From: a virus
Reading direction: 5' to 3' (one strand)
DNA: 64,000 bases
Virus record (IMG/VR): IMGVR_UViG_3300009185_000001
Span: 62,001-126,000 of that record
The translations under genes and the position numbers were made by a program. Position 1 is the first letter of the stretch. Every line of letters begins with the position of its first letter. Shown one piece after another: positions 1 to 64,000 of the stretch. The notes beneath the pieces were generated by a model. That model saw only the letters and a program-made list of their open reading frames with translations. It searched no databases and had not been told where the DNA came from.

Positions 1-1
1 T

Positions 2-418
2 ATAACGGCAGGAAATGATGGATTGGATTATTCCGGATATCAAGCACCTGCAATTACTAGTGGTAGACAAAGTTATAAAAAATTACAAATATATTTTGTA
101 GAAACCAATAGTTCTTTTATTGATTTAGTAATTCGTCCTTGGATTATTTTGGTTGGTTATTATGGATTTATAGCAAGAAGCAATCCAACAAACAATCCTA
201 GAAGTGTTAAGTGTAATTCTTTAGATGTTGTATATTTAGGAAAAACCGGAGCATATTCACCATCTATAAAAAGAAAAATAGTAAGGTTTTATGGAATTGC
301 TCCTGTTTCAGTAAATGGATTATCAAATACATATGCAAGTGATGGTATGCAATTCACATCTGTAGATTTTACATACGATTCTTATAGCGTATTAGCACCT
401 GATTATATAATTGAGTGA
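2..418 (+). CDS. Tail-tube-fold protein (gp19/gp54-like), partial at left edge
   Basis: The reading frame is open to the window edge (first complete codon at base 2), so the N-terminus is missing; the internal TTG at 23 is unlikely to be the real start. The visible 138 residues carry features of the T4-like tail-tube fold: an RPWIILVGYYG segment in the middle and a C-terminal strand ending VDFTYDSYSV, close to the usual end of tube and tube-initiator proteins. It lies directly upstream of gp26-, tape-measure- and gp48-like genes, so gp54 (tube initiator) or gp19 (tube) are both possible. Another tube-like protein sits at 10023-10622. The fold assignment is from recalled family patterns, not a search. 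Confidence 0.55.
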   Translation: MTAGNDGLDYSGYQAPAITSGRQSYKKLQIYFVETNSSFIDLVIRPWIILVGYYGFIARSNPTNNPRSVKCNSLDVVYLGKTGAYSPSIKRKIVRFYGIAPVSVNGLSNTYASDGMQFTSVDFTYDSYSVLAPDYIIE

Positions 419-453
419 GTAGATAATAAGCATATCTACAATAAGATATAATA

Positions 454-1419
454 GTGGAATACTTTTTATACTCATCGGATCTGCCATTTTCTGGAATACA
501 ACTTTCCTATAGGGAAATAAATTCTAAAGAACAATTAATATTAGCAAAGACTAATATCCTTTTTCCTATGAGTGAGGAAAATTCTTTAGATTATGCAAGA
601 ATATGTAAAAATATAATATCTAATTGCGTAGAAAACAAAGAAGAATTTTATAAATTAAATCTTTTGGATTATATTTTGTTTTTAACAAAATTAAGAATAA
701 TAAGCATCGGTCCTGAATTGAATTTACAGATGAAATCTGACGAGGATTCTACAGAAAATACAATAAAAATTTCTATAGATTTGAATGTTTTTATGAAAAA
801 TTTGTATCAAGCTGCTACAGAAGCTATGAGCAATAATTTTATAGAATCCAATGGCATAAAAATTATTTTAAATTGGCCTAGTATTAAATCTGAAAGAAAT
901 TTATTAAATAAAAATGATAAAACTGAATTGGAACATATTCTATCAACTATACCGGAATATATAAAAACAATTATAATAAATGATAATACAATTGATTTAT
1001 TAGACTTTAACACTGAAGAAAAGATAGAAATTTACGAAAAACTACCAATTTCTTTAAGAACACAGGTGCAAATGGCAGTTATTGAATGTATAAAAAAATT
1101 ATCAGAAAAAAATATGTTTGATATTCCTATGATGGAATTTTTAAAATTTAGTTTTTACAATAAAACACATCAAGAAATTATTAGATTGTTATTTTCTAAT
1201 GATTTAAGAAATATATATCAAGAATACTATGTTTTAGCGTCAAAAAAGATAAATCCGGAATATGTAGATAAATTATCAATACCAGAGCGAAGAGTTTTTT
1301 GTTCTTTCATAGAAGAAGAAATAAAAGCTAGAGAAGAAAATAATAAAACAGGTGATGAAATGCCAATATCAGACGGTCAGACCGGATTGCAGGATTTAAT
1401 AGATGAATTTGAGGGATAG
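454..1419 (+). CDS. Putative baseplate hub protein, gp26-like (first of a tandem pair)
   Basis: A 321-residue protein starting at GTG 454, the only suitable start after the upstream stop. The segment around residues 60-95 (LLDYILFLTKLRIISIGPEL) matches the pattern remembered for T4 gp26-type baseplate hub proteins, where a hydrophobic strand and LRxxSxG occur. It is longer than T4 gp26 (208 aa). The next gene has a similar N-terminal plan, so the two may correspond to gp26 and gp51 or be duplicated gp26 copies. The C-terminus is acidic. gp26 acts in assembly of the central hub in T4; that role here is inferred from position next to the tape measure and gp48 genes. Confidence 0.45.
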   Translation: MEYFLYSSDLPFSGIQLSYREINSKEQLILAKTNILFPMSEENSLDYARICKNIISNCVENKEEFYKLNLLDYILFLTKLRIISIGPELNLQMKSDEDSTENTIKISIDLNVFMKNLYQAATEAMSNNFIESNGIKIILNWPSIKSERNLLNKNDKTELEHILSTIPEYIKTIIINDNTIDLLDFNTEEKIEIYEKLPISLRTQVQMAVIECIKKLSEKNMFDIPMMEFLKFSFYNKTHQEIIRLLFSNDLRNIYQEYYVLASKKINPEYVDKLSIPERRVFCSFIEEEIKAREENNKTGDEMPISDGQTGLQDLIDEFEG

Positions 1420-1435
1420 GTAGGTAATTACTAAT

Positions 1436-2248
1436 ATGTCCGAAGAAAATAATAACATTTTAAATTTTAATGAAGCATTAAACCTATTAGACAATGCTTC
1501 TAAAGAATCGTTTTTAACCGAAGCCTATATTCCATCGTTAAAAAGAACCGTTAAAATAAAAGAAATTAATGCCAAACAACAGAAAACTATAATAGAATCT
1601 GCAATTGATTCTGCAATGGCCAAATCTACTTTTTCTAAGGTTTTTTATGATATTGTTTGTTCTAATTGCTTAGAAGAAAAGTCTGTAATAGAAACATTTA
1701 CTACAGTAGATAAGGCATCTATCGCATTTTCGATGCGATCACAAATTTCTGATAGTATTAAAGTAATTTTTCAAGAAGAACCTAAGATTGAAAACACTAT
1801 TATTTTAAATGATATTATTAGTAAATTTTTTAATTATACACATCCGAGTGAAAGTCTTATAAATTTTTCTAAAAATGGAGTTAATATAGATGTAAAAATT
1901 GATATTCCATTATTTTCTGAAGAAGCAAAGTTTGATAGTATTATCTACGGAAAAGAAAAGGTAGGAAATCAGGTAGAAGAAATTAAAAGCATTATTACAG
2001 GAGCCTTTTTAGGAGAAACTGCAAAGTATATTAAAGAAATTAACATGAATGGTGCTGATTTTAATTATAAAAAACTACAAACAACTCAAAAGGTACAATT
2101 TGTGGAGAAACTACCAGCTTCTTTAGTTCAAAATATTTTAGAAAAAATTGTAGAATGGAAAGCAGAAATTGATACTATCTGTACAGTTTCTCATGAAAAT
2201 ACAAATAAATTGATAGAAGTTAATAGTTTATTGTTTTTGACCAATTAG
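1436..2248 (+). CDS. Putative baseplate hub protein, gp26-like (second of the pair)
   Basis: A 270-residue protein, 16 bases after the previous stop, with ATG at 1436. Residues 27-70 (AYIPSLKRTVKIKEINAKQQ, then a helix ending in FYDIVCSNC) follow the recalled T4-like gp26 N-terminal pattern of a PSL-K beta strand followed by KQQK helices. A conserved FVEKLPASLVQNI stretch near residue 220 resembles EKLPISLRTQV in the preceding protein, which supports a paralogous pair. No signal peptide or membrane segment is seen. The probable role is the inner hub of the baseplate. The hub assignment is moderate; which T4 gene it matches is uncertain. Confidence 0.5.
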   Translation: MSEENNNILNFNEALNLLDNASKESFLTEAYIPSLKRTVKIKEINAKQQKTIIESAIDSAMAKSTFSKVFYDIVCSNCLEEKSVIETFTTVDKASIAFSMRSQISDSIKVIFQEEPKIENTIILNDIISKFFNYTHPSESLINFSKNGVNIDVKIDIPLFSEEAKFDSIIYGKEKVGNQVEEIKSIITGAFLGETAKYIKEINMNGADFNYKKLQTTQKVQFVEKLPASLVQNILEKIVEWKAEIDTICTVSHENTNKLIEVNSLLFLTN

Positions 2249-2296
2249 TATTCAATCTGCCTTTTAAATAAATGTCATATAGATTAAGTATTATAT

Positions 2297-4543
2297 ATGA
2301 CAGTAGAAGAATTTGATCAATATCTAAAGAATCAAGGAATTGAATCCGTTGATTCCAAAGAACTTTTACGAACAATTTTAGGAGTAAAAATCTTTAATAT
2401 TGAAGAAACTAATGAAAAAATTTCTCAATTGAGAGAAAGTATTTTGGATTCTGCTACTAAAACTGCTTCCAAAATAAAAAATAATGTAGAAAATATTGAT
2501 CAGAAGAAGGCTGTTAGTGATTTATTGGGAATTCCTGTTGAGAAAGTAGACTCCACCCCACTTAATATCTTAAGAAAAGATCTATTATCAAAGGTATTTG
2601 AAAATTTTAATCAAATAAAAAATGAATTAACCGCTAATAAAGAATCTGTTAAAAGTAATATAACAGATCCTTTTGGAATGTCAGATAATTCTGATTTTAG
2701 AAAAGAATATAGGAATAAATTAGCAGAAACTTGGGAAAATATAAAGAAAAATATAAGTGGTTCTTCTGAAAATGTATTCAGCAAGGTTTTTTCTACTGAA
2801 ACTCCTTTCACATCAAACCCAAATGGCCCAAGTGGTAGTAATGATCCATTAGATCAGCTAATAGAAAACTTGACCAAATTAACTTCGAAAAAACCTTCTT
2901 CTAAACCCCCAATTCCACCTGAAAATAATAATTTACTTGCTATAATTATTAATAAACTTGATGAAATTATTAAAAATAAACTTAATACACCTACTAAAAA
3001 AAGTCAAACACAAGAACTTTATGAAGTTGGTCCTAAAAAATTTAGACTCGATGAAGATTCTATAATAAGAATTACAAAGGGATTGAATCTTTCTAGCGAA
3101 CAACAGGAAAAACTTTTATCCGCATTATTAGCTGAAACAAGGGAAACCAGAGGAGAATTTGGAAAACTTAGTAGTTTTCTCACACAAAAAGGAAATGGTC
3201 TTGTAGATATACTATTCGACTTGGCTACTTTAACGGCAACAGGTGTTCTAGGACTTCTTTTTGGAAAGGGAATACTAAAGCTTGCTGATAGTATTTTTGG
3301 AACTGATTTGGTTGGACTTTTTGAATCAGTAACAGATCCATTAAAAAAATTTGGTGGTTATATCTTAGATGGAATGAAAGCTCTTATTTCATTTTCTGTT
3401 GTTCTAATGAATATAACGAATGGAGCAACAAATATTTTAACAAAAGGACTTAAAAATGTACTTAATGGTCTTACGGAAGCTGGTAAAAGTATTAGATCCG
3501 TTCCCAAATTTGTTAGTAGTTCATTTTCAAAAATGACTAGTGGATTATTTGGTGCAGGAAAACTTGCTGGAGCAGTGGGAACAACTGCTGTAGCAGCCTC
3601 CGAGACTGCTACAGGAGCAACAAAAGCTCTCGGAGCAGTTGGAGCAGCTGAAGGAGCTGTTGCAAGTGGAGCAACTAAACTTTTATCAAAAGCAGGACTA
3701 GGATTTCTCTTTAAAGGAGCACTGGGGGCTGTATTTAGAAAAATACCTCTTATCGGTGCTTTTATTGATGCTGGAGCAGCAATATCAAACATTATGAGTG
3801 GAGATACGATAGGAGGAACATTAAGAACTATTGGTGCTCTTGGCAATATTTTAAGCATGTTTCCTGGATTTGGTATTGTAGGATTTGGTGTTTCTTTACT
3901 TGCTGATTTTTTAGATGATGCAATGACAGAGGAAGCAGGTGGTGATGTTACGAAAAAAAATACAAATATATTTGCAACTATGTCAAAAATTATATCTGGT
4001 TGGGGGGAATCAATTTGGAAATGGATTACAAAAAAAGTAAAATCTATACTCGGATTTGCTCCTGATGAAGACGAGTCAGCGGAACCAAAACCAATGGAGC
4101 CTGAAACAAGCACAAGCAGTTCTAAAGTAGTTGAAAAGGCAAAGGAAATTTCTTCGTCAAAAACACAAACAGAATCAACAGAATCTAATGAAATTGATAA
4201 AATGTCTGCCGCAACTGGAATAAATTTTAGAGATTTAATTAAAATGAATTTGAATCCAATGTCAATTCCTTCTGCACCTCAATTAAATGTAAATGATATT
4301 GCAAAGAGTTCGCAATATTCCATATCAATGCCAGAGTCTATTGGAATTAATAATTCATCTATGCAAGGTATTATGGATATGATTTCAAATTCTATGGGGC
4401 AGATAATGCCAAGTCAACCCGTGTCGATTGCTGGCGGGGGCGGTAATGCAAATATGACTGATATGTTTATACACGGTTCTAGAGATCCTATATACGATAC
4501 GCGATCTGATTGGTGGGGAGTTTTAAATAAAAGGAAATGGTAA
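2297..4543 (+). CDS. Probable tape measure / baseplate hub protein (gp29-like)
   Basis: A 748-residue protein with a helical polar N-terminus (1-170), a Pro/Ser/Asn-rich linker (165-210), long hydrophobic Gly/Ala-rich segments (about 300-375 and 415-540) and a low-complexity Ser/Thr C-terminal part. This charge-then-hydrophobic layout is usual for tape measures. In T4, gene 29 precedes gene 48, and here the next gene is gp48-like. T4 gp29 is 590 aa; if length scales with tail length as is known for tape measures, this tail would be somewhat longer than T4's. No catalytic motif was seen. The name is inferred from composition and synteny. Confidence 0.55.
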   Translation: MTVEEFDQYLKNQGIESVDSKELLRTILGVKIFNIEETNEKISQLRESILDSATKTASKIKNNVENIDQKKAVSDLLGIPVEKVDSTPLNILRKDLLSKVFENFNQIKNELTANKESVKSNITDPFGMSDNSDFRKEYRNKLAETWENIKKNISGSSENVFSKVFSTETPFTSNPNGPSGSNDPLDQLIENLTKLTSKKPSSKPPIPPENNNLLAIIINKLDEIIKNKLNTPTKKSQTQELYEVGPKKFRLDEDSIIRITKGLNLSSEQQEKLLSALLAETRETRGEFGKLSSFLTQKGNGLVDILFDLATLTATGVLGLLFGKGILKLADSIFGTDLVGLFESVTDPLKKFGGYILDGMKALISFSVVLMNITNGATNILTKGLKNVLNGLTEAGKSIRSVPKFVSSSFSKMTSGLFGAGKLAGAVGTTAVAASETATGATKALGAVGAAEGAVASGATKLLSKAGLGFLFKGALGAVFRKIPLIGAFIDAGAAISNIMSGDTIGGTLRTIGALGNILSMFPGFGIVGFGVSLLADFLDDAMTEEAGGDVTKKNTNIFATMSKIISGWGESIWKWITKKVKSILGFAPDEDESAEPKPMEPETSTSSSKVVEKAKEISSSKTQTESTESNEIDKMSAATGINFRDLIKMNLNPMSIPSAPQLNVNDIAKSSQYSISMPESIGINNSSMQGIMDMISNSMGQIMPSQPVSIAGGGGNANMTDMFIHGSRDPIYDTRSDWWGVLNKRKW

Positions 4544-4549
4544 TAATAT

Positions 4550-5929
4550 ATGGCTAATAATGTAAACTTCAGTTTATTTACAGTAACAGAATCTGAAACC
4601 ACAAATTCTATTGGTTCAACATTTAAATATCCAAAAATATCCAAAACCGGAGATGGATATATAGACATAGTAAAAGATTTTTATTGGAAGAATAATGTAT
4701 CGAATAATATTGATGAAGTTCCCTCCGTTACCTTGAAGGAATATACTTTAAAATATGGAATGTGGGCAAACAATCTTGCAAGCATTATTAATCAAGCCAC
4801 CCAATTCGCATCAAGTAAAAATAATTTAGACCCCTATTCAACATTATATTTTGGAGAACCAACAGGGTTTATTTATAGACTTCCACATTTGTTAAAATCT
4901 GGATCAAGTATAAGAGGAGATATTAGCAATAGCTGGTCTGAAATAAGCAATCCGATAGGTGATATATTAGCTGCGGTTCCAGTAGTTGGAAGTTCAATTA
5001 AAAGAGCAGGAGATCTTATACAAACTCAAGCACAAAACGCAGCAAATTTTTTAACACCCGGATACGGAGCAGAAAAGGTATATAACTTTGGAAAAACAAA
5101 CTCAAAATCAATAGTAATTACATTTCCTCTTTATAATACTTATAGCGAAGAAAGTGCTATGAAGAATTTTAGTTTTGTAAATTTAATTTCAATTCAAAAT
5201 TTAAAGACTAGAACAAGTTATTTAACATATATTCCACCAAAATTATACACTGTTGATAGTGATTTATTGGGAGGCATTTATATGCCAGTGGCTAGTATTA
5301 CTAATTTAAAAATAGATAGTATAGGAACGACTAGAAAAATAAACGAATATACTGCTGATAATTCCCGAAATGGTGTTCTTATACCTGAAGCATATAGAGT
5401 AAGCATAACATTAACAGAACTATTACCAGAAAGTAGTAATATTATGATGGGTGCATTGGGTGGCGATAAGGTTCAGGTATTTAGTGAAGTAAGTCCTAAA
5501 AATATTATAAACAATGCAGTTTCCCCTAAGCCATCAGCAATTGCAACACCATCCGATATTAATATACCAAGTCCCAATTTTGACAGATTTTCTCGTACAA
5601 CTTTTCAGTCTATCCCAACATTCACAAACGGAGGAACTTCTACAACAGGGTTTCCAGCGGGAGTTGGTCCAACAATTAATGTTCCAGAAGGTGCATTAGG
5701 CCGTAACTTTCAAAATGTTCCTCAAGGAAGTACTGGTCCCTCAGTAACCCTATCCGAGCAAGCAGGTCCAAGCACAGGAAAGCCATCTCCTTCTTTAGTA
5801 TATAAACCACAACCTGCTCCTCCACCCATTACCAAAGGAGGACAGCCATTAGGACAGCAATTACCTTTAGTTCCTCTTAATGGTAATCCGCTTCCATTGG
5901 ACGTAACGCAATATCAAATTAAATTATGA
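4550..5929 (+). CDS. Baseplate tail-tube cap protein, gp48-like
   Basis: A 459-residue protein that starts 6 bases after the tape measure stop. The first 310 residues resemble T4 gp48: a YGMWANNLASIINQA segment near residue 65, GFIYRLPHL near 108, a YNFGKTNSKSIVITFPLYNT strand near 180, and IPEAYRVSITLTELLP near 285. In T4, gp48 joins the baseplate to the tail tube and caps the tape measure. The last 130 residues are a Pro/Gly/Ser/Gln-rich extension that T4 gp48 (364 aa) lacks, probably disordered. The stop overlaps the next start as ATGA. Family assignment is fairly firm; the extension has no recognised role. Confidence 0.7.
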   Translation: MANNVNFSLFTVTESETTNSIGSTFKYPKISKTGDGYIDIVKDFYWKNNVSNNIDEVPSVTLKEYTLKYGMWANNLASIINQATQFASSKNNLDPYSTLYFGEPTGFIYRLPHLLKSGSSIRGDISNSWSEISNPIGDILAAVPVVGSSIKRAGDLIQTQAQNAANFLTPGYGAEKVYNFGKTNSKSIVITFPLYNTYSEESAMKNFSFVNLISIQNLKTRTSYLTYIPPKLYTVDSDLLGGIYMPVASITNLKIDSIGTTRKINEYTADNSRNGVLIPEAYRVSITLTELLPESSNIMMGALGGDKVQVFSEVSPKNIINNAVSPKPSAIATPSDINIPSPNFDRFSRTTFQSIPTFTNGGTSTTGFPAGVGPTINVPEGALGRNFQNVPQGSTGPSVTLSEQAGPSTGKPSPSLVYKPQPAPPPITKGGQPLGQQLPLVPLNGNPLPLDVTQYQIKL

Positions 5930-6282
5930 GACAAAACGATTTTACAGATTTATCAAAACTTTCAATGTATAGATATGAAACATTTTTCAATATATATACT
6001 GATAATGATGATTTTAAGTTCTATAATTTACTAAGAAATATTAATCTATTTCCCGCAAATAACTCAGAAGTAGAAGTTTCTTATAACACCAAATATAATG
6101 ATACTTGGCATTTAATATCTTATAAATATTATAATACTATGGATTTATGGTGGTTAATATGTGCTTATAATCAAATACAAAATCCGGTTAAAATGCCAGA
6201 AGTTGGAACTGAATTAAAAATTTTAAAAGCAAATTATGTTTCTACTATCATTTCGGAATTGAATAAACAAATCGGTAGGTAG
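5926..6282 (+). CDS. Baseplate wedge protein, gp53-like (LysM-like)
   Basis: A 118-residue protein overlapping the gp48-like stop by ATGA. Residues 50-100 contain the gp53/LysM-like signature YNDTWHLISYKYYNTMDLWW then NQIQNPVKMPEVGTELKIL, in which the DTW-xxIS-xxYY and P-xxGTxLKI elements are typical. T4 gp53 (196 aa) is the wedge subunit that closes contacts around the hub; this copy keeps the LysM-like core and is shorter. Tight coupling to gp48 suggests coordinated production of baseplate parts. The assignment is strong despite the short length. Confidence 0.8.
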   Translation: MRQNDFTDLSKLSMYRYETFFNIYTDNDDFKFYNLLRNINLFPANNSEVEVSYNTKYNDTWHLISYKYYNTMDLWWLICAYNQIQNPVKMPEVGTELKILKANYVSTIISELNKQIGR

Positions 6283-6312
6283 TATTTTTTAATGTTTTTG
6301 TAAATATTCTTA

Positions 6313-6723
6313 ATGCCTAGAAAAAAGAAAGTAGAAGAAAATTCCTTAGATGATTTAGATATGGATGATATTCTTGTAGACGGAAAGTTCTATCAAGGAA
6401 ACGAAAACATCCTTCGCAAGGATGCATTGTTTAAATGGACGGATGACATGAAAGCAGAGCTTAGACTTTGCGTTAAAAGTATTTTGCATTTTGCAGAAAG
6501 TCACTTCTACATAATAACCGAAGATGGTAAGAAGAAAATAGAACTTTATAAGTATCAAAAAAATTTGTTAAAAGCATTTAAGAATGAACGATTTAACGTT
6601 GTATTGAGTTCTCGCCAATCAGGTAAGTGTTTGGCAAATAACATTTTAATAAAAATAAAAAACAAAAAAACTGGTGAAATAGAAGAGATTACGATAGAAG
6701 AGTTTTATAATAAATTTAATTAA
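6313..6723 (+). CDS. terL: Terminase large subunit N-terminal part fused to split-intein N half
   Basis: A 136-residue protein. Residues 1-105 are the start of a T4 gp17-like terminase, ending in the first part of the ATPase P-loop (SSRQSGK). Residue 106 is Cys and begins a 31-residue intein N half (CLANNILIKI..., ending FYNKFN) with the usual block A pattern, then TAA. The remainder of the P-loop (TTT) and of the terminase is encoded from 8480 on. The protein by itself has no complete Walker A, so packaging activity needs protein trans-splicing with the product of 8123-10021. The start is ATG 6313, with GTAAATAT just upstream. A stop-codon pseudogene is unlikely because both halves end exactly at intein boundaries. 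Confidence 0.88.
   Translation: MPRKKKVEENSLDDLDMDDILVDGKFYQGNENILRKDALFKWTDDMKAELRLCVKSILHFAESHFYIITEDGKKKIELYKYQKNLLKAFKNERFNVVLSSRQSGKCLANNILIKIKNKKTGEIEEITIEEFYNKFN
6628..6720 (+). other. Split intein, N-terminal fragment (31 aa)
   Basis: Encodes the intein N half from catalytic Cys1 (TGT at 6628) to the last sense codon before the TAA at 6721. At 31 residues it covers only splicing block A, far shorter than the roughly 100-residue N halves of canonical split inteins. It resembles the known atypically split terminase inteins such as AceL-TerL. That comparison is from memory, not alignment. Confidence 0.85.
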
Positions 6724-6752
6724 AAAACATACTAGAAAACATTTGGCAAGAG

Positions 6753-6760
6753 AGTAAATA
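6753..6760 (+). promoter_or_regulatory. Candidate late promoter before the homing endonuclease
   Basis: AGTAAATA followed by TATTCATG, 6 bases from the start of the endonuclease at 6766, in the 42-base gap after the N-half stop. It would allow expression separate from terL. Confidence 0.35.
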
Positions 6761-6765
6761 TATTC

Positions 6766-8130
6766 ATGACCATTCATGAATTACTTAAAAAGTGTAAAAA
6801 AATTAAAAAAACAAATGGAGAATCCGCCGCTATTGATTTTTATGATACACAAATATTTTCCACAAATTTTTGTCCAACTTGTAAGGTGACTGGCAAAAAA
6901 TTATCATATGATAACTGGTCTGAATACTTTACTATATGCGGAGCAGCAGTCAAAAATGCACTTAAAAAGTGTGATAAAAATATAGAAAAGGCCAAATCTA
7001 TAATAGAAAATGAATATATATTTGTAGAAGAACTTTGGGGATTTTATTCAGATTTTAGGAGTTTATCTACAGCAATAGGAAAAAGAAAACTAAATCCTTC
7101 TCTTAACATCTCTTTATATGAAAAATATTTTAAAGATAAAACCAAGTGCTGTTTTCCTAGTTGTTATAATAAAGTTCCACATGAATTATTAAGATTAAAT
7201 TCTTGTTGTCAAACTCACTATAATCAAAATATTAAAATTAAAAAGGGAGAAAAAACGTTAGAAGATTATTCACATGAATGTAAAATTTGTAATGAAAAAT
7301 TTGCAAATTCCTCGCATTTAACTATTCATATAGAAAAAAAACATATGAAAGCAGAAGAGTATTATTTGAAGTATTTTTCTGACGCTAGAGGATCGTGTAA
7401 ATGGTGTAACAAGCCGACAAAATTCATAAGCATAACAAATGGCTATTGTGATTTTTGTTATAATACAAGTTGTAATATTGATTATCATAACAAATATCAT
7501 AATAGGCATAAATGTGGAGAAATTATCTCAAAATCATTAAAAGAAAACAAAAACATGCCAAATCAAAAAGAATATTGGATGAAAAGAGGTATGGACGAAG
7601 AAAATGCTATAAAAATGGTATCTGAAAGACAAACCACAAATAGTATACCAGTTATAATGAAAAGAAATAAATGTTCTAGAAAGGAAGCCGAATATATAAG
7701 ATCGGAAATAACAAAAAAATGGTTAGATTCATTTCCATGTTTAAACTATAGCAAAGTTTCACAAGAATTGTTTTGGAGTATTTATGAAGAATTAAAGAAA
7801 ACTTATAAAGAAATATATTTTGCTACTTTTAATGGTGGTGTTAAAGATGATTCAGGGGCTAATCATGAATATAAAGTTAAAACTAACGATTCTTATAAGA
7901 AATTAGATTTTTATATAAAAGATATAAATAGAGCTATAGAATTTCAAGGAACCTATTGGCACAGTGAAAGAAATACTAGAGATAAATTTTCACCAGAAAA
8001 AGATTTAATAAGAGAAAACCAAATAATAGACTCGCTTGGATGTAAAATACTAAATATTAAAGAGCTAGATTATTACGAAAATAAAGAAAAAACTGTCCAA
8101 AAATGTTTAAATTTTTTAAAAAATGAATAA
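6766..8130 (+). CDS. Zinc-finger homing endonuclease with Vsr-like nuclease domain, inside the split intein
   Basis: A 454-residue protein lying between the two intein halves. The N-terminal two thirds hold several Cys/His clusters: CPTC near residue 38, a C2H2-like finger (CKIC...H...H) near 170-192 and CKWC...CDFC near 210-235. Residues 345-454 form a Vsr/PD-(D/E)XK-type nuclease: KKLDFYI, then IEFQGTYWH, then a helix and GCKILNIKELDYY, as in the EDxHD homing endonucleases (I-Bth0305I family) described in fractured genes with split inteins. The likely role is cleavage of an intein-free terL allele and spread of this locus. Its stop overlaps the start of the C-half gene. GTAAATAT precedes the ATG, so it may have its own promoter. 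Confidence 0.82.
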   Translation: MTIHELLKKCKKIKKTNGESAAIDFYDTQIFSTNFCPTCKVTGKKLSYDNWSEYFTICGAAVKNALKKCDKNIEKAKSIIENEYIFVEELWGFYSDFRSLSTAIGKRKLNPSLNISLYEKYFKDKTKCCFPSCYNKVPHELLRLNSCCQTHYNQNIKIKKGEKTLEDYSHECKICNEKFANSSHLTIHIEKKHMKAEEYYLKYFSDARGSCKWCNKPTKFISITNGYCDFCYNTSCNIDYHNKYHNRHKCGEIISKSLKENKNMPNQKEYWMKRGMDEENAIKMVSERQTTNSIPVIMKRNKCSRKEAEYIRSEITKKWLDSFPCLNYSKVSQELFWSIYEELKKTYKEIYFATFNGGVKDDSGANHEYKVKTNDSYKKLDFYIKDINRAIEFQGTYWHSERNTRDKFSPEKDLIRENQIIDSLGCKILNIKELDYYENKEKTVQKCLNFLKNE

Positions 8131-8479
8131 AAAAGAAAAAATAATACAGACTTATGATGTTTCTGACTATGAAATAATGACAGATGATGGTTGGAAAGAT
8201 ATAACTCATGTACATAAAACCATTCCCTTTGATATATGGCATTTAGAAACTGATGGTGGATTATTTATTGATTGTGCAGATGAACATATCGTGATAGATG
8301 AATTTGGAAACTCCGTATATGTTCAAGATTTAAATATTGGTGATAAAATAAAAACAATTAATGGTATAGAAAAAGTAAAAAATGTATTTAAAACAGATTC
8401 TTTGCCAGCAAACATGTATGATGTTACTGTTAATAGTAAAAATCATACCTTTTATAGCAACGGAATATTGTCTCATAAC
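8123..8479 (+). other. Split intein, C-terminal fragment (119 aa)
   Basis: Encodes the intein C half from its own ATG to the terminal Asn (AAC 8477-8479), followed by Thr as the first C-extein residue. It contains blocks B, F and G, with the typical YDVTV...HTFYSNGILSHN ending split here by one ellipsis. The long C half and short N half identify the atypical split site near residue 30. Confidence 0.85.
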
Positions 8480-10021
8480 ACCACAACCATAACTATTTAT
8501 GCATTATGGTTAGTATGTTTTCAATCTGATAAACGAATAACAATTGTAGCAAATAAAGAAGCTACTGCTAAGGAAATATTTGCTAGAATTAAAATGGCAT
8601 ATGAACAACTTCCTATATATTTAAAACCCCCGATAAAATCTTGGAGAAAAGATGGTTTTAATCTTGGAAATGATTCGGCAATAACTGTTAGTACAACATC
8701 ATCATCCGGACCTCGCGGAACTACAAGTAATCTTTTAATTATTGATGAGATGGCTCACTGTCCTAATGATTTGATGAAAGAACTTTGGAGGTCTGCTATT
8801 CCAATTATTTCATCGATGAAAAAGTCGCAAATTGTTGTTATTAGTACTCCAAATGGAACTGATAATAAATTTTATGAACTTTATGAAGATGCTAAAAAAG
8901 AAAATAGCGAATGGCATTTAGAGGTTGTTAATTGGTGGGATGTTCCCAGTAGAGATGAAGAATGGAAGACAAAAACACTGGCTCTCATGGGATCTAAGGA
9001 GGATTTTGAACAAGAATATGCCAATAAATTCCACGAAGCGGGAAAGGGCGTTATTGATGAAGAATATCTAGCTCAATTAAAAGCCAGTTGCTCAGAACCT
9101 GTATTATCTTTAGAAAATGGAGCTTATCAAATATTTAAACTGCCCAATCCAGAGAGTTTCTATGTTATAGGAGTTGACGTTGGAGAAGGAATTGGAAGAT
9201 CAAATTCAGTTGCACAGATATTAGACGTTTCAAATTTACAAGATATTCAACAAGTTGCTCTATTTGCTTCAAATAATATAAATCCATTTCATTTCGGAAC
9301 TCGTTTGATGGGAATTTTACAGGATTGGGGAAGACCTCCAATTCTTGTTGAAAATAATAATAATGGTCAGCAAATTTTAGATGTTTTATGCCAAACTCAC
9401 AACTATGAAAATGTTGTTTCATATCATTTTGAAGGATTTAGTAAACACTATAACAATGCTAATAGATTTGGTATACACAATCATACAAATACTAGATATA
9501 AAGGAATAACAAATTTTAGATATTGGGTTAATAGCTTAAAAGCAGTGAAATTAAATGATATTGAAACATTATTAGAAATAGATAATTTTATTCGACTTCC
9601 AAATTTTACATATTCAAAAAAATCTGATAAATATTTAGATGATAGAGTTTTTGGACTTATTTGGGCATTATTTATTCTCGATCCTTCATTGGTTGGAAAA
9701 TATTTTAACATTTTAGACATAGACGATCAGGGAAGACCTATGAAAATTTTTCCAATTTCAGATAATAAAGAAATTATTAAGAATAGTCCTTTATTAATAG
9801 GAGGAGGACAGACAATTGTTAGAAAACCTTCTATAAATACTCCATTTTCACATGTCGGTGACATGGATATGGCCTCTGGATTTGATTTATATTCAGATGA
9901 TAGAGCGGCTCTTACCCAATGGTTGTTGGAAAGTGATGGTCCAGATCGTATGTTGCCTCTAAAAGCTGATGAAATGGATAAGTCTTCTATGGACACATAC
10001 CATCCAACTATAGTTTTTTAA
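8123..10021 (+). CDS. terL: Split-intein C half fused to terminase large subunit C-terminal part
   Basis: A 632-residue protein. Residues 1-119 are the intein C half, with block B (CADEHIV), block F (NMYDVTV) and the terminal SHN; Thr120 is the +1 extein residue. From 120 the terminase continues: TTT completes Walker A, Walker B is LLIIDEM (204-210), the coupling motif STPNG (241-245), and the RNase H-like nuclease has VIGVDVG with Asp352 and a later Asp pair (506-507). After splicing the product would be 618 residues, against 610 for T4 gp17. It drives DNA packaging and cuts concatemers. The start overlaps the endonuclease stop. The two terminase parts together leave no gap in the family pattern. 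Confidence 0.9.
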   Translation: MNKKEKIIQTYDVSDYEIMTDDGWKDITHVHKTIPFDIWHLETDGGLFIDCADEHIVIDEFGNSVYVQDLNIGDKIKTINGIEKVKNVFKTDSLPANMYDVTVNSKNHTFYSNGILSHNTTTITIYALWLVCFQSDKRITIVANKEATAKEIFARIKMAYEQLPIYLKPPIKSWRKDGFNLGNDSAITVSTTSSSGPRGTTSNLLIIDEMAHCPNDLMKELWRSAIPIISSMKKSQIVVISTPNGTDNKFYELYEDAKKENSEWHLEVVNWWDVPSRDEEWKTKTLALMGSKEDFEQEYANKFHEAGKGVIDEEYLAQLKASCSEPVLSLENGAYQIFKLPNPESFYVIGVDVGEGIGRSNSVAQILDVSNLQDIQQVALFASNNINPFHFGTRLMGILQDWGRPPILVENNNNGQQILDVLCQTHNYENVVSYHFEGFSKHYNNANRFGIHNHTNTRYKGITNFRYWVNSLKAVKLNDIETLLEIDNFIRLPNFTYSKKSDKYLDDRVFGLIWALFILDPSLVGKYFNILDIDDQGRPMKIFPISDNKEIIKNSPLLIGGGQTIVRKPSINTPFSHVGDMDMASGFDLYSDDRAALTQWLLESDGPDRMLPLKADEMDKSSMDTYHPTIVF

Positions 10022-10022
10022 T

Positions 10023-10622
10023 ATGAATCAATCAATTTTAAATAGATCTAGAAATGACAAATTCAAACTTGTTATGGATTTGCCAATAGCATTAAAAAGA
10101 AAACAAGATCTTGTAATGGAATCAAATTACAATGCAGATCAAATTCAATTTACTACATTTGGATCTCCTGTACCAAGTATAAAGGTAAATGAAATTAAAG
10201 TTCCTTTTGGAGGACAGGTTTATAATGCATCTAGTATATCTCGTCCTGCATATGACTCTTTAACTTTGAAATTTTTAATTGATAATGGATATCAAAACTA
10301 TTGGATACTTTGGAAATGGTTGAATCTTTTTAATAATAGTGAAGATAGTTCCACTACTTTAACAGAACCAGTAATAATGGAAATTGACGATATGCGATTA
10401 ACAAATCCTATGTCAGATTTTACGACTACTTTTAGTTTATTTGGTTTAGATGAATTTAACAATAAAATAATAGAATTTAAGTATACACAAGCATTTATAA
10501 CTAGTTTAAGTCCTATTGAATATTCATTTCAAACTGCAAATGAAATTATTTGTACTGCAACTTTTGTTTTTAATCAATTAAATATTTCTTTATTAAAGGA
10601 TATTAATAGTTCTAATTGTTAA
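10023..10622 (+). CDS. Tail-tube-fold protein (gp19-like)
   Basis: A 199-residue protein that starts right after the terminase stop (TAATATG). It has the tail-tube fold pattern: PSIKVNEIKVPFGGQVYN near 52-70, RPAYDSLTLKFLIDN near 73-90, and a C-terminal half that ends in a strand with IICTATFVFNQL. T4 gp19 is 163 aa and follows gp17-gp18 in gene order; no sheath gene is seen here. It may be the major tube protein, or a tube initiator if the partial gene at the left edge is the tube. Family-level confidence is moderate. Confidence 0.55.
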   Translation: MNQSILNRSRNDKFKLVMDLPIALKRKQDLVMESNYNADQIQFTTFGSPVPSIKVNEIKVPFGGQVYNASSISRPAYDSLTLKFLIDNGYQNYWILWKWLNLFNNSEDSSTTLTEPVIMEIDDMRLTNPMSDFTTTFSLFGLDEFNNKIIEFKYTQAFITSLSPIEYSFQTANEIICTATFVFNQLNISLLKDINSSNC

Positions 10623-10624
10623 TT

Positions 10625-12334
10625 ATGGCTGATTCTGTACCATCAAATGACACTGCTAATGGAGCTAATACTGATAGTAGATTTTTACTTCAGATTAGGG
10701 ATCAATTATTTCACATAGAAGTGTGGATGTATAATCAAGTTGATGATAAAACCTTTAAACCATTTCCGATACCAACATATTTTATAGAAGGATTGGCTAT
10801 TGAAGAAAGTTTGATGAATTGGAATCAAAAGGGATGGATTGTATTGAATAATGATTTTGAAGTGTTTGAGCGCGGGGCATTGTCTACTGAATATAGACTC
10901 AAAGCTGGATCTAATACAGAATATGAAGGTGCTAATCAAATTCCTTCGCCCTTTACATTTAGAACCGATGGAAGAAATAAAATATCCTTAAGAATATTTC
11001 CAATAACCAAGTCTGATAATTCTGCAAATATTTCAGATTTGCCTTCGGAACAATGGGAAATGCGATACGACCTTGTTATATATGATATTGAAGATTTAAA
11101 AACTAATTCGGCTGCTAAAAAACTTAGAAAATTTTACTTTTGGGATGAAAGGTTTCAAATTTTTACGGAAAGAAATATTGAATGGTCTACTTCTTTATAT
11201 GGTAAGAGCAATGGAAATATAAATGCAAAAGATAGTGAAAGAATTATGCCTGTAAGTGAAGCCATAAAATCTATAATAAAAACAGCAGCTTCAAATACAT
11301 CTGATCCTAGAAGTTCATCCGATATAAAAGTTGGTAATACCGATGGACCAAAAGAAATAGCAAATCCTAACATTCCTTTAGATAATTTTGATTTAAAAAA
11401 TTGGGACGCAGGTTCTAATGATAGTTCGATTTTTTATACTTCACCCGCCAATAATTGTGTATTGGAAGATTTACAATATGTTTCTCAAAATTTAAAAGCT
11501 TCTGATGGTAGTTGTTTGTTTTTATTATTAGATAGATATACAAAACAATGGTCATTAATTCCTATAACTAAGTTTTTTAATGAAGCGGCCAAGAATCAAA
11601 TCGAAAGGCTTGTTATACAAGATAATCAAAGTCCGAGCCAAAGTTCAGAGGGAGGTTCTACTCCATATATGGGAAGAGCACCTTTTGATTCTAATGAAAA
11701 CTCTCCAATTAAAAACTTTCAATCTAATATAGCATCTAAAATATTAACCTATAAATTTGCTCCTATGGTAGCCAGTGATGATATTAGAATTACTAATGCT
11801 CCGGTTCATAATTATGATTTTTCAAATAATCAATATAATGTAAATTTTGAAGAAAACACTGCTGAAAAGTTTTTACAGAACATGAAAACATTTGCAGGTT
11901 CAAATAATTCAGAAGGAGGACTTTATTCTTTTAAACAAAGCAAAACACTTCTTTTAAATATAAATCAAACCAAAACAAGTGGCTTAATGGCATCCAATAA
12001 TTTTATTTCTCGTAGATTTTTTCCAAAAGACATATCCGCCGTTTCAATGATAAAGGATTTTTTGTTTTTAAATCAAGCATTATACTTTTCGGCACCTGGA
12101 TTAACATTTAGAACACCGGGAAAATTTGTTTTTATTGATCGAGATGCTTCTACTGGTGAAAAAAATCCCTTTGATGATAGATTTTTAGGACAATGGATGT
12201 TAATAAGAGTTGTTCACATGTTTACTAAAAGTGAATATGTAACCGACATTGTTGCAACAAAGATAGACACTTTCACTCCATGGTGGAAAGAACTAGACAA
12301 AGATAATCAAAAAGAAAATGGTGGTAAATACTAA
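10625..12334 (+). CDS. Virion structural protein, candidate baseplate hub (gp27-like position)
   Basis: A 569-residue protein. ATG 10625 lies 2 bases after the preceding stop and is preferred over the upstream TTG at 10616. The N-terminal 180 residues are beta-rich (FHIEVWMYN, YFIEGLAIEES, KISLRIFPI, WEMRYDLVIYDIEDL), then KFYFWDERFQIFTERNIEWST, a pattern remembered from hub proteins of marine T4-like phages. The C-terminus has PGLTFRTPGKFVFIDR and a QWMLIRVVHMFTKSEYVTDIV strand, which resembles beta-barrel hub domains. T4 gp27 is 391 aa. The gp5-like spike gene lies 2 kb downstream, which would fit a gp27-gp5 partnership. Exact homology is unproven. Confidence 0.45.
   Translation: MADSVPSNDTANGANTDSRFLLQIRDQLFHIEVWMYNQVDDKTFKPFPIPTYFIEGLAIEESLMNWNQKGWIVLNNDFEVFERGALSTEYRLKAGSNTEYEGANQIPSPFTFRTDGRNKISLRIFPITKSDNSANISDLPSEQWEMRYDLVIYDIEDLKTNSAAKKLRKFYFWDERFQIFTERNIEWSTSLYGKSNGNINAKDSERIMPVSEAIKSIIKTAASNTSDPRSSSDIKVGNTDGPKEIANPNIPLDNFDLKNWDAGSNDSSIFYTSPANNCVLEDLQYVSQNLKASDGSCLFLLLDRYTKQWSLIPITKFFNEAAKNQIERLVIQDNQSPSQSSEGGSTPYMGRAPFDSNENSPIKNFQSNIASKILTYKFAPMVASDDIRITNAPVHNYDFSNNQYNVNFEENTAEKFLQNMKTFAGSNNSEGGLYSFKQSKTLLLNINQTKTSGLMASNNFISRRFFPKDISAVSMIKDFLFLNQALYFSAPGLTFRTPGKFVFIDRDASTGEKNPFDDRFLGQWMLIRVVHMFTKSEYVTDIVATKIDTFTPWWKELDKDNQKENGGKY
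12323..12330 (+). promoter_or_regulatory. Candidate late promoter before the zinc-ribbon gene
   Basis: GGTAAATA followed by CTAATATG; it is inside the end of the preceding gene and six bases from the ATG at 12336. Confidence 0.3.
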
Positions 12335-12335
12335 T

Positions 12336-12647
12336 ATGGACAAAAATTCATTGATAAGAAGTCTACAAAGCAATAGGATACAGCAGCTACAATCATCAAA
12401 TAAGCCGCAAATGCCTTCAGCAACCAAGATGGCAGTTAACCTAGGCAAAAGCATAGTTAATAATGCAGCAAGTGTAATGGCAGGAAACGCATTAAAAACC
12501 GATTCTGAACAAGCAACTTCACGCTTATCCATATGTAGAGGGTGTGAATTCTTTGATTCTGGCTCTGAAAGATGCGGAAAATGTGGCTGTAATATGGCAG
12601 TTAAGACCTATCTAAGGGCTGAGAAATGCCCGATTGGTAAATGGTAA
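12336..12647 (+). CDS. Small zinc-ribbon protein in the tail cluster
   Basis: A 103-residue protein from ATG 12336, which has TAAATACTAATATG upstream; an in-frame ATG at 12318 overlaps the previous gene. The C-terminal 40 residues hold CRGC, then CGKCGC and a final CPIGKW, a compact zinc-ribbon arrangement. The N-terminus is Gln/Ser/Asn-rich and helical. It sits among baseplate genes, so a virion or assembly role is possible. Its last 47 bases overlap the antisense dNMP kinase gene. The function is not recognised. Confidence 0.7.
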   Translation: MDKNSLIRSLQSNRIQQLQSSNKPQMPSATKMAVNLGKSIVNNAASVMAGNALKTDSEQATSRLSICRGCEFFDSGSERCGKCGCNMAVKTYLRAEKCPIGKW

Positions 12648-13218
12648 TAATTTTATCCACATAATCTTGTATAAAATCAGCATAATCATCTGCTTTATAA
12701 AAATTTTGTATTTCTATAACCACATCAGCTGCTTTTTTTAGAGAAATATTGTTATTTTTTTCAAATTTATTAGCAGGAGGAATGTCATCTCGTTCCAAAA
12801 ATACTAAAATTCCTTTTTTTTCTTCTTTCAACCAATATAGTTCGTCTCTTTCATACTCATTATATCGAATATCTGGTATAATTGGAATAAAATTCTTACC
12901 AAATTGTTTACTTTTGTTCAAAATTTCAATAAAATACCTACCTTTTGTCTGATTTCTCATGTATCTACCATATTCAACCATCAGAGGACGAACACTTTCC
13001 TTTTGCAGAGGATCATTTATGTCTATATCAGCATCTATCTTGCTAAAAATCATTTCTTGTAGATCTTTTCTAATAATATCACCTGCAATTGAACATCTTT
13101 TGGCTTTTGTATTGTATAAAAGAGCAAAATTGTAAATAAGATATGAGCATAGAGTATCTTTTCCAGATAATGCAGCACCAGCTATTCCAATCGGCGGGTA
13201 AATTATGGTTTTTGACAT
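12601..13218 (-). CDS. Deoxynucleoside monophosphate kinase (T4 gp1-like)
   Basis: A 205-residue P-loop kinase. GIAGAALSGKDTL at residues 12-24 is the nucleotide-binding loop, with a LID-like RYFIE region near 100 and a PDIRYNEYE segment near 115. In T4, gp1 phosphorylates dGMP, dTMP and hydroxymethyl-dCMP to diphosphates. The substrate range here cannot be read. It is the only minus-strand gene between the plus-strand tail genes of 0-17.7 kb, and its 3' end overlaps the zinc-ribbon gene. The opposite start at 13243 is 24 bases away, so the two genes diverge from a short shared promoter region. Confidence 0.75.
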   Translation of the reverse strand: MSKTIIYPPIGIAGAALSGKDTLCSYLIYNFALLYNTKAKRCSIAGDIIRKDLQEMIFSKIDADIDINDPLQKESVRPLMVEYGRYMRNQTKGRYFIEILNKSKQFGKNFIPIIPDIRYNEYERDELYWLKEEKKGILVFLERDDIPPANKFEKNNNISLKKAADVVIEIQNFYKADDYADFIQDYVDKIITIYQSGISQPLDRS

Positions 13219-13242
13219 AAGTTATTATAGTAACATTTTATT

Positions 13243-14622
13243 ATGGCAGATGCAACAACAAATTCAAAAGAAATAAATCCAGTAGCACAATCTGTATTGA
13301 ATTTTTCTTCTACAATAACAAATATACTTTCTTCTGCAAAGAATTCAATCGTTAATTTGTTAGACAATGCTACTGAAGGAGTCACTATAGCTTCATTAGA
13401 ACTTCAAACGGGTCTCGGATTTGGTTCTGATGGGGTTTTATATAAGATAAAACATAGTTGTTTGCCTAATGAAAACCTTTATGCCGCTCTTCTTTTTATT
13501 TTAATAAAGGGATATGATGCTATCGGAGCACAATTTACGTTTACTGGATCAGATCCAGTAGCAATAACCCCTGATCTTTATAAATGGTTTGTTACTTGTT
13601 ACATAAAGGACAATGGATTTGAGGAAAATTTAAAAAATACTCCTGCGGGTAAGAAAGAACAGCTTCAAGATATAGGTTCGGATGGGTCTTTTACTCGATA
13701 TTCTGCTAATAATGCGGTAAACATAATGACCGGACCGGGTATTAACACTCCCTGTTTGGCTACGGATCTTTTAAATAAAATACATCCGGGTATGGTGGAT
13801 GATATTGAAAACTTTTGTAATGTCATAAGAACTCGTTCCTATCTTTCTCTTCCTTCGGATTCATTCGGTGGTTTAAATCAGGCCATGTGGTTTATAACTG
13901 GTGCTGTAACTGCATTATATCAGGGATTAGTTGAAATATATCAAGGAATGGTTCTTCTGATACAGCAGGTATATACATGGTTGAACAATATATATAGAAT
14001 GATTCAACAATTTATTACAAGTGTTATTGAACAAATAATTCCTTTAGATTTAATATGTTTAATACTTGATGCTGCACAGACAATTTTGGATGACGTTGCA
14101 TTCTTTGCTCAATTATTTAATGGTTCTGATAACCTATTTCAGACGTTAAATGCAATTCAAACCGTAGTTAACTATGCTTCATTCGGAGTTAACTTTGCAT
14201 ATGATCCATTAGGAGGATTGGCTTCTCTATTTCCTAAAGAAACACAAAGAGTTTATGACTTTATACGAAATATTGAAAACTTACCTCAAACATTTTTAGG
14301 AAAGCTTTATCAGAACATAGGATTTGGTGCGGTTTCTAACAATGAAGCACTTGCTATTGCAAATACAATAGTTCAAAGATATGGATTAGGTTCTTCTCTT
14401 GGACCATTGAATGATGTTTTATCCTCGGCGGGTACTGTTGGTAATAGAAGTAAGTGGTATAAAACATCTAATACAGGTGTTAATATAGGAAGTCCTAATT
14501 TATATTCATATTCTATACCAAATATATCAGGAAACTTGCCTCCGTTGAATATAAATCTGCAACCATTCGGATGGGTTGGTACAACAATAGAAAGTTTTAC
14601 TCCACCTCCTCCCGTAGAATAA
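13243..14622 (+). CDS. Virion structural protein of unknown role (baseplate region)
   Basis: A 459-residue protein that is not recognised by family. The N-terminus is Ser/Thr/Asn-rich, residues 60-190 form a mixed domain, and residues 210-300 are a run of long aromatic and Ile-rich amphipathic helices (AMWFITGAVTALYQGLVEIY, then several IQQ repeats) that look like a helical bundle rather than membrane spans. The C-terminus is Gly/Asn/Pro-rich and ends PPPPVE. It lies just before the gp5-like gene with a one-base gap, so a hub or spike-associated structural role is likely from context. Confidence 0.55.
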   Translation: MADATTNSKEINPVAQSVLNFSSTITNILSSAKNSIVNLLDNATEGVTIASLELQTGLGFGSDGVLYKIKHSCLPNENLYAALLFILIKGYDAIGAQFTFTGSDPVAITPDLYKWFVTCYIKDNGFEENLKNTPAGKKEQLQDIGSDGSFTRYSANNAVNIMTGPGINTPCLATDLLNKIHPGMVDDIENFCNVIRTRSYLSLPSDSFGGLNQAMWFITGAVTALYQGLVEIYQGMVLLIQQVYTWLNNIYRMIQQFITSVIEQIIPLDLICLILDAAQTILDDVAFFAQLFNGSDNLFQTLNAIQTVVNYASFGVNFAYDPLGGLASLFPKETQRVYDFIRNIENLPQTFLGKLYQNIGFGAVSNNEALAIANTIVQRYGLGSSLGPLNDVLSSAGTVGNRSKWYKTSNTGVNIGSPNLYSYSIPNISGNLPPLNINLQPFGWVGTTIESFTPPPPVE

Positions 14623-14623
14623 T

Positions 14624-15754
14624 ATGGAACCTGTTTTTGGAAATCATTTAGGAATGGTCATTAATAATAATGATCCAGAAGGAAGAAAAAGAGTTCAAGT
14701 TTTTATTCCATATCTTACAAATACTTTATTTGCTGATTGGAATAATAAATTAAAAGATGTAACTTTTAGAACTACTGTAGATTTACAAAAATATGGTGTT
14801 TTAGATAGATTAAAACAAACTCTTCCATGGGCAGAATATGCGGCTCCAATATTTGGCGGTGCAACATCAGTAACTTCTAATTCTTCTACCGGAAAGGTTC
14901 AAGTAAATAATACCGGAACTCCAACATTTGCAGGTTTTGATGCAATGGGAGGAGTGTCGATGGTAGATACTAATTCAACTGCTTTATTGACATCAAATAA
15001 TAGTGGAAATTTGCCTCCCACAGCCGCATCTCCTTCAACTTCACAGCCAAGTTCTTTAGCTTCTGCGAAGAATAATGTGTATTTTAGAAGTAATGTTAAT
15101 AATGTTACATTAAACATAGATACGGATGGAATTGGTTCTCCTACATTTAATGATTCTACCAGACAAAACCAAACATCTGTGCAAGGATTAAATGCAAATA
15201 CTCAAAGTTTTTTTGTATTACCAAATAAACCAGAATATTATAAATATAAAGGCAAGGCTATTTATGCTAAAAATAATACAACAGGAAAAAGTATAATGGG
15301 AATTGTCGGTGATTTTGGACCTACAACTAAGGGATTTGGGGAAATGTCATTATATGCGGCTAACGAACTTGGAGTGTGGCAGGAGGGACTTGGGAATGCA
15401 GCCAATACAAGCCAAGATGTTGAATTTTTAGTTTTGGGCGACAGCCCAACATTTGGTTCTAATTTTAATCCAGAAGATCTTCAAAAAATTGCAGATTCTA
15501 ATAATTTACAATCAACACAATTGGCTTCATTAGGAAATTCTAATCAACAATCAACCTTTTCTCCAATAGATTCTCAGAATGATCCTAAAAACGGACAAGC
15601 TGCGAGAAACAATAATGCAGATACTTCCGCTTCTGGATCTCCTAATGGAACCGTTTCGGTTCCGAATGAAAGTGCAAAGGTTTGGGTTTTCTTTTATGGT
15701 GGAGATATACAAAGACCTGTTTATTTCGCATCTGCTATTGAAGGTTCAACATAA
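14624..15754 (+). CDS. gp5-like baseplate spike OB-fold protein with nested GH75-like hydrolase domain
   Basis: A 376-residue protein. Residues 1-80 are the N-terminal part of a gp5-type OB fold (GMVINNNDPEGRKRVQVFIP, then LPWAEYAAPIFGGA). Its closing strands, VWVFFYGGDIQRPVYFASA, are at 353-371. Between them is an Asn/Ser-rich linker and a domain at 160-275 with LNIDTDG, QTSVQGLNANTQSFFVLP, IMGIVGDFGPTTKGFGEMS and YAANELG, a pattern that fits family GH75 chitosanase-type hydrolases (Asp166/Asp168 and Asp230/Glu240 as candidate catalytic acids). In T4 the lysozyme domain follows the OB fold; here it appears replaced and nested. It probably cuts cell-wall or envelope polysaccharide. The GH75 link is recalled, not searched. 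Confidence 0.65.
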   Translation: MEPVFGNHLGMVINNNDPEGRKRVQVFIPYLTNTLFADWNNKLKDVTFRTTVDLQKYGVLDRLKQTLPWAEYAAPIFGGATSVTSNSSTGKVQVNNTGTPTFAGFDAMGGVSMVDTNSTALLTSNNSGNLPPTAASPSTSQPSSLASAKNNVYFRSNVNNVTLNIDTDGIGSPTFNDSTRQNQTSVQGLNANTQSFFVLPNKPEYYKYKGKAIYAKNNTTGKSIMGIVGDFGPTTKGFGEMSLYAANELGVWQEGLGNAANTSQDVEFLVLGDSPTFGSNFNPEDLQKIADSNNLQSTQLASLGNSNQQSTFSPIDSQNDPKNGQAARNNNADTSASGSPNGTVSVPNESAKVWVFFYGGDIQRPVYFASAIEGST

Positions 15755-15778
15755 ACAAATAAATACGTTTATAAAAAT

Positions 15779-17776
15779 ATGGCAAAACTACCTAATCCTC
15801 TTTTAGACGAAAAAAATGAAATAGAAGGTCATTCAATTTTTACAAAAATTGGTGGATTGCTTTTTAGAGTTTATAAAACTTTTGATAAAAAAAAATCAAA
15901 TGTTGTTAGAGATGATTCATATATAGAATTATCAAATAACGAAAAGGCTCAGTCTAAAATAAGAATATCTTCGGGTGGTCATATTTTAATAAATGCTGCG
16001 GAAAATTTAACATTAGGCTCTAGTAAACATTTTAATCTCAGTATTAAAGGAGATAAACAAGAGGTTGTTTCCGGTTCTAGTACATCATATGCAAAAGGCG
16101 ATGTAAAAAATATAAAAGGAAAACAGGGAGATTCTGAAGTTGAAGCCGCAAAAAAACTTCAAGAAGCAACTGCTAAAATACAAGAAGCAAGACTAGCTGC
16201 AATGGATAAAAAGGGAGAAATGGTTGCATGTCCTGTTTGCAATGTTACTCACTTGGTTGATAACCATAGTTCTGTAGTTCAAAATTTATTTACGTGTATT
16301 AGAAAATATGTAATACCGTATTTTTGCTTTCCTTTAGATGTAGTTGAATTTTTAGCAAAAACATTAATATCTCCTATATTAACTCCTAAAAAAAACTTAG
16401 CACTTACAGGATCGAGTGGCTGTGGAAGTCCTGCTTGTAAGGGAGGGCAGATAGAATCGCCTGTAGCAGCAACCAAGGCTGCTGATAAGGCAACTGCACA
16501 GGCAATAAAAGATAATTCAGAGAATATTTCAAAATATTCAAAACAATTAGGTTCTGGTGGTGCAGAAATTGTTCCATATAAAACAGATGTTGTTTTTAAA
16601 TCAGGATTAAAGAAAAATACTGTTCCTGCCTATAAGAAAAAAGGACATAATGTATTTGGATTGTATTTTATGCCTGGAAAAAACGGCAATGGCCATGTTT
16701 TGGCTATGGGAAGTAAGGGTAGTTGCGAAAAGGTTGTATTCTGTCCTCCGCAAAGAACACATGGTAGCGTAATGTTTGATGTTGCAAATAATTTTACAAT
16801 TAACGCAGGATCACCCGGTGTTGATATTCAAACTTCTGGAAGATTTAATGTAATGGCAGGTGATATGGTTTTAAATGCCAACGAAGGAGAAGCTGTTTTT
16901 GGTTCTGCTAATGTTACTACAATTAAAGGTAAGAACATAATCATGGATGCTAATGATATGAGTGGTGATAGTGGATTTGTTGTGCAATCTCAACACACAA
17001 TGGTTAATGGCTCATTTAACGTCAGAGGAGATGCCGCATTCAAAGGACATGTAACAATGGATGGTGCTTTATCATGCCCATATTTAATTGTTCCTAGTAT
17101 GAGAACAGAAACTACAGCAGGATCTCCTTCTAAATTTAAAATAGAAGGTCCAAATTGGGTTGGAAGTGCTGCTACACTTTCAATTGGAAATCTAGTAAAA
17201 GATATTGTATTTAGATATGTAATGTCTGGTTATATAATGACACCATCTGGAATATATTCTTTAATTTGTGAAATTTATGATACTATAATGATGTCAATGA
17301 CAATAGAATTGACGCAGACTGGAATAGGAATTGGTTTGTATTATGTTGCTGTTTTTAATTTTAAACACAATCATACAAGAGTTGGAGAAGACCATAGCCA
17401 TAGCACAACAGTTCCAAAAGCAAGTTTCTGGAATGACAGAAAGGCATGGGGGCAGGAAAGAATGGGTGGAAGTTCTATTCCCACTCCTAGTCCAGTACAC
17501 GGAGATACCTCCTCACCGGGTCCTAAATCAAAAGCTGGTGGTTGCGGTGGTGGTGGGTTATATACTAAAAATAGAAACGAAAAATATGGATTAAATGCGT
17601 TAGATCCTTACAGTGGATTGAATTATATTCCATACAATATCAAAAGAGATTCCGGTGGAAATTTAATTCCCCCACCACAATTTAGTGTAGTCTACGGAGA
17701 TACTACAACAACACCTATAACAGGAAATTATACAATCCCTGCAAATACATTACCAGCATCTGCACTAAATTGTTAG
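15779..17776 (+). CDS. Baseplate central spike beta-helix protein
   Basis: A 665-residue protein with short beta repeats typical of gp5 C-terminal and VgrG-like needles: residues 50-100 (KIRISSGGHILINAAENLTL) and 335-430 (NFTINAGSPGVDIQTSGRFN, VMAGDMVLNA, ITVKG-like strands). A helical Ala/Lys/Gln insertion lies near 120-145, CPVC...H near 152 and CGSPAC near 215. KHNHTR and EDHSHS near 530-540 form a His cluster. In T4 these beta-helix strands belong to gp5 itself; here they are a separate gene directly after the OB/hydrolase gene, so both products probably assemble into one trimeric spike. The C-terminus is Gly/Pro-rich. It overlaps the next antisense gene by 12 bases. Confidence 0.65.
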   Translation: MAKLPNPLLDEKNEIEGHSIFTKIGGLLFRVYKTFDKKKSNVVRDDSYIELSNNEKAQSKIRISSGGHILINAAENLTLGSSKHFNLSIKGDKQEVVSGSSTSYAKGDVKNIKGKQGDSEVEAAKKLQEATAKIQEARLAAMDKKGEMVACPVCNVTHLVDNHSSVVQNLFTCIRKYVIPYFCFPLDVVEFLAKTLISPILTPKKNLALTGSSGCGSPACKGGQIESPVAATKAADKATAQAIKDNSENISKYSKQLGSGGAEIVPYKTDVVFKSGLKKNTVPAYKKKGHNVFGLYFMPGKNGNGHVLAMGSKGSCEKVVFCPPQRTHGSVMFDVANNFTINAGSPGVDIQTSGRFNVMAGDMVLNANEGEAVFGSANVTTIKGKNIIMDANDMSGDSGFVVQSQHTMVNGSFNVRGDAAFKGHVTMDGALSCPYLIVPSMRTETTAGSPSKFKIEGPNWVGSAATLSIGNLVKDIVFRYVMSGYIMTPSGIYSLICEIYDTIMMSMTIELTQTGIGIGLYYVAVFNFKHNHTRVGEDHSHSTTVPKASFWNDRKAWGQERMGGSSIPTPSPVHGDTSSPGPKSKAGGCGGGGLYTKNRNEKYGLNALDPYSGLNYIPYNIKRDSGGNLIPPPQFSVVYGDTTTTPITGNYTIPANTLPASALNC

Positions 17777-18523
17777 GCGAGTATTATATAGGGGAATTTC
17801 TGCTTGCAATGCTTCTAATATAGCAGAGTCTGTTGCATCTTTTTGTGCTATGTATATAATAGGCGTTTTGAATAAAATAGATAAATCAGTTCTATCATCG
17901 TAATGATATTTTATATATTTTGTTTCATTTCCTTTTCTTAATCTCAAAAAAACAAAATATGGAAATTTATCAATTTGACAAATTTCAACTATAAATCCAT
18001 TCTTAATGTAATTATCATTTATATAATCATAAAATGATTGAACGTCTTCTATCTTTTTTGTATTATATTTCGTAAATACAAAGTCTATAACTTCCTGTGG
18101 ATTTATTATGTCTAATGTTGTACCCACCGGACATGTGGTTTCTAATTGTTTAATAGGAACGCCATCGGCATCGCAAATATAATTTTCTATAACCTGACAT
18201 CCACCTGCCTGTGCTACTTCTGTATACAATAAAATTCTAGGAAGAAAAGTTTCCAATGCAGCGGAAACCATATGTCCTAATGAATATCTATAATCTCCAA
18301 CTCCACTCAATAATGAAAAGTCCGGAATAGTTTGAAGATAATCAAATTCTTTATATGGAGTTCCATCTTCATTGACATATCCGTTAGGGGTTTTAATTGG
18401 TTTTAAAACGGGATCAAAGTCTTCTATTCCTGCGGTTTTAACAATTTCATTAAGCCAAGTCCTGTATCCACCAGTTGCGGTTGCACTTGGAAATAAATTT
18501 AAATTTACAAAGCTATTAGACAT
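17765..18523 (-). CDS. Hypothetical protein, end of the replication block
   Basis: A 252-residue protein of unknown function, the last gene of the minus-strand replication block. It has a mixed composition with two CxxC-poor cysteines (GGCQVIENYICD near 115), no membrane segment and no recognised motif. TTCPVG and a helix rich in Tyr/Asn follow. Its 3' end overlaps the spike gene on the opposite strand by 12 bases. The start ATG at 18523 is preceded by AATATATT and lies six bases after the stop of the probable gp33 gene, so it is likely cotranscribed with it. Confidence 0.6.
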   Translation of the reverse strand: MSNSFVNLNLFPSATATGGYRTWLNEIVKTAGIEDFDPVLKPIKTPNGYVNEDGTPYKEFDYLQTIPDFSLLSGVGDYRYSLGHMVSAALETFLPRILLYTEVAQAGGCQVIENYICDADGVPIKQLETTCPVGTTLDIINPQEVIDFVFTKYNTKKIEDVQSFYDYINDNYIKNGFIVEICQIDKFPYFVFLRLRKGNETKYIKYHYDDRTDLSILFKTPIIYIAQKDATDSAILEALQAEIPLYNTRLTI

Positions 18524-18529
18524 AATATA

Positions 18530-18934
18530 TTAATCATCGTATCCTTCATCATCTAAAAAATTTTCATGCTGTTGTCTTAAAAATATAGTTTTTAAGAAAT
18601 CCATTATAGCATCTCGATCCTTTGGGGTTTTGAATTGTTGAACAATTACTCGTTCTCCTTCTAAATTGTATCCAAACAATATATAAGCATCAAGATACTC
18701 TGTTATAATGTCTCTAAGAATGCTCAGATCTCTTACTATTAAATTTTTATCTTTAATATTTTTCTTGAGAAAATTATCGAGAGCCTTTTGAAGCTCTACA
18801 TCATTCATAGAAGAAAAAACTACATCTCTTACATTTTTAATGCAAGCATCATTATGCTCTACACTTGATGTAGAGGATAATGATGGGATTACGGTTTCTT
18901 GTTTTTTACGTGAGGGTTTTTTACGCTCCCGCAT
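18530..18934 (-). CDS. Probable late transcription coactivator, gp33-like
   Basis: Translated from ATG 18934 this is a 134-residue protein; a longer reading from 19072 would overlap the upstream gene deeply and is not preferred. The N-terminus is basic (MRERKKPSRKKQE). The C-terminal half has LRDIITEYLDAYILFGYNLEG, then a helix and an acidic tail, FLDDEGYDD, which fits my memory of gp33 in marine T4-like phages. T4 gp33 (112 aa) links RNA polymerase to the clamp gp45 for late transcription with gp55, and gp45 is encoded two genes upstream. The assignment is by pattern and context, moderate. Confidence 0.5.
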   Translation of the reverse strand: MRERKKPSRKKQETVIPSLSSTSSVEHNDACIKNVRDVVFSSMNDVELQKALDNFLKKNIKDKNLIVRDLSILRDIITEYLDAYILFGYNLEGERVIVQQFKTPKDRDAIMDFLKTIFLRQQHENFLDDEGYDD

Positions 18935-19244
18935 AGGTTGAGGATTTGTTGTTGATATTAAATTTAACAAGATATTCAACGATAACCTCAATGGAGCTTG
19001 TTTTAATTTTAAATCGCTCTGGAATGAACTGTCCTCCATCATGCATTTCAAAATATTCTTCGCCCAAATCATTATGATTATTATAGCAAGTTACTAATAT
19101 GGAAGCCACATTAGGATCTACGATTGCCGTCCAACTACGTGGATCGGAATCTGCATAATCGTTGAATAGTTTATCTACTACATATCCACTGTCACGAAGA
19201 CGCTTAATGAAGTAGCTGCATGTTGTTACTCTGTTTTTTGACAT
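18921..19244 (-). CDS. Small conserved-type hypothetical protein between gp45 and gp33 genes
   Basis: A 107-residue protein starting MSKNRVTTCSYFIKRLRDSG, with helix and strand parts and no recognised motif. Its last 14 bases overlap the start of the probable gp33 gene, and it starts 28 bases after the clamp gene stop, so it belongs to the same transcript. The N-terminal basic helix could bind nucleic acid, but this is only an impression. No family is named. Confidence 0.6.
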   Translation of the reverse strand: MSKNRVTTCSYFIKRLRDSGYVVDKLFNDYADSDPRSWTAIVDPNVASILVTCYNNHNDLGEEYFEMHDGGQFIPERFKIKTSSIEVIVEYLVKFNINNKSSTYAGA

Positions 19245-19272
19245 AAGATTAATATTATTTATTTTTTAGTTA

Positions 19273-20022
19273 TTATTTTACAAGGGCTGATACGATATAT
19301 TTTAATTCTACATCGTTATCATCTTTATTTTGAAAGACAAATACTTTGTATTCATTGTTAATTTTTATTTTAACATCAGTTCTGCATGTTGCAAGATTTT
19401 TAAAAACTTCAGTATTTATAGGAATTGGTTCTATAACTTCTACTCCACTAAAAGTATTAGAAACCTTTAATGTTATGTTATCTACATTTGATAATGTTTT
19501 ATCATTAATCTCTGCATACATACCATCATCTTTGCTATAAAAGTATATCTTTGTTGTATCAGAAGCAAATGCATATCCCGCCATTATCTGTTTTATTTTA
19601 TTGCTAGACACTAAAAACTCTGTGTCAAAATTCAATTTAGAAATCTTATTGATATTGATAGGACATTCTCTGATGACACTATCATCTACCAAATGATATT
19701 TAAAATGAGTATTTTCCCCATCCAAAGTATTAGAACATTTTATGTTATTTTCCGTATTTTCTATTGAAAATTCTCCATCGCTCCCCAAACAATCCAATCC
19801 ACACAAAAGTTTTTTTACGCTTATTAAATTCAACCTAACAGGATTCTCAACATCATTAGGAAGTTTTACTCTAGCATATAAGACAACAGTACTGTCCGGT
19901 GAAGAACATATTGTATATAAACCTTGATTATCGGTTTTTAAAATACAACTTTCTGTTAATCTATTTACAGGTTTTAATAGTCGTTCTAAAAAAGCTTTTG
20001 GGATTGGTATTAATTTAGACAT
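19273..20022 (-). CDS. DNA polymerase sliding clamp, gp45-like
   Basis: A 249-residue protein, close to T4 gp45 (228 aa). It opens with a helix and then ESCILKTDNQGLYTICSS and TVVLYARVKLP, a typical clamp strand pairing. LDCLGSDGEFSIE and a final ELKYIVSALVK strand match the two-domain clamp plan. It tethers polymerase gp43 and, in T4, also activates late transcription with gp33 and gp55. Unlike T4, it is not next to clamp loader genes 44 and 62, neither of which is in the window. The gene overlaps the upstream one by eight bases. Confidence 0.7.
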   Translation of the reverse strand: MSKLIPIPKAFLERLLKPVNRLTESCILKTDNQGLYTICSSPDSTVVLYARVKLPNDVENPVRLNLISVKKLLCGLDCLGSDGEFSIENTENNIKCSNTLDGENTHFKYHLVDDSVIRECPININKISKLNFDTEFLVSSNKIKQIMAGYAFASDTTKIYFYSKDDGMYAEINDKTLSNVDNITLKVSNTFSGVEVIEPIPINTEVFKNLATCRTDVKIKINNEYKVFVFQNKDDNDVELKYIVSALVK

Positions 20023-20515
20023 TAGTTTCTTTTTCTTTTAAAAGAGTAAACATCTTTGCCAAGGTTTTGTCAATATTTTTCAATGAATTTTTAATAGAAC
20101 CAACATCTTCTTTACGCAAAGAATATCCATCAAAGACACTTGAGGGTTCATATTGTTGCTGTTGTTGCGTATTTCTAATCGGTTCCGGTGTATGAATTGT
20201 CAAATTAGCTACTTGCGGCAGTAATGGTGCTGCATTTGGTTGTGGTTGACTCATTACAGGATCTGTAACAGATCTCAGTGCCAATTCATTGAGACCTTCA
20301 TATGCCTTTACCATTTCAGGAGAAGCTGATCGTGGATCGATAAAGGTCTGTGAATGTGTTTGCTTGCCCAACAATGGAGCAACAAAGTTCTCCATGTTAA
20401 TTTTATTTGCTGGATTATTAGAACGCTCTGTTGTCAGTTGGTCCACACCAATAAGGTGTGAACCAACCATACGTGCGAGCATTGCGGCTTCAATGACTTC
20501 TTCTCGGTTTTGCAT
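20015..20515 (-). CDS. Hypothetical protein between gp32 and gp45 genes
   Basis: A 166-residue protein with a helical N-terminus (EEVIEAAMLARMVGSHLIG), a Pro/Gln-rich middle including QQQQQ near 117, and a helical C-terminus with an IKNSLKNIDKTLAKMFTLL heptad-like stretch that may be a coiled coil. It starts one base after the gp32 stop and overlaps the clamp gene. No family is recognised. Its place in the replisome operon hints at a DNA metabolism role. Confidence 0.6.
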   Translation of the reverse strand: MQNREEVIEAAMLARMVGSHLIGVDQLTTERSNNPANKINMENFVAPLLGKQTHSQTFIDPRSASPEMVKAYEGLNELALRSVTDPVMSQPQPNAAPLLPQVANLTIHTPEPIRNTQQQQQYEPSSVFDGYSLRKEDVGSIKNSLKNIDKTLAKMFTLLKEKETNV

Positions 20516-20516
20516 A

Positions 20517-21371
20517 TTACAGATCCTTTAGAATGTCTTGAATCTTGTCATCGTTAGACAACTCATCGGAGTTTCGTTCGATTACGTTATCTGCCTTCTT
20601 AGTTACTGGAATAAAATCCTCTTCTACATCCTCAACAATTGTCTTGTTTGTAGGAGCAAAACTTTCTTCCTGACCCAAGAAATGAGTGTTCAAAGTAGCC
20701 TGAATCTCTTCCCTTGTCTTGTGTTCAAAAACAGTATCAAGATCCTTAGCAGATGCATATAGTTGTTCAATATCATCAACTCCTTCAAGTGCGGACGGAG
20801 CCATGAATCTAGAGGCTGTATACTGTGGATATCCACCATCATTGCCCTCTACCTTAATGCGAAGACTGCATCCCTTTTCCGAAAGATCAAAAATTTTTGA
20901 ACCAAATTCATCAGAATCATCACCACTAATTGCAGCAGAAATTACATTGTAAAGTTGCTTGCCGAAGCGAAGAACTTTCATCTGACCTTGATTTTCTGGA
21001 TTTGTCGGATCCTTCACAACAAATACATTGCAGAGCCAATTTTCATTCCTACGAATAGGCTTGATCCTTTCAATTTCCGCTTCATTCTTGGTGTTATAAA
21101 TCTTAGAACGATATTCGTCAATAGGACAAGTCTCTCCGTATGTATTCGGACAGAGAACAGATACCAACTGAGTTGTAATGACGCTCTTCCAGATATGATG
21201 ATAATAGTGATACATTGTCCTCTCTGGAGCGTTTAGGTTAGGAACCAAACGAACTACATAGCTGTTTCCGACCTCCAGCTTTAGAAAGTCTTTGTAGTTG
21301 GCATTCTCTGATGTTGTTTTCTTGTTAAGAGCCTCTTTAATGGACTCGAATAGGTTACTTGTATATTTCAT
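20517..21371 (-). CDS. gp32: Single-stranded DNA-binding protein, gp32-like
   Basis: A 284-residue protein (T4 gp32 is 301 aa). Basic N-terminal tail, then the OB core with VGNSYVVRLVPNL, a YHYYHHIWKS strand, and a zinc module of His plus CPNTYGETCPID near residues 75-87. The C-terminal 70 residues are strongly acidic (EDVEEDF, NSDELSNDD), as expected for the protein-interaction tail. It coats replication and recombination intermediates and recruits gp59 and UvsY. The gene lies directly downstream of gp59 in the operon. Its leader is G-poor and unstructured, which could allow autogenous control as known for T4. Confidence 0.88.
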   Translation of the reverse strand: MKYTSNLFESIKEALNKKTTSENANYKDFLKLEVGNSYVVRLVPNLNAPERTMYHYYHHIWKSVITTQLVSVLCPNTYGETCPIDEYRSKIYNTKNEAEIERIKPIRRNENWLCNVFVVKDPTNPENQGQMKVLRFGKQLYNVISAAISGDDSDEFGSKIFDLSEKGCSLRIKVEGNDGGYPQYTASRFMAPSALEGVDDIEQLYASAKDLDTVFEHKTREEIQATLNTHFLGQEESFAPTNKTIVEDVEEDFIPVTKKADNVIERNSDELSNDDKIQDILKDL

Positions 21372-21421
21372 ATATTTTGTATTTGTGTTATTTTGTTGTT
21401 TCTATGCTTCTAAATATTAGC
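21372..21421 (-). promoter_or_regulatory. gp32 leader, possible autoregulatory RNA
   Basis: The 50 bases between gp59 and gp32, read on the minus strand, are A-rich and nearly G-free before the ATG (AACAAAATAACACAAATAC). T4 gp32 represses its own translation by binding a leader with an unstructured A/U-rich region. The composition fits such a site, but no pseudoknot was identified by eye. Confidence 0.3.
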
Positions 21422-22078
21422 TCAAACTCTTGAAGTTTGCAACTCTTTTTTTAGAAAATTTTTTATTTTATTAGCAGCCTCTTTTACAAGGTTTTTTGTT
21501 ATTTCGCTGTTATAATATCGAGTACGATACGAATCAATCTTTTCAAAAAAATCACCAGACCATACGATTCTTTCCTCTTCATTCATCATTTTAAATTTAT
21601 TAAAATCTCCCAATTCAAAGAAGGTATATGGATTTACATGATGTTCTCTATAATGTTGCATCCATGTAGGCATATTGTGGGTTTTATGACTAAGGTAATC
21701 TTCTAAGAAAAGATTATTTTTTAAACAAAACATTGCGATATAATGAAAACTTTCTTTGATTTTGTCAAGCTGTTTTTCAGGAGATTCGTCTTCCCGCTTT
21801 TTAATAGCCAATGAATATGATTTAATCGCGGGTCTTGTTATGAAAAAGTTGAGAGGAGGACATTTTTCGTCCGGATGCAAGAAATTTGGTGCTCCTAAAA
21901 AATCATCATATGTAATATGAGGAAATTTATTGAAAAACGCATTGAGTTTACGCAGAAGCACTATATTAGTGTAATCAATGTCTGAAAAATCTTTTCTAGG
22001 TTGGAACGGCAGTCCTTTCCTATAATGTTTTAAGTAGCAATTATAAATATTTTTTTCTTGCTGCGTAATATTATTCAA
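21422..22078 (-). CDS. gp59: Replicative helicase loader, gp59-like
   Basis: A 218-residue helical protein, almost the same length as T4 gp59 (217 aa). The FPHITYDDFLGAPNFLHPDEK region and the LEDYLSHKTHNMPTWMQHYREH stretch near 130-155 agree with the T4-like loader pattern, and the C-terminus is basic. gp59 binds fork DNA and gp32 and loads gp41 helicase. It lies between the helicase region and gp32 in one transcript. Confidence rests on length, motif memory and synteny. Confidence 0.8.
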   Translation of the reverse strand: MNNITQQEKNIYNCYLKHYRKGLPFQPRKDFSDIDYTNIVLLRKLNAFFNKFPHITYDDFLGAPNFLHPDEKCPPLNFFITRPAIKSYSLAIKKREDESPEKQLDKIKESFHYIAMFCLKNNLFLEDYLSHKTHNMPTWMQHYREHHVNPYTFFELGDFNKFKMMNEEERIVWSGDFFEKIDSYRTRYYNSEITKNLVKEAANKIKNFLKKELQTSRV

Positions 22079-22081
22079 TTT

Positions 22082-22381
22082 TTATGGTTTTTCTTTGTTA
22101 AGTTTTGATCTGAATATTTTTTTGTATATATTTGGCGTACTATTTAAATATGCCTTCATTATTATTTGAAAATTTTCTTCATTCAAAAGTTTGAAGTAAA
22201 TGTTCTGTGTCTTCTTATCTTCTATCACGAATTTTAAGAAGTTCAAGAAATTAAATTTCTTTTTTTTCGCTATGCAAACAAAAGATCCAACTTTTAAAGT
22301 AATATCTTCGAATTCCGACAAATCCATTGCATTTGATGGGTTCATCATGTCTTCTACTTGTTGTGTTGAGGTAATAATCAT
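22082..22381 (-). CDS. Small hypothetical protein between DHH and gp59 genes
   Basis: A 99-residue protein from ATG 22381, whose ATGA overlaps the stop of the DHH gene. A longer reading upstream would lie wholly inside the DHH gene and is not preferred. It has a KVGSFVCIAKKKKF strand and a basic C-terminus. No family is recognised. Spacing (stop 3 bases before the gp59 start) shows tight coupling with the loader. Confidence 0.6.
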   Translation of the reverse strand: MIITSTQQVEDMMNPSNAMDLSEFEDITLKVGSFVCIAKKKKFNFLNFLKFVIEDKKTQNIYFKLLNEENFQIIMKAYLNSTPNIYKKIFRSKLNKEKP

Positions 22382-23304
22382 ATAATGGGGTTTAAGTTTT
22401 TTGTAATTTCCATGAATAATGGAGTAATAGTACCTGCGGCAGCATTCATATGACCACCACCATTGCAATATTTTTCTGCAAATGCTCCACAATCTATTTT
22501 ATCATTTTCGTTGTACTGTCTTATGGAGACTTTTTCATTTTTCATGTTTATAAAAAAGAATAAATCAGTTTTATTTTTTCTTACCAACACTTCCATGACT
22601 TGTGGAACTATTCTATCTACCATAGCAGCACAAACTTTTTTTTCTTTTCCTTCTACATGGACAGAACCGGAAAACATTTGTATTTTTGAGGCTTCTTTTT
22701 CTGCTTCATTTTTTATAAAAGCAATTGCTTTTTTTTGTTTTTCGGTGAATGGTTTGAACCCATCATAATAATCATTTAAAAAGTCTGAAAACCTATTTTG
22801 ATATTCACTCCAAAATAATATATTCAAATCATATGAATATTGAAGGCTTAATTTATAAGAATCAAAATCATCGGTCAAAACAACCAATAATTTCCTAGCA
22901 TCGGTTGTTTCTATCTTATCTTTAAACAATTTATACATCAAAAGAGTATTGGATGAATATTCTTTATAAATTATTTTTGCATTTTTAAACCTATCGATAA
23001 AATTCTCGGAAGATTTATGGTGATCAAAAAAAACTATATGCGATTTGTCTAAATCTGGTAGAAATTCCTCCCGCAATCCCATATCAAATATCAATGTCTT
23101 TGATGGATTGTGAGAGTTTAATACTTCTCTTTTTAATTTTGGAATTTCTAGATTAGATATGGGTGTATAATAAAAGGAATCGCCCTTGGGTTGACTCCAC
23201 ATGTATACTAAAACACTTACAGCCCCGTCTAAATCGTTATGCGTGAAAATATGATGACAATTAGCCATTTGAAACATATTTATAGGTCTTTCACATAATT
23301 TCAA
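22378..23304 (-). CDS. DHH-family phosphoesterase
   Basis: A 308-residue protein with the ordered DHH motifs: HNDLDGA (22-28), FDMG near 73, FFDHHKS near 92, DDFDSY near 145, and a DHHA1-type GGGHMNAAAG near 285. These belong to Mn-dependent phosphoesterases such as nanoRNases and RecJ-like enzymes; the short form here fits an oligonucleotide or cyclic-dinucleotide phosphodiesterase more than full RecJ. The gene starts by ATGA overlap with gp41 and is followed by gp59, so it is embedded in the replisome operon. ATG at residue 13 is an alternative start. The substrate is unknown. Confidence 0.82.
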   Translation of the reverse strand: MKLCERPINMFQMANCHHIFTHNDLDGAVSVLVYMWSQPKGDSFYYTPISNLEIPKLKREVLNSHNPSKTLIFDMGLREEFLPDLDKSHIVFFDHHKSSENFIDRFKNAKIIYKEYSSNTLLMYKLFKDKIETTDARKLLVVLTDDFDSYKLSLQYSYDLNILFWSEYQNRFSDFLNDYYDGFKPFTEKQKKAIAFIKNEAEKEASKIQMFSGSVHVEGKEKKVCAAMVDRIVPQVMEVLVRKNKTDLFFFINMKNEKVSIRQYNENDKIDCGAFAEKYCNGGGHMNAAAGTITPLFMEITKNLNPII

Positions 23305-24686
23305 TCATCACTTCCAATATTTTCAATTGCATTTAAGGTATCGGCTATGCTTTGAATTGCTGGAATGGATCCAGGAATGATTTTTTTCTTCGGTATAAAC
23401 ATTTTAGACACATCACTTGGATCTCTAAGTGTTAACGTAGGGTAGTCCAACTCCAATACAGTATGACACTGAACGGGTCCAAACCTATTTTTATTAATTC
23501 CGAGGTGAATCTGTCCAAGATCAACGTCTCCTTCTTCCGACCAAATTGCAAACTGTGCATCTGCTGTATGTGAAAGTCCCATGGATTCACTCATCGTTTC
23601 AAGACCGGGATTAGCCTCTCCGTATGCACTTCTATTAGCTTGTGTAGCGGTTATAATAGGACATTCAAAGTGATAAGACATTGCTCGTATTTGTTCTGTA
23701 ATTGCTTTGACGGATTCGTATGAATTCTTTCCCTTTTCTGGAGGTGCTAGGAGATTTAAATAATCAAGAACCACAACATCAGGCTTTATTCCCTTTTTTA
23801 CCAATCTATCTAGATATGCTTTTATCTGATTAGGTGTTACTGTTTGTGGCGGGAACTCTTTTATGATAAGTTTTGCGTTCTTATGCTTTGTTTTATAAGA
23901 TCCAAGTTCCTTTTTAAGTGGTTCTATGCTACTGGTAAGATCTGCCATCGCTATTTGTGTGAGATTTGCACTCATTCGCTTGGCATATACTTGTTCTGAC
24001 ATCTCCAAAGAGATCAAAACTACGGTTTTATCTTGATTTAAGATATTTGAGGCAATATTTCCCAAAAATATTGATTTTCCTACGTTAGTAACACCATAAA
24101 ACACATATATAGCTCTACCTTCAGCTAAAAACCCTCCACCAATCTTTTCATCTAACCAATTCCATCCACTAGGAATTGTTTTTGATACCTTTAATAGTTC
24201 TTTACAATGCTCATCAACAGATTCTAGATAATCAAACCCCATCTTTTCGATTAAAGAGATTCCACAAGCCTTTTCAAAATCTGCCAAGATTTTAGCACTG
24301 TCTATTTCTCCGGATTGAACGTCCACGGAGGTTTTAATAACAGTATTCAATACTGCCTTTTCTTTTAAGAACCTTTCAGTGTTTTTTAATAAAACATCTC
24401 TATCATAACTCTTATCAATACCGGAAAAACTCAGTGCAACATTCTTTAGCGCGTCTCGTTTTTCTTGTTCCACCAAATGAACCTTCAATTCTGTTATATT
24501 TGGAACTTTATTGTATGTAGAGTAGTATTGACACAATGATTCAAAGATTATTTTTATATCTTTATCTTTAAAATATGAAGGTTTTGCATGTTCTACAATA
24601 CTTTCAAGATAAATGGGATCCATAAGAGCATTATAGATCACCATTTTCTCAAAAAGTTCAACATTTAAGGGCAAGCTTTTTACCAT
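23301..24686 (-). CDS. gp41: Replicative DNA helicase, gp41 (DnaB-type)
   Basis: A 461-residue protein (T4 gp41 is 475 aa). N-terminal helical domain, then a RecA-like core with SGWNWLDEKIGGG, Walker A GVTNVGKS (198-205), ISLEMSE, Walker B VVVLDYLNLL, and ATQANRSA followed by SMGLSHTAD. It unwinds DNA 5'-3' as a hexamer with primase gp61 (58551-59501) and is loaded by gp59, encoded two genes downstream. ATG 24686 is preceded by GATACCAAC, without a clear Shine-Dalgarno site. Confidence 0.93.
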   Translation of the reverse strand: MVKSLPLNVELFEKMVIYNALMDPIYLESIVEHAKPSYFKDKDIKIIFESLCQYYSTYNKVPNITELKVHLVEQEKRDALKNVALSFSGIDKSYDRDVLLKNTERFLKEKAVLNTVIKTSVDVQSGEIDSAKILADFEKACGISLIEKMGFDYLESVDEHCKELLKVSKTIPSGWNWLDEKIGGGFLAEGRAIYVFYGVTNVGKSIFLGNIASNILNQDKTVVLISLEMSEQVYAKRMSANLTQIAMADLTSSIEPLKKELGSYKTKHKNAKLIIKEFPPQTVTPNQIKAYLDRLVKKGIKPDVVVLDYLNLLAPPEKGKNSYESVKAITEQIRAMSYHFECPIITATQANRSAYGEANPGLETMSESMGLSHTADAQFAIWSEEGDVDLGQIHLGINKNRFGPVQCHTVLELDYPTLTLRDPSDVSKMFIPKKKIIPGSIPAIQSIADTLNAIENIGSDD

Positions 24687-24729
24687 GTTGGTATCATATG
24701 CTTATTTCCTAGAGATGGCAATAACAAAA

Positions 24730-25827
24730 TTACTCTTCTTTTTTAAATCTTAGTTCTGTTTTCAATTTCTCTTCCAAAAGCGGAAGAATTCTTGCCCAAA
24801 CTGCATCATCATCTTTAAAATCCTTATAAAACCCAATAATTTCTTCTCCCAAAGCATATCGATGTCCTTGTTTATGGACAATATTATATCCTTCGGCCAT
24901 TTCCAAGAGTCCAGAGTACTTAGAAATACCTGTTCTAAAATTTAAATACATCTCTGCTTCCAAGAATGGAGGTACAAATCGATTTTTAGTAGTCAATGCC
25001 CTCATCGTAAGACCATTAACGTCTTTTGATAGCGGTGTTGTTTCGTCAGAAGCATTTTTATTGTCTGATTTACCGACTCTTTCTTGCTTGGTTGACATTT
25101 GAACTAATACAGAAGACATATAAAGCGGTCCAGAACCTCCAGATTGGCTTTTTACTAGAGTTGGATACATTGCACCGGGATTGTCATAGGTATGATTAGT
25201 GAAAACAACCGGACAATTTGCCTTTGCTGCTGCATGTGTGATTGCTCTCAGCATACTTTTCAAACTAACTGCTCTTGCACCCATGTCTGCGGAATCTTTA
25301 CCATCATCAATAATCTTTGCTTCTCTAGCAGATATCAAATTTCCCAAAGAATCAATCGCTAACATAATTTTGCCTTGTAGACCACTATCTACAACTGATT
25401 TTAAGAATTTTACGATTTGGTTCCTGCATTCTTCGATAATTTCAATCGGACAATGCTTGATTTTTGAAGAATCACATCCCAATGACTCAGCGGTTTCTTT
25501 ATCCAAAGCATTTTCAGTATCGAAATACACCACATGCATTCCTTTTTTTTGTGCATTGGCCATTATTTTATTAACCATCAAAGTTTTTCCACATGCTTGT
25601 GGACCTGCAAACCCAGTTATTCTTCCTACTGGTATTCCACCATACAAAGAACCAGATATAATAGCATTTAATGCCATACATCCAGTATCCACCCATTCTT
25701 TTACAGTAGATAGTGTGTTTTCATCCAAAAATTGAGCATCTGGATTCAAATCATCAAGGATTTTGAATGCGTCTTTGATATCGCCACTTAGTTCTGTTTC
25801 GTCTGTTTCGTTTTTTCTTTTAGCCAT
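24730..25827 (-). CDS. uvsX: RecA-like recombinase UvsX
   Basis: A 365-residue protein (T4 UvsX is 391 aa). After an acidic N-terminal region the core has KEWVDTGCMALNAIISGSLYGG, Walker A GPQACGKT (75-82), VVYFDTENALD, a Walker B IMLAIDSLGNLISA, and VVFTNHTYD. It forms presynaptic filaments for recombination-dependent replication with UvsY, gp32 and UvsW, all present in the window. The gene stands behind a strong terminator of the preceding gene, so it likely has its own promoter. Confidence 0.93.
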   Translation of the reverse strand: MAKRKNETDETELSGDIKDAFKILDDLNPDAQFLDENTLSTVKEWVDTGCMALNAIISGSLYGGIPVGRITGFAGPQACGKTLMVNKIMANAQKKGMHVVYFDTENALDKETAESLGCDSSKIKHCPIEIIEECRNQIVKFLKSVVDSGLQGKIMLAIDSLGNLISAREAKIIDDGKDSADMGARAVSLKSMLRAITHAAAKANCPVVFTNHTYDNPGAMYPTLVKSQSGGSGPLYMSSVLVQMSTKQERVGKSDNKNASDETTPLSKDVNGLTMRALTTKNRFVPPFLEAEMYLNFRTGISKYSGLLEMAEGYNIVHKQGHRYALGEEIIGFYKDFKDDDAVWARILPLLEEKLKTELRFKKEE

Positions 25828-25842
25828 GTTAGTATTATAAAC

Positions 25843-25879
25843 AAAAAACCTAGAAAGTCAAAAACTTTCTAGGTTTTTT
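25843..25879 (-). terminator. Rho-independent terminator ahead of uvsX
   Basis: A perfect 16-bp stem, AAAAAACCTAGAAAGT and its complement, around a 5-base loop, with the A/T ends forming U-runs on both strands. It lies 23 bases after the stop of the small gene at 25902-26300 and 16 bases before the uvsX ATG. On the minus strand it would end that gene's transcript. Confidence 0.85.
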
Positions 25880-25901
25880 TGTGTGTCAAACTAACTTTAA
25901 T

Positions 25902-26300
25902 CTATTCATCAAATAGATTAATGATAGTTGGGGATGGTTTTTCCCCTGATGAAGGTTGCGGTGGGGGTTGTGACGGTGCAGTGAATACATTGTTCTTATT
26001 AAACATCTGATCATACTGTGATTTTAAACGATAATCAAATGCATCAACATTTGTTTCTGTAATACTTGCCTTTTTATAAAAGGCAAGAGAGTCACTAGCC
26101 TTGTCTCCCAAGAATTCTCTAAAAATAATTGGAAATAGCTTAACAGACATTCTACCCATTTGATCTTGTTGCTCAACGTGTAGAATAACTGGATTTTTAA
26201 CAGCCAGAATTTGTTCTGTGGTTTGTGTATCTTCTCGTTCTCCGATAACTGTTCTGCCAACGGTGTCGAGAATTGCGATGAATTTATTTTGTGTTTCCAT
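25902..26300 (-). CDS. Conserved-type hypothetical protein upstream of uvsX
   Basis: A 132-residue protein. Residues 5-70 form a beta-rich domain (FIAILDTVGRTVIGE, VKNPVILHVEQ, MSVKLFPIIFREFL) that I remember from T4-like phages without a named function. Residues 100-125 are a Pro/Ser/Gln linker and the protein ends IINLFDE. That tail resembles short clamp-binding peptides, such as the NLFDLF end of gp43 encoded just upstream, which would link it to gp45; this is inference. Confidence 0.65.
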   Translation of the reverse strand: METQNKFIAILDTVGRTVIGEREDTQTTEQILAVKNPVILHVEQQDQMGRMSVKLFPIIFREFLGDKASDSLAFYKKASITETNVDAFDYRLKSQYDQMFNKNNVFTAPSQPPPQPSSGEKPSPTIINLFDE

Positions 26301-26318
26301 GTTGTTATATATTTTATA

Positions 26319-27038
26319 TTAATTTTCGGTTTTGTCAACTGGAAGATTCCAACTAATAATTTTTTTAATGTGATTTAAAAAATCAGTTTGAGATAATTTG
26401 TTTTTCATCCAATTACAAGTTTTACAGCATGTACAAACATTATTTTTAGTATAACCTAATCTATTATCTATTCTATCCAATCCATTACGTTTCCAAATAT
26501 TTAAATTGCTAGATTTTGAATTATTACTTTCAATACTACCGCAATAAAAACATTTTTTTTCGCATAAAAAAACAAAATCACGAAAATTTAAAGAAAATTT
26601 TAAATTTCTATTTTTAGCATTTGATTTATACGAATTATACGTTTTAATTTTAGATGATTTTTTATCGGGATCACATCTACATCCTAAAAATTTTTTTCTC
26701 TTTAGTGCTGTTGCTCTGATTTTATATTCTTTTTTGCAATCTATACATTCACATAAATACAAATGACCCTGTTTACCATTACTTTTTGAATTTTTTTCTA
26801 AAAGTTTTAAAACTTTTAATTTTCCAAAAAAATTATCAGTTAAATCATTCCAAAAATCTTTTTTACAACCACAAGATATTTGTTTTTTTAAAAAATGACT
26901 TTGTATTATTGTTTCTTTACCACAATTACACAAACATCTAATATTAGAATGTTTTCCACTTTTATTAGAAGGTATTATCTCTAATACCGTTAAATTTTGA
27001 AATTTTTGATTTAAATGTATACTGCATCGTCTACCCAT
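26319..27038 (-). CDS. Free-standing HNH homing endonuclease
   Basis: A 239-residue protein with two Cys-rich parts in the N-terminal half (CLCNCG, CGCKKDF, CECIDCKKEY, GCRCD), then an HNH nuclease at about 165-215: CFYCGS, NGLDRIDNRLGYTKNN and CCKTCNWMKN. Zinc-ribbon-plus-HNH proteins of this sort are common free-standing mobile genes in T-even genomes. It is inserted between thyX and the gene at 25902-26300. TATAAATA at 27045-27052 sits just before its ATG. Composition looks even more AT- and Lys/Asn-rich than its neighbours, in keeping with transfer. Confidence 0.85.
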   Translation of the reverse strand: MGRRCSIHLNQKFQNLTVLEIIPSNKSGKHSNIRCLCNCGKETIIQSHFLKKQISCGCKKDFWNDLTDNFFGKLKVLKLLEKNSKSNGKQGHLYLCECIDCKKEYKIRATALKRKKFLGCRCDPDKKSSKIKTYNSYKSNAKNRNLKFSLNFRDFVFLCEKKCFYCGSIESNNSKSSNLNIWKRNGLDRIDNRLGYTKNNVCTCCKTCNWMKNKLSQTDFLNHIKKIISWNLPVDKTEN

Positions 27039-27044
27039 ATAAAA

Positions 27045-27052
27045 TATTTATA
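27045..27052 (-). promoter_or_regulatory. Candidate late promoter before the HNH gene
   Basis: Exact T4 late-promoter octamer TATAAATA on the minus strand, 6 bases upstream of the ATG at 27038. The octamer is frequent by chance in AT-rich DNA, so position is the main support. Confidence 0.35.
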
Positions 27053-27076
27053 CTAAATGCTACAAATTACATACAT

Positions 27077-27742
27077 TTACATAAAATTTCCTTTAAATTC
27101 GTTAAAATTATTTAATGCACTTGTTGTATTTGGAAATATTTCTGAAATTATTTTTGATATTTCTAATGCAATTTCTCTATGTTCTAGTTGTGTATTTTCT
27201 TCCAACCTCACGTTGAAGTAAGAAATCCAGGAACGAAGATTTCCGGTCATATAAAGTGTAGTCTGAGTACAAAGAGGAAGCAACATTCTTGCACATTCTC
27301 TTGCTGCACCCTTTTCTAACAAATTTTCATATAAAGAAACTCCTTCTACAATGTGTGATTTCAGCCTTTCCAAGTCCTCTTCGGAAAGATCCAACATATC
27401 ACTACTGGATTGTCTATTTTTATCTGCTTGTTTTCTTATGTTAAAAGATTCTAATGACGTGATTGTGCTATATCTCTGACTAAATTCTTGAAAACAAAAG
27501 CTTCTATGCCGAAGAATCTGAGCAGCAATCGCTCTTGAGGTGACAATTTGGAACGTCAAAGAAACTTGTTCAAAAGGAGACCAATGTTTATGCTTAATTA
27601 AGTACTTCAACAATTTTGGAGCAGTTTCAGTATTCATTTGATTGCTAGGGTTAGAGACTCTAGCAATATAGCTGATTAAATCTTCAGCGGATAGTAATCC
27701 TTCGACTAGTGGTTGTGTTATGCTTATTAGTTGTACTTCCAT
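27077..27742 (-). CDS. thyX: Flavin-dependent thymidylate synthase ThyX
   Basis: A 221-residue protein with the ThyX signature RHRSFCFQEFS (78-88, RHRx7S) followed by QRYS. KHWSPFEQVSLTF near 52, ARECARMLLP near 145 and NLRSWISYFNVRL near 165 are family-typical. It makes dTMP from dUMP with methylene-tetrahydrofolate, FAD and NADPH, for phage DNA synthesis. T4 uses the unrelated ThyA type. It lies 55 bases downstream of the polymerase gene, on the same strand. Confidence 0.93.
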   Translation of the reverse strand: MEVQLISITQPLVEGLLSAEDLISYIARVSNPSNQMNTETAPKLLKYLIKHKHWSPFEQVSLTFQIVTSRAIAAQILRHRSFCFQEFSQRYSTITSLESFNIRKQADKNRQSSSDMLDLSEEDLERLKSHIVEGVSLYENLLEKGAARECARMLLPLCTQTTLYMTGNLRSWISYFNVRLEENTQLEHREIALEISKIISEIFPNTTSALNNFNEFKGNFM

Positions 27743-27751
27743 AAATAAAAT

Positions 27752-27825
27752 TATAAATTAATTTACAAATAAATCAAATAAATTTTTGTTATATAAATTA
27801 ATTGCCAAATAAATCAAATAAATTT
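27752..27825 (-). repeat. 34-bp near-perfect direct repeat at the gp43 3' end
   Basis: Copy 27792-27825 contains the last codons of the polymerase (NLFDLFGN and stop); copy 27752-27785 repeats it 40 bases further downstream with two adjacent differences. The second copy lies outside any gene, in the gap before thyX. The 40-base period is not a multiple of three. Confidence 0.8.
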
Positions 27826-30374
27826 GTATGTGTTTCGAGTGTAATTTGAGGAAGATCCCATCCTATGCAATCATAAAGACGCTTTACGGGAGGGGTTACA
27901 CTCTTATCAAACATCTTTGAATGATTGATAGTAAAAATATGATTAAATTCTGTAGGAAACTCATCTAAGAATGCCATTGAAGTGAAATTAAAAGCATTTT
28001 TAGACGGATAAAACCATTTAATCTTTATTCCGCTACCAATGGCTTCGTATCTTCCCTCCAAATCAAAATGTTTTAACATATTATTAAAATATATAGCACC
28101 CTTCGCATGAACTGGTGTGCCTAATCCAATTTTTCCATCAGATGTTATCTTTTTTTTCTGTTTTTCTATATCAGATATTTTGCTTCTGAATGCAATGTCA
28201 GCTATAGGAAAATTACAGAATTGTTGATAGGCAGATTTTAAAATTTTATTAGAAGCTTCTTTGTCTTGTGATAAAATTGCAGATTCGATTACATTTTTAA
28301 TCAAATCCTTTGTTGCATCTGAAAAGGATGATCGAACAACTTCTACCCCAACATATTTAAACGGTTTTTTTGGGACAACCCCCTCCGATTCCAATACATG
28401 CATTATGTATCTTTTCTTTTCCATGAACACCGCCACATCACATATTGCTTCCTGCTTAAAAATAAATCTAGGATCTGTTGATTTTAGTTCAGACTTAGAC
28501 CATTCAATAATTCCCTTATTTAAATAATCCCCGATTTCATTAATAATAGAATATGATTCATCAGTAATTTTATTATTCGCTAACAATTCTACATTAAAAT
28601 GATCTAAGACAGGTTGAATAGAAAAATAACAACTGTCCGTATCTCCATATTTATAAATAGCAGATTTTTCACACTGAACATTCTTGCTTTTTACATATTC
28701 ATAGACAATTTCCGATGCTTGTTTAACCACTGCCTGACCTGTTAATGTAATGCTTGCTGCATGATCAATATCAAACAATGGAGAATACTTTTGACCAAAA
28801 ACTCCATAAATAGAATTCAAAATTAATTTATACACATTTTGTATGGTATCTAAATCCATGATCCTCTCTTCTATTTTAGATACTTCAGCAGGATCTTTGA
28901 TTTTTTTAGATTCTTTTGACAAAGAAATCATTTTATTTTTAGCATTTACACGTTCTTGATATAATCTATCGATAAATTTTGGAACAACACCCTTGAACTT
29001 TTGTGTATACAGAACATTATACTTCGATATAGAAATTTCTTCTTTCTTTAAAAGTTTTTGAAACTTCTCTTCTTCTAGAATAAAACTTTTTCCATTTGAA
29101 AGTTTTAAAGTATAGTTATTATTTTCTACATTTGTAATTCTTCCAATTTTAGTTTCTGGAGAAACGTTTAACGATATGATTGTATTTGGATATAGGCTGT
29201 TTGCGTCATAACTAACCACCGCTTTGCTCAATCCCCTTTCCGGATCGTGTACATAACCACCGACATATTCTGAAATCACATCTTCATTCTTAAATGTTGG
29301 TATGATCATATTATCTTTAGACGCCTGATTAGCTATTGCACCTGTAATAAGAGACACCTTTCCCATTGATTGTTCAAATTGGATGAATCCTTTATAAGAA
29401 ACATTTCTAATAAGGTTCAAATATTTTAATTTCTCATCTAATTTTACAAGAAGCCTTACGTCTTGAATGTTATAATCTACAAACTTGTCCCAATCCATAT
29501 CTGATAACGTGGAAAGATTAGTTGCTCCGATATTAACCTTTGTTTCGCCTAGCTCATACTGTCCGATATATCCAAGTGAATACGATTCCCTATCATTCCT
29601 AGAAAATGTTTTATATGCTTCCATATAATCGATACAACTCAATCCTCGTATATACCAACGATTGATTTGTTTTCCAAATTTATCAATTCCTACATTTTCT
29701 CTATAATAAATTTGATTTACCGGAGACATTTTAGCCGCTTCCTCGTCTCCTACAACATCGCTGAAGCGTCTCATGATATATGGAATATCGAATCCGCTAG
29801 AATTCCAACCTACTAGCATGTCTGGTGGTTCCTTTTCCCAAAAAGAAAGAAATTTTTGAATTAATTGTGATTCGCTAGCACAATAAAAGTATTTTACATT
29901 CGTATCTATTGGATTATATTTCTTCGTTCCCCAAGTATAGAATGTTTTGTCTAAAGAATTGTAAATTGTTATTAGATTGATGGGATCTGCTGCCTTTTCA
30001 GGAACAGGAAATGAACCTGTAGAATATGTTTCGATATCGAAGAAGTAAATCTTAAGAGGATTTTGACCAAATTCTGGTTTATCAATTTCATCCTTATAGG
30101 TACTCAATAAAAATTCTTGCTCACAACCAATATTATGAAACAATCTTTTAATAGGAGTTTCATTTACGTATTTGTTTCTCTCGAACTGATTCTTGAAGGT
30201 GAGCTTCTTTAAAGAAGTATTAAAAATAGATACCGCATCTGCACTTTGAGAAGATTCCACATAAAGATATGGTTCATAACTAGTCTCAATCTTAATTCTA
30301 TTGCCCAATTCATCCCATGTCCATAGGTGAATCAGCTGTTGTCTTCCATCATAAAAAATATTTCGCCATGCCAT
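27798..30374 (-). CDS. gp43: DNA polymerase gp43 (family B)
   Basis: An 858-residue polymerase (T4 gp43 is 898 aa). The 3'-5' exonuclease has FFDIET (Asp113, Glu115) and FVDYNIQDV near 298-306. The polymerase domain has YDANSLYP (389-396), KLILNSIYGVFG (516-527) and KYGDTDS (575-581). The C-terminus NLFDLFGN matches the clamp-binding tail position known in T4 gp43. It replicates the genome with gp45. The ATG at 30374 lies inside an inverted repeat (30369-30408) that may regulate its translation. The gene is intact, with no intron or intein. Confidence 0.97.
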   Translation of the reverse strand: MAWRNIFYDGRQQLIHLWTWDELGNRIKIETSYEPYLYVESSQSADAVSIFNTSLKKLTFKNQFERNKYVNETPIKRLFHNIGCEQEFLLSTYKDEIDKPEFGQNPLKIYFFDIETYSTGSFPVPEKAADPINLITIYNSLDKTFYTWGTKKYNPIDTNVKYFYCASESQLIQKFLSFWEKEPPDMLVGWNSSGFDIPYIMRRFSDVVGDEEAAKMSPVNQIYYRENVGIDKFGKQINRWYIRGLSCIDYMEAYKTFSRNDRESYSLGYIGQYELGETKVNIGATNLSTLSDMDWDKFVDYNIQDVRLLVKLDEKLKYLNLIRNVSYKGFIQFEQSMGKVSLITGAIANQASKDNMIIPTFKNEDVISEYVGGYVHDPERGLSKAVVSYDANSLYPNTIISLNVSPETKIGRITNVENNNYTLKLSNGKSFILEEEKFQKLLKKEEISISKYNVLYTQKFKGVVPKFIDRLYQERVNAKNKMISLSKESKKIKDPAEVSKIEERIMDLDTIQNVYKLILNSIYGVFGQKYSPLFDIDHAASITLTGQAVVKQASEIVYEYVKSKNVQCEKSAIYKYGDTDSCYFSIQPVLDHFNVELLANNKITDESYSIINEIGDYLNKGIIEWSKSELKSTDPRFIFKQEAICDVAVFMEKKRYIMHVLESEGVVPKKPFKYVGVEVVRSSFSDATKDLIKNVIESAILSQDKEASNKILKSAYQQFCNFPIADIAFRSKISDIEKQKKKITSDGKIGLGTPVHAKGAIYFNNMLKHFDLEGRYEAIGSGIKIKWFYPSKNAFNFTSMAFLDEFPTEFNHIFTINHSKMFDKSVTPPVKRLYDCIGWDLPQITLETHTNLFDLFGN

Positions 30375-30408
30375 GTTTCTAAGATATCATACTCCTAGAA
30401 ACATGGCA
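30369..30408 (-). promoter_or_regulatory. Inverted repeat overlapping the gp43 start codon, candidate translational operator
   Basis: A perfect 13-bp inverted repeat (TGCCATGTTTCTA at 30369-30381 and its complement at 30396-30408) with a 14-base loop. On the minus-strand mRNA the 3' arm contains the gp43 ATG, so the hairpin would bury the start codon. T4 and RB69 gp43 are known to repress their own translation through an operator hairpin at the ribosome-binding site. No U-run follows, so it does not look like a terminator. Confidence 0.6.
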
Positions 30409-30414
30409 AGTATT

Positions 30415-31734
30415 TTATACCTTTTGATCAGGATTTAGTTTTATAAGAGTTGAAGACATTTCATTTCGTTCCTTGGAACCCCACGGAGTCGTATACAAGG
30501 CTTCATACTCGTCCAAATGGTCTTCTAGCCATAATTTATCGGTAAACTCTCTAGCCCTTTCGGAATATTTCATATATCTACCAACATCAGAGGTAATATG
30601 TTCCAGTTGAGAGATGAGATCCCTGCCATCATCAAATTTAAACGCTGCTTCTTCATAGGTACAAAGGTTTTGATACGTACCCGGAAGTCCCAAAGCACCA
30701 GATTCCACCATTTTAATGTTGCTCTTCGATTTATTAAAAACATTATCAACCAAAGGAGCAAAAGTTGCATTGCATCCCGCATCATACAAGGCTTTTGGAA
30801 GATCCAAAAGTGCAGACCAGTTAATAAACTCCATTTCACCATTATCAATGAATGGTTTTACTGCAAGTGGGTAACAACCCTTCCAAACAAACTTAAATTT
30901 CTTTCTAGCCTTGATAATTTCATCAACAACATGATGGAAATCATCTTTCATTCCAGTTCTATTCGTAGTGTCGATGTGTGTTCCAGAACCTGCATATAAA
31001 ATTCTAGGACGCTTTTTGTTTTTATCATATAGTTTTTCTATACGTTCCTTGTGATAAAATCTATCTAACCAAAATTTAGGAGCATAATTTGGAATAACCG
31101 TAATATTTTTATTACCAGTCTTATTAATATAATAATCCTTCATGTATTGACATGTTACGGTAATTTCATCCATCATTCCCATTATTTTAAGAATATTATC
31201 TACAATAGTTTGATCAGTAAATGCATCTTTACATCTGTTATAGTCTGGAATGTCATCTCTGAAGACGATATCATCGACTTCATATAGCAATCTGTATCCA
31301 AAATTTGATTGAGCCTTCTTTAACTCTCCGATAAATGCTGCTTGTGCTGGTGTAGCCTGTCTTTGCATTCTAATGGACTTTATATTTTGATAAAACCTAA
31401 GATCTAACACCATACTAGTCAATCCAGTAATAATTGCCTTGTTATAGCTATTCAAACAAAATTCCGGCCAAATCATTCTCCAGTTACCACACCCACCGTA
31501 GTCCGCATAGTAATTTATGCTCCTAGGCAATCCAGCTTCAGGCATTTCAACAGGAGCAGGAGCAGGTACTTTTACTGGTTTCAACTCAACATAGCTATAC
31601 TTGGGCATTCCAAGCGGAGAAGCATTGGGTAAATTTGGTATACCACCATTTACAAACGAATATTCATACACAATACTGTTTGAATTATCTACTGCTTTCT
31701 TATCCAAGGTTTCAGATCCTTTTATTTTTATCAT
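30415..31734 (-). CDS. Glycosyltransferase (GT4-like, GT-B)
   Basis: A 439-residue protein. The N-terminal 90 residues are Pro-rich with MPEAGLPRSINYYADYGGCGNWR; from 100 a GT-B-like architecture follows, with LLYEVDDIVF near 150, ITVIPNYAPKFW near 215, RPRILYAGSGTHIDTTNR near 245 and FAPLVDNVFNKSKSNIKMVESGALGLPG near 345-372, the usual acceptor/donor-loop pattern. It probably transfers a sugar from a nucleotide donor; acceptor unknown. It lies between gp46 and gp43, upstream of the gp43 operator-like hairpin, and may share a transcript with gp46. Confidence 0.75.
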   Translation of the reverse strand: MIKIKGSETLDKKAVDNSNSIVYEYSFVNGGIPNLPNASPLGMPKYSYVELKPVKVPAPAPVEMPEAGLPRSINYYADYGGCGNWRMIWPEFCLNSYNKAIITGLTSMVLDLRFYQNIKSIRMQRQATPAQAAFIGELKKAQSNFGYRLLYEVDDIVFRDDIPDYNRCKDAFTDQTIVDNILKIMGMMDEITVTCQYMKDYYINKTGNKNITVIPNYAPKFWLDRFYHKERIEKLYDKNKKRPRILYAGSGTHIDTTNRTGMKDDFHHVVDEIIKARKKFKFVWKGCYPLAVKPFIDNGEMEFINWSALLDLPKALYDAGCNATFAPLVDNVFNKSKSNIKMVESGALGLPGTYQNLCTYEEAAFKFDDGRDLISQLEHITSDVGRYMKYSERAREFTDKLWLEDHLDEYEALYTTPWGSKERNEMSSTLIKLNPDQKV

Positions 31735-31753
31735 AATATACTCTATACTAACA

Positions 31754-31773
31754 TTGATTTACATATAAATCAA
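31754..31773 (-). other. Short inverted repeat at the gp46 stop
   Basis: TTGATTTA and TAAATCAA around a CATA loop, spanning the gp46 stop codon (31770-31772). Only 8 bp and AT-rich, no U-run; function uncertain. Confidence 0.35.
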
Positions 31774-33566
31774 GAAACTATAGTTGTTTTTCCATTTTTC
31801 TTCTGTAATTCAATAATATTACTAAAATTTGTGTTTATTGCAGCTTTATTGTGTGAAATTACGTAGATAGCTTCTTCAAATTTTTCTGATCTTTCCTTTA
31901 AAACATCAAAAACTTTTAATACTCCATTTTCATCTAAAGCAGAGTCAAATAACTCATCATACATGCTAATATTAAATGAAATGCCAGTCTGCATTCTTAA
32001 AATATCTTGAAACATGAATAATATTGCAATATCTATTCTTTTTCGTTCTCCTCCACTAAAATTAAAGTAAGAACACTCCTTTGAATTTGAATTATAGATT
32101 GTTTCTTCAAACATTTCATTAAAATAGCAAGTACAGGGAGCACCTAATGTTTTTAAATAATAATTTAACTGTGCATTCAAGACAGAAAGCATTTTTTTAA
32201 CAATAAAGGTTTTAACACCTTCTTCTGAAACAACAAATTTTGCGTTTTCTAGAATTAAAAGTTGTTTTTGAAGTTTTTGTAATTTTTCTTCAGTTTCTAC
32301 TATCTCTTTTTCAATTTTTTCTATAAAATCAAATACGCTATCCTTTGTATTCTTAATTTGTTCTATTTCACTCAATATTTCATCATTTCTAGTCTGCAAA
32401 TGACCTATTTCTTGTGAAGTCAACAGCAATTTTTGTATATCTTTATCTGTTAAGTCGATAAAATTCTTAGTTTCTCGAATTGCCGTTTTTATTTTGACTT
32501 TTTTTTCTGCTATTACGGAAATTTCTCCATTTGTATCTGATTGCAGAGTTAAATTATTTTTTAAATTTTCTTTTAATTGTTCTAAATCAACGCAGGAATC
32601 ATCAAAATCATATTTTCTTTTACACGTTGGACATATTCCAGTCTTTTCTTCGATAGATTTTATTTCATCCTTTGAATTTTTTACTTTAAAATCATTCGTC
32701 AACTGTTCTTTTAACTTTTCTTGTAATTTTGTTTCGGTTTTTTCTAAACCATCTTCTAATTTTATAAAAAATTCTTTTTTATTTTCAATTTCTTCTCTTT
32801 TTGTTTTAATTTCTTCTTCTATTGAGGAATTGTTTGAAAATATATTAATTTTTTCAGTATTGGATTGAATTTTTTCCAATAAATTTGTTATCTTATCTTC
32901 TTTTATTTTTTTATTTTTTTCTATTTGCTCTTGATATAGATTTAAATTTTTATTCTGTGTATTAAATGAAGATGCTAATATATCATTTTCTTTTTTGTAT
33001 TCATTGTAATGCGATCTAACTTTTAACAACATTTCACTGAAAATTCCCAAATTTAAAATACCTTCTACAAATTTTCGTTTGTCTATCTTTTTCTGAGCCA
33101 TAAATGGCATCGTATTGTTTGCAGTCATTATCACTGCATTCTGGAATACCTCTTCATTTGCTCCTATTAGCTCTTTAATGCGTTCATCGGTCTTGGGCAT
33201 TGTAGATAGCGTTACATCCTCATCATCTTTAAACAGAGAGACTTTATTAGGCTCTAACGAGCGAATAATTTTATAATTATTTGTAGTTTCTCCCTCTTTT
33301 AGGGAAAATGTCAAAGTAACTTCACAATCCTTTTTTGATTGATTGTGGATTATTTTGTCTTTTTTGATTTCTCTAGTCGTGGAACCAAATAGCACCCAAT
33401 ATATAGACTCTATAATAGAACTTTTTCCGACACCATTCCTACCAGAATTGTCGCAATTTGTCCCTGTTATAAGATTTGTTCCGTTTTTAAACTCTAAACA
33501 AACTTCTTGCTCTCCTATAGATAGAAAATTTTTTATAAAAATCTTCTCAAATAAAATTTTTTTCAC
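31770..33566 (-). CDS. gp46: Recombination nuclease subunit gp46 (SbcC/Rad50-like)
   Basis: A 598-residue SMC-like ATPase (T4 gp46 is 560 aa) starting at GTG 33566. Walker A GRNGVGKS is at 42-49, two long coiled coils (about 190-300 and 325-440) flank the zinc hook CPTC (312-315), and the C-terminal lobe has the signature FSGGERKRIDIAI and Walker B MYDELFDSALDE. With gp47 it resects double-strand breaks for recombination-dependent replication. In T4, 47 and 46 are adjacent; here about 10 kb of glycosylation genes separate them. The residue plan is complete, so it should be active. Confidence 0.93.
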   Translation of the reverse strand: MKKILFEKIFIKNFLSIGEQEVCLEFKNGTNLITGTNCDNSGRNGVGKSSIIESIYWVLFGSTTREIKKDKIIHNQSKKDCEVTLTFSLKEGETTNNYKIIRSLEPNKVSLFKDDEDVTLSTMPKTDERIKELIGANEEVFQNAVIMTANNTMPFMAQKKIDKRKFVEGILNLGIFSEMLLKVRSHYNEYKKENDILASSFNTQNKNLNLYQEQIEKNKKIKEDKITNLLEKIQSNTEKINIFSNNSSIEEEIKTKREEIENKKEFFIKLEDGLEKTETKLQEKLKEQLTNDFKVKNSKDEIKSIEEKTGICPTCKRKYDFDDSCVDLEQLKENLKNNLTLQSDTNGEISVIAEKKVKIKTAIRETKNFIDLTDKDIQKLLLTSQEIGHLQTRNDEILSEIEQIKNTKDSVFDFIEKIEKEIVETEEKLQKLQKQLLILENAKFVVSEEGVKTFIVKKMLSVLNAQLNYYLKTLGAPCTCYFNEMFEETIYNSNSKECSYFNFSGGERKRIDIAILFMFQDILRMQTGISFNISMYDELFDSALDENGVLKVFDVLKERSEKFEEAIYVISHNKAAINTNFSNIIELQKKNGKTTIVS

Positions 33567-33621
33567 TCTTTAAGAGTATATTGTTTTAAACATATTTCAA
33601 CTCAATATATTTAAAAAAGTA

Positions 33622-34236
33622 TTATTTTTTTACTATTATGAGATTTTCTAGGTTTATGAGCTTTTTTTCGTAATCATTCCAAAATTTTCGTATGATCTTT
33701 TCATAACTTTTGTCATGTTCGATGCACATACAACTAGGTTTTACTATATTTAAATCAACTTCAAGTGCTAATTCAGCCGAAAATCCCTCTACATCAATGG
33801 ATAAAAAATCTACAGTGCCTTCACGTTTTTTCACAAATTCTAATATTTCATTTATAGATATGCTACTAAGGAATATTTCTCTAGTTTTTTTATCAAATTC
33901 TTCGGGCGATTTGTGACATCTTTTAAGATTGTCTTTATTAGTAGAACTGAATGCTGAAAACGGAGAATCCCAAAACGATATCAATCCAGATTCTTTTGTT
34001 TTTGTAACAATACTTTGTATTATATGAATTTTAGAATTTTCTTTATATTCTTCAAATAATTTTGAAATACAAAATGGTGATGCATCTATTAAATAGGCTG
34101 TCCATCCCTTTTCAATCAAAGCTCTAGAATTTGAAAACTTTTTACTTTCAAATGCACCTATTTCAATCAATACTCCATCGTTTTTATCTTTGTAGTATTC
34201 TAGTAAAATTTTATCTTCATCGTTTTGACTGTACAT
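33622..34236 (-). CDS. FkbM-family methyltransferase
   Basis: A 204-residue SAM-dependent methyltransferase of FkbM type: YSQNDEDKILLEYY at the N-terminus, VLIEIGAFESKKFSNS (motif I), AYLIDASPF (motif II), and FLSIDVEGFSAELAL near 143-157, the FkbM signature. These enzymes often O-methylate sugars in polysaccharide clusters. It sits at the gp46 end of the glycosylation island, and a second FkbM gene lies at 35131-35769. GATAAGTA 9-16 bases before the ATG is a possible late-type promoter. Confidence 0.85.
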   Translation of the reverse strand: MYSQNDEDKILLEYYKDKNDGVLIEIGAFESKKFSNSRALIEKGWTAYLIDASPFCISKLFEEYKENSKIHIIQSIVTKTKESGLISFWDSPFSAFSSTNKDNLKRCHKSPEEFDKKTREIFLSSISINEILEFVKKREGTVDFLSIDVEGFSAELALEVDLNIVKPSCMCIEHDKSYEKIIRKFWNDYEKKLINLENLIIVKK

Positions 34237-34268
34237 AATATTATATACTTATCATAAATAAAAATCAC

Positions 34269-35138
34269 TTATATACTTTTAAATTTTTGTTCTATAATTT
34301 TATCTAAAATATCAAATTTAGAACCATTTTCTATTTCATCATCCCATTTATTATGCCAATGCCAAGTAAATGCACCCTCAAATAATTCTATATTATCTAC
34401 TTTTTTAAACGGATTGCACTCTGTTCCCTCATATCCCCACTCCGAGTTAAACCATATTCCAGGTAGTACTAATAAATCGTTGTCGCATATTTTACTATAT
34501 AATAAATTTCCCCATATTGTACTGTTTTTAATAATAGGAGATTTGGACAATTTATCCAAAAATTCTATAGAAAGTTTAGAATTTTTATTTAATTTCATTA
34601 TAGCACCATTCATTGTAATGGTTGGTTCTTCAGCAGTAAATCCAGAAGTTCCCCATTGATATAAAAATTCATAATTATGTAAAGGAGACATATTTCTTAA
34701 TACAAGAACATCCATGTCTATGTAGAATCCTCCATATTTATGTAATATCAAAAGTCTAAATAAATCTCCTTCTAGATAACATTTATCATCTACAATAGAA
34801 TCGATATTTAAATAATTTTTTAAAAATGAATTTTCTAATTCATACAACAAATTCCACCTTTTTAAATTTACAAACTTAGATACTTGTTTAAAATATTTAT
34901 TTTCTGATAAATCAACATTAGACCAGAGGTTAATTTCAATATTTTTATCATGATTTACAATTATAGATTTTAAAACTGTTAATTGTTTTTTTCCAAAATT
35001 TCTAGGAACTCTCCAGAAACAATGGAATTTTAATTTTTCTTTGGTATTAGAAAGATTTTTTGCATACTCAAGAGATTTTAGATAATTTTCTCTATCTGGT
35101 TTGTATAGATTTTGATTATTTTCTAGTAATTTAATCAT
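34269..35138 (-). CDS. Glycosyltransferase with DXD motif (GT32-like)
   Basis: A 289-residue GT-A enzyme. FHCFWRVPRNFGKKQL near 38-53 is a GT32 opening, and LEGDLFRLLILHKYGGFYID then Met-Asp (DMD 141-143) is the Gly_transf_sug signature with the metal-binding DXD. MNGAIMKLNK and FTWHWHNKWDDE follow at the acceptor side. It probably adds hexose to a surface or virion glycan. The stop of the FkbM gene at 35131 overlaps its start, so the two are cotranscribed. Confidence 0.82.
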   Translation of the reverse strand: MIKLLENNQNLYKPDRENYLKSLEYAKNLSNTKEKLKFHCFWRVPRNFGKKQLTVLKSIIVNHDKNIEINLWSNVDLSENKYFKQVSKFVNLKRWNLLYELENSFLKNYLNIDSIVDDKCYLEGDLFRLLILHKYGGFYIDMDVLVLRNMSPLHNYEFLYQWGTSGFTAEEPTITMNGAIMKLNKNSKLSIEFLDKLSKSPIIKNSTIWGNLLYSKICDNDLLVLPGIWFNSEWGYEGTECNPFKKVDNIELFEGAFTWHWHNKWDDEIENGSKFDILDKIIEQKFKSI

Positions 35139-35769
35139 TTGTGCAATACATTATATACGGTCTTTGAGTTATTATTATAGGCTCATCATTCGCTATATTT
35201 TTAAACTTAAAATTATTATCTGTCATTATTGTATATATTTCTTCCCAATCTTCATCTAAATGGCATTCTATAATAATCAATTTGCATTTTTTTAACGTTT
35301 CTAACCCACCTTTGATGGCTTTTAATTCAGATCCTTCGATATCAATTTTAATACAATCTAATGATTTATCTTTAAAATAAAAATCTAATGTTGTGCATGG
35401 AATTTTATTTTTAAAAGGTGATATGTTATAACCAACATCATGTCCTAAAATATTTGACATATGAGATCCGCATTCGTATACATTTTCAAATCCTATATTA
35501 TCGGAAATTGCAACTCTTTCAAAAATAGAATCTAAAATGACAGGGTTATTGTCATTTATTTCAAATGCATAAACTTTTCCATTTGGTTTTGAAAGATTTA
35601 AAAATGAATAAGTAAATCTTCCTTGGCAAGAACCAACATCACAATAATTCCAATCTGGTTTGTGCTTTTTTAATACAATTTGATCTATTAAGTTGTCCCA
35701 ATCTATATTACCAGCCCATGTTGGTCCTTGTAATTTTTTTTTATTGTTTAATTCTTCTTGTGTTTTCAT
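35131..35769 (-). CDS. FkbM-family methyltransferase
   Basis: A 212-residue methyltransferase. DWNYCDVGSCQGRFTYSFL (motif I), VYAFEINDNNP (motif II), LDCIKIDIEGSELKAIKG near 140-157 and KCKLIIIECH are FkbM-type. It is only distantly similar to the gene at 33622. Its likely substrate is a sugar hydroxyl of the glycan built by the neighbouring transferases. TATAAATA lies 8-15 bases upstream of the ATG. Confidence 0.85.
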   Translation of the reverse strand: MKTQEELNNKKKLQGPTWAGNIDWDNLIDQIVLKKHKPDWNYCDVGSCQGRFTYSFLNLSKPNGKVYAFEINDNNPVILDSIFERVAISDNIGFENVYECGSHMSNILGHDVGYNISPFKNKIPCTTLDFYFKDKSLDCIKIDIEGSELKAIKGGLETLKKCKLIIIECHLDEDWEEIYTIMTDNNFKFKNIANDEPIIITQRPYIMYCTND

Positions 35770-35776
35770 TTTTTTT

Positions 35777-35784
35777 TATTTATA
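35777..35784 (-). promoter_or_regulatory. Candidate late promoter before FkbM gene
   Basis: TATAAATA on the minus strand followed by an A-tract and the ATG at 35769. Matches the T4 late octamer; chance occurrence is possible in AT-rich DNA. Confidence 0.35.
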
Positions 35785-35855
35785 TGAATAATTATGTTAT
35801 CTCATTTAAAAGTAAATCTTGTTGAATGTTTTTATTGTTACAATAAATTATATAA

Positions 35856-36659
35856 GTGATAAAATTTAACATAAAAAATATTTTAAATGCAGCAAATTAT
35901 GAGAATTTATGTAAATTTTCAATAATTCCCCCAGAAGGTAAAATATTTACAAATAATATATTACAAGAAGATTCAATAATTTTTTGTAAAACCGATTTTT
36001 TGGAGTATTTATTTGAAAATTTAAAAAATTCTAAACATAAATATACTGTAATAACACATCATTCAGATTATTCTATAGATGAATTTATTTTTAAAAAAAA
36101 ACCATCATGCATTAAAAAATGGTTTGCAATTAATCCTACGTTTATACATGACGATTTAATTTCAATTCCTCTTGGAATAAAAACACATACGGGAATATAT
36201 TTTGAAGAAAAATACAAGACAAATTGGTTTTCGGAAAATATTGATAATTTAATAAAAAACGAAAAACAGTTTAAACTATATTGTAATTGGAATAATACAA
36301 ATCCGTATAGAAATAATATAATAGAAATTTTAAAAAAAAATAATTTGAATTATACGCATGAATGCAATAAACCATTTGAAGAATATGCAACGAATATGTC
36401 CAAACATAAGTTTGTAATATCCCCTCCGGGAAATGGAATAGATTGTCATAGGACATGGGAAGCTTTATATATGGGATGTATACCAATAGTAATAAAAAAT
36501 TATATATATAATAGCTTTACCGATCTTCCTATATTGCAATTGAATGATTATTCAGAAATAACTAATAATGTTTTAGATTCTTTTATTGATAAAAAATTTA
36601 ATTATGAAAAATTAACAATTGATTATTGGAAAAACAAGGTAAATTTAAATTATGAATAA
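35856..36659 (+). CDS. Exostosin-like glycosyltransferase
   Basis: A 267-residue protein from GTG 35856, the first of three plus-strand genes in the island. SKHKFVISPPGNGIDCHRTW then EALYMGCIPIVIKN (195-225) is the exostosin/GT47-like donor-binding signature, and CIKKWFAINPTFIH and IPLGIKTHTG lie upstream. It probably acts on a nucleotide sugar; the acceptor is unknown. It is very AT- and Asn/Lys/Ile-rich. The start follows a short divergent region shared with the FkbM gene. Confidence 0.75.
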   Translation: MIKFNIKNILNAANYENLCKFSIIPPEGKIFTNNILQEDSIIFCKTDFLEYLFENLKNSKHKYTVITHHSDYSIDEFIFKKKPSCIKKWFAINPTFIHDDLISIPLGIKTHTGIYFEEKYKTNWFSENIDNLIKNEKQFKLYCNWNNTNPYRNNIIEILKKNNLNYTHECNKPFEEYATNMSKHKFVISPPGNGIDCHRTWEALYMGCIPIVIKNYIYNSFTDLPILQLNDYSEITNNVLDSFIDKKFNYEKLTIDYWKNKVNLNYE

Positions 36660-37404
36660 AATAAATTTTTTCTTAGTAACTTATGATAGGTTATACGATA
36701 AAGTTTTAGAAAAATTACATGAAAAAGAAGTTTCTGATATTGTTTGTTATAATATACAAAAAAACGTTCCTAAACATATAACTTCTTTGGTAAAAAATCA
36801 AATAAACGAATGGGAACTTGAGTGGAACGATTTTGATTATCAAAAAAAACAATATTACGAATATTCATCTTTTATACATTTGCTTAAAAATCCAATATTA
36901 ATCGATACTCTTACTCATATAGGAATTTTACACTACGATACGATACTGGAAAAAAATTCAATAAAAGATATATACGATGTTTTAGAAGAAAACCCCGATA
37001 CAATTTTTTATCAAAAAATAAGAAATACTGTTGATTTGTATCTTTCTAGATATGAGGTAGAATGCTTATGTAAATTTATGTCTGAAAAACTTAAAATGAA
37101 TATAGATGCAAATAACATATGGAATAATGGTTGGGTAAGCGAGGCATTAAGCGTAACGCCAAAATATATTTTTTTAAAATTTGCAAATTTTTTAATAGAA
37201 AATAAATTAGAAATAGAAAATATTTTATTAGAAAACAAATGGGGAATAATGAATAATATAAATCATAGAATATGTGGTATAATAGAAAGAATGTGGGGAT
37301 TTTATTTAATTTCTTGCGGATTAAATTTAAAAAAAATGAATATAACTCATGATTGGGATTCCTATGTCCACAAACACACCACAGAACCAAACTGGATTAA
37401 ATAA
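36652..37404 (+). CDS. Hypothetical protein of the glycosylation island (possible glycosyltransferase)
   Basis: A 250-residue protein overlapping the exostosin-like gene by eight bases. It begins with a Rossmann-like strand (INFFLVTYDRLYDKVLEK), has LIDTLTHIGILHYDTIL near 83 that resembles a GT-A Asp-containing region, and HRICGIIERMWGFYLISCG near 210 that recalls capsular-type transferases with a conserved ER element. The family cannot be named with certainty. Very Asn/Ile/Lys-rich. Context suggests sugar transfer. Confidence 0.5.
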   Translation: MNKINFFLVTYDRLYDKVLEKLHEKEVSDIVCYNIQKNVPKHITSLVKNQINEWELEWNDFDYQKKQYYEYSSFIHLLKNPILIDTLTHIGILHYDTILEKNSIKDIYDVLEENPDTIFYQKIRNTVDLYLSRYEVECLCKFMSEKLKMNIDANNIWNNGWVSEALSVTPKYIFLKFANFLIENKLEIENILLENKWGIMNNINHRICGIIERMWGFYLISCGLNLKKMNITHDWDSYVHKHTTEPNWIK

Positions 37405-37407
37405 TTT

Positions 37408-37968
37408 ATGAACACATTAAACCAAATACTAAACGTTTCTAATTCTATATTAGATCAGCAAGATACTTCTTATATCAATAAACATAATTTGTATCATGAT
37501 ACTTCTTATTATCACTTAAACAGTGGAAAAGAGCATTATAGATTGCTAATGTATATTTCTTCTTTATTCACTAATTCAATTTTATTTGATGTGGGAACAA
37601 ATAAATGCATGTCTGCATTGGCTTTGTCTAAAAATGGTACAAATACAGTTAAGACTTATGATATTCTTAAAGCGTCTCCCGAATATCCTTCTGTAAGCAA
37701 TATTGAATATATTATAGGGGATTCAACAGAAGATAAAGATTTAATAAATTCTAACTGTATATTTTTAGACGTTGCTCATGATGGAACATATGAAGATATA
37801 TTTTATGATCACCTTCGCAACATAAACTGGAAAGGATTTTTACTTTTAGATGATATTCATCTAAACGATCCAATGAAAACCTTCTGGAATAGAATAACAG
37901 AAGAGAAATATGATGTTACCGATAAAGGTCATTGGAGCGGTACTGGATTAGTAGTTTTCAGAGATTGA
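37408..37968 (+). CDS. SAM-dependent methyltransferase (class I)
   Basis: A 186-residue protein with NSILFDVGTNKCMSALALS (motif I), TVKTYDILKAS (motif II), NCIFLDVAHDGTYED and WKGFLLLDDIHLND, in line with small class I methyltransferases used in cell-surface glycan clusters. It starts three bases after the preceding stop and ends two bases from the convergent gene at 37970. The substrate is unknown. Confidence 0.75.
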   Translation: MNTLNQILNVSNSILDQQDTSYINKHNLYHDTSYYHLNSGKEHYRLLMYISSLFTNSILFDVGTNKCMSALALSKNGTNTVKTYDILKASPEYPSVSNIEYIIGDSTEDKDLINSNCIFLDVAHDGTYEDIFYDHLRNINWKGFLLLDDIHLNDPMKTFWNRITEEKYDVTDKGHWSGTGLVVFRD

Positions 37969-37969
37969 A

Positions 37970-38653
37970 TTACAATCCTTGACTAATCATAATACATTCA
38001 GGATTTATAACTCCATTACTAAGACTAAGATATTGTAACCATTTATTGCAATATCTAGTTTCATCAAACATATCAAGATTGGTAGCTATTATACTTGCTG
38101 CTGATTGATCGTGCCTGTGTCCCATGCATCTAGAATCTTGTGATTCCGTATTATTTTGATTTGTCCAACTTCCTTTAAAATAGGGAATCGAATCTTTCCA
38201 TTGTTTTAAGAATTCTATACTTTTTTCATTGGTAAGATCCAATCCCATAAAACATGCTAAAATTTGATATATTTTTTCTGATTGATCTCTTGAGATTTTA
38301 AAATAATTTAACATCTCATCATTTGTCCACTGAGCACAATTCCAGCCATCCCAAAAAAACATATGTCCATGTTCTTCTATATAGTCAAATATTGGTTCTA
38401 AAGACTTTATTGCATATAATGCCGAATCACACCATAATATACTTTCATATCCTTTTGAAAATGCCTTTTCAAACGCTGCTATTTTGAAAGCATACGGAAC
38501 TTCTTGATGGGTGGGAGAGGGAATTTTACTTTCATCTGTAAATGCAAACATATCTCCCTTGAAATTTTGTTCTTTTAAAGATTCTATCAATCTTTTTTGT
38601 CCATGTGGATACCAACTTCCTTTTGCAAAATTGATAATACATCTTTTTTTCAT
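37970..38653 (-). CDS. Nucleotide-sugar transferase-like protein
   Basis: A 227-residue protein. It opens with CIINFAKGSWYPHGQKRLIESL, has KIAAFEKAFSKGYESILWCDSALY (57-80) with the Asp-containing donor/metal region, and DSRCMGHRHDQSAASIIA near 170-187, a pattern of GT-A-like putative nucleotide-diphospho-sugar transferases. It overlaps the start of the downstream-transcribed order at 38650. Convergent with the methyltransferase gene. Confidence 0.65.
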   Translation of the reverse strand: MKKRCIINFAKGSWYPHGQKRLIESLKEQNFKGDMFAFTDESKIPSPTHQEVPYAFKIAAFEKAFSKGYESILWCDSALYAIKSLEPIFDYIEEHGHMFFWDGWNCAQWTNDEMLNYFKISRDQSEKIYQILACFMGLDLTNEKSIEFLKQWKDSIPYFKGSWTNQNNTESQDSRCMGHRHDQSAASIIATNLDMFDETRYCNKWLQYLSLSNGVINPECIMISQGL

Positions 38654-39924
38654 ACTATTGATGTAGTTTGTTTGCTATTAAATAAATAATAATGCAAAAT
38701 TTTATCTATATGATGTTCGGTTTTTGCTGATTTACATAAATCTTCAACCCAACACCAATCTTCTGTCAGTGAAATGTCATTAAATTCAGTTTTTTTTGCT
38801 ATTTTACTATTCCACACGCACATATGAAATGGTTTTCTATATACAGGAATTCCCTGATAATATTCAGTATTTTCATATTGTAAACCAAAATATACAATTG
38901 TAGGAACATCATCATTTATCCGAGTTTCTTGGTTAAATGAAATCACATCAACGTCCATATTTGTTTGTATAGCAGTTATTATTTCTCTGATGTAGTCATC
39001 TGATATATCATCATCATCGTCTATATATGCTATAAACCTTCCCTCACTCATATTTAAAATAGACTGTCTTTTATTACCAACTGAACGAGTCTTGTTGTCA
39101 ATAACAACTAAAATTTCTACTTCAGATTTTACTTTATATTTTTCTATCTGATTTTGTAATTTTTCAATTAAATATTTTAACTTATCCATTCTTTCAGGAA
39201 TTCCTAAAATTAAAATTGAAAATAATTTTTTATTTAAATCATGCAAATCAAAGTTTTTTTCTTTTCGTTTGTTGTAAGTTTCTTTATCTGTAAAGAAATA
39301 TGATTCATTTCTTACATATAATTGATCATAATTAGTCTTTTGATATACTGGATGTGCATGTTCGATTATTATTCTATCTGATCTATAACATTTTTTAAGG
39401 TTTAAAGATACATCAGTAAATTCATTGTCACACCATAAGCTAATATAATCCGGATGATATATGTAATTAAAACGTTCATAATATTTTTTACCCAAAATAC
39501 AAAGAGTATTGATATTGTTTTGACCTCCATCATTATACCAAAGAACACCATCTAAATTTTTAAAATGATCATTCATATCCCCTGTAATGATAGTATCATA
39601 ACCCCTTTCAATTGGAATCATATCGTCCGATGCTAATAACACTATATCCCATCCTATAATTTTATCCACATCAGCATTACAGGCTTGAATTTTTGTTTTA
39701 CTATCACCAAAAAAATATGCTAATTTAATTTTATTCTTATAATTTTCTAATTTACTAATAACAGAAGAATTATTCATAGTAGAATCATCACTATCCATTG
39801 ATATTAGAAATGCAATGCTAGAAACATTTTCAGCCATTTCAATATACTTGTCCAATACCGAAAAGAATTTTTCTGGTCTTCCTCTGGTTGGAAATTTGAT
39901 TAATAGTTTTAAGTTTGATTTCAT
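38650..39924 (-). CDS. Two-domain glycosyltransferase (GT2-type)
   Basis: A 424-residue protein with two GT-A-like halves. The N-terminal half starts LKLLIKFPTRGRPEKFF and has LLASDDMIP near 97 as the DXD-like acid pair; the C-terminal half starts KLFSILILGIPERMDKL and has GNKRQSILN and then IAYIDDDDDISDDYI near 295-310, a clear GT2 metal site. The C-half resembles the next gene (39927-40469). It may add two sugars or be a duplication fusion. The acceptor is unknown. Confidence 0.75.
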   Translation of the reverse strand: MKSNLKLLIKFPTRGRPEKFFSVLDKYIEMAENVSSIAFLISMDSDDSTMNNSSVISKLENYKNKIKLAYFFGDSKTKIQACNADVDKIIGWDIVLLASDDMIPIERGYDTIITGDMNDHFKNLDGVLWYNDGGQNNINTLCILGKKYYERFNYIYHPDYISLWCDNEFTDVSLNLKKCYRSDRIIIEHAHPVYQKTNYDQLYVRNESYFFTDKETYNKRKEKNFDLHDLNKKLFSILILGIPERMDKLKYLIEKLQNQIEKYKVKSEVEILVVIDNKTRSVGNKRQSILNMSEGRFIAYIDDDDDISDDYIREIITAIQTNMDVDVISFNQETRINDDVPTIVYFGLQYENTEYYQGIPVYRKPFHMCVWNSKIAKKTEFNDISLTEDWCWVEDLCKSAKTEHHIDKILHYYLFNSKQTTSIV

Positions 39925-39926
39925 AA

Positions 39927-40469
39927 TTATGTGCTAGATGGGTAATAGTAATATATTGGACCTTGTATATAAGTTTCTGTTTTTAACTTTCCTTGTAATC
40001 CATGTGAAAATGCTTTATCTTCTGCATAATAAGCATCTGGAAATCTTACATCAAGTGCTATTTCCCTTCTAATAGGATTTAAATGATTTGGACATCTATA
40101 ATAAACATCATTTTCTTCAAACCAATCTTGATATCTTAGAGAATGTATGAATTTTTTGGGACCGATGTGCTGTTGTGTTATAATTCCTTCAATTCCGCAA
40201 CAATCTGGATTTGATTTTAGTGCTTCTAATATACCAAAAACATAAAAAGGAGAAACCATATCATCATCATCAACAAAAACTACATAATCGCCCTTTGCTG
40301 CTTCTAGTAGGTCGTTTCTTTTTGCTCCTATGGATCTTTCTCCGTTATCACAAACTGCTAACATTTCCACCGAATCATTTGATTGAGCCTTTAGTACTCT
40401 GGCTAAATTCTGAAAAACAGGTAATCGTTGGTGTAGTGTTGCTGTTAATATGGACAATCTTTTATTCAT
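39927..40469 (-). CDS. Glycosyltransferase family 2
   Basis: A 180-residue GT2 core: RLSILTATLHQRLPVFQNLA, SIGAKRNDLLEAAKGDYVVFVDDDDMVSPFY split here as GAKRND near 49 and FVDDDD near 67, then YYAEDKAFSHGL near 147 with the ED catalytic pair. It is short for the family but keeps donor and metal sites. The stop lies two bases from the next start (39924), so the pair is translationally coupled. Confidence 0.8.
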   Translation of the reverse strand: MNKRLSILTATLHQRLPVFQNLARVLKAQSNDSVEMLAVCDNGERSIGAKRNDLLEAAKGDYVVFVDDDDMVSPFYVFGILEALKSNPDCCGIEGIITQQHIGPKKFIHSLRYQDWFEENDVYYRCPNHLNPIRREIALDVRFPDAYYAEDKAFSHGLQGKLKTETYIQGPIYYYYPSST

Positions 40470-40509
40470 GCTTAAATTAAGTAATATTTTATACTATTTT
40501 ATAAAAAAA

Positions 40510-41985
40510 TCAAGTTTTTTTAACTTTAATATGTTTATAATCATTAAATTTTTCTATTGAAATTTCAAAGGACTTTAAATTTAAGTTAAACAATCCATTG
40601 TCTTTTAAATTTGTTTTTCCTGCAATTTCATCTTCTCTTATTTTTCCATTTTTTAAATGTGCTTCCCATTCTATAGGATTTTGTATTCGGGGTGTGTGTG
40701 GAACAGAATAAAACCTTCCAAACGGATATCTATACACATTTAATCCAGATTTTTTTACTCTTTCTCCTAATATATTGTCCTCAGAACCCCAACCCACACA
40801 ATTTATCGGATAACCATTTACTAACTCAAAATGTTCTCTTCTAAAAACAATCACACCACCCATAAGAGCAGCAGGATCTTCGATATAGTTGAACTGACTA
40901 CAATAAGTGCTCATGTGAACAGGATTTACAGGGTATGAGTAATCGGCAACCTCTGGCAATAAGTCTACATCATGAAAACAGTAGTAATCCGAATCAGGAT
41001 TTAATAAAAAAGCTATGTTATTAATAAGTCCTTTATTAAAAAGTTCATTATCATTTTGTTCTACTACTATTAATTCAAAATTCTCTACTTGTTTTGATAT
41101 ATAATCCTTCAATCTTGGTATTAACAAATCTAATGCCTTTTTCCTATCTCTATATGGTATGATAACAGAAAGTTTTTTGTTTTTATTTATAGTTTTTTTC
41201 CTGCTATAATTTGATTGTAAAAAGGAAAGAGTATTTTCTAATTCATTTTTACTAACAGGCTCTATTTGATTGGTAAAGTGTCCCCATTTTTTGACAAAAT
41301 GGTTTGCAGACCTTTCAACATTTTCTTTATAATTTTCTTTGTTGGTTATAGAAGAGTTATCGCTACTTCCTTCTATATCTGTTAAATAATCATTACTGTT
41401 CAACACGTCAGGGAAATACCAAAAAGGTGGGGCAACGTTTTTCTTTATTAAATTATATTCAAAATCCACATGTTCAAATGCATTTATATAGGATTCATCA
41501 AAATAACCTAATTTTTTAATAAGATTGGCATTTATATACATAAATGCCCCCTGTGGATTGTGATAAAATCCTACTTTTGTTCCGTCACACTGCTCTAAGG
41601 CATATTTTAATGTTTTTTCGTTACCTGCTACCTTTTCATAACACAAATGATGTATTCCTGTAGAGTTTGCAGTTTTGATATATTCATCAAATACATTTGA
41701 ATCTTTAATGATAATGTCATCTTCAACCAGAAATAGATACTCACAATCAAATTTTTCTATTAAAAAATGCAAAGCATGGTTTTTAGAAACAGAAACTCCC
41801 AATTGAGCATTGTGTTTTATGACATAATCACCATCTAATTCATTTACATATGAATTTTTGCCATCATTAACAATAACAAGAGCATCTATCCTGTCTCTTG
41901 GAATGCTTTTTAATACTTGAGAATAATACTCAGGTCTATTATAAGTTATAATCCCTACGCCAATTTTTCCGCATGGTTTTTCCAT
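40510..41985 (-). CDS. Fused glycosyltransferase: GT2-like N half and beta-1,4-galactosyltransferase (GT7)-like C half
   Basis: A 491-residue protein. The N half (1-240) has KIGVGIITYNRPEYYSQVLK, FLVEDDIII near 86-94 and a NAFEHVDFEY near 168, as in its neighbour at 41955. The C half (270-491) has KLSVIIPYRDR (271-281), VVEQND, FNKGLINN, CFHDVDLLP (336-344) and GWGSEDN (398-404), the metal and acceptor signatures of the GT7 beta4GalT family. The protein probably adds two different sugars in sequence. Overlap of 31 bases with the upstream gene implies cotranslation. GT7 is best known from animals but occurs in some bacterial and viral proteins. Confidence 0.8.
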   Translation of the reverse strand: MEKPCGKIGVGIITYNRPEYYSQVLKSIPRDRIDALVIVNDGKNSYVNELDGDYVIKHNAQLGVSVSKNHALHFLIEKFDCEYLFLVEDDIIIKDSNVFDEYIKTANSTGIHHLCYEKVAGNEKTLKYALEQCDGTKVGFYHNPQGAFMYINANLIKKLGYFDESYINAFEHVDFEYNLIKKNVAPPFWYFPDVLNSNDYLTDIEGSSDNSSITNKENYKENVERSANHFVKKWGHFTNQIEPVSKNELENTLSFLQSNYSRKKTINKNKKLSVIIPYRDRKKALDLLIPRLKDYISKQVENFELIVVEQNDNELFNKGLINNIAFLLNPDSDYYCFHDVDLLPEVADYSYPVNPVHMSTYCSQFNYIEDPAALMGGVIVFRREHFELVNGYPINCVGWGSEDNILGERVKKSGLNVYRYPFGRFYSVPHTPRIQNPIEWEAHLKNGKIREDEIAGKTNLKDNGLFNLNLKSFEISIEKFNDYKHIKVKKT

Positions 41986-42806
41986 ATTTCTTGTAAATTT
42001 TTAACAACTTCTTCTTCTGTATATTCATTTTCTACTGGTCCATATCCCTGAACAACCGCAAAATTGTTTTTCTTAACAAATCTTTGATGGTTTTTTAAGA
42101 AATTTTCTGCAAAGTCTTCTTGAGATCTTATCTTGCTATTTTGATGATCAGGAACAATATCTTTAAGATAATTTTCCGCATCTTGCACGTCAGCAAACCA
42201 TCTAAAATGCGGATGGTATCCTGCTTTAATTATTTGATACGTGTGATCTACATGTTCCAGAGCATTATAAAATTGCTCGTCTATGAGTCCAACATCTTTC
42301 AAAGTATCTATATGATAATAACTAAATGCTCCTAATATATTTGGATATAGAACAATTTTAGTTTGATCCGGATAATTTATAATTCTTCTGGATACTGGAT
42401 CACCGTTTAAATTTCTATTGTGATTTCCATGAAGTCCAAAATTTAAATGTTTTATTCCGGTTGTCTTTGCTGCGTTAATATATAAATTAAAAATTTTATG
42501 ATCTAAAAGCTCAACATCATCTTCCATAAGAAAGACATGTTCACATTCAGAATCACTTAACCTTTTAAGTCCATAATTTTTCGCCTTTCCTACGCCTTCC
42601 TTTCCCTGAGTGTGTATGACTTCTACCCCTAATCCTTCATAAACGCTATTATCTCGTAAAGAAGGAGGGGTATCATCTATTACAATGAGCTTAAAAAAAC
42701 TACTTTCAAATGTATTGGTGTGTTTTAAGACGGATGTTAGGCTTTTTTGTAAAAAATTATAACGATCACACGTAATTAACGCTAAACCTATTTTATTTTT
42801 TTGCAT
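41955..42806 (-). CDS. Glycosyltransferase family 2 (paralogue of the N half of 40510 gene)
   Basis: A 283-residue GT2-like protein: KIGLALITCDRYNFLQKSLTSVL, LIVIDDTPPSLRD, FLMEDDVEL near 90-98, then FNLYINAAKTTGIKHLNF and NALEHVDHTYQI. The order EDD, IF, TGI-HL, EHVD is the same in the N half of the next gene, so the two are tandem paralogues. The EDD group is the likely metal site. Confidence 0.78.
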   Translation of the reverse strand: MQKNKIGLALITCDRYNFLQKSLTSVLKHTNTFESSFFKLIVIDDTPPSLRDNSVYEGLGVEVIHTQGKEGVGKAKNYGLKRLSDSECEHVFLMEDDVELLDHKIFNLYINAAKTTGIKHLNFGLHGNHNRNLNGDPVSRRIINYPDQTKIVLYPNILGAFSYYHIDTLKDVGLIDEQFYNALEHVDHTYQIIKAGYHPHFRWFADVQDAENYLKDIVPDHQNSKIRSQEDFAENFLKNHQRFVKKNNFAVVQGYGPVENEYTEEEVVKNLQEIWKNHAEKLA

Positions 42807-43545
42807 AATTCTTTTGTAATGTTTCTAATGAATGCAATAATTGTTCTTGTGTAACTCCAGTTGGATCATTTTGACCGGGTATGTACTTGTTATTGTGAAC
42901 AAAATACGCATACGACAAAGCAACGCTTCTATGGGTATCTGGAAGTTCTCTGTGTCCTATTCTTTTAATTGAATTGTAGCTTTTCTTCAATCCTTCTCCA
43001 ATTGTTGGATGGTAATTGTCAGGAAGATATACTCCTTTTTTACGCAATCTTATTACGTAATCCAAAACATCCAAATCTTTTGTATTGTAGAATCTTTCAT
43101 CGAAATATCCATTATTACTGATAATACCGGAAAGCATGAACATAAATTCACTATTAAGTTCCGGTGAAGCATATAGAGTTGCTCCGCTATTCTCATCTTC
43201 CAACGGAAGACCATGCTTTCCATCACCTAGAATAAACCAAGTACCAAATACTTCTCCTAGTTTAATAGTATTTTCAAAAATCTTAGGATCATCTACTATT
43301 TGATTTGAGTGAAGTAAGAAAAAGTATTTGTATTTTTTAATTCTAAACTGAGAAATCAACCAGTTTCTTAGGGTTGCCATGGAAACTTCTCCATATACTC
43401 TATACTGATCGTTTACCATTTTATTTTTTGTTGATGAAACAACAAAAACGTTCTCTTTCAGTTCTGTTGGTATTGAAGAGTAACAAGAATCCAAGTCTTC
43501 TTGTTCATATATATCAATAATTCCTATTCCTATTTTATCATTCAT
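42793..43545 (-). CDS. GT2-like protein (divergent paralogue)
   Basis: A 250-residue protein starting MNDKIGIGIIDIYEQEDL. It has the same plan as the two genes downstream (FLLHSNQIVDDPKIFENTIK in place of the EDD segment, then EFMFMLSGIISNNGYFDE and FYNTKDLDVLDY), but the typical acid cluster is changed to HSNQ, so its activity is uncertain. ATGA overlap with gp47 shows it is read from the gp47 transcript. Confidence 0.6.
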   Translation of the reverse strand: MNDKIGIGIIDIYEQEDLDSCYSSIPTELKENVFVVSSTKNKMVNDQYRVYGEVSMATLRNWLISQFRIKKYKYFFLLHSNQIVDDPKIFENTIKLGEVFGTWFILGDGKHGLPLEDENSGATLYASPELNSEFMFMLSGIISNNGYFDERFYNTKDLDVLDYVIRLRKKGVYLPDNYHPTIGEGLKKSYNSIKRIGHRELPDTHRSVALSYAYFVHNNKYIPGQNDPTGVTQEQLLHSLETLQKNYAKK

Positions 43546-44591
43546 GCTATTAGTTCTTTGTATAAATTGTTTAGATAGTCTATGATATCAGATTTATGCT
43601 CAATGTCTATCGAGTTTACAAAATCTTCTATATTTTTCTCCATGTCTAAAAGATTATAATCTATAATGTCAGAATTTTCAAGTTTTTCCTCCACAACAGA
43701 TTTATAATCAAGTTTAAATACCTTTGGATTATATTTTTGTATATTTGCAGTTAATAAATCTATTTTATTATTTGGAATTTCTTCATCTATTATCAAAGAT
43801 ACCATATTATTTGGTACATTATTCTTTAAATAGTCACCATCCTGTGTTTTATCACGCAATTTACTTAAAAATATCTTTATATGTTTAGGCGAAATCGTAT
43901 TTTCTACAAATTTCAATTCTTCGGTTTCTATATTGAAAATATAAATTCCTCTATCATCACCTGAATCTCCATAGTTCTGCTGGAACGGACTTCCTACATA
44001 AACAATTCTACCTTTATTGTATTTTCTATCATCCTTCTTGTGAAAGTGACCAGAAAACACCAATGGAGATTTTTCTAAAATATTTGATGATTCAAACCCA
44101 TGATCACACGTTTTAAAGTTATTCATATAGAAACTTTGAATTTCAAAATGTCCAAAGCAAATATCAGATTTAGGAATATCTTGAATTGAAGTTCCCCAAG
44201 GAATCAAAGAAATTTTTTTGTTCTTATATTCTATAATAAGAGGTTCTTTATCAACAATAGTAATATTTTTCCACCCTTTTAGTATGCTGACTGAATTAAC
44301 ATCAGACCTGTCTTTGTAAAAACTGTCATGATTTCCAACCGAAATAAAAATTTTAAAATCCTTTAAAATTTCAAAAAATTCATTAGCAACCGAAATGGTA
44401 TTAACGCCTATTTCACTTCTATTGTGAAATATATCACCTGGAATAATAATATCATTTATTCCTGCTTCGGAATAAACTTTGGTAGCCCATTTAGCAAAAT
44501 CCAAAACAATATCGTGCCATGTCGAGCTATCTTGACCTAATCCTATATGAATATCCGAAAATATTCCTATGTTTTTACCTTTTAAAATCAT
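43542..44591 (-). CDS. gp47: Recombination nuclease subunit gp47 (SbcD/Mre11-like)
   Basis: A 349-residue metallophosphoesterase (T4 gp47 is 339 aa). GIFSDIHIGLG near 9-19, IIPGDIFHNRSE near 48-59, SVGNHDSFYKD near 80-90, ICFGHFE near 138 and VFSGHFHKKDD near 173-183 supply the two-metal ligands. With gp46 it makes the Rad50-Mre11-type nuclease. It follows gp55 by an ATGA overlap, as in the T4 order 55-47, and is followed by the glycosyltransferase island instead of gp46. Confidence 0.93.
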   Translation of the reverse strand: MILKGKNIGIFSDIHIGLGQDSSTWHDIVLDFAKWATKVYSEAGINDIIIPGDIFHNRSEIGVNTISVANEFFEILKDFKIFISVGNHDSFYKDRSDVNSVSILKGWKNITIVDKEPLIIEYKNKKISLIPWGTSIQDIPKSDICFGHFEIQSFYMNNFKTCDHGFESSNILEKSPLVFSGHFHKKDDRKYNKGRIVYVGSPFQQNYGDSGDDRGIYIFNIETEELKFVENTISPKHIKIFLSKLRDKTQDGDYLKNNVPNNMVSLIIDEEIPNNKIDLLTANIQKYNPKVFKLDYKSVVEEKLENSDIIDYNLLDMEKNIEDFVNSIDIEHKSDIIDYLNNLYKELIA

Positions 44592-45226
44592 TCTCTGTTT
44601 ATACTATTCGTTTTATTATTTTTTACAAGATTATTATAGCCTTCAGAAAACATTAAAAATTCATTTTTATACTTTTCATGAGTTTCATGTATATGTTTTT
44701 CCTTTTTAATTCTATTTCTAAATGCATTGAATGCAATTCTTGTAAAATATGAAAAGGGATTTGTTCCTTTTGTGTGATTATATTTTTTAGACATCAATGC
44801 TTTAAACATTCTGATGACACCATCTCCTACCATCTCTTCTCTGTATGAGTAGTTGATAAAATTAGGAGCATAGCTTAGTTTGTGAGCAATCTTGCTGACC
44901 ATTTCTGCTAATTCATTAGAAAGTACTCCACTTTCATAATATTCCAAGATTTTAGTATCAAAATTTTTTGGATCTACATAAAACTTTTCTTTATCTGTCT
45001 TTTTTTTGTTCTTAGGTTTTCTATCATAATCGATTTTGATTTCTACCTCTTCATCATCTTCATCTTTACTAACAATTTTATCATCATCTAATCGATCTTC
45101 GTCGAAATCATCACTTTCTTGTTTTAGATCTAACCCTAAATACTCGGCTTCTTCTTCTGAGTATTCGATGAAATCATCATTTTTTAATGCTTTTGCTTTA
45201 CGATATGCTTTTCTCTGTGTATTCAT
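44588..45226 (-). CDS. gp55: Late-transcription sigma factor gp55
   Basis: A 212-residue protein (T4 gp55 is 185 aa). The N-terminal half is highly charged and acidic; the core has VSKIAHKLSYAPNFINYSYREEMVGDG split here as the YSYREEM and DGVIRMFKAL elements, and KGTNPFSYFTRIAFNAFRNR, typical of phage gp55 and region 2 of sigma-70 proteins. It directs RNA polymerase to the TATAAATA late promoters together with gp33 and gp45. It overlaps the uvsW 3' end by 29 bases. Confidence 0.9.
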   Translation of the reverse strand: MNTQRKAYRKAKALKNDDFIEYSEEEAEYLGLDLKQESDDFDEDRLDDDKIVSKDEDDEEVEIKIDYDRKPKNKKKTDKEKFYVDPKNFDTKILEYYESGVLSNELAEMVSKIAHKLSYAPNFINYSYREEMVGDGVIRMFKALMSKKYNHTKGTNPFSYFTRIAFNAFRNRIKKEKHIHETHEKYKNEFLMFSEGYNNLVKNNKTNSINRE

Positions 45227-46613
45227 AATTTTCTGTGTTGTATAATTTTTTTCTTTCTATTAAATGTAATTTTGCGTATTTCGTATTATCTGAAATATCA
45301 AATATGTTTGCCATTGTTTTGGTTGGGTGCAATCGAAGTGCTCTTCCAATGGATTGCATAATTTTTATTTTTGCTTTTCCTGCTGAAGCAAAAATAATGT
45401 TGTGAAGATTTGGAATGTTGATTCCTGTGCTAAAAATTTTTGAAATTGCTATAATGATGACATCATTTCTATCATTCATAAGAGATCTTATCTCTTCTCG
45501 ATCTTGCATCTCTGTAGATCCTCTAATAAAATATATAGGTTTTTTATCCTTAGTTATTTCTTTTATGATGCTTTCTAAAATTTCTCCATGTGCTAACCTA
45601 TCGACCATTATAAGAGTGTTATTTGTCAATTTATCTGCTAATTTACAGATGATTTGATTTCTTCTTTCACTATTAATGATAAATTCCAATTCATTTTCAT
45701 ACGAAGCAGTAGGATTCAATGATGTTGCTTGTTTTGGTCGTGCGGTATGCTGTACATTTAGTATAACAATTTTAAAATTAGAAATATATTGTTGGTTTTT
45801 TAATGTTTGGGTCTTTTGTTCAAAGGTTATCGGTCCTAATTTGCCTATAATATTCCACTGATCTATTTTGCATGTAGGCATTGTACCAGTAAATCCGAAT
45901 TTATAAGGGGTTTTTAACAATTTTAAAATTTTATTGATTTCATTACCCTTTTTTAACGAATGGCACTCATCCTTTATCAACAATTTTACATCTGCTAATA
46001 TGGACAAATTAGTTTTTTCACTTAATAAAAACTGAGTACCTGCAACAATTATGTTTGCATTGGTATCGAGCTTGTTATTGCCTGACCACTTCGTTACTTT
46101 TGTTAAGCCGTAGGAAATAAAATCATTTGCCGTCTGTTCTACCAACTGTATAGAGGGTACAGTAACCAACACTAAGGCATCTGGATCGTTCGTGGTTTCT
46201 CTGAAGCTCTCAATCAGTCCTGCACATATCAATGTCTTTCCTCCAGCGGTAGGAATGATGGTGACACCCCTTCCTTGCTTGATTGCTGCTGTTATAGATT
46301 GCTCCTGATATTCTCGATAGTCTATAGAAAGTTTCTTTATGATTGGAGTTTCAAATCCACATGAAAATTCTTTTTTTAAATCCTTGGAAACACCATATTG
46401 ATAGTTAGAATGTTCAAGATATTTTATAATTTCACCTAGTAAACCCACTTCAAACTTTCCGCTAGGAGTTATTGAATAGAGTCTACTAGAAACATACGGA
46501 ACATTTTTTCTAAAAGCAGGATTTGCTATGGAAAAGTTTTCTCTCAATAGACTCAAAACGTCACTATCCGCAATTATCTGACCACTGTTTTTTATTAGAG
46601 AAAGTTCTATCAT
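45198..46613 (-). CDS. uvsW: SF2 helicase UvsW
   Basis: A 471-residue helicase (T4 UvsW is 503 aa). After an N-terminal domain (1-90), motif I PTAGGKT is at 121-127, IKDECHSL (DECH 215-218), TGTMP, and the C-terminal RecA domain has GINIPNLHNIIFA and QSIGRALRLHP. UvsW unwinds recombination and R-loop intermediates. It is followed by gp55 and preceded by uvsY through a TAATG overlap, the same order as in T4. Confidence 0.92.
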   Translation of the reverse strand: MIELSLIKNSGQIIADSDVLSLLRENFSIANPAFRKNVPYVSSRLYSITPSGKFEVGLLGEIIKYLEHSNYQYGVSKDLKKEFSCGFETPIIKKLSIDYREYQEQSITAAIKQGRGVTIIPTAGGKTLICAGLIESFRETTNDPDALVLVTVPSIQLVEQTANDFISYGLTKVTKWSGNNKLDTNANIIVAGTQFLLSEKTNLSILADVKLLIKDECHSLKKGNEINKILKLLKTPYKFGFTGTMPTCKIDQWNIIGKLGPITFEQKTQTLKNQQYISNFKIVILNVQHTARPKQATSLNPTASYENELEFIINSERRNQIICKLADKLTNNTLIMVDRLAHGEILESIIKEITKDKKPIYFIRGSTEMQDREEIRSLMNDRNDVIIIAISKIFSTGINIPNLHNIIFASAGKAKIKIMQSIGRALRLHPTKTMANIFDISDNTKYAKLHLIERKKLYNTENYEYTEKSIS

Positions 46614-47005
46614 TAGGTTGTTTCGAGCTTTGTAATTTCGACAATATTTTTCAAATCGTAGGTCATGCTTCTAAATATCAGTTCAACTTTTTCCAAATAT
46701 TCAATTATGATTTCAACTTCTTCTATATCTTCTTGAATTTTTAAAACAACATCTGAAGAATTTATTTTGCTATCAAGGCTTGCCTTGGGAATACCTGTTG
46801 GAATTCCTTTTTCTTTTAAAGAATCCAACACAGAATCTTTTATTGTTTTTTTCTTTCTATTCAAAGAATTCAATTTTCTTTTATATTCAATCAACCGAGC
46901 AACCCACTTATGTCGAATTGCAGGTAGCATCATTTGTTTGTCTAAAAGATTTATTTGATCTATTTTAGTATCTTCTTGTAATTCTTTGTTAAATTCTTCA
47001 AACAT
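46613..47005 (-). CDS. uvsY: Recombination mediator UvsY
   Basis: A 130-residue basic helical protein (T4 UvsY is 137 aa). It begins FEEFNKELQEDTKIDQINL, has RHKWVARLIEYKRKLNSLNR near 32-51 with Lys-rich repeats, and a C-terminal helix EVEIIIEYLEKVELIFRSM. UvsY loads UvsX onto gp32-coated DNA. The uvsY-uvsW order agrees with T4. The start is divergent from 47034 with 28 bases between. Confidence 0.82.
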   Translation of the reverse strand: MFEEFNKELQEDTKIDQINLLDKQMMLPAIRHKWVARLIEYKRKLNSLNRKKKTIKDSVLDSLKEKGIPTGIPKASLDSKINSSDVVLKIQEDIEEVEIIIEYLEKVELIFRSMTYDLKNIVEITKLETT

Positions 47006-47033
47006 CTTTATAAGTATTTTTTAAATATAACAT

Positions 47034-47297
47034 ATGTTTAAGAAATTTCAAATATTAGTTGATACTATTTTAGAAAATATGAATAGTGCAGGTGCTGGAG
47101 GAGCATTTGGAACTCCACAACAAGCTTCATACAATCCACCTACAAATGTAAACAGTGGAGATTCTATAGCTACAGGAGATGGTCGTAATATATTTGGAGG
47201 TTACTTGCCATTAGAAACTAAAAACAAAAAAAAATCAAAAAAGAAAAATAAAAACCCATTAATGATTCGTAGAAAACTTTCTAGAAAGGATATGTAA
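47034..47297 (+). CDS. Small virus protein of unknown function (Gly/Asn-rich, basic tail)
   Basis: An 87-residue protein with MNSAGAGGAFG near 16-26, SIATGDGRNIFGG near 43-55 and a Lys/Arg-rich tail with IRRKLSR. I recall similar short proteins in marine T4-like phages with no assigned role. It starts from a region divergent to uvsY and overlaps the next gene by one base (TAATG). Confidence 0.6.
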   Translation: MFKKFQILVDTILENMNSAGAGGAFGTPQQASYNPPTNVNSGDSIATGDGRNIFGGYLPLETKNKKKSKKKNKNPLMIRRKLSRKDM

Positions 47298-47731
47298 TGG
47301 ACTCTGGACATTGGATTTTAGAGGAAAATGTAAATTTAGACGAAAAAACATTTGGATTCATATATTCAATTATTAATAACGTCACAAATAAAAAATATAT
47401 TGGAAAAAAACAATGTATTTCTAGAATTAAAAGAAAGCCCTTAAAAGGACAAAAAAGAAATCGAATTGATTTTAAACCTTCAGATTGGAAGTCATATACC
47501 AGTTCTTCAAATGATCTAAATGAAGATATTAAAATTTATGGAAAAGAAAATTTTTCATTCAAAATTTTAAAAACATGTGGTTCTAAGTGGGAATTGGCTT
47601 ATGAAGAAATAAAAAAACAAATAGAAGAAGATGTTTTACTTCGAGATGATTACTATAATGGAATAATTAATGTGAGAATAGGTACTCCTCCTAAAGATAT
47701 TTTAAACAATTTTACTAAATATACAAAATGA
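47297..47731 (+). CDS. GIY-YIG domain protein
   Basis: A 144-residue protein with FIYSIINNVTNKKYIGKK (20-37), the first two elements of the GIY-YIG nuclease fold (Y...Y-I-G), then a basic KRKPLKG segment, and FKILKTCGSKWELAYEE near 90-107 with a Glu in the proper place. It is short and may act like T4 Seg-type homing nucleases or be a non-mobile relative. ATG at 47297 overlaps the preceding stop. ATGA overlap links it to the next gene. Confidence 0.7.
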   Translation: MDSGHWILEENVNLDEKTFGFIYSIINNVTNKKYIGKKQCISRIKRKPLKGQKRNRIDFKPSDWKSYTSSSNDLNEDIKIYGKENFSFKILKTCGSKWELAYEEIKKQIEEDVLLRDDYYNGIINVRIGTPPKDILNNFTKYTK

Positions 47732-48288
47732 ATAAAACATCTTGCATTTATTGCGGTTCAGAAAGTTATGGAAAGGGTTGTATGTATTCCCCAACCGATA
47801 CTCATGTTCATATGGATGCTCCTAAAAAATGTATATATTGTGGATCTGAATCACTTGGAAGTGGTTGCATGTTTAATCCATATGGAAATGTTCATGTTAA
47901 AGGTCCGGAATTTTTAAATAGATCTGCCATTAAAACTGAAAAAGCAGCTGTTTTGACATATATTTTGAATATGGCTAGTTCATTGCTTTCGGAAAACAAC
48001 ATGTACAAGTCTCCTTTGGATCGATTGTACAAAAGAATGGCTTCTATCATAGCTTCTGCAACAGAACCTCTCTTAGAGGCATTCTGTTTGCAGGAATCGC
48101 CATCTTACGGAAAGCTTGATAAGACTCAACTCATAAAAACGGTAGATTTTAAAAACAAATTCAGAAAACAATTGGAAGAATTTTCAAAAACAGTTTCTGA
48201 AGCTTCTTTGGAATTACCTCAAGAAATTGTTGAAAAAGTCGTAATGGATGCTATAATCAGTATAGATGTCCGAAAAATTAAAGATTAA
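47728..48288 (+). CDS. Protein with duplicated zinc-ribbon-like motif
   Basis: A 186-residue protein. Two copies of C-IYCGSES-x-G-x-GCM-x2-P (about 5-25 and 34-53), each with CxxC and a third Cys, are followed by a helical domain (70-186). The duplicated motif probably binds zinc, though His near each copy (HVHM, HVKG) may complete the site. Function unknown. It overlaps the next gene by 23 bases. Confidence 0.6.
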   Translation: MNKTSCIYCGSESYGKGCMYSPTDTHVHMDAPKKCIYCGSESLGSGCMFNPYGNVHVKGPEFLNRSAIKTEKAAVLTYILNMASSLLSENNMYKSPLDRLYKRMASIIASATEPLLEAFCLQESPSYGKLDKTQLIKTVDFKNKFRKQLEEFSKTVSEASLELPQEIVEKVVMDAIISIDVRKIKD

Positions 48289-48745
48289 AGATTTTTTAAT
48301 ATATTATATCTCTCAAAGAGTTATAATATTCCCAATTTACGAATATCTTCCTATTATTGCTAATAATATTATAAGAGATTTTGAAGAATGGGATCTTCTA
48401 AAAGACAAAAAAATTACTCAGAAGGAGAAATATTTTAAATTTTTTCTAGAAAAAGAACTTGACAAGCTCTTAGAAACCTTTATTATAATTTTTAAGGATT
48501 TAAATATTAAAATATTTACAATATATAAAAAAGATACTTCTTTATCTTCTGAATATTCTAAATATTTTATAAATCATAATGAATTTGGTAATATTGTGAA
48601 AAATATAATAAAAAAGAAAACAAAATATTTTAAAGAAATTAATAATAATTCTTTATTTAATAATATTGAAGGATATTATAAAAATATAAGAGTAGGAATT
48701 CCAGATGGTGATGATATGGAGTTTTTTTCGAAGTATTTTAACTAA
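48266..48745 (+). CDS. Hypothetical protein
   Basis: A 159-residue protein rich in Ile, Lys, Asn and Phe, mostly helical by eye, without recognised motif. Its start overlaps the preceding gene. The composition is more extreme AT-rich than its neighbours. It ends three bases before the GT9-like gene. Confidence 0.5.
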   Translation: MSEKLKIKDFLIYYISQRVIIFPIYEYLPIIANNIIRDFEEWDLLKDKKITQKEKYFKFFLEKELDKLLETFIIIFKDLNIKIFTIYKKDTSLSSEYSKYFINHNEFGNIVKNIIKKKTKYFKEINNNSLFNNIEGYYKNIRVGIPDGDDMEFFSKYFN

Positions 48746-48748
48746 ACT

Positions 48749-49678
48749 ATGAAACAATATTCAATTTTTCACATTGATGGAGGTTGCGGAAAATCTATAA
48801 TTGCTACTTCTGTAGTAAAATCTATAAAATCTGCATATCCAGAACATGAATTAATAGTTGTAACCTCATATCCAGAGGTATTTTTACATAATCCTAATGT
48901 TTTTAGAGTATATAAATTTGGAAATATTCCTTATTTTTATGATGATTACATAAAAAACAAAGATTCTAAAATATTCAGAATGGAACCGTATCATTCTGGA
49001 GATCTTTTATATAGAAAAAAACATTTAGCAGAAATTTGGTGTGATATATTCAATATTCCATGTATTTCTACTAAACCAGAACTCTTTCTAACTGAAAGAG
49101 AGTTGATGTTTGTTCAAAATATTTTAAATAAGCAAGGTCCAATACTCACAATTCAATCTTCAGGAGGTGCTGAAAATCAAAAAATACCATATTCTTGGTC
49201 TAGAGATCTTCCAATATCATTTACAGCAGAAATTGTTGATTCTATTAAAGATAAATTTGATAAAATACTTCATATTAAGAGAGAAAATCAACAAACTTTT
49301 CAAAATACTATTCCAGTAACAGATAATTTTAGAAATTTGTTCTGTTATATTGCATTATCAGACAAGTTTTTATGTATAGATTCATTTGCTCAACATGCAG
49401 CAGCGGCTTTAAACAAAAATGCTACTGTTGGATGGATTTCAAACTCTCCAAAAGTATTTGGACATGAAATTCATACAAATATTGTAGTAGATAAAGAAGA
49501 ATTGTTTCGTCATAGAATAGATTCATACTTAGAATCTGATGATTGGACAGGTGGTAGGCTACATGAATGTCCATATAACAATATTAATAAACTATTTGAC
49601 AAAGATGTTTTTATAGAATCAATTTTAGGTTCAAAAAATGAGTTGTTTTTTGATTTGAATCCTACTATAGTGTTTTAA
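48749..49678 (+). CDS. GT9-like glycosyltransferase (heptosyltransferase-type)
   Basis: A 309-residue GT-B protein. The N-terminal FHIDGGCGKSIIATSVVKSI (7-26) and ELIVVTSYPEVFLHNPNV (near 35-52) match the heptosyltransferase opening, and YIALSDKFLCIDSFAQHAAAAL near 205-226 matches the acceptor-binding helix with the DS-x-xQH pattern. ADP-heptose or a related sugar donor is possible. It is three bases from a sulfotransferase gene and faces the tail fibre genes. Confidence 0.72.
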   Translation: MKQYSIFHIDGGCGKSIIATSVVKSIKSAYPEHELIVVTSYPEVFLHNPNVFRVYKFGNIPYFYDDYIKNKDSKIFRMEPYHSGDLLYRKKHLAEIWCDIFNIPCISTKPELFLTERELMFVQNILNKQGPILTIQSSGGAENQKIPYSWSRDLPISFTAEIVDSIKDKFDKILHIKRENQQTFQNTIPVTDNFRNLFCYIALSDKFLCIDSFAQHAAAALNKNATVGWISNSPKVFGHEIHTNIVVDKEELFRHRIDSYLESDDWTGGRLHECPYNNINKLFDKDVFIESILGSKNELFFDLNPTIVF

Positions 49679-49681
49679 TAT

Positions 49682-50503
49682 ATGATATTTTTCAATTCTT
49701 CAATGCCAAGAAGCATGTCAACGCTTCTGCAATGTATTCTTAATCAAAATCCAACCATAACAGCAACTCCTACTGATCCAGTTCTCGAATATCTGTATGG
49801 AGCTAGAATGAACTTTACAAATTCTCCAGAAGTTAAGGCTATTGATAAGAATTTAGCAATAAACGCATGGAGAGGATTTTGTTGGGGTGGTTTGGAAGGA
49901 TATGCAAGTTCATATTCAGAAAAATCTAATATTTGCATAAAAACAAGAGGCGGTACTATTCATTATAAATGGTTTGAGGCATTTATGCCATATAAACCAA
50001 AGATGATATGCATGGTAAGAAACTTAAAGAGTATTATTTCATCCATGGAAAAAATTTATCGTAAAAACCAAGAAAATCACCAATCAATTCAAAATCATGC
50101 AGAGATGTCTGGTACGATCACTGCAAAAAGAGTAGATTCATGGTTTGCATCACCACCAGTAGGACTTGCATTGGAGCGTTTAGAGCAGTGTTTTCTAGAG
50201 GGCATTAATAAAGATGTTGTATATGTCAGAGCAGAGGATTTAACAAACAATCCTCAACAAGAACTTAATAAAATTTACAATTATCTTGGACTAGAATCAT
50301 TTCAACATAATTTTAAAAACGTTGAGCAGTCCATTAAAGAAGATGATTCTGTATATGGTCTTACTAGTGATCTGCACACTATTAGAAGTGAAGTGATTCC
50401 CTTAAATACGGATTATAAGGAAGTTTTAGGCAAAGATATTTGTAATTGGATTGATAAGACGTATTATAACTATCAAAAAAGATTTGGCTATATTAATTTT
50501 TAA
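49682..50503 (+). CDS. Sulfotransferase
   Basis: A 273-residue PAPS-dependent sulfotransferase. FNSSMPRSMSTLLQCIL (4-20) is the 5'-phosphosulfate-binding loop, CIKTRGG near 80, and PKMICMVRNLKSIISSMEKIY (near 100-120) is the 3'-phosphate site with Arg and Ser. RAEDLTNNPQQELNKIYNYLG near 180-200 is typical of the C-terminal part. It adds sulfate to a sugar or protein hydroxyl. Together with the GT9-like gene it may decorate phage fibres or host glycans. Confidence 0.83.
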   Translation: MIFFNSSMPRSMSTLLQCILNQNPTITATPTDPVLEYLYGARMNFTNSPEVKAIDKNLAINAWRGFCWGGLEGYASSYSEKSNICIKTRGGTIHYKWFEAFMPYKPKMICMVRNLKSIISSMEKIYRKNQENHQSIQNHAEMSGTITAKRVDSWFASPPVGLALERLEQCFLEGINKDVVYVRAEDLTNNPQQELNKIYNYLGLESFQHNFKNVEQSIKEDDSVYGLTSDLHTIRSEVIPLNTDYKEVLGKDICNWIDKTYYNYQKRFGYINF

Positions 50504-50544
50504 TTAAATATCCGATTAATATTATTTTAACTTTAATATATATT

Positions 50545-50566
50545 AGATGGTGCATATGCACCATCT
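50545..50566. terminator. 22-bp palindrome between convergent genes, possible bidirectional terminator
   Basis: AGATGGTGCATATGCACCATCT, a perfect palindrome, lies in the 86-base gap between the convergent sulfotransferase and tail-fibre genes. As RNA it can form a 9-10-bp stem on either strand. A T-tract follows about 20 bases later on the plus strand. It may end both transcripts, or be a protein-binding site. Confidence 0.5.
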
Positions 50567-50589
50567 GATCATTATTATAATACGTTTTT

Positions 50590-51462
50590 TTAATATGTAT
50601 TTGCTCCAAAAGCTGTCATTAGTGTATTCCATCTAGTTGATAGCTTTTGTGCTTGAGTAGCATTTAAACCTTGAGTAATAGCATATCCTCGAATATAACG
50701 AGTAGACCAGAGATAAGGTGTGGATCCGACTACGCCCATTGCTCCTATGACAATACTTTGAGAAGGAAAGTCAGTTCCTGTTGCTGTAATAGGTGTGCTT
50801 ATTTGTGTTCCTTTATTATAATAATATTGGGATCTATCTCCGTTTGTTGTTATAAAAGATGGACCATCTAGTGAAGTAGGAGAAGACGCAGGAGAAAGTT
50901 CCCCAGTTAAGTTTAATGACCCACACGCACCTCCTTCTTTATTTAAAGAACTCCATCCTAAACCTATAGCAGCTAAAGGTGATACAGTTGATTGAATACC
51001 CATTACATATCCAGATGATGTCTCAGTCCCAGCCCAATAAGCAAATATACCAAAATTAGTTAAAGACGATGATTGAGGATTTGTTCCCGTCAAACCCGGA
51101 TTAAATTGCGTGTTTAAATACGTATTACTGCCATTTGCTTTGAACCCTGCTGTAGAACCAGTAGGGACGTAAGTTCCGCTACTAAAATTATTATTTATTA
51201 AAAGTCTAGAAGCAAGAACAGTCTTCATTTTCACTAACGCTCCTGCTCTGGAGGTTACACCAGCAAACAAGCCCATATCATAAATAGAATTCCAAATTTC
51301 ATCAATTTTTAATCCAATAAAAAAATTATTCACTGCTGTCCTAGCAGATACATTAATTGATCCTCCGTTTGCAACAACAGCATCAAAATATGCTTGTGCA
51401 TCAGTGTCTACAGAAGGTTGTGAATCGTAGATGCCAATTAAAATTTCTTTATTCAATAACAT
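50590..51462 (-). CDS. Tail fibre tip or lectin-like protein
   Basis: A 290-residue protein rich in Ser, Thr, Gly and Ala. Residues 20-85 are a helical opening (DAQAYFDAVVANGGSINV, DEIWNSIYDMGLFAG) remembered from phage tail-fibre C-terminal modules, and the rest is a beta-rich concanavalin-like domain ending YIRGYAITQGLNATQAQKLS. It starts three bases after the fibre gene at 51465-53450 and probably forms the distal receptor-binding tip. Enzyme motifs are absent. Confidence 0.6.
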   Translation of the reverse strand: MLLNKEILIGIYDSQPSVDTDAQAYFDAVVANGGSINVSARTAVNNFFIGLKIDEIWNSIYDMGLFAGVTSRAGALVKMKTVLASRLLINNNFSSGTYVPTGSTAGFKANGSNTYLNTQFNPGLTGTNPQSSSLTNFGIFAYWAGTETSSGYVMGIQSTVSPLAAIGLGWSSLNKEGGACGSLNLTGELSPASSPTSLDGPSFITTNGDRSQYYYNKGTQISTPITATGTDFPSQSIVIGAMGVVGSTPYLWSTRYIRGYAITQGLNATQAQKLSTRWNTLMTAFGANTY

Positions 51463-51464
51463 GG

Positions 51465-53450
51465 TTAAACGATTCTTCCTACAGCAAATAAATTGTTAGA
51501 ATCTTTATAAACAAATGCTCCTCCATAACGAGTCGTGATTGTTGTTCCAGCAGAATTAAGCTGAGCAGCTGATAGAACTAAATTATTTGTTCCAATATTC
51601 ATAATTGCTGCATTGAAGCCGTTGCTTAGGGAACTCGGAAATACTGCACACAAAGAGGTTGTTGTTGTATTAATGTGAATTACTTTGTTGCTATCAGCAT
51701 CAGTAAAGATCCTGTTCGTTGAATCATTAATGACACTGACTTTGATGTTACTTGCCGAAGCAGAAATAATACCAGTAGCAGAAAGATTATTTACATAAGT
51801 AAAATTTGGTTGTGATGCTGTTATATTAGAACCTAATATAAAGGTATTGGATTGACCATTAGTATTATTACTAATACCGCCTAAAATTGAAGAATAATCT
51901 CCAGAAGCAGTATTAGAACCTCCACCAGAAACGTTCGAAGCACTTCCAGAAGCATTATTAGCCCTGCCACCAGCAACGTTTGAATAACATCCAGAAGCAG
52001 TACTATTCACACCACCACCTACTGTTGAATAATAATTAGAAGCAGTATTACAATAACCACCACTTACTGTTGAATGATATCCAGAAGATCTATTAATACG
52101 ACCGCCGCTTACTGTTGAATGAGATCTAGAAGCAGTATTACCATAACCACCACTTACTGTTGAAGAATTTTCAGAAGCAGTGTTACATCTACCACCACCT
52201 ACAAATGAATAATCACCAGTTGTTCTGCTAGAAAAACCGCCTACTATAGTTGAACGATATCCAGAAGCAGTATTTTCTTTACCACCACCTACTATTGATA
52301 CGTTTCCAGAAGCAGTGTTACATCTACCACCACCTACAAATGAATAATCACCAGTTGTTCTGCTAGAAAAACCGCCTACTATAGTTGAATAATTTCCACA
52401 AGCAGTATTACAAAAACCGCCAGCAACATTCGAATAACATCCAGAAGCAGTATTATTTCCATATATAGGGTTTATAGAAGTTGTTGGATGTATTAAAGTA
52501 TAAGCCTGACTAGAATAAACAGAATTCCATTGATTTGAATTACCATTTGAATCGTAAATTGTATTATTAGCACTTAATGTATCTGTATTGATAACACTAA
52601 AATAATCAATCGCATTTAAATTTATTCCTGTAAAAATTGAATTTGCTTTATCGTAAACAAGATTTAAAATGCTATAATAACCTGATAAGCTAACTCGCTC
52701 GACACTGTTTGCTGCTGAATTTAACACAAAACTATTTGCCAGCGTAATATTAGTTCCTGCACTTGATGTTACTGCGTTCGATGCTGGACTTGCTGCAAAA
52801 ATAGCACAACCATCAAACTGTAAACTCCCGAAAGTTACACTTGGAGCAATAACCTGATAAGAGTCTTTAATCAAAACACTTGCAGCCGCATTTGATACTG
52901 TTACTCCCCAACATTTATTTCCCACAATTGAAACGATTCCTGCCCCTGTTATTTGAACTCCAGATATACACTGTAATTCACTGTTGATGATTTCAACATA
53001 GTTTGTACCGGACTTAATAACTTGCGTATCTACAGTGCAGTTTGAGATATATGCATTCCCCGAACCAGCAATGGTCAGGCTAGTCATTTTTAAACCAGCT
53101 ACGCGAGCAGCGGCAGATAATGCCAGTGTTCCGTAAACAATTGTAGTTGCACCTGTTATCCCGAATGTTGTAATTGTGGTGTTATTTGATGTAACAGTAG
53201 GATTTTCAGTATATCCACCCGGATGAACAATTATTGTATTTTTTCCAGCCCCAACCAATTTCAATGCCTTGGTAATTGATGAAACAGGATTTACCAAAGT
53301 GCCGTCTCCAGTTGTATCGTTGCCATCCTTGCTAACATGAATTTCTAAGTTATATGCAGAATAATTACCAACTGTTCTGCCAGTGCCGCCACCAGCTACG
53401 GTTCGAACTCCGTTTGTTTCTACTATTGTTTGATTAAATTTTGTATTCAT
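51465..53450 (-). CDS. Tail fibre protein with beta-helix and 15-residue Hep/Hag repeats
   Basis: A 661-residue protein. Residues 30-290 look like a right-handed beta-helix or pectate-lyase-like solenoid (YNLEIHVSKDGNDTTGDG, TIIVHPGGY, many short strands). Residues 333-543 are about 14 tandem 15-residue repeats of the type NTASGxYSxVxGGxx, similar to YadA/Hep-Hag head repeats. The C-terminal 110 residues are a beta domain (VIHINTTTTS, NIGTNNLVLSAAQL). It should form a trimeric fibre. Its 5' end is 4 bases from the larger fibre gene, with TATAAAAATATG at the start. Two 83-bp identical segments occur inside the repeats. Confidence 0.8.
   Translation of the reverse strand: MNTKFNQTIVETNGVRTVAGGGTGRTVGNYSAYNLEIHVSKDGNDTTGDGTLVNPVSSITKALKLVGAGKNTIIVHPGGYTENPTVTSNNTTITTFGITGATTIVYGTLALSAAARVAGLKMTSLTIAGSGNAYISNCTVDTQVIKSGTNYVEIINSELQCISGVQITGAGIVSIVGNKCWGVTVSNAAASVLIKDSYQVIAPSVTFGSLQFDGCAIFAASPASNAVTSSAGTNITLANSFVLNSAANSVERVSLSGYYSILNLVYDKANSIFTGINLNAIDYFSVINTDTLSANNTIYDSNGNSNQWNSVYSSQAYTLIHPTTSINPIYGNNTASGCYSNVAGGFCNTACGNYSTIVGGFSSRTTGDYSFVGGGRCNTASGNVSIVGGGKENTASGYRSTIVGGFSSRTTGDYSFVGGGRCNTASENSSTVSGGYGNTASRSHSTVSGGRINRSSGYHSTVSGGYCNTASNYYSTVGGGVNSTASGCYSNVAGGRANNASGSASNVSGGGSNTASGDYSSILGGISNNTNGQSNTFILGSNITASQPNFTYVNNLSATGIISASASNIKVSVINDSTNRIFTDADSNKVIHINTTTTSLCAVFPSSLSNGFNAAIMNIGTNNLVLSAAQLNSAGTTITTRYGGAFVYKDSNNLFAVGRIV
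51822..52454 (-). repeat. 45-bp tandem coding repeats (Hep/Hag type) in fibre gene
   Basis: About 14 copies of a 45-bp unit encoding NTASGxYSxVxGG. Copies differ, but 52172-52254 and 52307-52389 are identical over 83 bp, three units apart. They can change fibre length by slippage or recombination. Confidence 0.85.
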
Positions 53451-53454
53451 ATTT

Positions 53455-56328
53455 TTATATAGCCTGTGCGTTTACTACGTCATTATTTCCGTCAATGGAT
53501 AGGCGAATAATTCCTGATCCTGATGGAGCGTTATATACATCAGAAGTTAATCTACAATAAAATAATTTACCGGACAATGTGCCAGTATCACCACCTCCAA
53601 AACTCCCCGCTCCACCAGTGCATCTAGTAAATGTTCCAGATGCATTAGAAAAATAAGAGCCGAAGCTTCCATCTCCACCAGTACAATCAACAAATTCTCC
53701 AGAAGCAATTCCTACAGATGATCCAAAAGATAAATTTCCACCTTTGCAATTTATATATGTACCGCTCGCATCTCCTCCGTCAGTAGTGCCACCAGCTCCA
53801 GTATCACCGCCTGAAAAACTATAATCTCCACCAATACAGTTTGTAAATTTGCCGCTCGAATCGTTAAATCCACCAAAACTTCCATCACCCCCAATACAGT
53901 CTGTAAATGTACCAGATCGAGGTGCCGCAAAACTTCCATCACCTCCAACGCATCCTGTAAATATTCCAGATGCAATCCCTCCAAAACTATTATCTCCAGC
54001 AAAGCAATCTCTAAATGTCCCGATCGCTGTTCCTCCATTGCTGGCAAATGATGAATTTCCCGCAGTGCAATTTGTAAATGTTGCAGGTCCAACAGTTACT
54101 GTTCCAGCGTTAGCTGATCCAAAGCTATTATCTCCAGCAGTGCAGTTTTCAAATGTACTGTTACCAATAATATTAATATTTGATGGATATTCAGGATCGC
54201 TTGTGATAGTTCTTCCAAAACATTCTGATCCTCCCGTACAATTTTTAAATGTAGCATTGTTAATTGTCACGTCACTTTGTTCAGAAAATGAATGTCCAAA
54301 ACTGTTATTTCCAGCAATGCAGTTTTCTAAGTTACCCGAAATAGCAATTCCCTCCCCGCCGTACCCAAAACTATTATCGCCAGCTTTACAATTTTTATAC
54401 ATTCCAGTTAGAGTAACTAAGTTACTATCAGACCATCCAAAGGAATTAGCTTCAGCTGTGCAATTTATATAAGATACACCATTCCCATTAAATGACGTAT
54501 CTCCAGCAGAACAATCCTTATATGTTCCAGTGCCATTGAATGATTCATTACCAGCAGAACAGTTTGTATAAGATGATCCATTTCCTTGAAATGATTCATT
54601 TCCAGAAGAACAATCTATATATACTCCATCTCCATTAAATGAATTTCCTCCAGCAGAACAATTATTATATGTTCCATTTCCGTTAAACGCGGTTTGAATA
54701 GCATAACAATTTGTATACACTCCGTTACCACCAAAATCATTAGCATTTGTTGCAGTTGTGCAGTTCTCAAAAATCTGTGAAGCTGATATGCCAGAAACTT
54801 TAAATCCCTCTCCATCTCCACCTAATACACCAATTCCAACAACTTTAACGTCACTTGCAGAAACGTCAATTCCATAAACATTAAACTCTGAAGTGGGAAT
54901 TAAAACAAGCGGATGCTTGTCTGTTGATCCTAATCCAATAACATCAACACAACTAGTACTGATATTAAGCGTTTCAGATAATGTATATGCGCCGGGGAAT
55001 ATAATAAGACTTGCTCGATTTGTTACTGACCTAGCAGAGCCATTAGGGGTCAATGTTACTGCGGCAGCATACTTCGCAACAAGATCATCTCCGGATTTTG
55101 CTATAATAACCGAATCAGTAGAAGTTTGCAAATAATAAGCAGAATTAGCATTAAATGAAGTATAAGCAGAATTCCATTGATTTGAATTTCCAACAGAATC
55201 GTAAATTGTATTGTTAGAACTTAATGATCCATATATAGAAACATTATTTTCAGTTACTTCTAGCGTCAAATTTCCATAACCTGCGTTCAATCCCGATAGA
55301 ACATTAACCTCACCTATTATTGTTCCACCACTTAAAGGAAGATAATTAGAATTTACATAATTTATAGAAGCATTACTAGCAGAATTTGATAAAACTGAAT
55401 TATAAACAGAATTCCAATTAGAACTATTTCCACTTAAGGCATAAATAATTCCAGTTGCACTGATTTCTCCAGTAACTGTTAATTCCTTATTCGGAAAACT
55501 TTGATTTATACCAACTTTTCCGGTTTGACCAAAATTTGCATTACCAACGTGTAAAACTTCTATACCATCTCCATCAACAAATGAAGCAACATCATACGGA
55601 CCAGATGCTTGATATACATATAAAGCAGGACCAACACCTAAATTAACAACACTTAATGCGCTAGTGGTTGTAAAAACAGTATCTGCAAATGTCGCACCTC
55701 CAGCAGCACTCAAAGAACCTTGAATTACAATATTATTAGTAGCAAATAAATTATTTACATATGTAGTATCCTGTGCATTTGCTGTGATATTAGAACCTAA
55801 TATAAAAGTATTGGATTTATTGTTAGTATTGTTATTTTTTCCACCTAAAACAGAAGAATAATCTCCAGAAGCTGTATTAGATTTACCACCTGCTACATTT
55901 GAAACATATCCAGAAGCAATATTACATTTACCACCAGCTACATTTGAACCATATGAAGATGCGATATTATTACAACCACCAGCTACATTTGAAAAATATG
56001 TAGAAGCACTATTACCATAACCACCCGCTACATTTGAGTAGTAACTAGAAGCAGTATTACTAGAACCGCCAGAAACGTTTGATTTGTGTCCAGAAGCAGT
56101 ATTACCACAACCACCATTTATATTTGAATAACTTCCCGAAGCAGTATTATTTCCTAATTTTGGAATAATAGCAGTATTATTTGCATCAGAAAATTTATAG
56201 GGGGAAGGATCTACTAATGCAGAAAGAGGAGATTGGTACGTAACACCTCCTATATTTGTTATTATAACAGCACTTGTTGGTAAACTTGAAGTGTTTAATG
56301 GTAATTGACTAATTTTCTTTGAAGCCAT
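53455..56328 (-). CDS. Large tail fibre protein with Hep/Hag head and Cys-ladder solenoid
   Basis: A 957-residue protein. It begins MASKKISQLP, a typical short fibre attachment sequence. Residues 61-165 are seven 15-residue NTASGxYSNVxGG repeats; 180-400 is a linker with FILGSNITA and NTIYDSVGNSNQWNS shared with the other fibre gene; 420-515 is a beta-helix start (PGAYTLSETLNIS). Residues 523-925 contain about 20 rungs of the form Y/F-x-x-C-x-A/G-G-x-x-S-F, spaced 16-32 residues. The cysteines would stack on one face. Probably the main adhesion fibre. Expression may come from GGTAAATA 14-21 bases before the ATG. Confidence 0.8.
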   Translation of the reverse strand: MASKKISQLPLNTSSLPTSAVIITNIGGVTYQSPLSALVDPSPYKFSDANNTAIIPKLGNNTASGSYSNINGGCGNTASGHKSNVSGGSSNTASSYYSNVAGGYGNSASTYFSNVAGGCNNIASSYGSNVAGGKCNIASGYVSNVAGGKSNTASGDYSSVLGGKNNNTNNKSNTFILGSNITANAQDTTYVNNLFATNNIVIQGSLSAAGGATFADTVFTTTSALSVVNLGVGPALYVYQASGPYDVASFVDGDGIEVLHVGNANFGQTGKVGINQSFPNKELTVTGEISATGIIYALSGNSSNWNSVYNSVLSNSASNASINYVNSNYLPLSGGTIIGEVNVLSGLNAGYGNLTLEVTENNVSIYGSLSSNNTIYDSVGNSNQWNSAYTSFNANSAYYLQTSTDSVIIAKSGDDLVAKYAAAVTLTPNGSARSVTNRASLIIFPGAYTLSETLNISTSCVDVIGLGSTDKHPLVLIPTSEFNVYGIDVSASDVKVVGIGVLGGDGEGFKVSGISASQIFENCTTATNANDFGGNGVYTNCYAIQTAFNGNGTYNNCSAGGNSFNGDGVYIDCSSGNESFQGNGSSYTNCSAGNESFNGTGTYKDCSAGDTSFNGNGVSYINCTAEANSFGWSDSNLVTLTGMYKNCKAGDNSFGYGGEGIAISGNLENCIAGNNSFGHSFSEQSDVTINNATFKNCTGGSECFGRTITSDPEYPSNINIIGNSTFENCTAGDNSFGSANAGTVTVGPATFTNCTAGNSSFASNGGTAIGTFRDCFAGDNSFGGIASGIFTGCVGGDGSFAAPRSGTFTDCIGGDGSFGGFNDSSGKFTNCIGGDYSFSGGDTGAGGTTDGGDASGTYINCKGGNLSFGSSVGIASGEFVDCTGGDGSFGSYFSNASGTFTRCTGGAGSFGGGDTGTLSGKLFYCRLTSDVYNAPSGSGIIRLSIDGNNDVVNAQAI
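53550..54771 (-). repeat. Cys-ladder repeat domain (about 20 rungs)
   Basis: Coding repeats with the consensus Y/F-x-x-C-(x)2-G-(x)2-S-F, starting at 16-17-residue spacing near the N side and lengthening to 18-32 residues with Gly/Asp loops. It explains antisense open frames in this stretch. Confidence 0.8.
55789..56148 (-). repeat. 45-bp Hep/Hag coding repeats, N-terminal part of large fibre
   Basis: Seven to eight 45-bp units encoding NTASGxYSNVxGG, ending with an SNTFILGSNITA module that also closes the repeat block of the gene at 51465-53450. Confidence 0.8.
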
Positions 56329-56341
56329 ATATTAATATCTA

Positions 56342-56349
56342 TATTTACC
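56342..56349 (-). promoter_or_regulatory. Candidate late promoter of the large fibre gene
   Basis: GGTAAATA on the minus strand, followed by TAGATATTAATATATG. It is a T4-late-like octamer and forms a back-to-back pair with the plus-strand copy at 56360-56367. Confidence 0.4.
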
Positions 56350-56359
56350 TCAAGGTTAG

Positions 56360-56367
56360 GGTAAATA
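56360..56367 (+). promoter_or_regulatory. Candidate late promoter of the gene at 56376
   Basis: GGTAAATA followed by ATATTTAAATG, the plus-strand partner of the divergent pair. Only 8 bases to the ATG, so the mRNA would be nearly leaderless. Confidence 0.4.
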
Positions 56368-56375
56368 ATATTTAA

Positions 56376-56720
56376 ATGAGCAAATTTTTAAAATTATTAA
56401 ATTCCGTATTAAACGAACAAGAAAATCTCGACATGCCTCCTCAAGAAGGTAGCGACATTACTCCAACAAGCATGGATTCTGAAGTTCCATCTGCTCTTCC
56501 AGAAGAAGATGAGGTTGCTTTGGATACTATAAAATATAAAACTTTATTAAAAGCATTAAAAAAAGCTTTATATAACTCATATCCAAATAATTTAGAAAAA
56601 CAAACACAAATATCTAAAATTAAAGTAGATAGTGATGATTTAAAGAGACTTCAATCGGCAGAAAATTCTTTAATGTCTTTATTGGATGATGAAGATTTTA
56701 TTCCTTCTACTGAAGAATAA
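56376..56720 (+). CDS. Small acidic hypothetical protein
   Basis: A 114-residue protein, MSKFLKLLNSVLNEQENLD at the N-terminus, then a Pro/Glu-rich acidic linker and a helical C-terminus. Its N-terminal helix (KFLKLLNSVL) resembles that of the product of 47034-47297 (KKFQILVDTIL) in style. A virion, scaffold or assembly role is possible but not shown. It is the first plus-strand gene after the fibre cluster. Confidence 0.55.
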   Translation: MSKFLKLLNSVLNEQENLDMPPQEGSDITPTSMDSEVPSALPEEDEVALDTIKYKTLLKALKKALYNSYPNNLEKQTQISKIKVDSDDLKRLQSAENSLMSLLDDEDFIPSTEE

Positions 56721-56755
56721 TTTGATTTTTTTCATTTCTTTGTTAGTATTAAGAA

Positions 56756-57028
56756 ATGGAAGCATATTCGATTGAAAATTTAACAAAGGAGCAATATAAA
56801 CTAATATTAGAGTCTGTATTGTTTTCCGGATCAACGTCAGTAAATGCACGTTGGTATATCGATAATGCTAGCGATTTAGTTGATATTGGACTCTTTTTGA
56901 GAAAAAAGCATCCAAATGTTTTGACAGAAAATATATTTTTACTTAATGATAAAGAATATCATGATGAATTTTCTGAAAAAATTATTGACTTTTTCCCCGA
57001 AATAGTAGAAAATATATCTGATTTATGA
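56756..57028 (+). CDS. Small hypothetical protein
   Basis: A 90-residue protein with a KLILESVLFSGSTSVNARWYIDNASDLVDIG segment split here as ILESVLFSG and RWYIDNASD. No recognised motif. It overlaps the kinase gene start by ATGA-type coupling. Confidence 0.5.
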   Translation: MEAYSIENLTKEQYKLILESVLFSGSTSVNARWYIDNASDLVDIGLFLRKKHPNVLTENIFLLNDKEYHDEFSEKIIDFFPEIVENISDL

Positions 57029-57663
57029 AAATATGTGCTAGCGGAACTCACTGCCAAGGAAAGTCAACTTATGTTAAGGATTTTTTAAAAAAATGGCCTT
57101 CATATAAGACTCCAGAAAAAACATACAGGGATTTTATTAAAGATAAAAACTTACCTCATTCAAAAAATGGAACTGAGGAAAGCCAAAAAGCAATTTTAGA
57201 TGCTTTGTTAGATGAATCCCAACAATACACCAGAAATGATAATGTTATTTTTGATCGTTGTATTGTAGATAACCTAGCATATTCTTCTTGGCTCTTTCTG
57301 AATAATAAGGTTTCTGAGAAATTTTTGGATCAATGTAGAATTACTATCAGAGAGGCATTGAAAACTTTTGATATTATATTTTTCTTTCCGATTACGAAAT
57401 TTTCTCCCGTAGAATTTGAGCAGGATGAGTTGAGAGAAGATGATTTAATTTATAGAGAAGAAATTGATAATATTTTTAAAACTTTTGTAAAATCATATCA
57501 TCAGCAAGATGGTAGAGTATTTCCTACTGATGATAGTCCTCCAATTATTGAAATTTTTGGAAATCCGGAAGAAAGAATAAAACTAACCGAAATGTACATC
57601 AATCCAGAAGGAAAAGCATTCGGAGAAGATCAGAGTTTGATTTCTGATATTTGGACACCCTAA
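57025..57663 (+). CDS. P-loop kinase/ATPase (AAA_28 or nucleoside-kinase type)
   Basis: A 212-residue protein. CASGTHCQGKSTYV (4-17) is the P-loop, VIFDRCIVDNLAYSSW near 73-89 fits the DR-containing lid region of NadR/thymidylate-like kinases, and IIFFFPITKF near 115 a Walker-B-like strand. It may phosphorylate a nucleoside or cofactor such as nicotinamide riboside. The C-terminus has a loop with EIFGNPEERIKL. The substrate cannot be told. Confidence 0.65.
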   Translation: MKICASGTHCQGKSTYVKDFLKKWPSYKTPEKTYRDFIKDKNLPHSKNGTEESQKAILDALLDESQQYTRNDNVIFDRCIVDNLAYSSWLFLNNKVSEKFLDQCRITIREALKTFDIIFFFPITKFSPVEFEQDELREDDLIYREEIDNIFKTFVKSYHQQDGRVFPTDDSPPIIEIFGNPEERIKLTEMYINPEGKAFGEDQSLISDIWTP

Positions 57664-57664
57664 A

Positions 57665-57672
57665 GATAAATA
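57665..57672 (+). promoter_or_regulatory. Candidate late promoter before 57680
   Basis: GATAAATA followed by ATATTATATG. It differs from the T4 late consensus at one position. Confidence 0.35.
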
Positions 57673-57679
57673 ATATTAT

Positions 57680-58519
57680 ATGAGATTTAATGTTTTAGCC
57701 GAAAGTATTATCAATGACATGGTATCAGAAGGTCGCATGTCAAAAGTTTCAAAATATTCTAGTATTGGTGTAGATGCAGGAAAAATGTTAGAAAAATTCA
57801 AAGCAGGAGATTTTGATATTATATTTAAGAGTTGGGTTGGTAGTCCGCGATATGCAGGACTTACAGAAGAAGAAATTCGTAATATCGTCAGTGGTGTTGT
57901 TTCTAATATCGCAGAAACTAATCCATCTTCTTTTGATGAATTGAGTGATTCGATTATGAATGTAGTCGATAAGGCATATCAAGACAAGGGGCCGAGAAGG
58001 AAAACATACAACGAAAGATTGACTAAGGCTATTAGAAATTTAATTTTTCATAAAGAATATGATTTGATTAAAACCGGAGAATCAAATTCCATCGACACTT
58101 CTTCGGATTCTGAAGATATGTCCGATGAAGAAAAACCAACATTTGATATCGAAGGGTTGACACAGATTGAATCCGCTGTTTATGAGTTCATAAAACAAGC
58201 AGATAATCCCACATCTATTTCAGAATTATCAGAAACTTTTAATGATCCAGAAAGCATAACAGCTTCTTTACTACAAAAAGGTTTAATAAAAAAGGAAGGT
58301 AATGCTTTTGTTGCTTCTGAAGATTCTGATATGACTAATATATTAGACATTGATGACGATTTTGAAGAAAATCCATTAGAAACCGATTCTGATGTTGCTT
58401 CTACCTTTAAAGATACTTTTGGTAGACAAGGAAGTGAAGAGTATGGAGATGCTGGAAACATTCCTTCATGGAGAAGGAGCGGTAGATCAGATTATGGTAA
58501 TGAAAATTTTGATTATTGA
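57680..58519 (+). CDS. Hypothetical acidic protein with possible winged-helix segment
   Basis: A 279-residue protein. Residues 1-120 are helical and moderately basic; 150-205 (TQIESAVYEFIKQADNPTSI, then LLQKGLIKKEGNAFVAS) resembles a winged helix; the C-terminus is acidic and Ser/Asp/Glu-rich, ending NENFDY. Function unknown; DNA binding is a guess. Its stop codon is in the stem of a 13-bp hairpin that lies between it and primase. Confidence 0.5.
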   Translation: MRFNVLAESIINDMVSEGRMSKVSKYSSIGVDAGKMLEKFKAGDFDIIFKSWVGSPRYAGLTEEEIRNIVSGVVSNIAETNPSSFDELSDSIMNVVDKAYQDKGPRRKTYNERLTKAIRNLIFHKEYDLIKTGESNSIDTSSDSEDMSDEEKPTFDIEGLTQIESAVYEFIKQADNPTSISELSETFNDPESITASLLQKGLIKKEGNAFVASEDSDMTNILDIDDDFEENPLETDSDVASTFKDTFGRQGSEEYGDAGNIPSWRRSGRSDYGNENFDY

Positions 58520-58534
58520 CAAATAATCAAAATT
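58505..58534. other. 13-bp perfect hairpin at the boundary before primase
   Basis: AATTTTGATTATT and AATAATCAAAATT around a GACA loop, overlapping the stop codon at 58517-58519. AT-rich and without a U-run; may be a weak terminator or an RNA processing or translation-control site for the gp61 gene (start 58551). Confidence 0.45.
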
Positions 58535-58550
58535 ATGATAGCGTATTTAT

Positions 58551-59501
58551 GTGAATAAAATACCTAGCAATTATGTTTTAGAAAAATTCTATACATATTC
58601 TGGAAGTCCTTCGTATAATAAATTTACTAAAACCTATAATGCTTCCTGTCCTGTTTGTAGAGAAGGCAAGTCTTGGTTGAAGAAAAAACGATTGTTTCTT
58701 TATCCAGAATCTGATAGTTTTTACTGCTTTAATTGTGTTAAATCATGGAATATATATACTTGGTTGTATCAAGTGTCGGGAATGACAAAGGAAGAGATAC
58801 ATCAAGAAGCATTTTCAAATGATTTTTCGCGTGAAATTGTTTTAGAAAATAATAAAAATGAATTTATTAAAAAAGTAACACCACTTCCGCACGATTCTAT
58901 AAATTTAAATGATCTTCAGCAAAAAATATTCTATGGAAATGATAAGAGTTTTAAAAATGCTTTAGATTATATTGAAAAAAGGAAATTAAACACGGCAGTA
59001 AACAAGAGTTCTTCTTATTTCATAAGTTTAACAGATAATTTTCACAAAAACCGACTATGTATACCATATTATGATATTGATAAAAAGATAGTATTTTATC
59101 AGACAAGAGCATTGGATGGATCAGAGCCTAGATATTTGAATAAAGTTGGATGTGATAAATCGCTTTTTGGTATAGAAAGAGTAGATTCTGATATTGAATA
59201 TCTGTTCTTGTTTGAAGGTGCTATAGATGCAATGATGGTTAAAAATGGATTGGCAGTTGCAGGATTAACCCTAACAGAATATCAGAAAAAACAATTAAGC
59301 AATTTCCCATTTCATAAAAAAATATGGGTTTTAGACAATATAAAAATAGATAAAGCAGCTAAAGATAGTACTCAAAGATTATTACTAGAAGGACAAACCG
59401 TTTTTAGATGGCCTGATGTACCCTATAAAGATTTTAATGAATGGGCTGTAAAAGAAAACTTAAATGAAATAGATTATAATATTATTTTAGAAAATATTTA
59501 A
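58551..59501 (+). CDS. gp61: DNA primase gp61
   Basis: A 316-residue protein (T4 gp61 is 342 aa) starting at GTG 58551. The zinc-binding domain has Cys33/Cys36 and Cys59/Cys62 (CPVC, CFNC). The TOPRIM region has LFLFEGAIDAMMV near 218-230 and WVLDNIKID near 260. It makes RNA primers for lagging-strand synthesis with gp41. It lies away from the replication block and on the opposite strand. The last codon is immediately adjacent to the convergent gene. Confidence 0.9.
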   Translation: MNKIPSNYVLEKFYTYSGSPSYNKFTKTYNASCPVCREGKSWLKKKRLFLYPESDSFYCFNCVKSWNIYTWLYQVSGMTKEEIHQEAFSNDFSREIVLENNKNEFIKKVTPLPHDSINLNDLQQKIFYGNDKSFKNALDYIEKRKLNTAVNKSSSYFISLTDNFHKNRLCIPYYDIDKKIVFYQTRALDGSEPRYLNKVGCDKSLFGIERVDSDIEYLFLFEGAIDAMMVKNGLAVAGLTLTEYQKKQLSNFPFHKKIWVLDNIKIDKAAKDSTQRLLLEGQTVFRWPDVPYKDFNEWAVKENLNEIDYNIILENI

Positions 59502-60152
59502 TCATAATTGTTCTTGATCTCTCAAGCGTTTTGGAGCCATAATAACAAAAGAGTTTAAAACTTCTTTTAGTTTTTCAATTTCACCTGCAATACGAGTAAT
59601 GCTGTCAGAAGCTTTACGTGTTATGCCTCTTAATAAGCTACCTGCTTTATCGTTGTCTGCTAAAACTTTGTGCAAAGATTCAGTAGAAGGATCATTTAAG
59701 AATTCTGCAAATTGATCTAATTTTCCAGACCATTCTTTAATTTGTTTAATGCTTTCAGTTGAAATATTAGGATCTAAACCTTCAACATCGAAATCTTCTG
59801 GATTTGTTTCTGAATCAAAAGATTTTTCATAATCTTGTTTTGTTTTTTCTGGTGTAAAATCATTAGGAGATTTTTGTTCCATGCCAACCAAAGAATCTTC
59901 TTCGGAAGAAGCATCTTCTGGAGTTTTTGCATCTGCTTCTTCTTGTTCTTTCAATAAATTTGAATAAAAACTGCGAATGAAAGGAAAATCAGATTCTGTC
60001 AATGTTTTGTCTTTTTTAAAAATATTTTCGATGGAGTCTTTCATAAATTTTGATGCATTTCCCTTCAATACTGTATCAACGTCCTTTTTTCTTTTCTTAT
60101 CAACACAAGGAACAGTTGATATGGCATTTTTTTTCTTCTTGATTTTATACAT
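59502..60152 (-). CDS. Hypothetical coiled, acidic protein
   Basis: A 216-residue protein with a basic start (KIKKKKNAIS), an acidic Glu/Asp/Ser-rich middle (80-140) and a helical C-terminus (IAGEIEKLKEVLNSF). No recognised family. It is a single minus-strand gene between two plus-strand groups. TATAAATA is found 16-23 bases before its ATG. Confidence 0.55.
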   Translation of the reverse strand: MYKIKKKKNAISTVPCVDKKRKKDVDTVLKGNASKFMKDSIENIFKKDKTLTESDFPFIRSFYSNLLKEQEEADAKTPEDASSEEDSLVGMEQKSPNDFTPEKTKQDYEKSFDSETNPEDFDVEGLDPNISTESIKQIKEWSGKLDQFAEFLNDPSTESLHKVLADNDKAGSLLRGITRKASDSITRIAGEIEKLKEVLNSFVIMAPKRLRDQEQL

Positions 60153-60167
60153 ACTTGTGGGATAATA

Positions 60168-60175
60168 TATTTATA
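60168..60175 (-). promoter_or_regulatory. Candidate late promoter before 60152 gene
   Basis: TATAAATA on the minus strand, followed by TATTATCCCACAAGT and the ATG. It matches the T4 late octamer exactly. Confidence 0.35.
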
Positions 60176-60208
60176 TTTACTCCGTGAATGTTAAATTTAT
60201 ATAAAAAT

Positions 60209-60880
60209 ATGAATACTGATTATAAAATAATTGTTGCAACTCCACATAAAAAAGAAGAATTTAGAGATAAAGCGGGGATTGCGCTTACCCTAGATAAATT
60301 AAATGTTTTTAATGCTTCTTCTATAATTTATGAAAACAAACAAGGACTAACTAAAGTTTATAATTCTTTTATAAATGAGGAGAATAGAGGAAAAAAATTA
60401 ATTTTTGTACATGATGATGTTATAATTGAAGATCTTTTTTTTGAGGAAAAACTTAAATTAGCATTTGAAAAATATGATATTGTTGGTTTGGCTGGCACAA
60501 AACAATGCAATTTAGATTCTGATATGATGGCATGGCATTTGATGTCACCTAGAGAGTCATTTGTTGGTGAGGTAGGGCATAGTAAGGATAAAAATTACTG
60601 GACAAGTGGATTCGGTCCAAGTCCATCAAGAGCATTAATAATCGATGGGTTGTTTATTGCGGTAAATGTTGATAAATTATTGGAAACAAACACTAGATTT
60701 GATGAAGATTTTGATTTTCATCACTATGACATATCTTTTTGCTTGATTGCTAATAGAAACAAGTTAAAAATAGGTGTATATCCGATCAAAGTTACTCATT
60801 TTGGTCTTGGAGACAGTATGAACTCTCCTGAATGGTTGAAAAGCTCTATAACATTTAAACAAAAATATTTAAAATGGTAA
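60209..60880 (+). CDS. Glycosyltransferase (GT2/GT-A-like)
   Basis: A 223-residue protein if it starts at ATG 60209, which has the common TATAAAAATATG context; ATG 60188 (seven more residues) is the alternative. KIIVATPHKKEEFRDKAG, KKLIFVHDDVIIED near 61-74 (HDD metal site), GPSPSRALIIDGLFIAVN near 140 and FHHYDISFCL near 170 match a small GT-A family seen in bacteria and phages. The acceptor is unknown. It overlaps the next gene by seven bases. Confidence 0.72.
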   Translation: MNTDYKIIVATPHKKEEFRDKAGIALTLDKLNVFNASSIIYENKQGLTKVYNSFINEENRGKKLIFVHDDVIIEDLFFEEKLKLAFEKYDIVGLAGTKQCNLDSDMMAWHLMSPRESFVGEVGHSKDKNYWTSGFGPSPSRALIIDGLFIAVNVDKLLETNTRFDEDFDFHHYDISFCLIANRNKLKIGVYPIKVTHFGLGDSMNSPEWLKSSITFKQKYLKW

Positions 60881-61272
60881 AAAAACCTTATAATGATGAT
60901 TTATTCATCCACATGGATTGGATTTTAAAGAAAAAGGGCAGCGAACCGCAATGCGAAAACAATATACCATATCCATTTATTTTAAACCGATGGTTATCGA
61001 TGGTGGACTCATCTATTTCTCAGATTATCAATGCAACCACGAATAAATGGATTACTGCACAGGGAATTTGCTCTGACAAAAAAACTTTAGGCAGATTTTA
61101 TAGAAAAGTTATGCCAAAAACCTTTAAGAAGTATTCATACATAAAAAAACCTTCTAAAAATGAATATAATAGTGATGATTATGAGAATTTAGCAATCGTT
61201 AAAGAAATTTCTGTAAGAGAAATAAAAATGTATGAAAAAACACTTGCAGAATTAAAGGAGCAACTTAAATAG
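60874..61272 (+). CDS. Hypothetical protein
   Basis: A 132-residue protein with YPFILNRWLSMVDSSISQIINATTNKW split here as NRWLSM and SISQIINA, a helix remembered from marine T4-like phages without a named role. Basic, with no clear motif. It lies next to gp61, so replication or nucleotide work is possible but not shown. Confidence 0.5.
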   Translation: MVKKPYNDDLFIHMDWILKKKGSEPQCENNIPYPFILNRWLSMVDSSISQIINATTNKWITAQGICSDKKTLGRFYRKVMPKTFKKYSYIKKPSKNEYNSDDYENLAIVKEISVREIKMYEKTLAELKEQLK

Positions 61273-61279
61273 ATATATT

Positions 61280-61663
61280 ATGATGCAAAGACCCGAACAA
61301 GAAGATAGAATTGGTGGATTAGTACAAATTGATAACTACAAAGGTAGTCATTTTGAACTTGATGGTTGGCAATTGTCTAAAGTTTTAGATGATATTTTAA
61401 TGGTTCAGTATGCAGATATCAACGAAGAAGGTGATTTGGTAAAAAGAGGAAGCATGTGGGTTCCTATTAATGCCGTTAATCACGTCTGGAGAGTTGGAAG
61501 GATTTTATTGGCTGGACCAAATTGTAAGACTGTTACTGAAGGAGATCATATAGTTTTTCCAAATGATAGAGGAATTCAAGTTTCCAATTTAAACGGACTT
61601 AAACATATTGTCTTCTTGAACGAGGCCAGAATATTTGGAATCTGTACTCCAAAGGCTTCTTAA
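61280..61663 (+). CDS. GroES/gp31-like co-chaperonin
   Basis: A 127-residue protein with a GroES-type beta barrel: VLDDILMVQYADINEEGDLV, a mobile-loop region near 45-58 (KRGSMWVPINAV), WRVGRILLAGPNC, VTEGDHIVFPNDRGIQV and NEARIFGI. In T4, gp31 replaces GroES so that the host GroEL can fold the capsid protein. T4 gp31 is 111 aa. The pattern VGxxLxxGP...VxxGDxIxFxNDxG is family-like. Confidence 0.7.
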   Translation: MMQRPEQEDRIGGLVQIDNYKGSHFELDGWQLSKVLDDILMVQYADINEEGDLVKRGSMWVPINAVNHVWRVGRILLAGPNCKTVTEGDHIVFPNDRGIQVSNLNGLKHIVFLNEARIFGICTPKAS

Positions 61664-61673
61664 ATAAAGAACA

Positions 61674-62057
61674 GTGAAGCTATCATTGGATGGTCTAAGA
61701 CAACTTTGTTCTTCTAATCTAGTTGAATTAAAGTTTAATAGAAGATTAAGAATAATTGGATTACCTCCGACCAGAAGAATGCTAGCTACTTTGGATGCTC
61801 AACTTTTAAATTCTACTTTAGGAAAGGAAGTATTAAACTTCAAACCTCCGGTAAGAAATGCTGCATATAATGCAGCATCTAAAGGGTTATTAACTGTTTG
61901 GGATTTACTATATCAGGATTGGAGAAATATTCCAATTGAAAATGTTTTTGTAGTATCCACAGTTCCAACAAAACCCGAAAAAACTTTTTGGGAATACTTT
62001 GATAAAGTTTTAGGAAAAATGACAGCTTCACAGAAAGCTGCATTCATGAGCAAATGA
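61674..62057 (+). CDS. Putative SH3-like beta-barrel protein
   Basis: A 127-residue protein from GTG 61674. VELKFNRRLRIIGLPPTRRM then LATLDAQLL (17-46) resembles a small DUF2693/SH3-barrel type seen in T4-like phages, and TVWDLLYQDWRNIPIENVFVV follows near 74-94. Role unknown. Overlaps the next start by ATGA. Confidence 0.45.
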   Translation: MKLSLDGLRQLCSSNLVELKFNRRLRIIGLPPTRRMLATLDAQLLNSTLGKEVLNFKPPVRNAAYNAASKGLLTVWDLLYQDWRNIPIENVFVVSTVPTKPEKTFWEYFDKVLGKMTASQKAAFMSK

Positions 62058-62410
62058 ATATTACAAAAACACCAACAGAAAATGCATGTATGTTTTTACT
62101 ACAGAAAAACATATCATTAGAATTAAATAACAAACCATATAAGCAGGGAAAGCTTATAATTTTTTATCAGAAAAATTTTTATTTGACATTTGTAATAGAT
62201 ACTGTTAAAAAGAAGAGAGAAAAAATAGAAATACCTATTCCTTTTGGAGTGGAAATGCACGAAGATGATGATTTGGTGTTTTTTGATTATAGATTAAAAA
62301 CGCTTGCCAAACAAGCTCCAGAAGTGGAGAATTATCTGAGAGTATATTCCTCTAAAAAGAATTCTAATAAATTTTGGAACTCAATATTAACAATCGATGC
62401 AAAAAACTAA
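62054..62410 (+). CDS. Hypothetical protein
   Basis: A 118-residue protein with beta strands (KLIIFYQKNFYLTFVIDTV) and an acidic loop (HEDDDLVFFDY). No family was recognised. The gene is coupled at both ends by overlaps with its neighbours. Confidence 0.5.
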   Translation: MNITKTPTENACMFLLQKNISLELNNKPYKQGKLIIFYQKNFYLTFVIDTVKKKREKIEIPIPFGVEMHEDDDLVFFDYRLKTLAKQAPEVENYLRVYSSKKNSNKFWNSILTIDAKN

Positions 62411-62654
62411 TAATATTCTAATGTATAGTATCTTTTCTGGAACTTTTTATGAGGTTCCAGATTCAGATTTTCATCTTATGGATGGTGGTCAGATTCCTCT
62501 GCTCAAAAAACCTTCTTCAAGCTGTAGCAAATGCTATGGAAGAGGGCACCTAGGCAGGGATACGCAAAGCTTTGGTTATACCGTGTGTAATTGTGTGCGA
62601 AAAGTAGCAAATATTAACCTCCTCAAGACCGCCAAAGATGTTACAATTAGTTGA
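62397..62654 (+). CDS. Small zinc-binding protein
   Basis: An 85-residue protein with CSKCYGRGHLGRD and a later CNC, a DnaJ-type knuckle, and MYSIFSGTFYEVPD at the front (an internal ATG at 62421 is an alternative start). It overlaps the helicase gene start by 17 bases. Function unknown; a similar small protein is remembered from other T4-like phages. Confidence 0.55.
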   Translation: MQKTNNILMYSIFSGTFYEVPDSDFHLMDGGQIPLLKKPSSSCSKCYGRGHLGRDTQSFGYTVCNCVRKVANINLLKTAKDVTIS

Positions 62655-64000
62655 TTACCTAAAGACATTTCCCACCGATGCAAAAGCAAGACCACAGCAA
62701 GAAGTTGCTTTAAATAAAATAGCCAAAGCATTTTCTAGTGGTAAAAAATTTGTTATAGCATCGCTTCCTACTGGTTCTGGCAAATCTCATATTGCAGCAT
62801 CCGTTGCAAGATCTGCAACTCCAATAGATACCCGCCGAAAAGAGTTGGTAGATTCTTATATGATATATAAGAAGGACAGGAATGGAAATTTTAAGTATGA
62901 AGATGATTTTTTAGACGGAACTTCATTCGGAAGTTACATTCTGACTATCACCAAATCATTGCAGGATCAGTATAAGGGGTTGTTTAAAGAGTCTGTAATC
63001 GTTAAGGGCAAATCGAATTATTCCTGTGATGTAGACCCCAACGTATCAATTGATTTTGCTCCCTGTTTATATTCACCAGAAATCAAAGAGGCTTGTTTTG
63101 CTGCTGACAGATGTCCTTATTATAGAAATCGAAATGCTGCGTTTACTTCGGTAGATCCTGTATTGAATTACAGAGCTTTCATGAATCTTCCTAGTTTTTT
63201 GAGAAAACGAGAAATCTATATATTCGATGAAGCTGGTGACATGGAAGCCGAATTAGTGGGTCAGTATTCTATATCAATAAATTATTCACATCTTTTGGCT
63301 GAAGATATTGATTTTAGAAAATTGAGTAGCGATGACAATAGAGAAGCTGGAAAATGGCTAAACGATGTTTATACTAAATTAAAAAGCGAATCTGATAAGT
63401 TAAAAAATCGACTCTCCAACCTAGAGAAGAAGGAATCACATAAAGCAGTTAAAAATAAAGACATTCAGAGATTAGGAAAGCTTAATGGAATGATTCATTC
63501 ATTGGAAAATGTTATTAATTTTTGGGAGGAGTGTGAGTATTTGGTTGAACGTAGAGATTCTGAGGGTGTAACATTTGTTCCTTATGATGTTAGACCATTA
63601 GCTGATATGCTTTTTAAGGGTGCAGATATGATTTTAATGATGTCTGCTACTATTTCTAATCCCAAACAATTTGCAAAAACACTGGGTATTCAAGAAGGCC
63701 AATATGAATTCATAGAAGCCTCTTCTTCGTTCAGTTCTACCAAATCTCCTATCAGGACATCTAGGAAATATAGTCTTTCATATAAAAACAATAATAAAGA
63801 TTTACCGAGAATAATAGAAGCCGCTGTAGAGCTTTGCAAATGCCACAAGGGGCAGAAGGGAGTTATCCATACCCATACAAATAAAATAGCCGAAGAAATA
63901 AAGAGAAAGGTTTCTGGTGATAGTAGATTTATTTTTAGAGAAATAGGAAATACCAATGAAGATATTTTGGAAGAGCATAAATCAAGAATCGATGATGATA
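62638..64000 (+). CDS. DinG/XPD-like DNA helicase with Fe-S-type cysteines, partial at right edge
   Basis: The open frame from ATG 62638 continues past the window end (454 codons seen). Walker A LPTGSGKS is at residues 43-50. Cys130, Cys143, Cys153 and Cys159 are spaced as in the 4Fe-4S cluster of XPD/DinG helicases, between motifs I and II. The Walker B box is FDEAGDM (DEAG in place of DEAH), then a helical domain, and LMMSATISNPKQFAK begins the second RecA domain. Such helicases unwind 5'-3'. It probably acts in repair or replication. The C-terminal motifs lie beyond the window. Confidence 0.8.
   Translation, partial: MLQLVDYLKTFPTDAKARPQQEVALNKIAKAFSSGKKFVIASLPTGSGKSHIAASVARSATPIDTRRKELVDSYMIYKKDRNGNFKYEDDFLDGTSFGSYILTITKSLQDQYKGLFKESVIVKGKSNYSCDVDPNVSIDFAPCLYSPEIKEACFAADRCPYYRNRNAAFTSVDPVLNYRAFMNLPSFLRKREIYIFDEAGDMEAELVGQYSISINYSHLLAEDIDFRKLSSDDNREAGKWLNDVYTKLKSESDKLKNRLSNLEKKESHKAVKNKDIQRLGKLNGMIHSLENVINFWEECEYLVERRDSEGVTFVPYDVRPLADMLFKGADMILMMSATISNPKQFAKTLGIQEGQYEFIEASSSFSSTKSPIRTSRKYSLSYKNNNKDLPRIIEAAVELCKCHKGQKGVIHTHTNKIAEEIKRKVSGDSRFIFREIGNTNEDILEEHKSRIDDD

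What the first reader, a model, noticed from the sequence alone, without database searches (positions are those of the whole stretch)
6313..10021. Fractured terminase gene: atypically split intein inside the P-loop with a homing endonuclease between the halves
Seen: the terminase is encoded by two genes. The first ends SSRQSGK then a 31-residue intein N half starting at Cys106; the second begins with a 119-residue intein C half ending SHN, then TTT and the rest of the terminase. The junction rebuilds the Walker A motif exactly and the joined exteins are 618 residues, near T4 gp17. Known: AceL-TerL and related environmental terminase inteins have this unusual short-N split; fractured genes with split inteins and Vsr-like endonucleases have been described from metagenomes. 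Inference: this is a fresh member with its full natural locus, and packaging depends on trans-splicing of two proteins.
Basis: partly seen in the sequence, partly recalled or inferred. Interest (0 to 1): 0.82.

Follow-up and report, generated by a model that had tools for sequence, protein, structure and literature searches.

The report
Split-intein terminase with homing endonuclease gene
A phage's essential DNA-packaging motor is encoded as two separate proteins that should stitch themselves together through a split intein, with the selfish DNA-cutting gene that spread this insert sitting between them; it is a new and unusually well documented case of a known arrangement, and its relatives have invaded the same ATP-binding motif in several other phage motor genes.

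Summary
In this 202,880-bp virus record, terL is split into an N gene (6313-6723: 105 extein + 31 intein residues) and a C gene (8123-10021: 119 intein + 513 extein residues). A 454-codon Vsr/EDxHD-like homing endonuclease gene (6766-8130) lies between them. Intein-free sisters (94-96% identical exteins) read straight through SRQSGK|TTT, so the site is exact. No second terL and no known intron was found.

The element is mobile. Against two other carriers, intein DNA is 88-94% identical while terminase DNA is only 64-72%. About 65 bp upstream of the site look co-converted. The endonuclease is under purifying selection (dN/dS about 0.18). One relative lost it and kept the split.

It belongs to a known kind: fractured genes, with an S2-like atypical split. 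New here is a survey of a Walker A family. Split copies occur in terL (about 50 distinct), SbcC/gp46, DnaB helicase, ClpB-like ATPase and a clamp loader. In some relatives the endonuclease is hidden in another frame of a contiguous intein; some need two trans-splicing steps. Cultured Ackermannviridae carry contiguous versions.

Trans-splicing and cleavage were not tested experimentally.

The parts
6313..6627 (+). TerL N-extein (105 aa), ends in the first part of the Walker A motif, SSRQSGK
   Evidence: (phrog_5989 terminase, 1.6e-17)
6628..6723 (+). IntN half, 31 aa from Cys106, plus TAA stop; ends after the TIEEFYNKF stretch, at the position where contiguous relatives have a variable linker
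6563..6627 (+). apparent co-conversion tract, 5' side: 24 mismatches in the last 60 nt against sister L004, versus 13 in the first 255 nt; matches intein carriers instead. On the 3' side only about 9 nt (8480-8488)
6766..8130 (+). free-standing homing endonuclease gene, 454 aa: zinc-binding and C2H2-like regions plus C-terminal Vsr/EDxHD-like nuclease
   Evidence: top fold match I-Bth0305I catalytic domain; dN/dS about 0.18
7273..7344 (+). C2H2 zinc finger-like segment of the HEG (residues 170-193)
   Evidence: E 0.00037, just under the Pfam cut-off
7870..8115 (+). nuclease domain of the HEG (residues 369-450), with LDFYI...IEFQGTYWH invariant residues
8123..8130 (+). overlap of the HEG stop with the start of the C gene (ATGAATAA), which would allow coupled translation
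8123..8479 (+). IntC half, 119 aa, with CADEH block B, block F and block G (SNGILSHN)
8480..10021 (+). TerL C-extein (513 aa), begins TTT (rest of Walker A), with Walker B LLIIDEMAH and the nuclease domain

Best explanation
This is a fractured terL gene: a mobile element made of a class 1 split intein (Cys1, Asn119 of IntC, Thr+1) plus a free-standing Vsr/EDxHD-like homing endonuclease gene, inserted between the Lys and Thr codons of the TerL Walker A motif. The N gene makes TerL(1-105)-IntN and the C gene makes IntC-TerL(106-618). The 31-residue IntN docks into IntC, completes the Hint fold, excises the intein and rebuilds SRQSGKT, giving an active 618-residue packaging motor. Neither half alone has a complete P-loop, so packaging waits for splicing. 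In mixed infections the endonuclease would cut terL alleles that have an intact Walker A sequence, and repair from the carrier copies IntN-HEG-IntC with flanking DNA. Shown: gene anatomy, exact empty site, horizontal transfer, co-conversion-like tract, purifying selection on HEG and intein. Inferred: splicing, cleavage, and dependence of packaging on splicing.
For: Exact empty site in L003-L005 at 94-96% extein identity. One TerL, one N half and one HEG in the record. Split intein with the same stop and restart in independent relatives, with invariant splicing residues. The IntC model matches VidaL best and also Cat and gp41-1, all solved inteins; TIGR01443 is over its cut-off. Extein DNA 64-72% versus intein/HEG DNA 85-94% identical between carriers; dS 1.4-2.2 or saturated in exteins versus 0.13-0.59 in intein and HEG. 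About 65-bp upstream co-conversion-like tract. HEG top fold match is the homing endonuclease I-Bth0305I. L016 keeps the split and only the HEG's 3' tail. No known intron family.
Against: No splicing or cleavage assay. The HEG model has moderate confidence (pLDDT 68, pTM 0.34) and its best fold match is only E 0.03. IntN alone finds no solved structure. The block B Thr is replaced by Ala (CADEH), although VidaL has CAFNH. The record may be incomplete, so a second terL elsewhere is not formally excluded.
Confidence: 0.88

Rival explanations
1. The split intein splices, but the endonuclease no longer drives homing here; the element is now simply inherited.
For: L016, L106, L108 and others show that HEGs decay while the split intein stays.
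Against: In the window the HEG is full length, keeps residues invariant across six relatives and has dN/dS about 0.18 against L085/L007. The co-conversion-like tract suggests recent movement.
Confidence: 0.12
2. Genes in pieces without splicing: the two TerL halves associate non-covalently, as reported for Aeromonas phage Aeh1 NrdA.
For: A HEG-split essential gene that keeps function in pieces is known (described in PMC3653736).
Against: The break is inside the Walker A loop, both halves carry conserved intein sequence and the splicing residues are invariant in the family, which would have no reason to persist without splicing.
Confidence: 0.03
3. The interruption is removed at the RNA level by an intron.
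For: Phage HEGs often lie in group I introns; ICP1 terL is spliced at RNA level (PMC10448857).
Against: No intron family matched, even at E up to 1; both sides are coding Hint-fold sequence.
Confidence: 0.01
4. Assembly artefact, frameshift or dead gene.
For: Metagenomic assembly; reads not available; the only identical contig (L002) may be the same assembly.
Against: Same stop/restart in L085/L007 and L016, and the same architecture in dozens of loci; purifying selection on all parts.
Confidence: 0.01

Closest known systems
Fractured genes (Dassa et al. 2009, NAR gkp095)
   Same: An enzyme gene broken in two by a split intein with a free-standing, often Vsr-like, endonuclease gene between the halves; mainly phages (abstract recalled from memory; the paper is not held).
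   Different: As recalled, those loci encode DNA synthesis and repair enzymes; here it is the packaging motor, with a short-IntN split, a visible co-conversion-like tract and many empty-site relatives.
AceL-TerL, GOS-TerL and Cat split inteins
   Same: TerL inteins naturally split after helix alpha-1 (S2 position) with short IntN, 25-37 aa (PMC13014065; PMC11766414). The window's IntN is 31 aa and appears to end at the same element.
   Different: Those use +1 Cys; this one has +1 Thr at Walker A. AceL's own site (from memory) corresponds to the REFE|C-type site found in L086, not Walker A. Sequence similarity to Cat is weak (phmmer E 0.0019).
VidaL split intein
   Same: Best solved match by sequence (E 6.6e-5) and fold (E 2e-5); shares CAxxH in block B.
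   Different: Split at S1 with a 16-aa IntN (PMC13014065); its host gene and site were not checked here.
Contiguous Walker A TerL inteins of Ackermannviridae (LIMEstone1, AG3, 3M, VAP7, Kuja, VPALA)
   Same: Same site (SRQSGK|C...SHN|TT, with minor changes), same class 1 motifs.
   Different: One reading frame, no HEG inside; a variable linker lies where the window is split.
I-Bth0305I (EDxHD homing endonuclease)
   Same: Top fold match of the HEG's nuclease domain; extended multi-domain endonuclease (PMC3943268).
   Different: The window's HEG lies between split-intein halves, not in a group I intron, and has extra zinc-binding regions.
Mycobacteriophage TerL1-a inteins
   Same: Classic P-loop insertion between the invariant Lys and Thr of Walker A (PMC5050341).
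   Different: The term 'split intein' does not occur in that paper's main text.

Membership tests
Fractured gene (split intein + free-standing HEG) | Conserved enzyme gene broken into two ORFs, each carrying one intein half | tested here: met
Fractured gene (split intein + free-standing HEG) | Endonuclease gene inserted between the halves with its own start and stop | tested here: met
Class 1 intein | Cys/Ser at position 1, terminal Asn, nucleophile at +1, Hint fold | tested here: met
   Cys1, SHN|T; conserved in A4/A5; Hint-fold matches; TIGR01443 above cut-off
Class 1 intein | Catalyses splicing | not testable with these tools
   needs co-expression
Atypically split intein, S2 (AceL/GOS type) | Natural IntN of 15-37 aa, split after alpha-1 | tested here: inconclusive
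   IntN length 31 aa fits; position after TIEEFYNKF deduced from alignment with contiguous relatives, no structure of the joined intein
Vsr-like / EDxHD homing endonuclease | Vsr-type nuclease fold with conserved D, E, H residues | tested here: met
   PF18741 E 5e-5 but below its cut-off; I-Bth0305I top fold match, probability 1.00, E 0.029; residues invariant
Vsr-like / EDxHD homing endonuclease | Cuts the intein-free allele near the insertion site | not testable with these tools
   only indirect: co-conversion-like tract
T4-type TerL | Walker A, Walker B and Terminase_6N, single copy | tested here: met
   PF03237 45.3 bits over 22; single copy in the record
Group I intron | Catalytic RNA core | tested here: not met
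   no relevant match

The most novel reading that the evidence does not exclude
The window's element belongs to a distinct mobile family that specialises in Walker A motifs of phage ATPases in general: split inteins at GK|C...SHN|S/T with an adjacent Vsr-like HEG in TerL, SbcC/gp46, DnaB helicase, ClpB-like ATPase (both ATP sites of one protein) and a clamp loader. It has three life forms: intein split by a free-standing HEG; HEG lost with the split kept; and contiguous intein with the HEG hidden in another reading frame. Together these give a testable route for how split inteins arise and why they stay split.
Probability: 0.45. Interest if true: 0.75.

Novelty: new member of a known kind. Interest (0 to 1): 0.57.

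Why it matters
The locus shows a natural, complete fractured gene with its likely endonuclease, its empty sites and the footprint of its last move. That makes homing of a split intein directly testable. Relatives show contiguous, split and HEG-less states of the same intein, so the origin of split inteins can be studied, and natural pairs that must not cross-react (two split inteins in one protein) are useful for protein engineering. For phage biology it implies that a DNA-packaging motor becomes active only after two proteins are ligated.

Tried and rejected
Dassa 2009 could not be read; no held paper gave the natural loci of AceL, GOS or VidaL. IntN alone against PDB gave only chance hits. 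The T4-type late promoter TATAAATA is no commoner than chance, and promoter-like sites match the shuffles, so no separate regulation of the HEG is claimed. Rfam found no intron. I first read the HEG matches inside contiguous inteins (L195, L210, L238, L240) as an in-frame nuclease domain; translation showed that the HEG lies in a different frame, and that reading was dropped. L002 as independent confirmation was dropped because it is 100% identical over 13.9 kb.
Full report
1. OBSERVATION. The window is bases 62001-126000 of a 202,880-bp IMG/VR virus record. Splitting at Cys106 and after SHN gives 105 + 31 and 119 + 513 residues, joined extein 618 aa. PHROGs places both halves in terminase large subunit families and Pfam gives Terminase_6N for the C gene at 45.3 bits. 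NCBIfam's intein_Cterm model is over its cut-off in the C gene.

2. EMPTY SITE. Most of the 80 relatives fetched by TerL similarity have no intein. In L003-L005 (94-96% aa identity) the N-extein runs directly into the C-extein at exactly the predicted point. The window record has one C half, one N half and one HEG, and no known intron covers the region. The record is possibly incomplete, so absence of a second terL is strong but not absolute.

3. INTEIN. Cys1, block B (CADEH in the window), block F and SNGILSHN are conserved in 11 aligned IntC halves, with variation at some positions. In the aligned N halves the Walker A lysine and Cys1 are invariant. The IntC model (pLDDT 80) finds only inteins among its best hits, VidaL first, with gp41-1 and Cat among the top eight; sequence also puts VidaL first. 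A 31-aa IntN falls in the published 15-37 aa range for natural atypical splits, and its end after TIEEFYNKF agrees with the S2 class of AceL and GOS TerL (PMC13014065). That assignment rests on alignment with contiguous inteins at the same site in cultured Ackermannviridae, which carry a variable linker where the window is split. This suggests that the HEG entered a tolerant loop of a contiguous intein (inference).

4. ENDONUCLEASE. The HEG has a weak C2H2 match and a weak match to the Vsr-related PF18741, both below Pfam cut-offs. The fold search on a moderate model (pLDDT 68) returns the catalytic domain of homing endonuclease I-Bth0305I first (probability 1.00, E 0.029). LDF, IEF, G, YWH and other residues are invariant over six HEGs; the five relatives are 35-47% identical to the window's.

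5. MOBILITY. Three distinct carriers share nearly the same intein. Window against L085/L007: IntN 93.8%, IntC 90.2%, HEG 85-89% DNA identity, but exteins 69-72%. Window against L016: intein 87-89%, exteins 64-68%. Synonymous divergence is 1.4-2.2 or saturated in exteins and 0.13-0.59 in intein and HEG; HEG dN/dS is about 0.18. So the element moved between lineages long after the terminases diverged, and the HEG has been kept functional. Against sister L004, the window has 13 mismatches in the first 255 nt, 24 in the 60 nt just upstream of the site, 2 in the first 9 nt downstream and 1 in the next 60. In those last 60 upstream nt the distant carrier L085/L007 differs from the window at only 5 positions. 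This is what gene conversion from a carrier leaves behind, with a longer 5' tract. Most intein-free relatives at similar distance do not show such a rise, but L071 and L060 share part of the tract sequence, so the exact donor is unknown.

6. HEG LOSS. In L016 the gap is about 36 bp and still encodes the last dozen HEG residues (TIQTCLDFLKNE* against TVQKCLNFLKNE*), overlapping the IntC start as in the window. The split therefore persists after the selfish gene is gone. My own HMMs flagged HEG remnants in eight more distinct TerL loci and one helicase locus.

7. WIDER FAMILY. With HMMs built from A3, A4 and A5, I counted distinct sequences at GK|C...SHN|S/T among the fetched loci. TerL, split: about 38 with a substantial HEG, 8 with a remnant, 4 with none. 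Other P-loop proteins, split: SbcC/gp46-like 9, DnaB-like helicase 3, ClpB-like 3, clamp loader 1. The identity of L106, L162, L213, L218, L159, L166 and L228 was checked with Pfam or PHROGs; the others rest on the sequence after the junction. These are counts among sequences found by similarity and by a SHN-containing pattern, not frequencies, and most were not inspected one by one.

8. UNUSUAL RELATIVES. (a) L166: one ClpB-like ATPase in three ORFs with a split intein and HEG at both Walker A sites. (b) L102: TerL in three ORFs, split at Walker A with a HEG and split again after DECAFIE by an ATGA overlap, plus two contiguous inteins; its relative L111 has the second one contiguous. (c) L195, L210, L238, L240: contiguous Walker A intein whose roughly 280-codon insert is open in the TerL frame while a Vsr-like HEG is encoded in another frame. 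Synonymous shuffles of the HEG give 15-19 stops in the TerL frame on average, never fewer than 7, against 0 observed. A hidden out-of-frame HNH in a phage methylase insertion without splicing domains was published in 2025 (PMC11855218); here the host insertion is an intein. (d) L006, L029, L060, L073: a different contiguous intein, starting with Ala and probably class 3, occupies the same Walker A site. (e) Vibrio phage VP-1 (L093), a cultured isolate: TerL with the contiguous Walker A intein and, at DQEYD|C, a split intein whose N half is fused to a GIY-YIG domain; VAP7 has that second site empty.

9. COMPARISON AND NOVELTY. The arrangement meets the definition of a fractured gene. P-loop insertion is a known favourite of inteins (PMC5050341), and a jumbo phage with a split PolB intein and HNH gene is described (PMC6892783). 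The window is therefore a new member of a known kind. The key papers on native loci were not available, so whether the Walker A family as a whole has been described is open; I put 0.45 on its being an undescribed variant.

10. SHOWN VERSUS INFERRED. Shown: anatomy, exact site, homology, horizontal transfer, co-conversion-like tract, selection, HEG loss in a relative. Inferred: trans-splicing, cleavage at the empty site, dependence of packaging on splicing, coupled translation at the 8-nt overlap.

Noticed in passing
L195 5162-5998, L210 5162-5998, L238 4764-5600, L240 758-1594: Vsr-like HEG encoded out of frame inside a contiguous Walker A TerL intein that stays open in the TerL frame (0 stops, 15-19 expected from synonymous shuffles).
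   Followed up: partly
L166 3162-10108: ClpB-like ATPase in three ORFs with a split intein and a HEG at each of its two Walker A motifs; would need two non-crossing trans-splicing reactions.
   Followed up: partly
L102 64-5464; L104 3-4831: TerL encoded in three ORFs with two split inteins in L102, which has two further contiguous inteins and whose second split is a bare ATGA overlap. L104 shows two split sites too, but is a contig end with a possible frameshift.
   Followed up: partly
L093 3479-6818 (Vibrio phage VP-1, MH363700): Cultured phage with split TerL: IntN fused in frame to a GIY-YIG domain, IntC in the next gene, whose annotated start (5784) misses part of the intein.
   Followed up: partly
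L086 5265-7850: TerL with three inteins: the split Walker A one with HEG and two contiguous ones (after DFIE and after REFE).
   Followed up: partly
L006, L029, L060, L073: Unrelated contiguous intein starting with Ala (class 3-like) at the same Walker A site.
   Followed up: no
own genome, L087 (record 148149-148388 -) and L088 (record 49447-49707 -): Two more, contiguous, inteins in the same virus: one in what looks like a prohead protease/structural gene, one in a ribonucleotide reductase gene.
   Followed up: no
L091 2686-3570 (Dickeya phage LIMEstone1): A free-standing HEG (F-LimIX) sits directly upstream of an intein-bearing terL, possibly collaborative homing.
   Followed up: no
L255-L263: Relatives of the IntC half in bacterial MAGs (Bacteroidales, Flavobacterium, Erysipelotrichaceae, Clostridia and others), probably phage contigs; a hint at host range of the family.
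   Followed up: no
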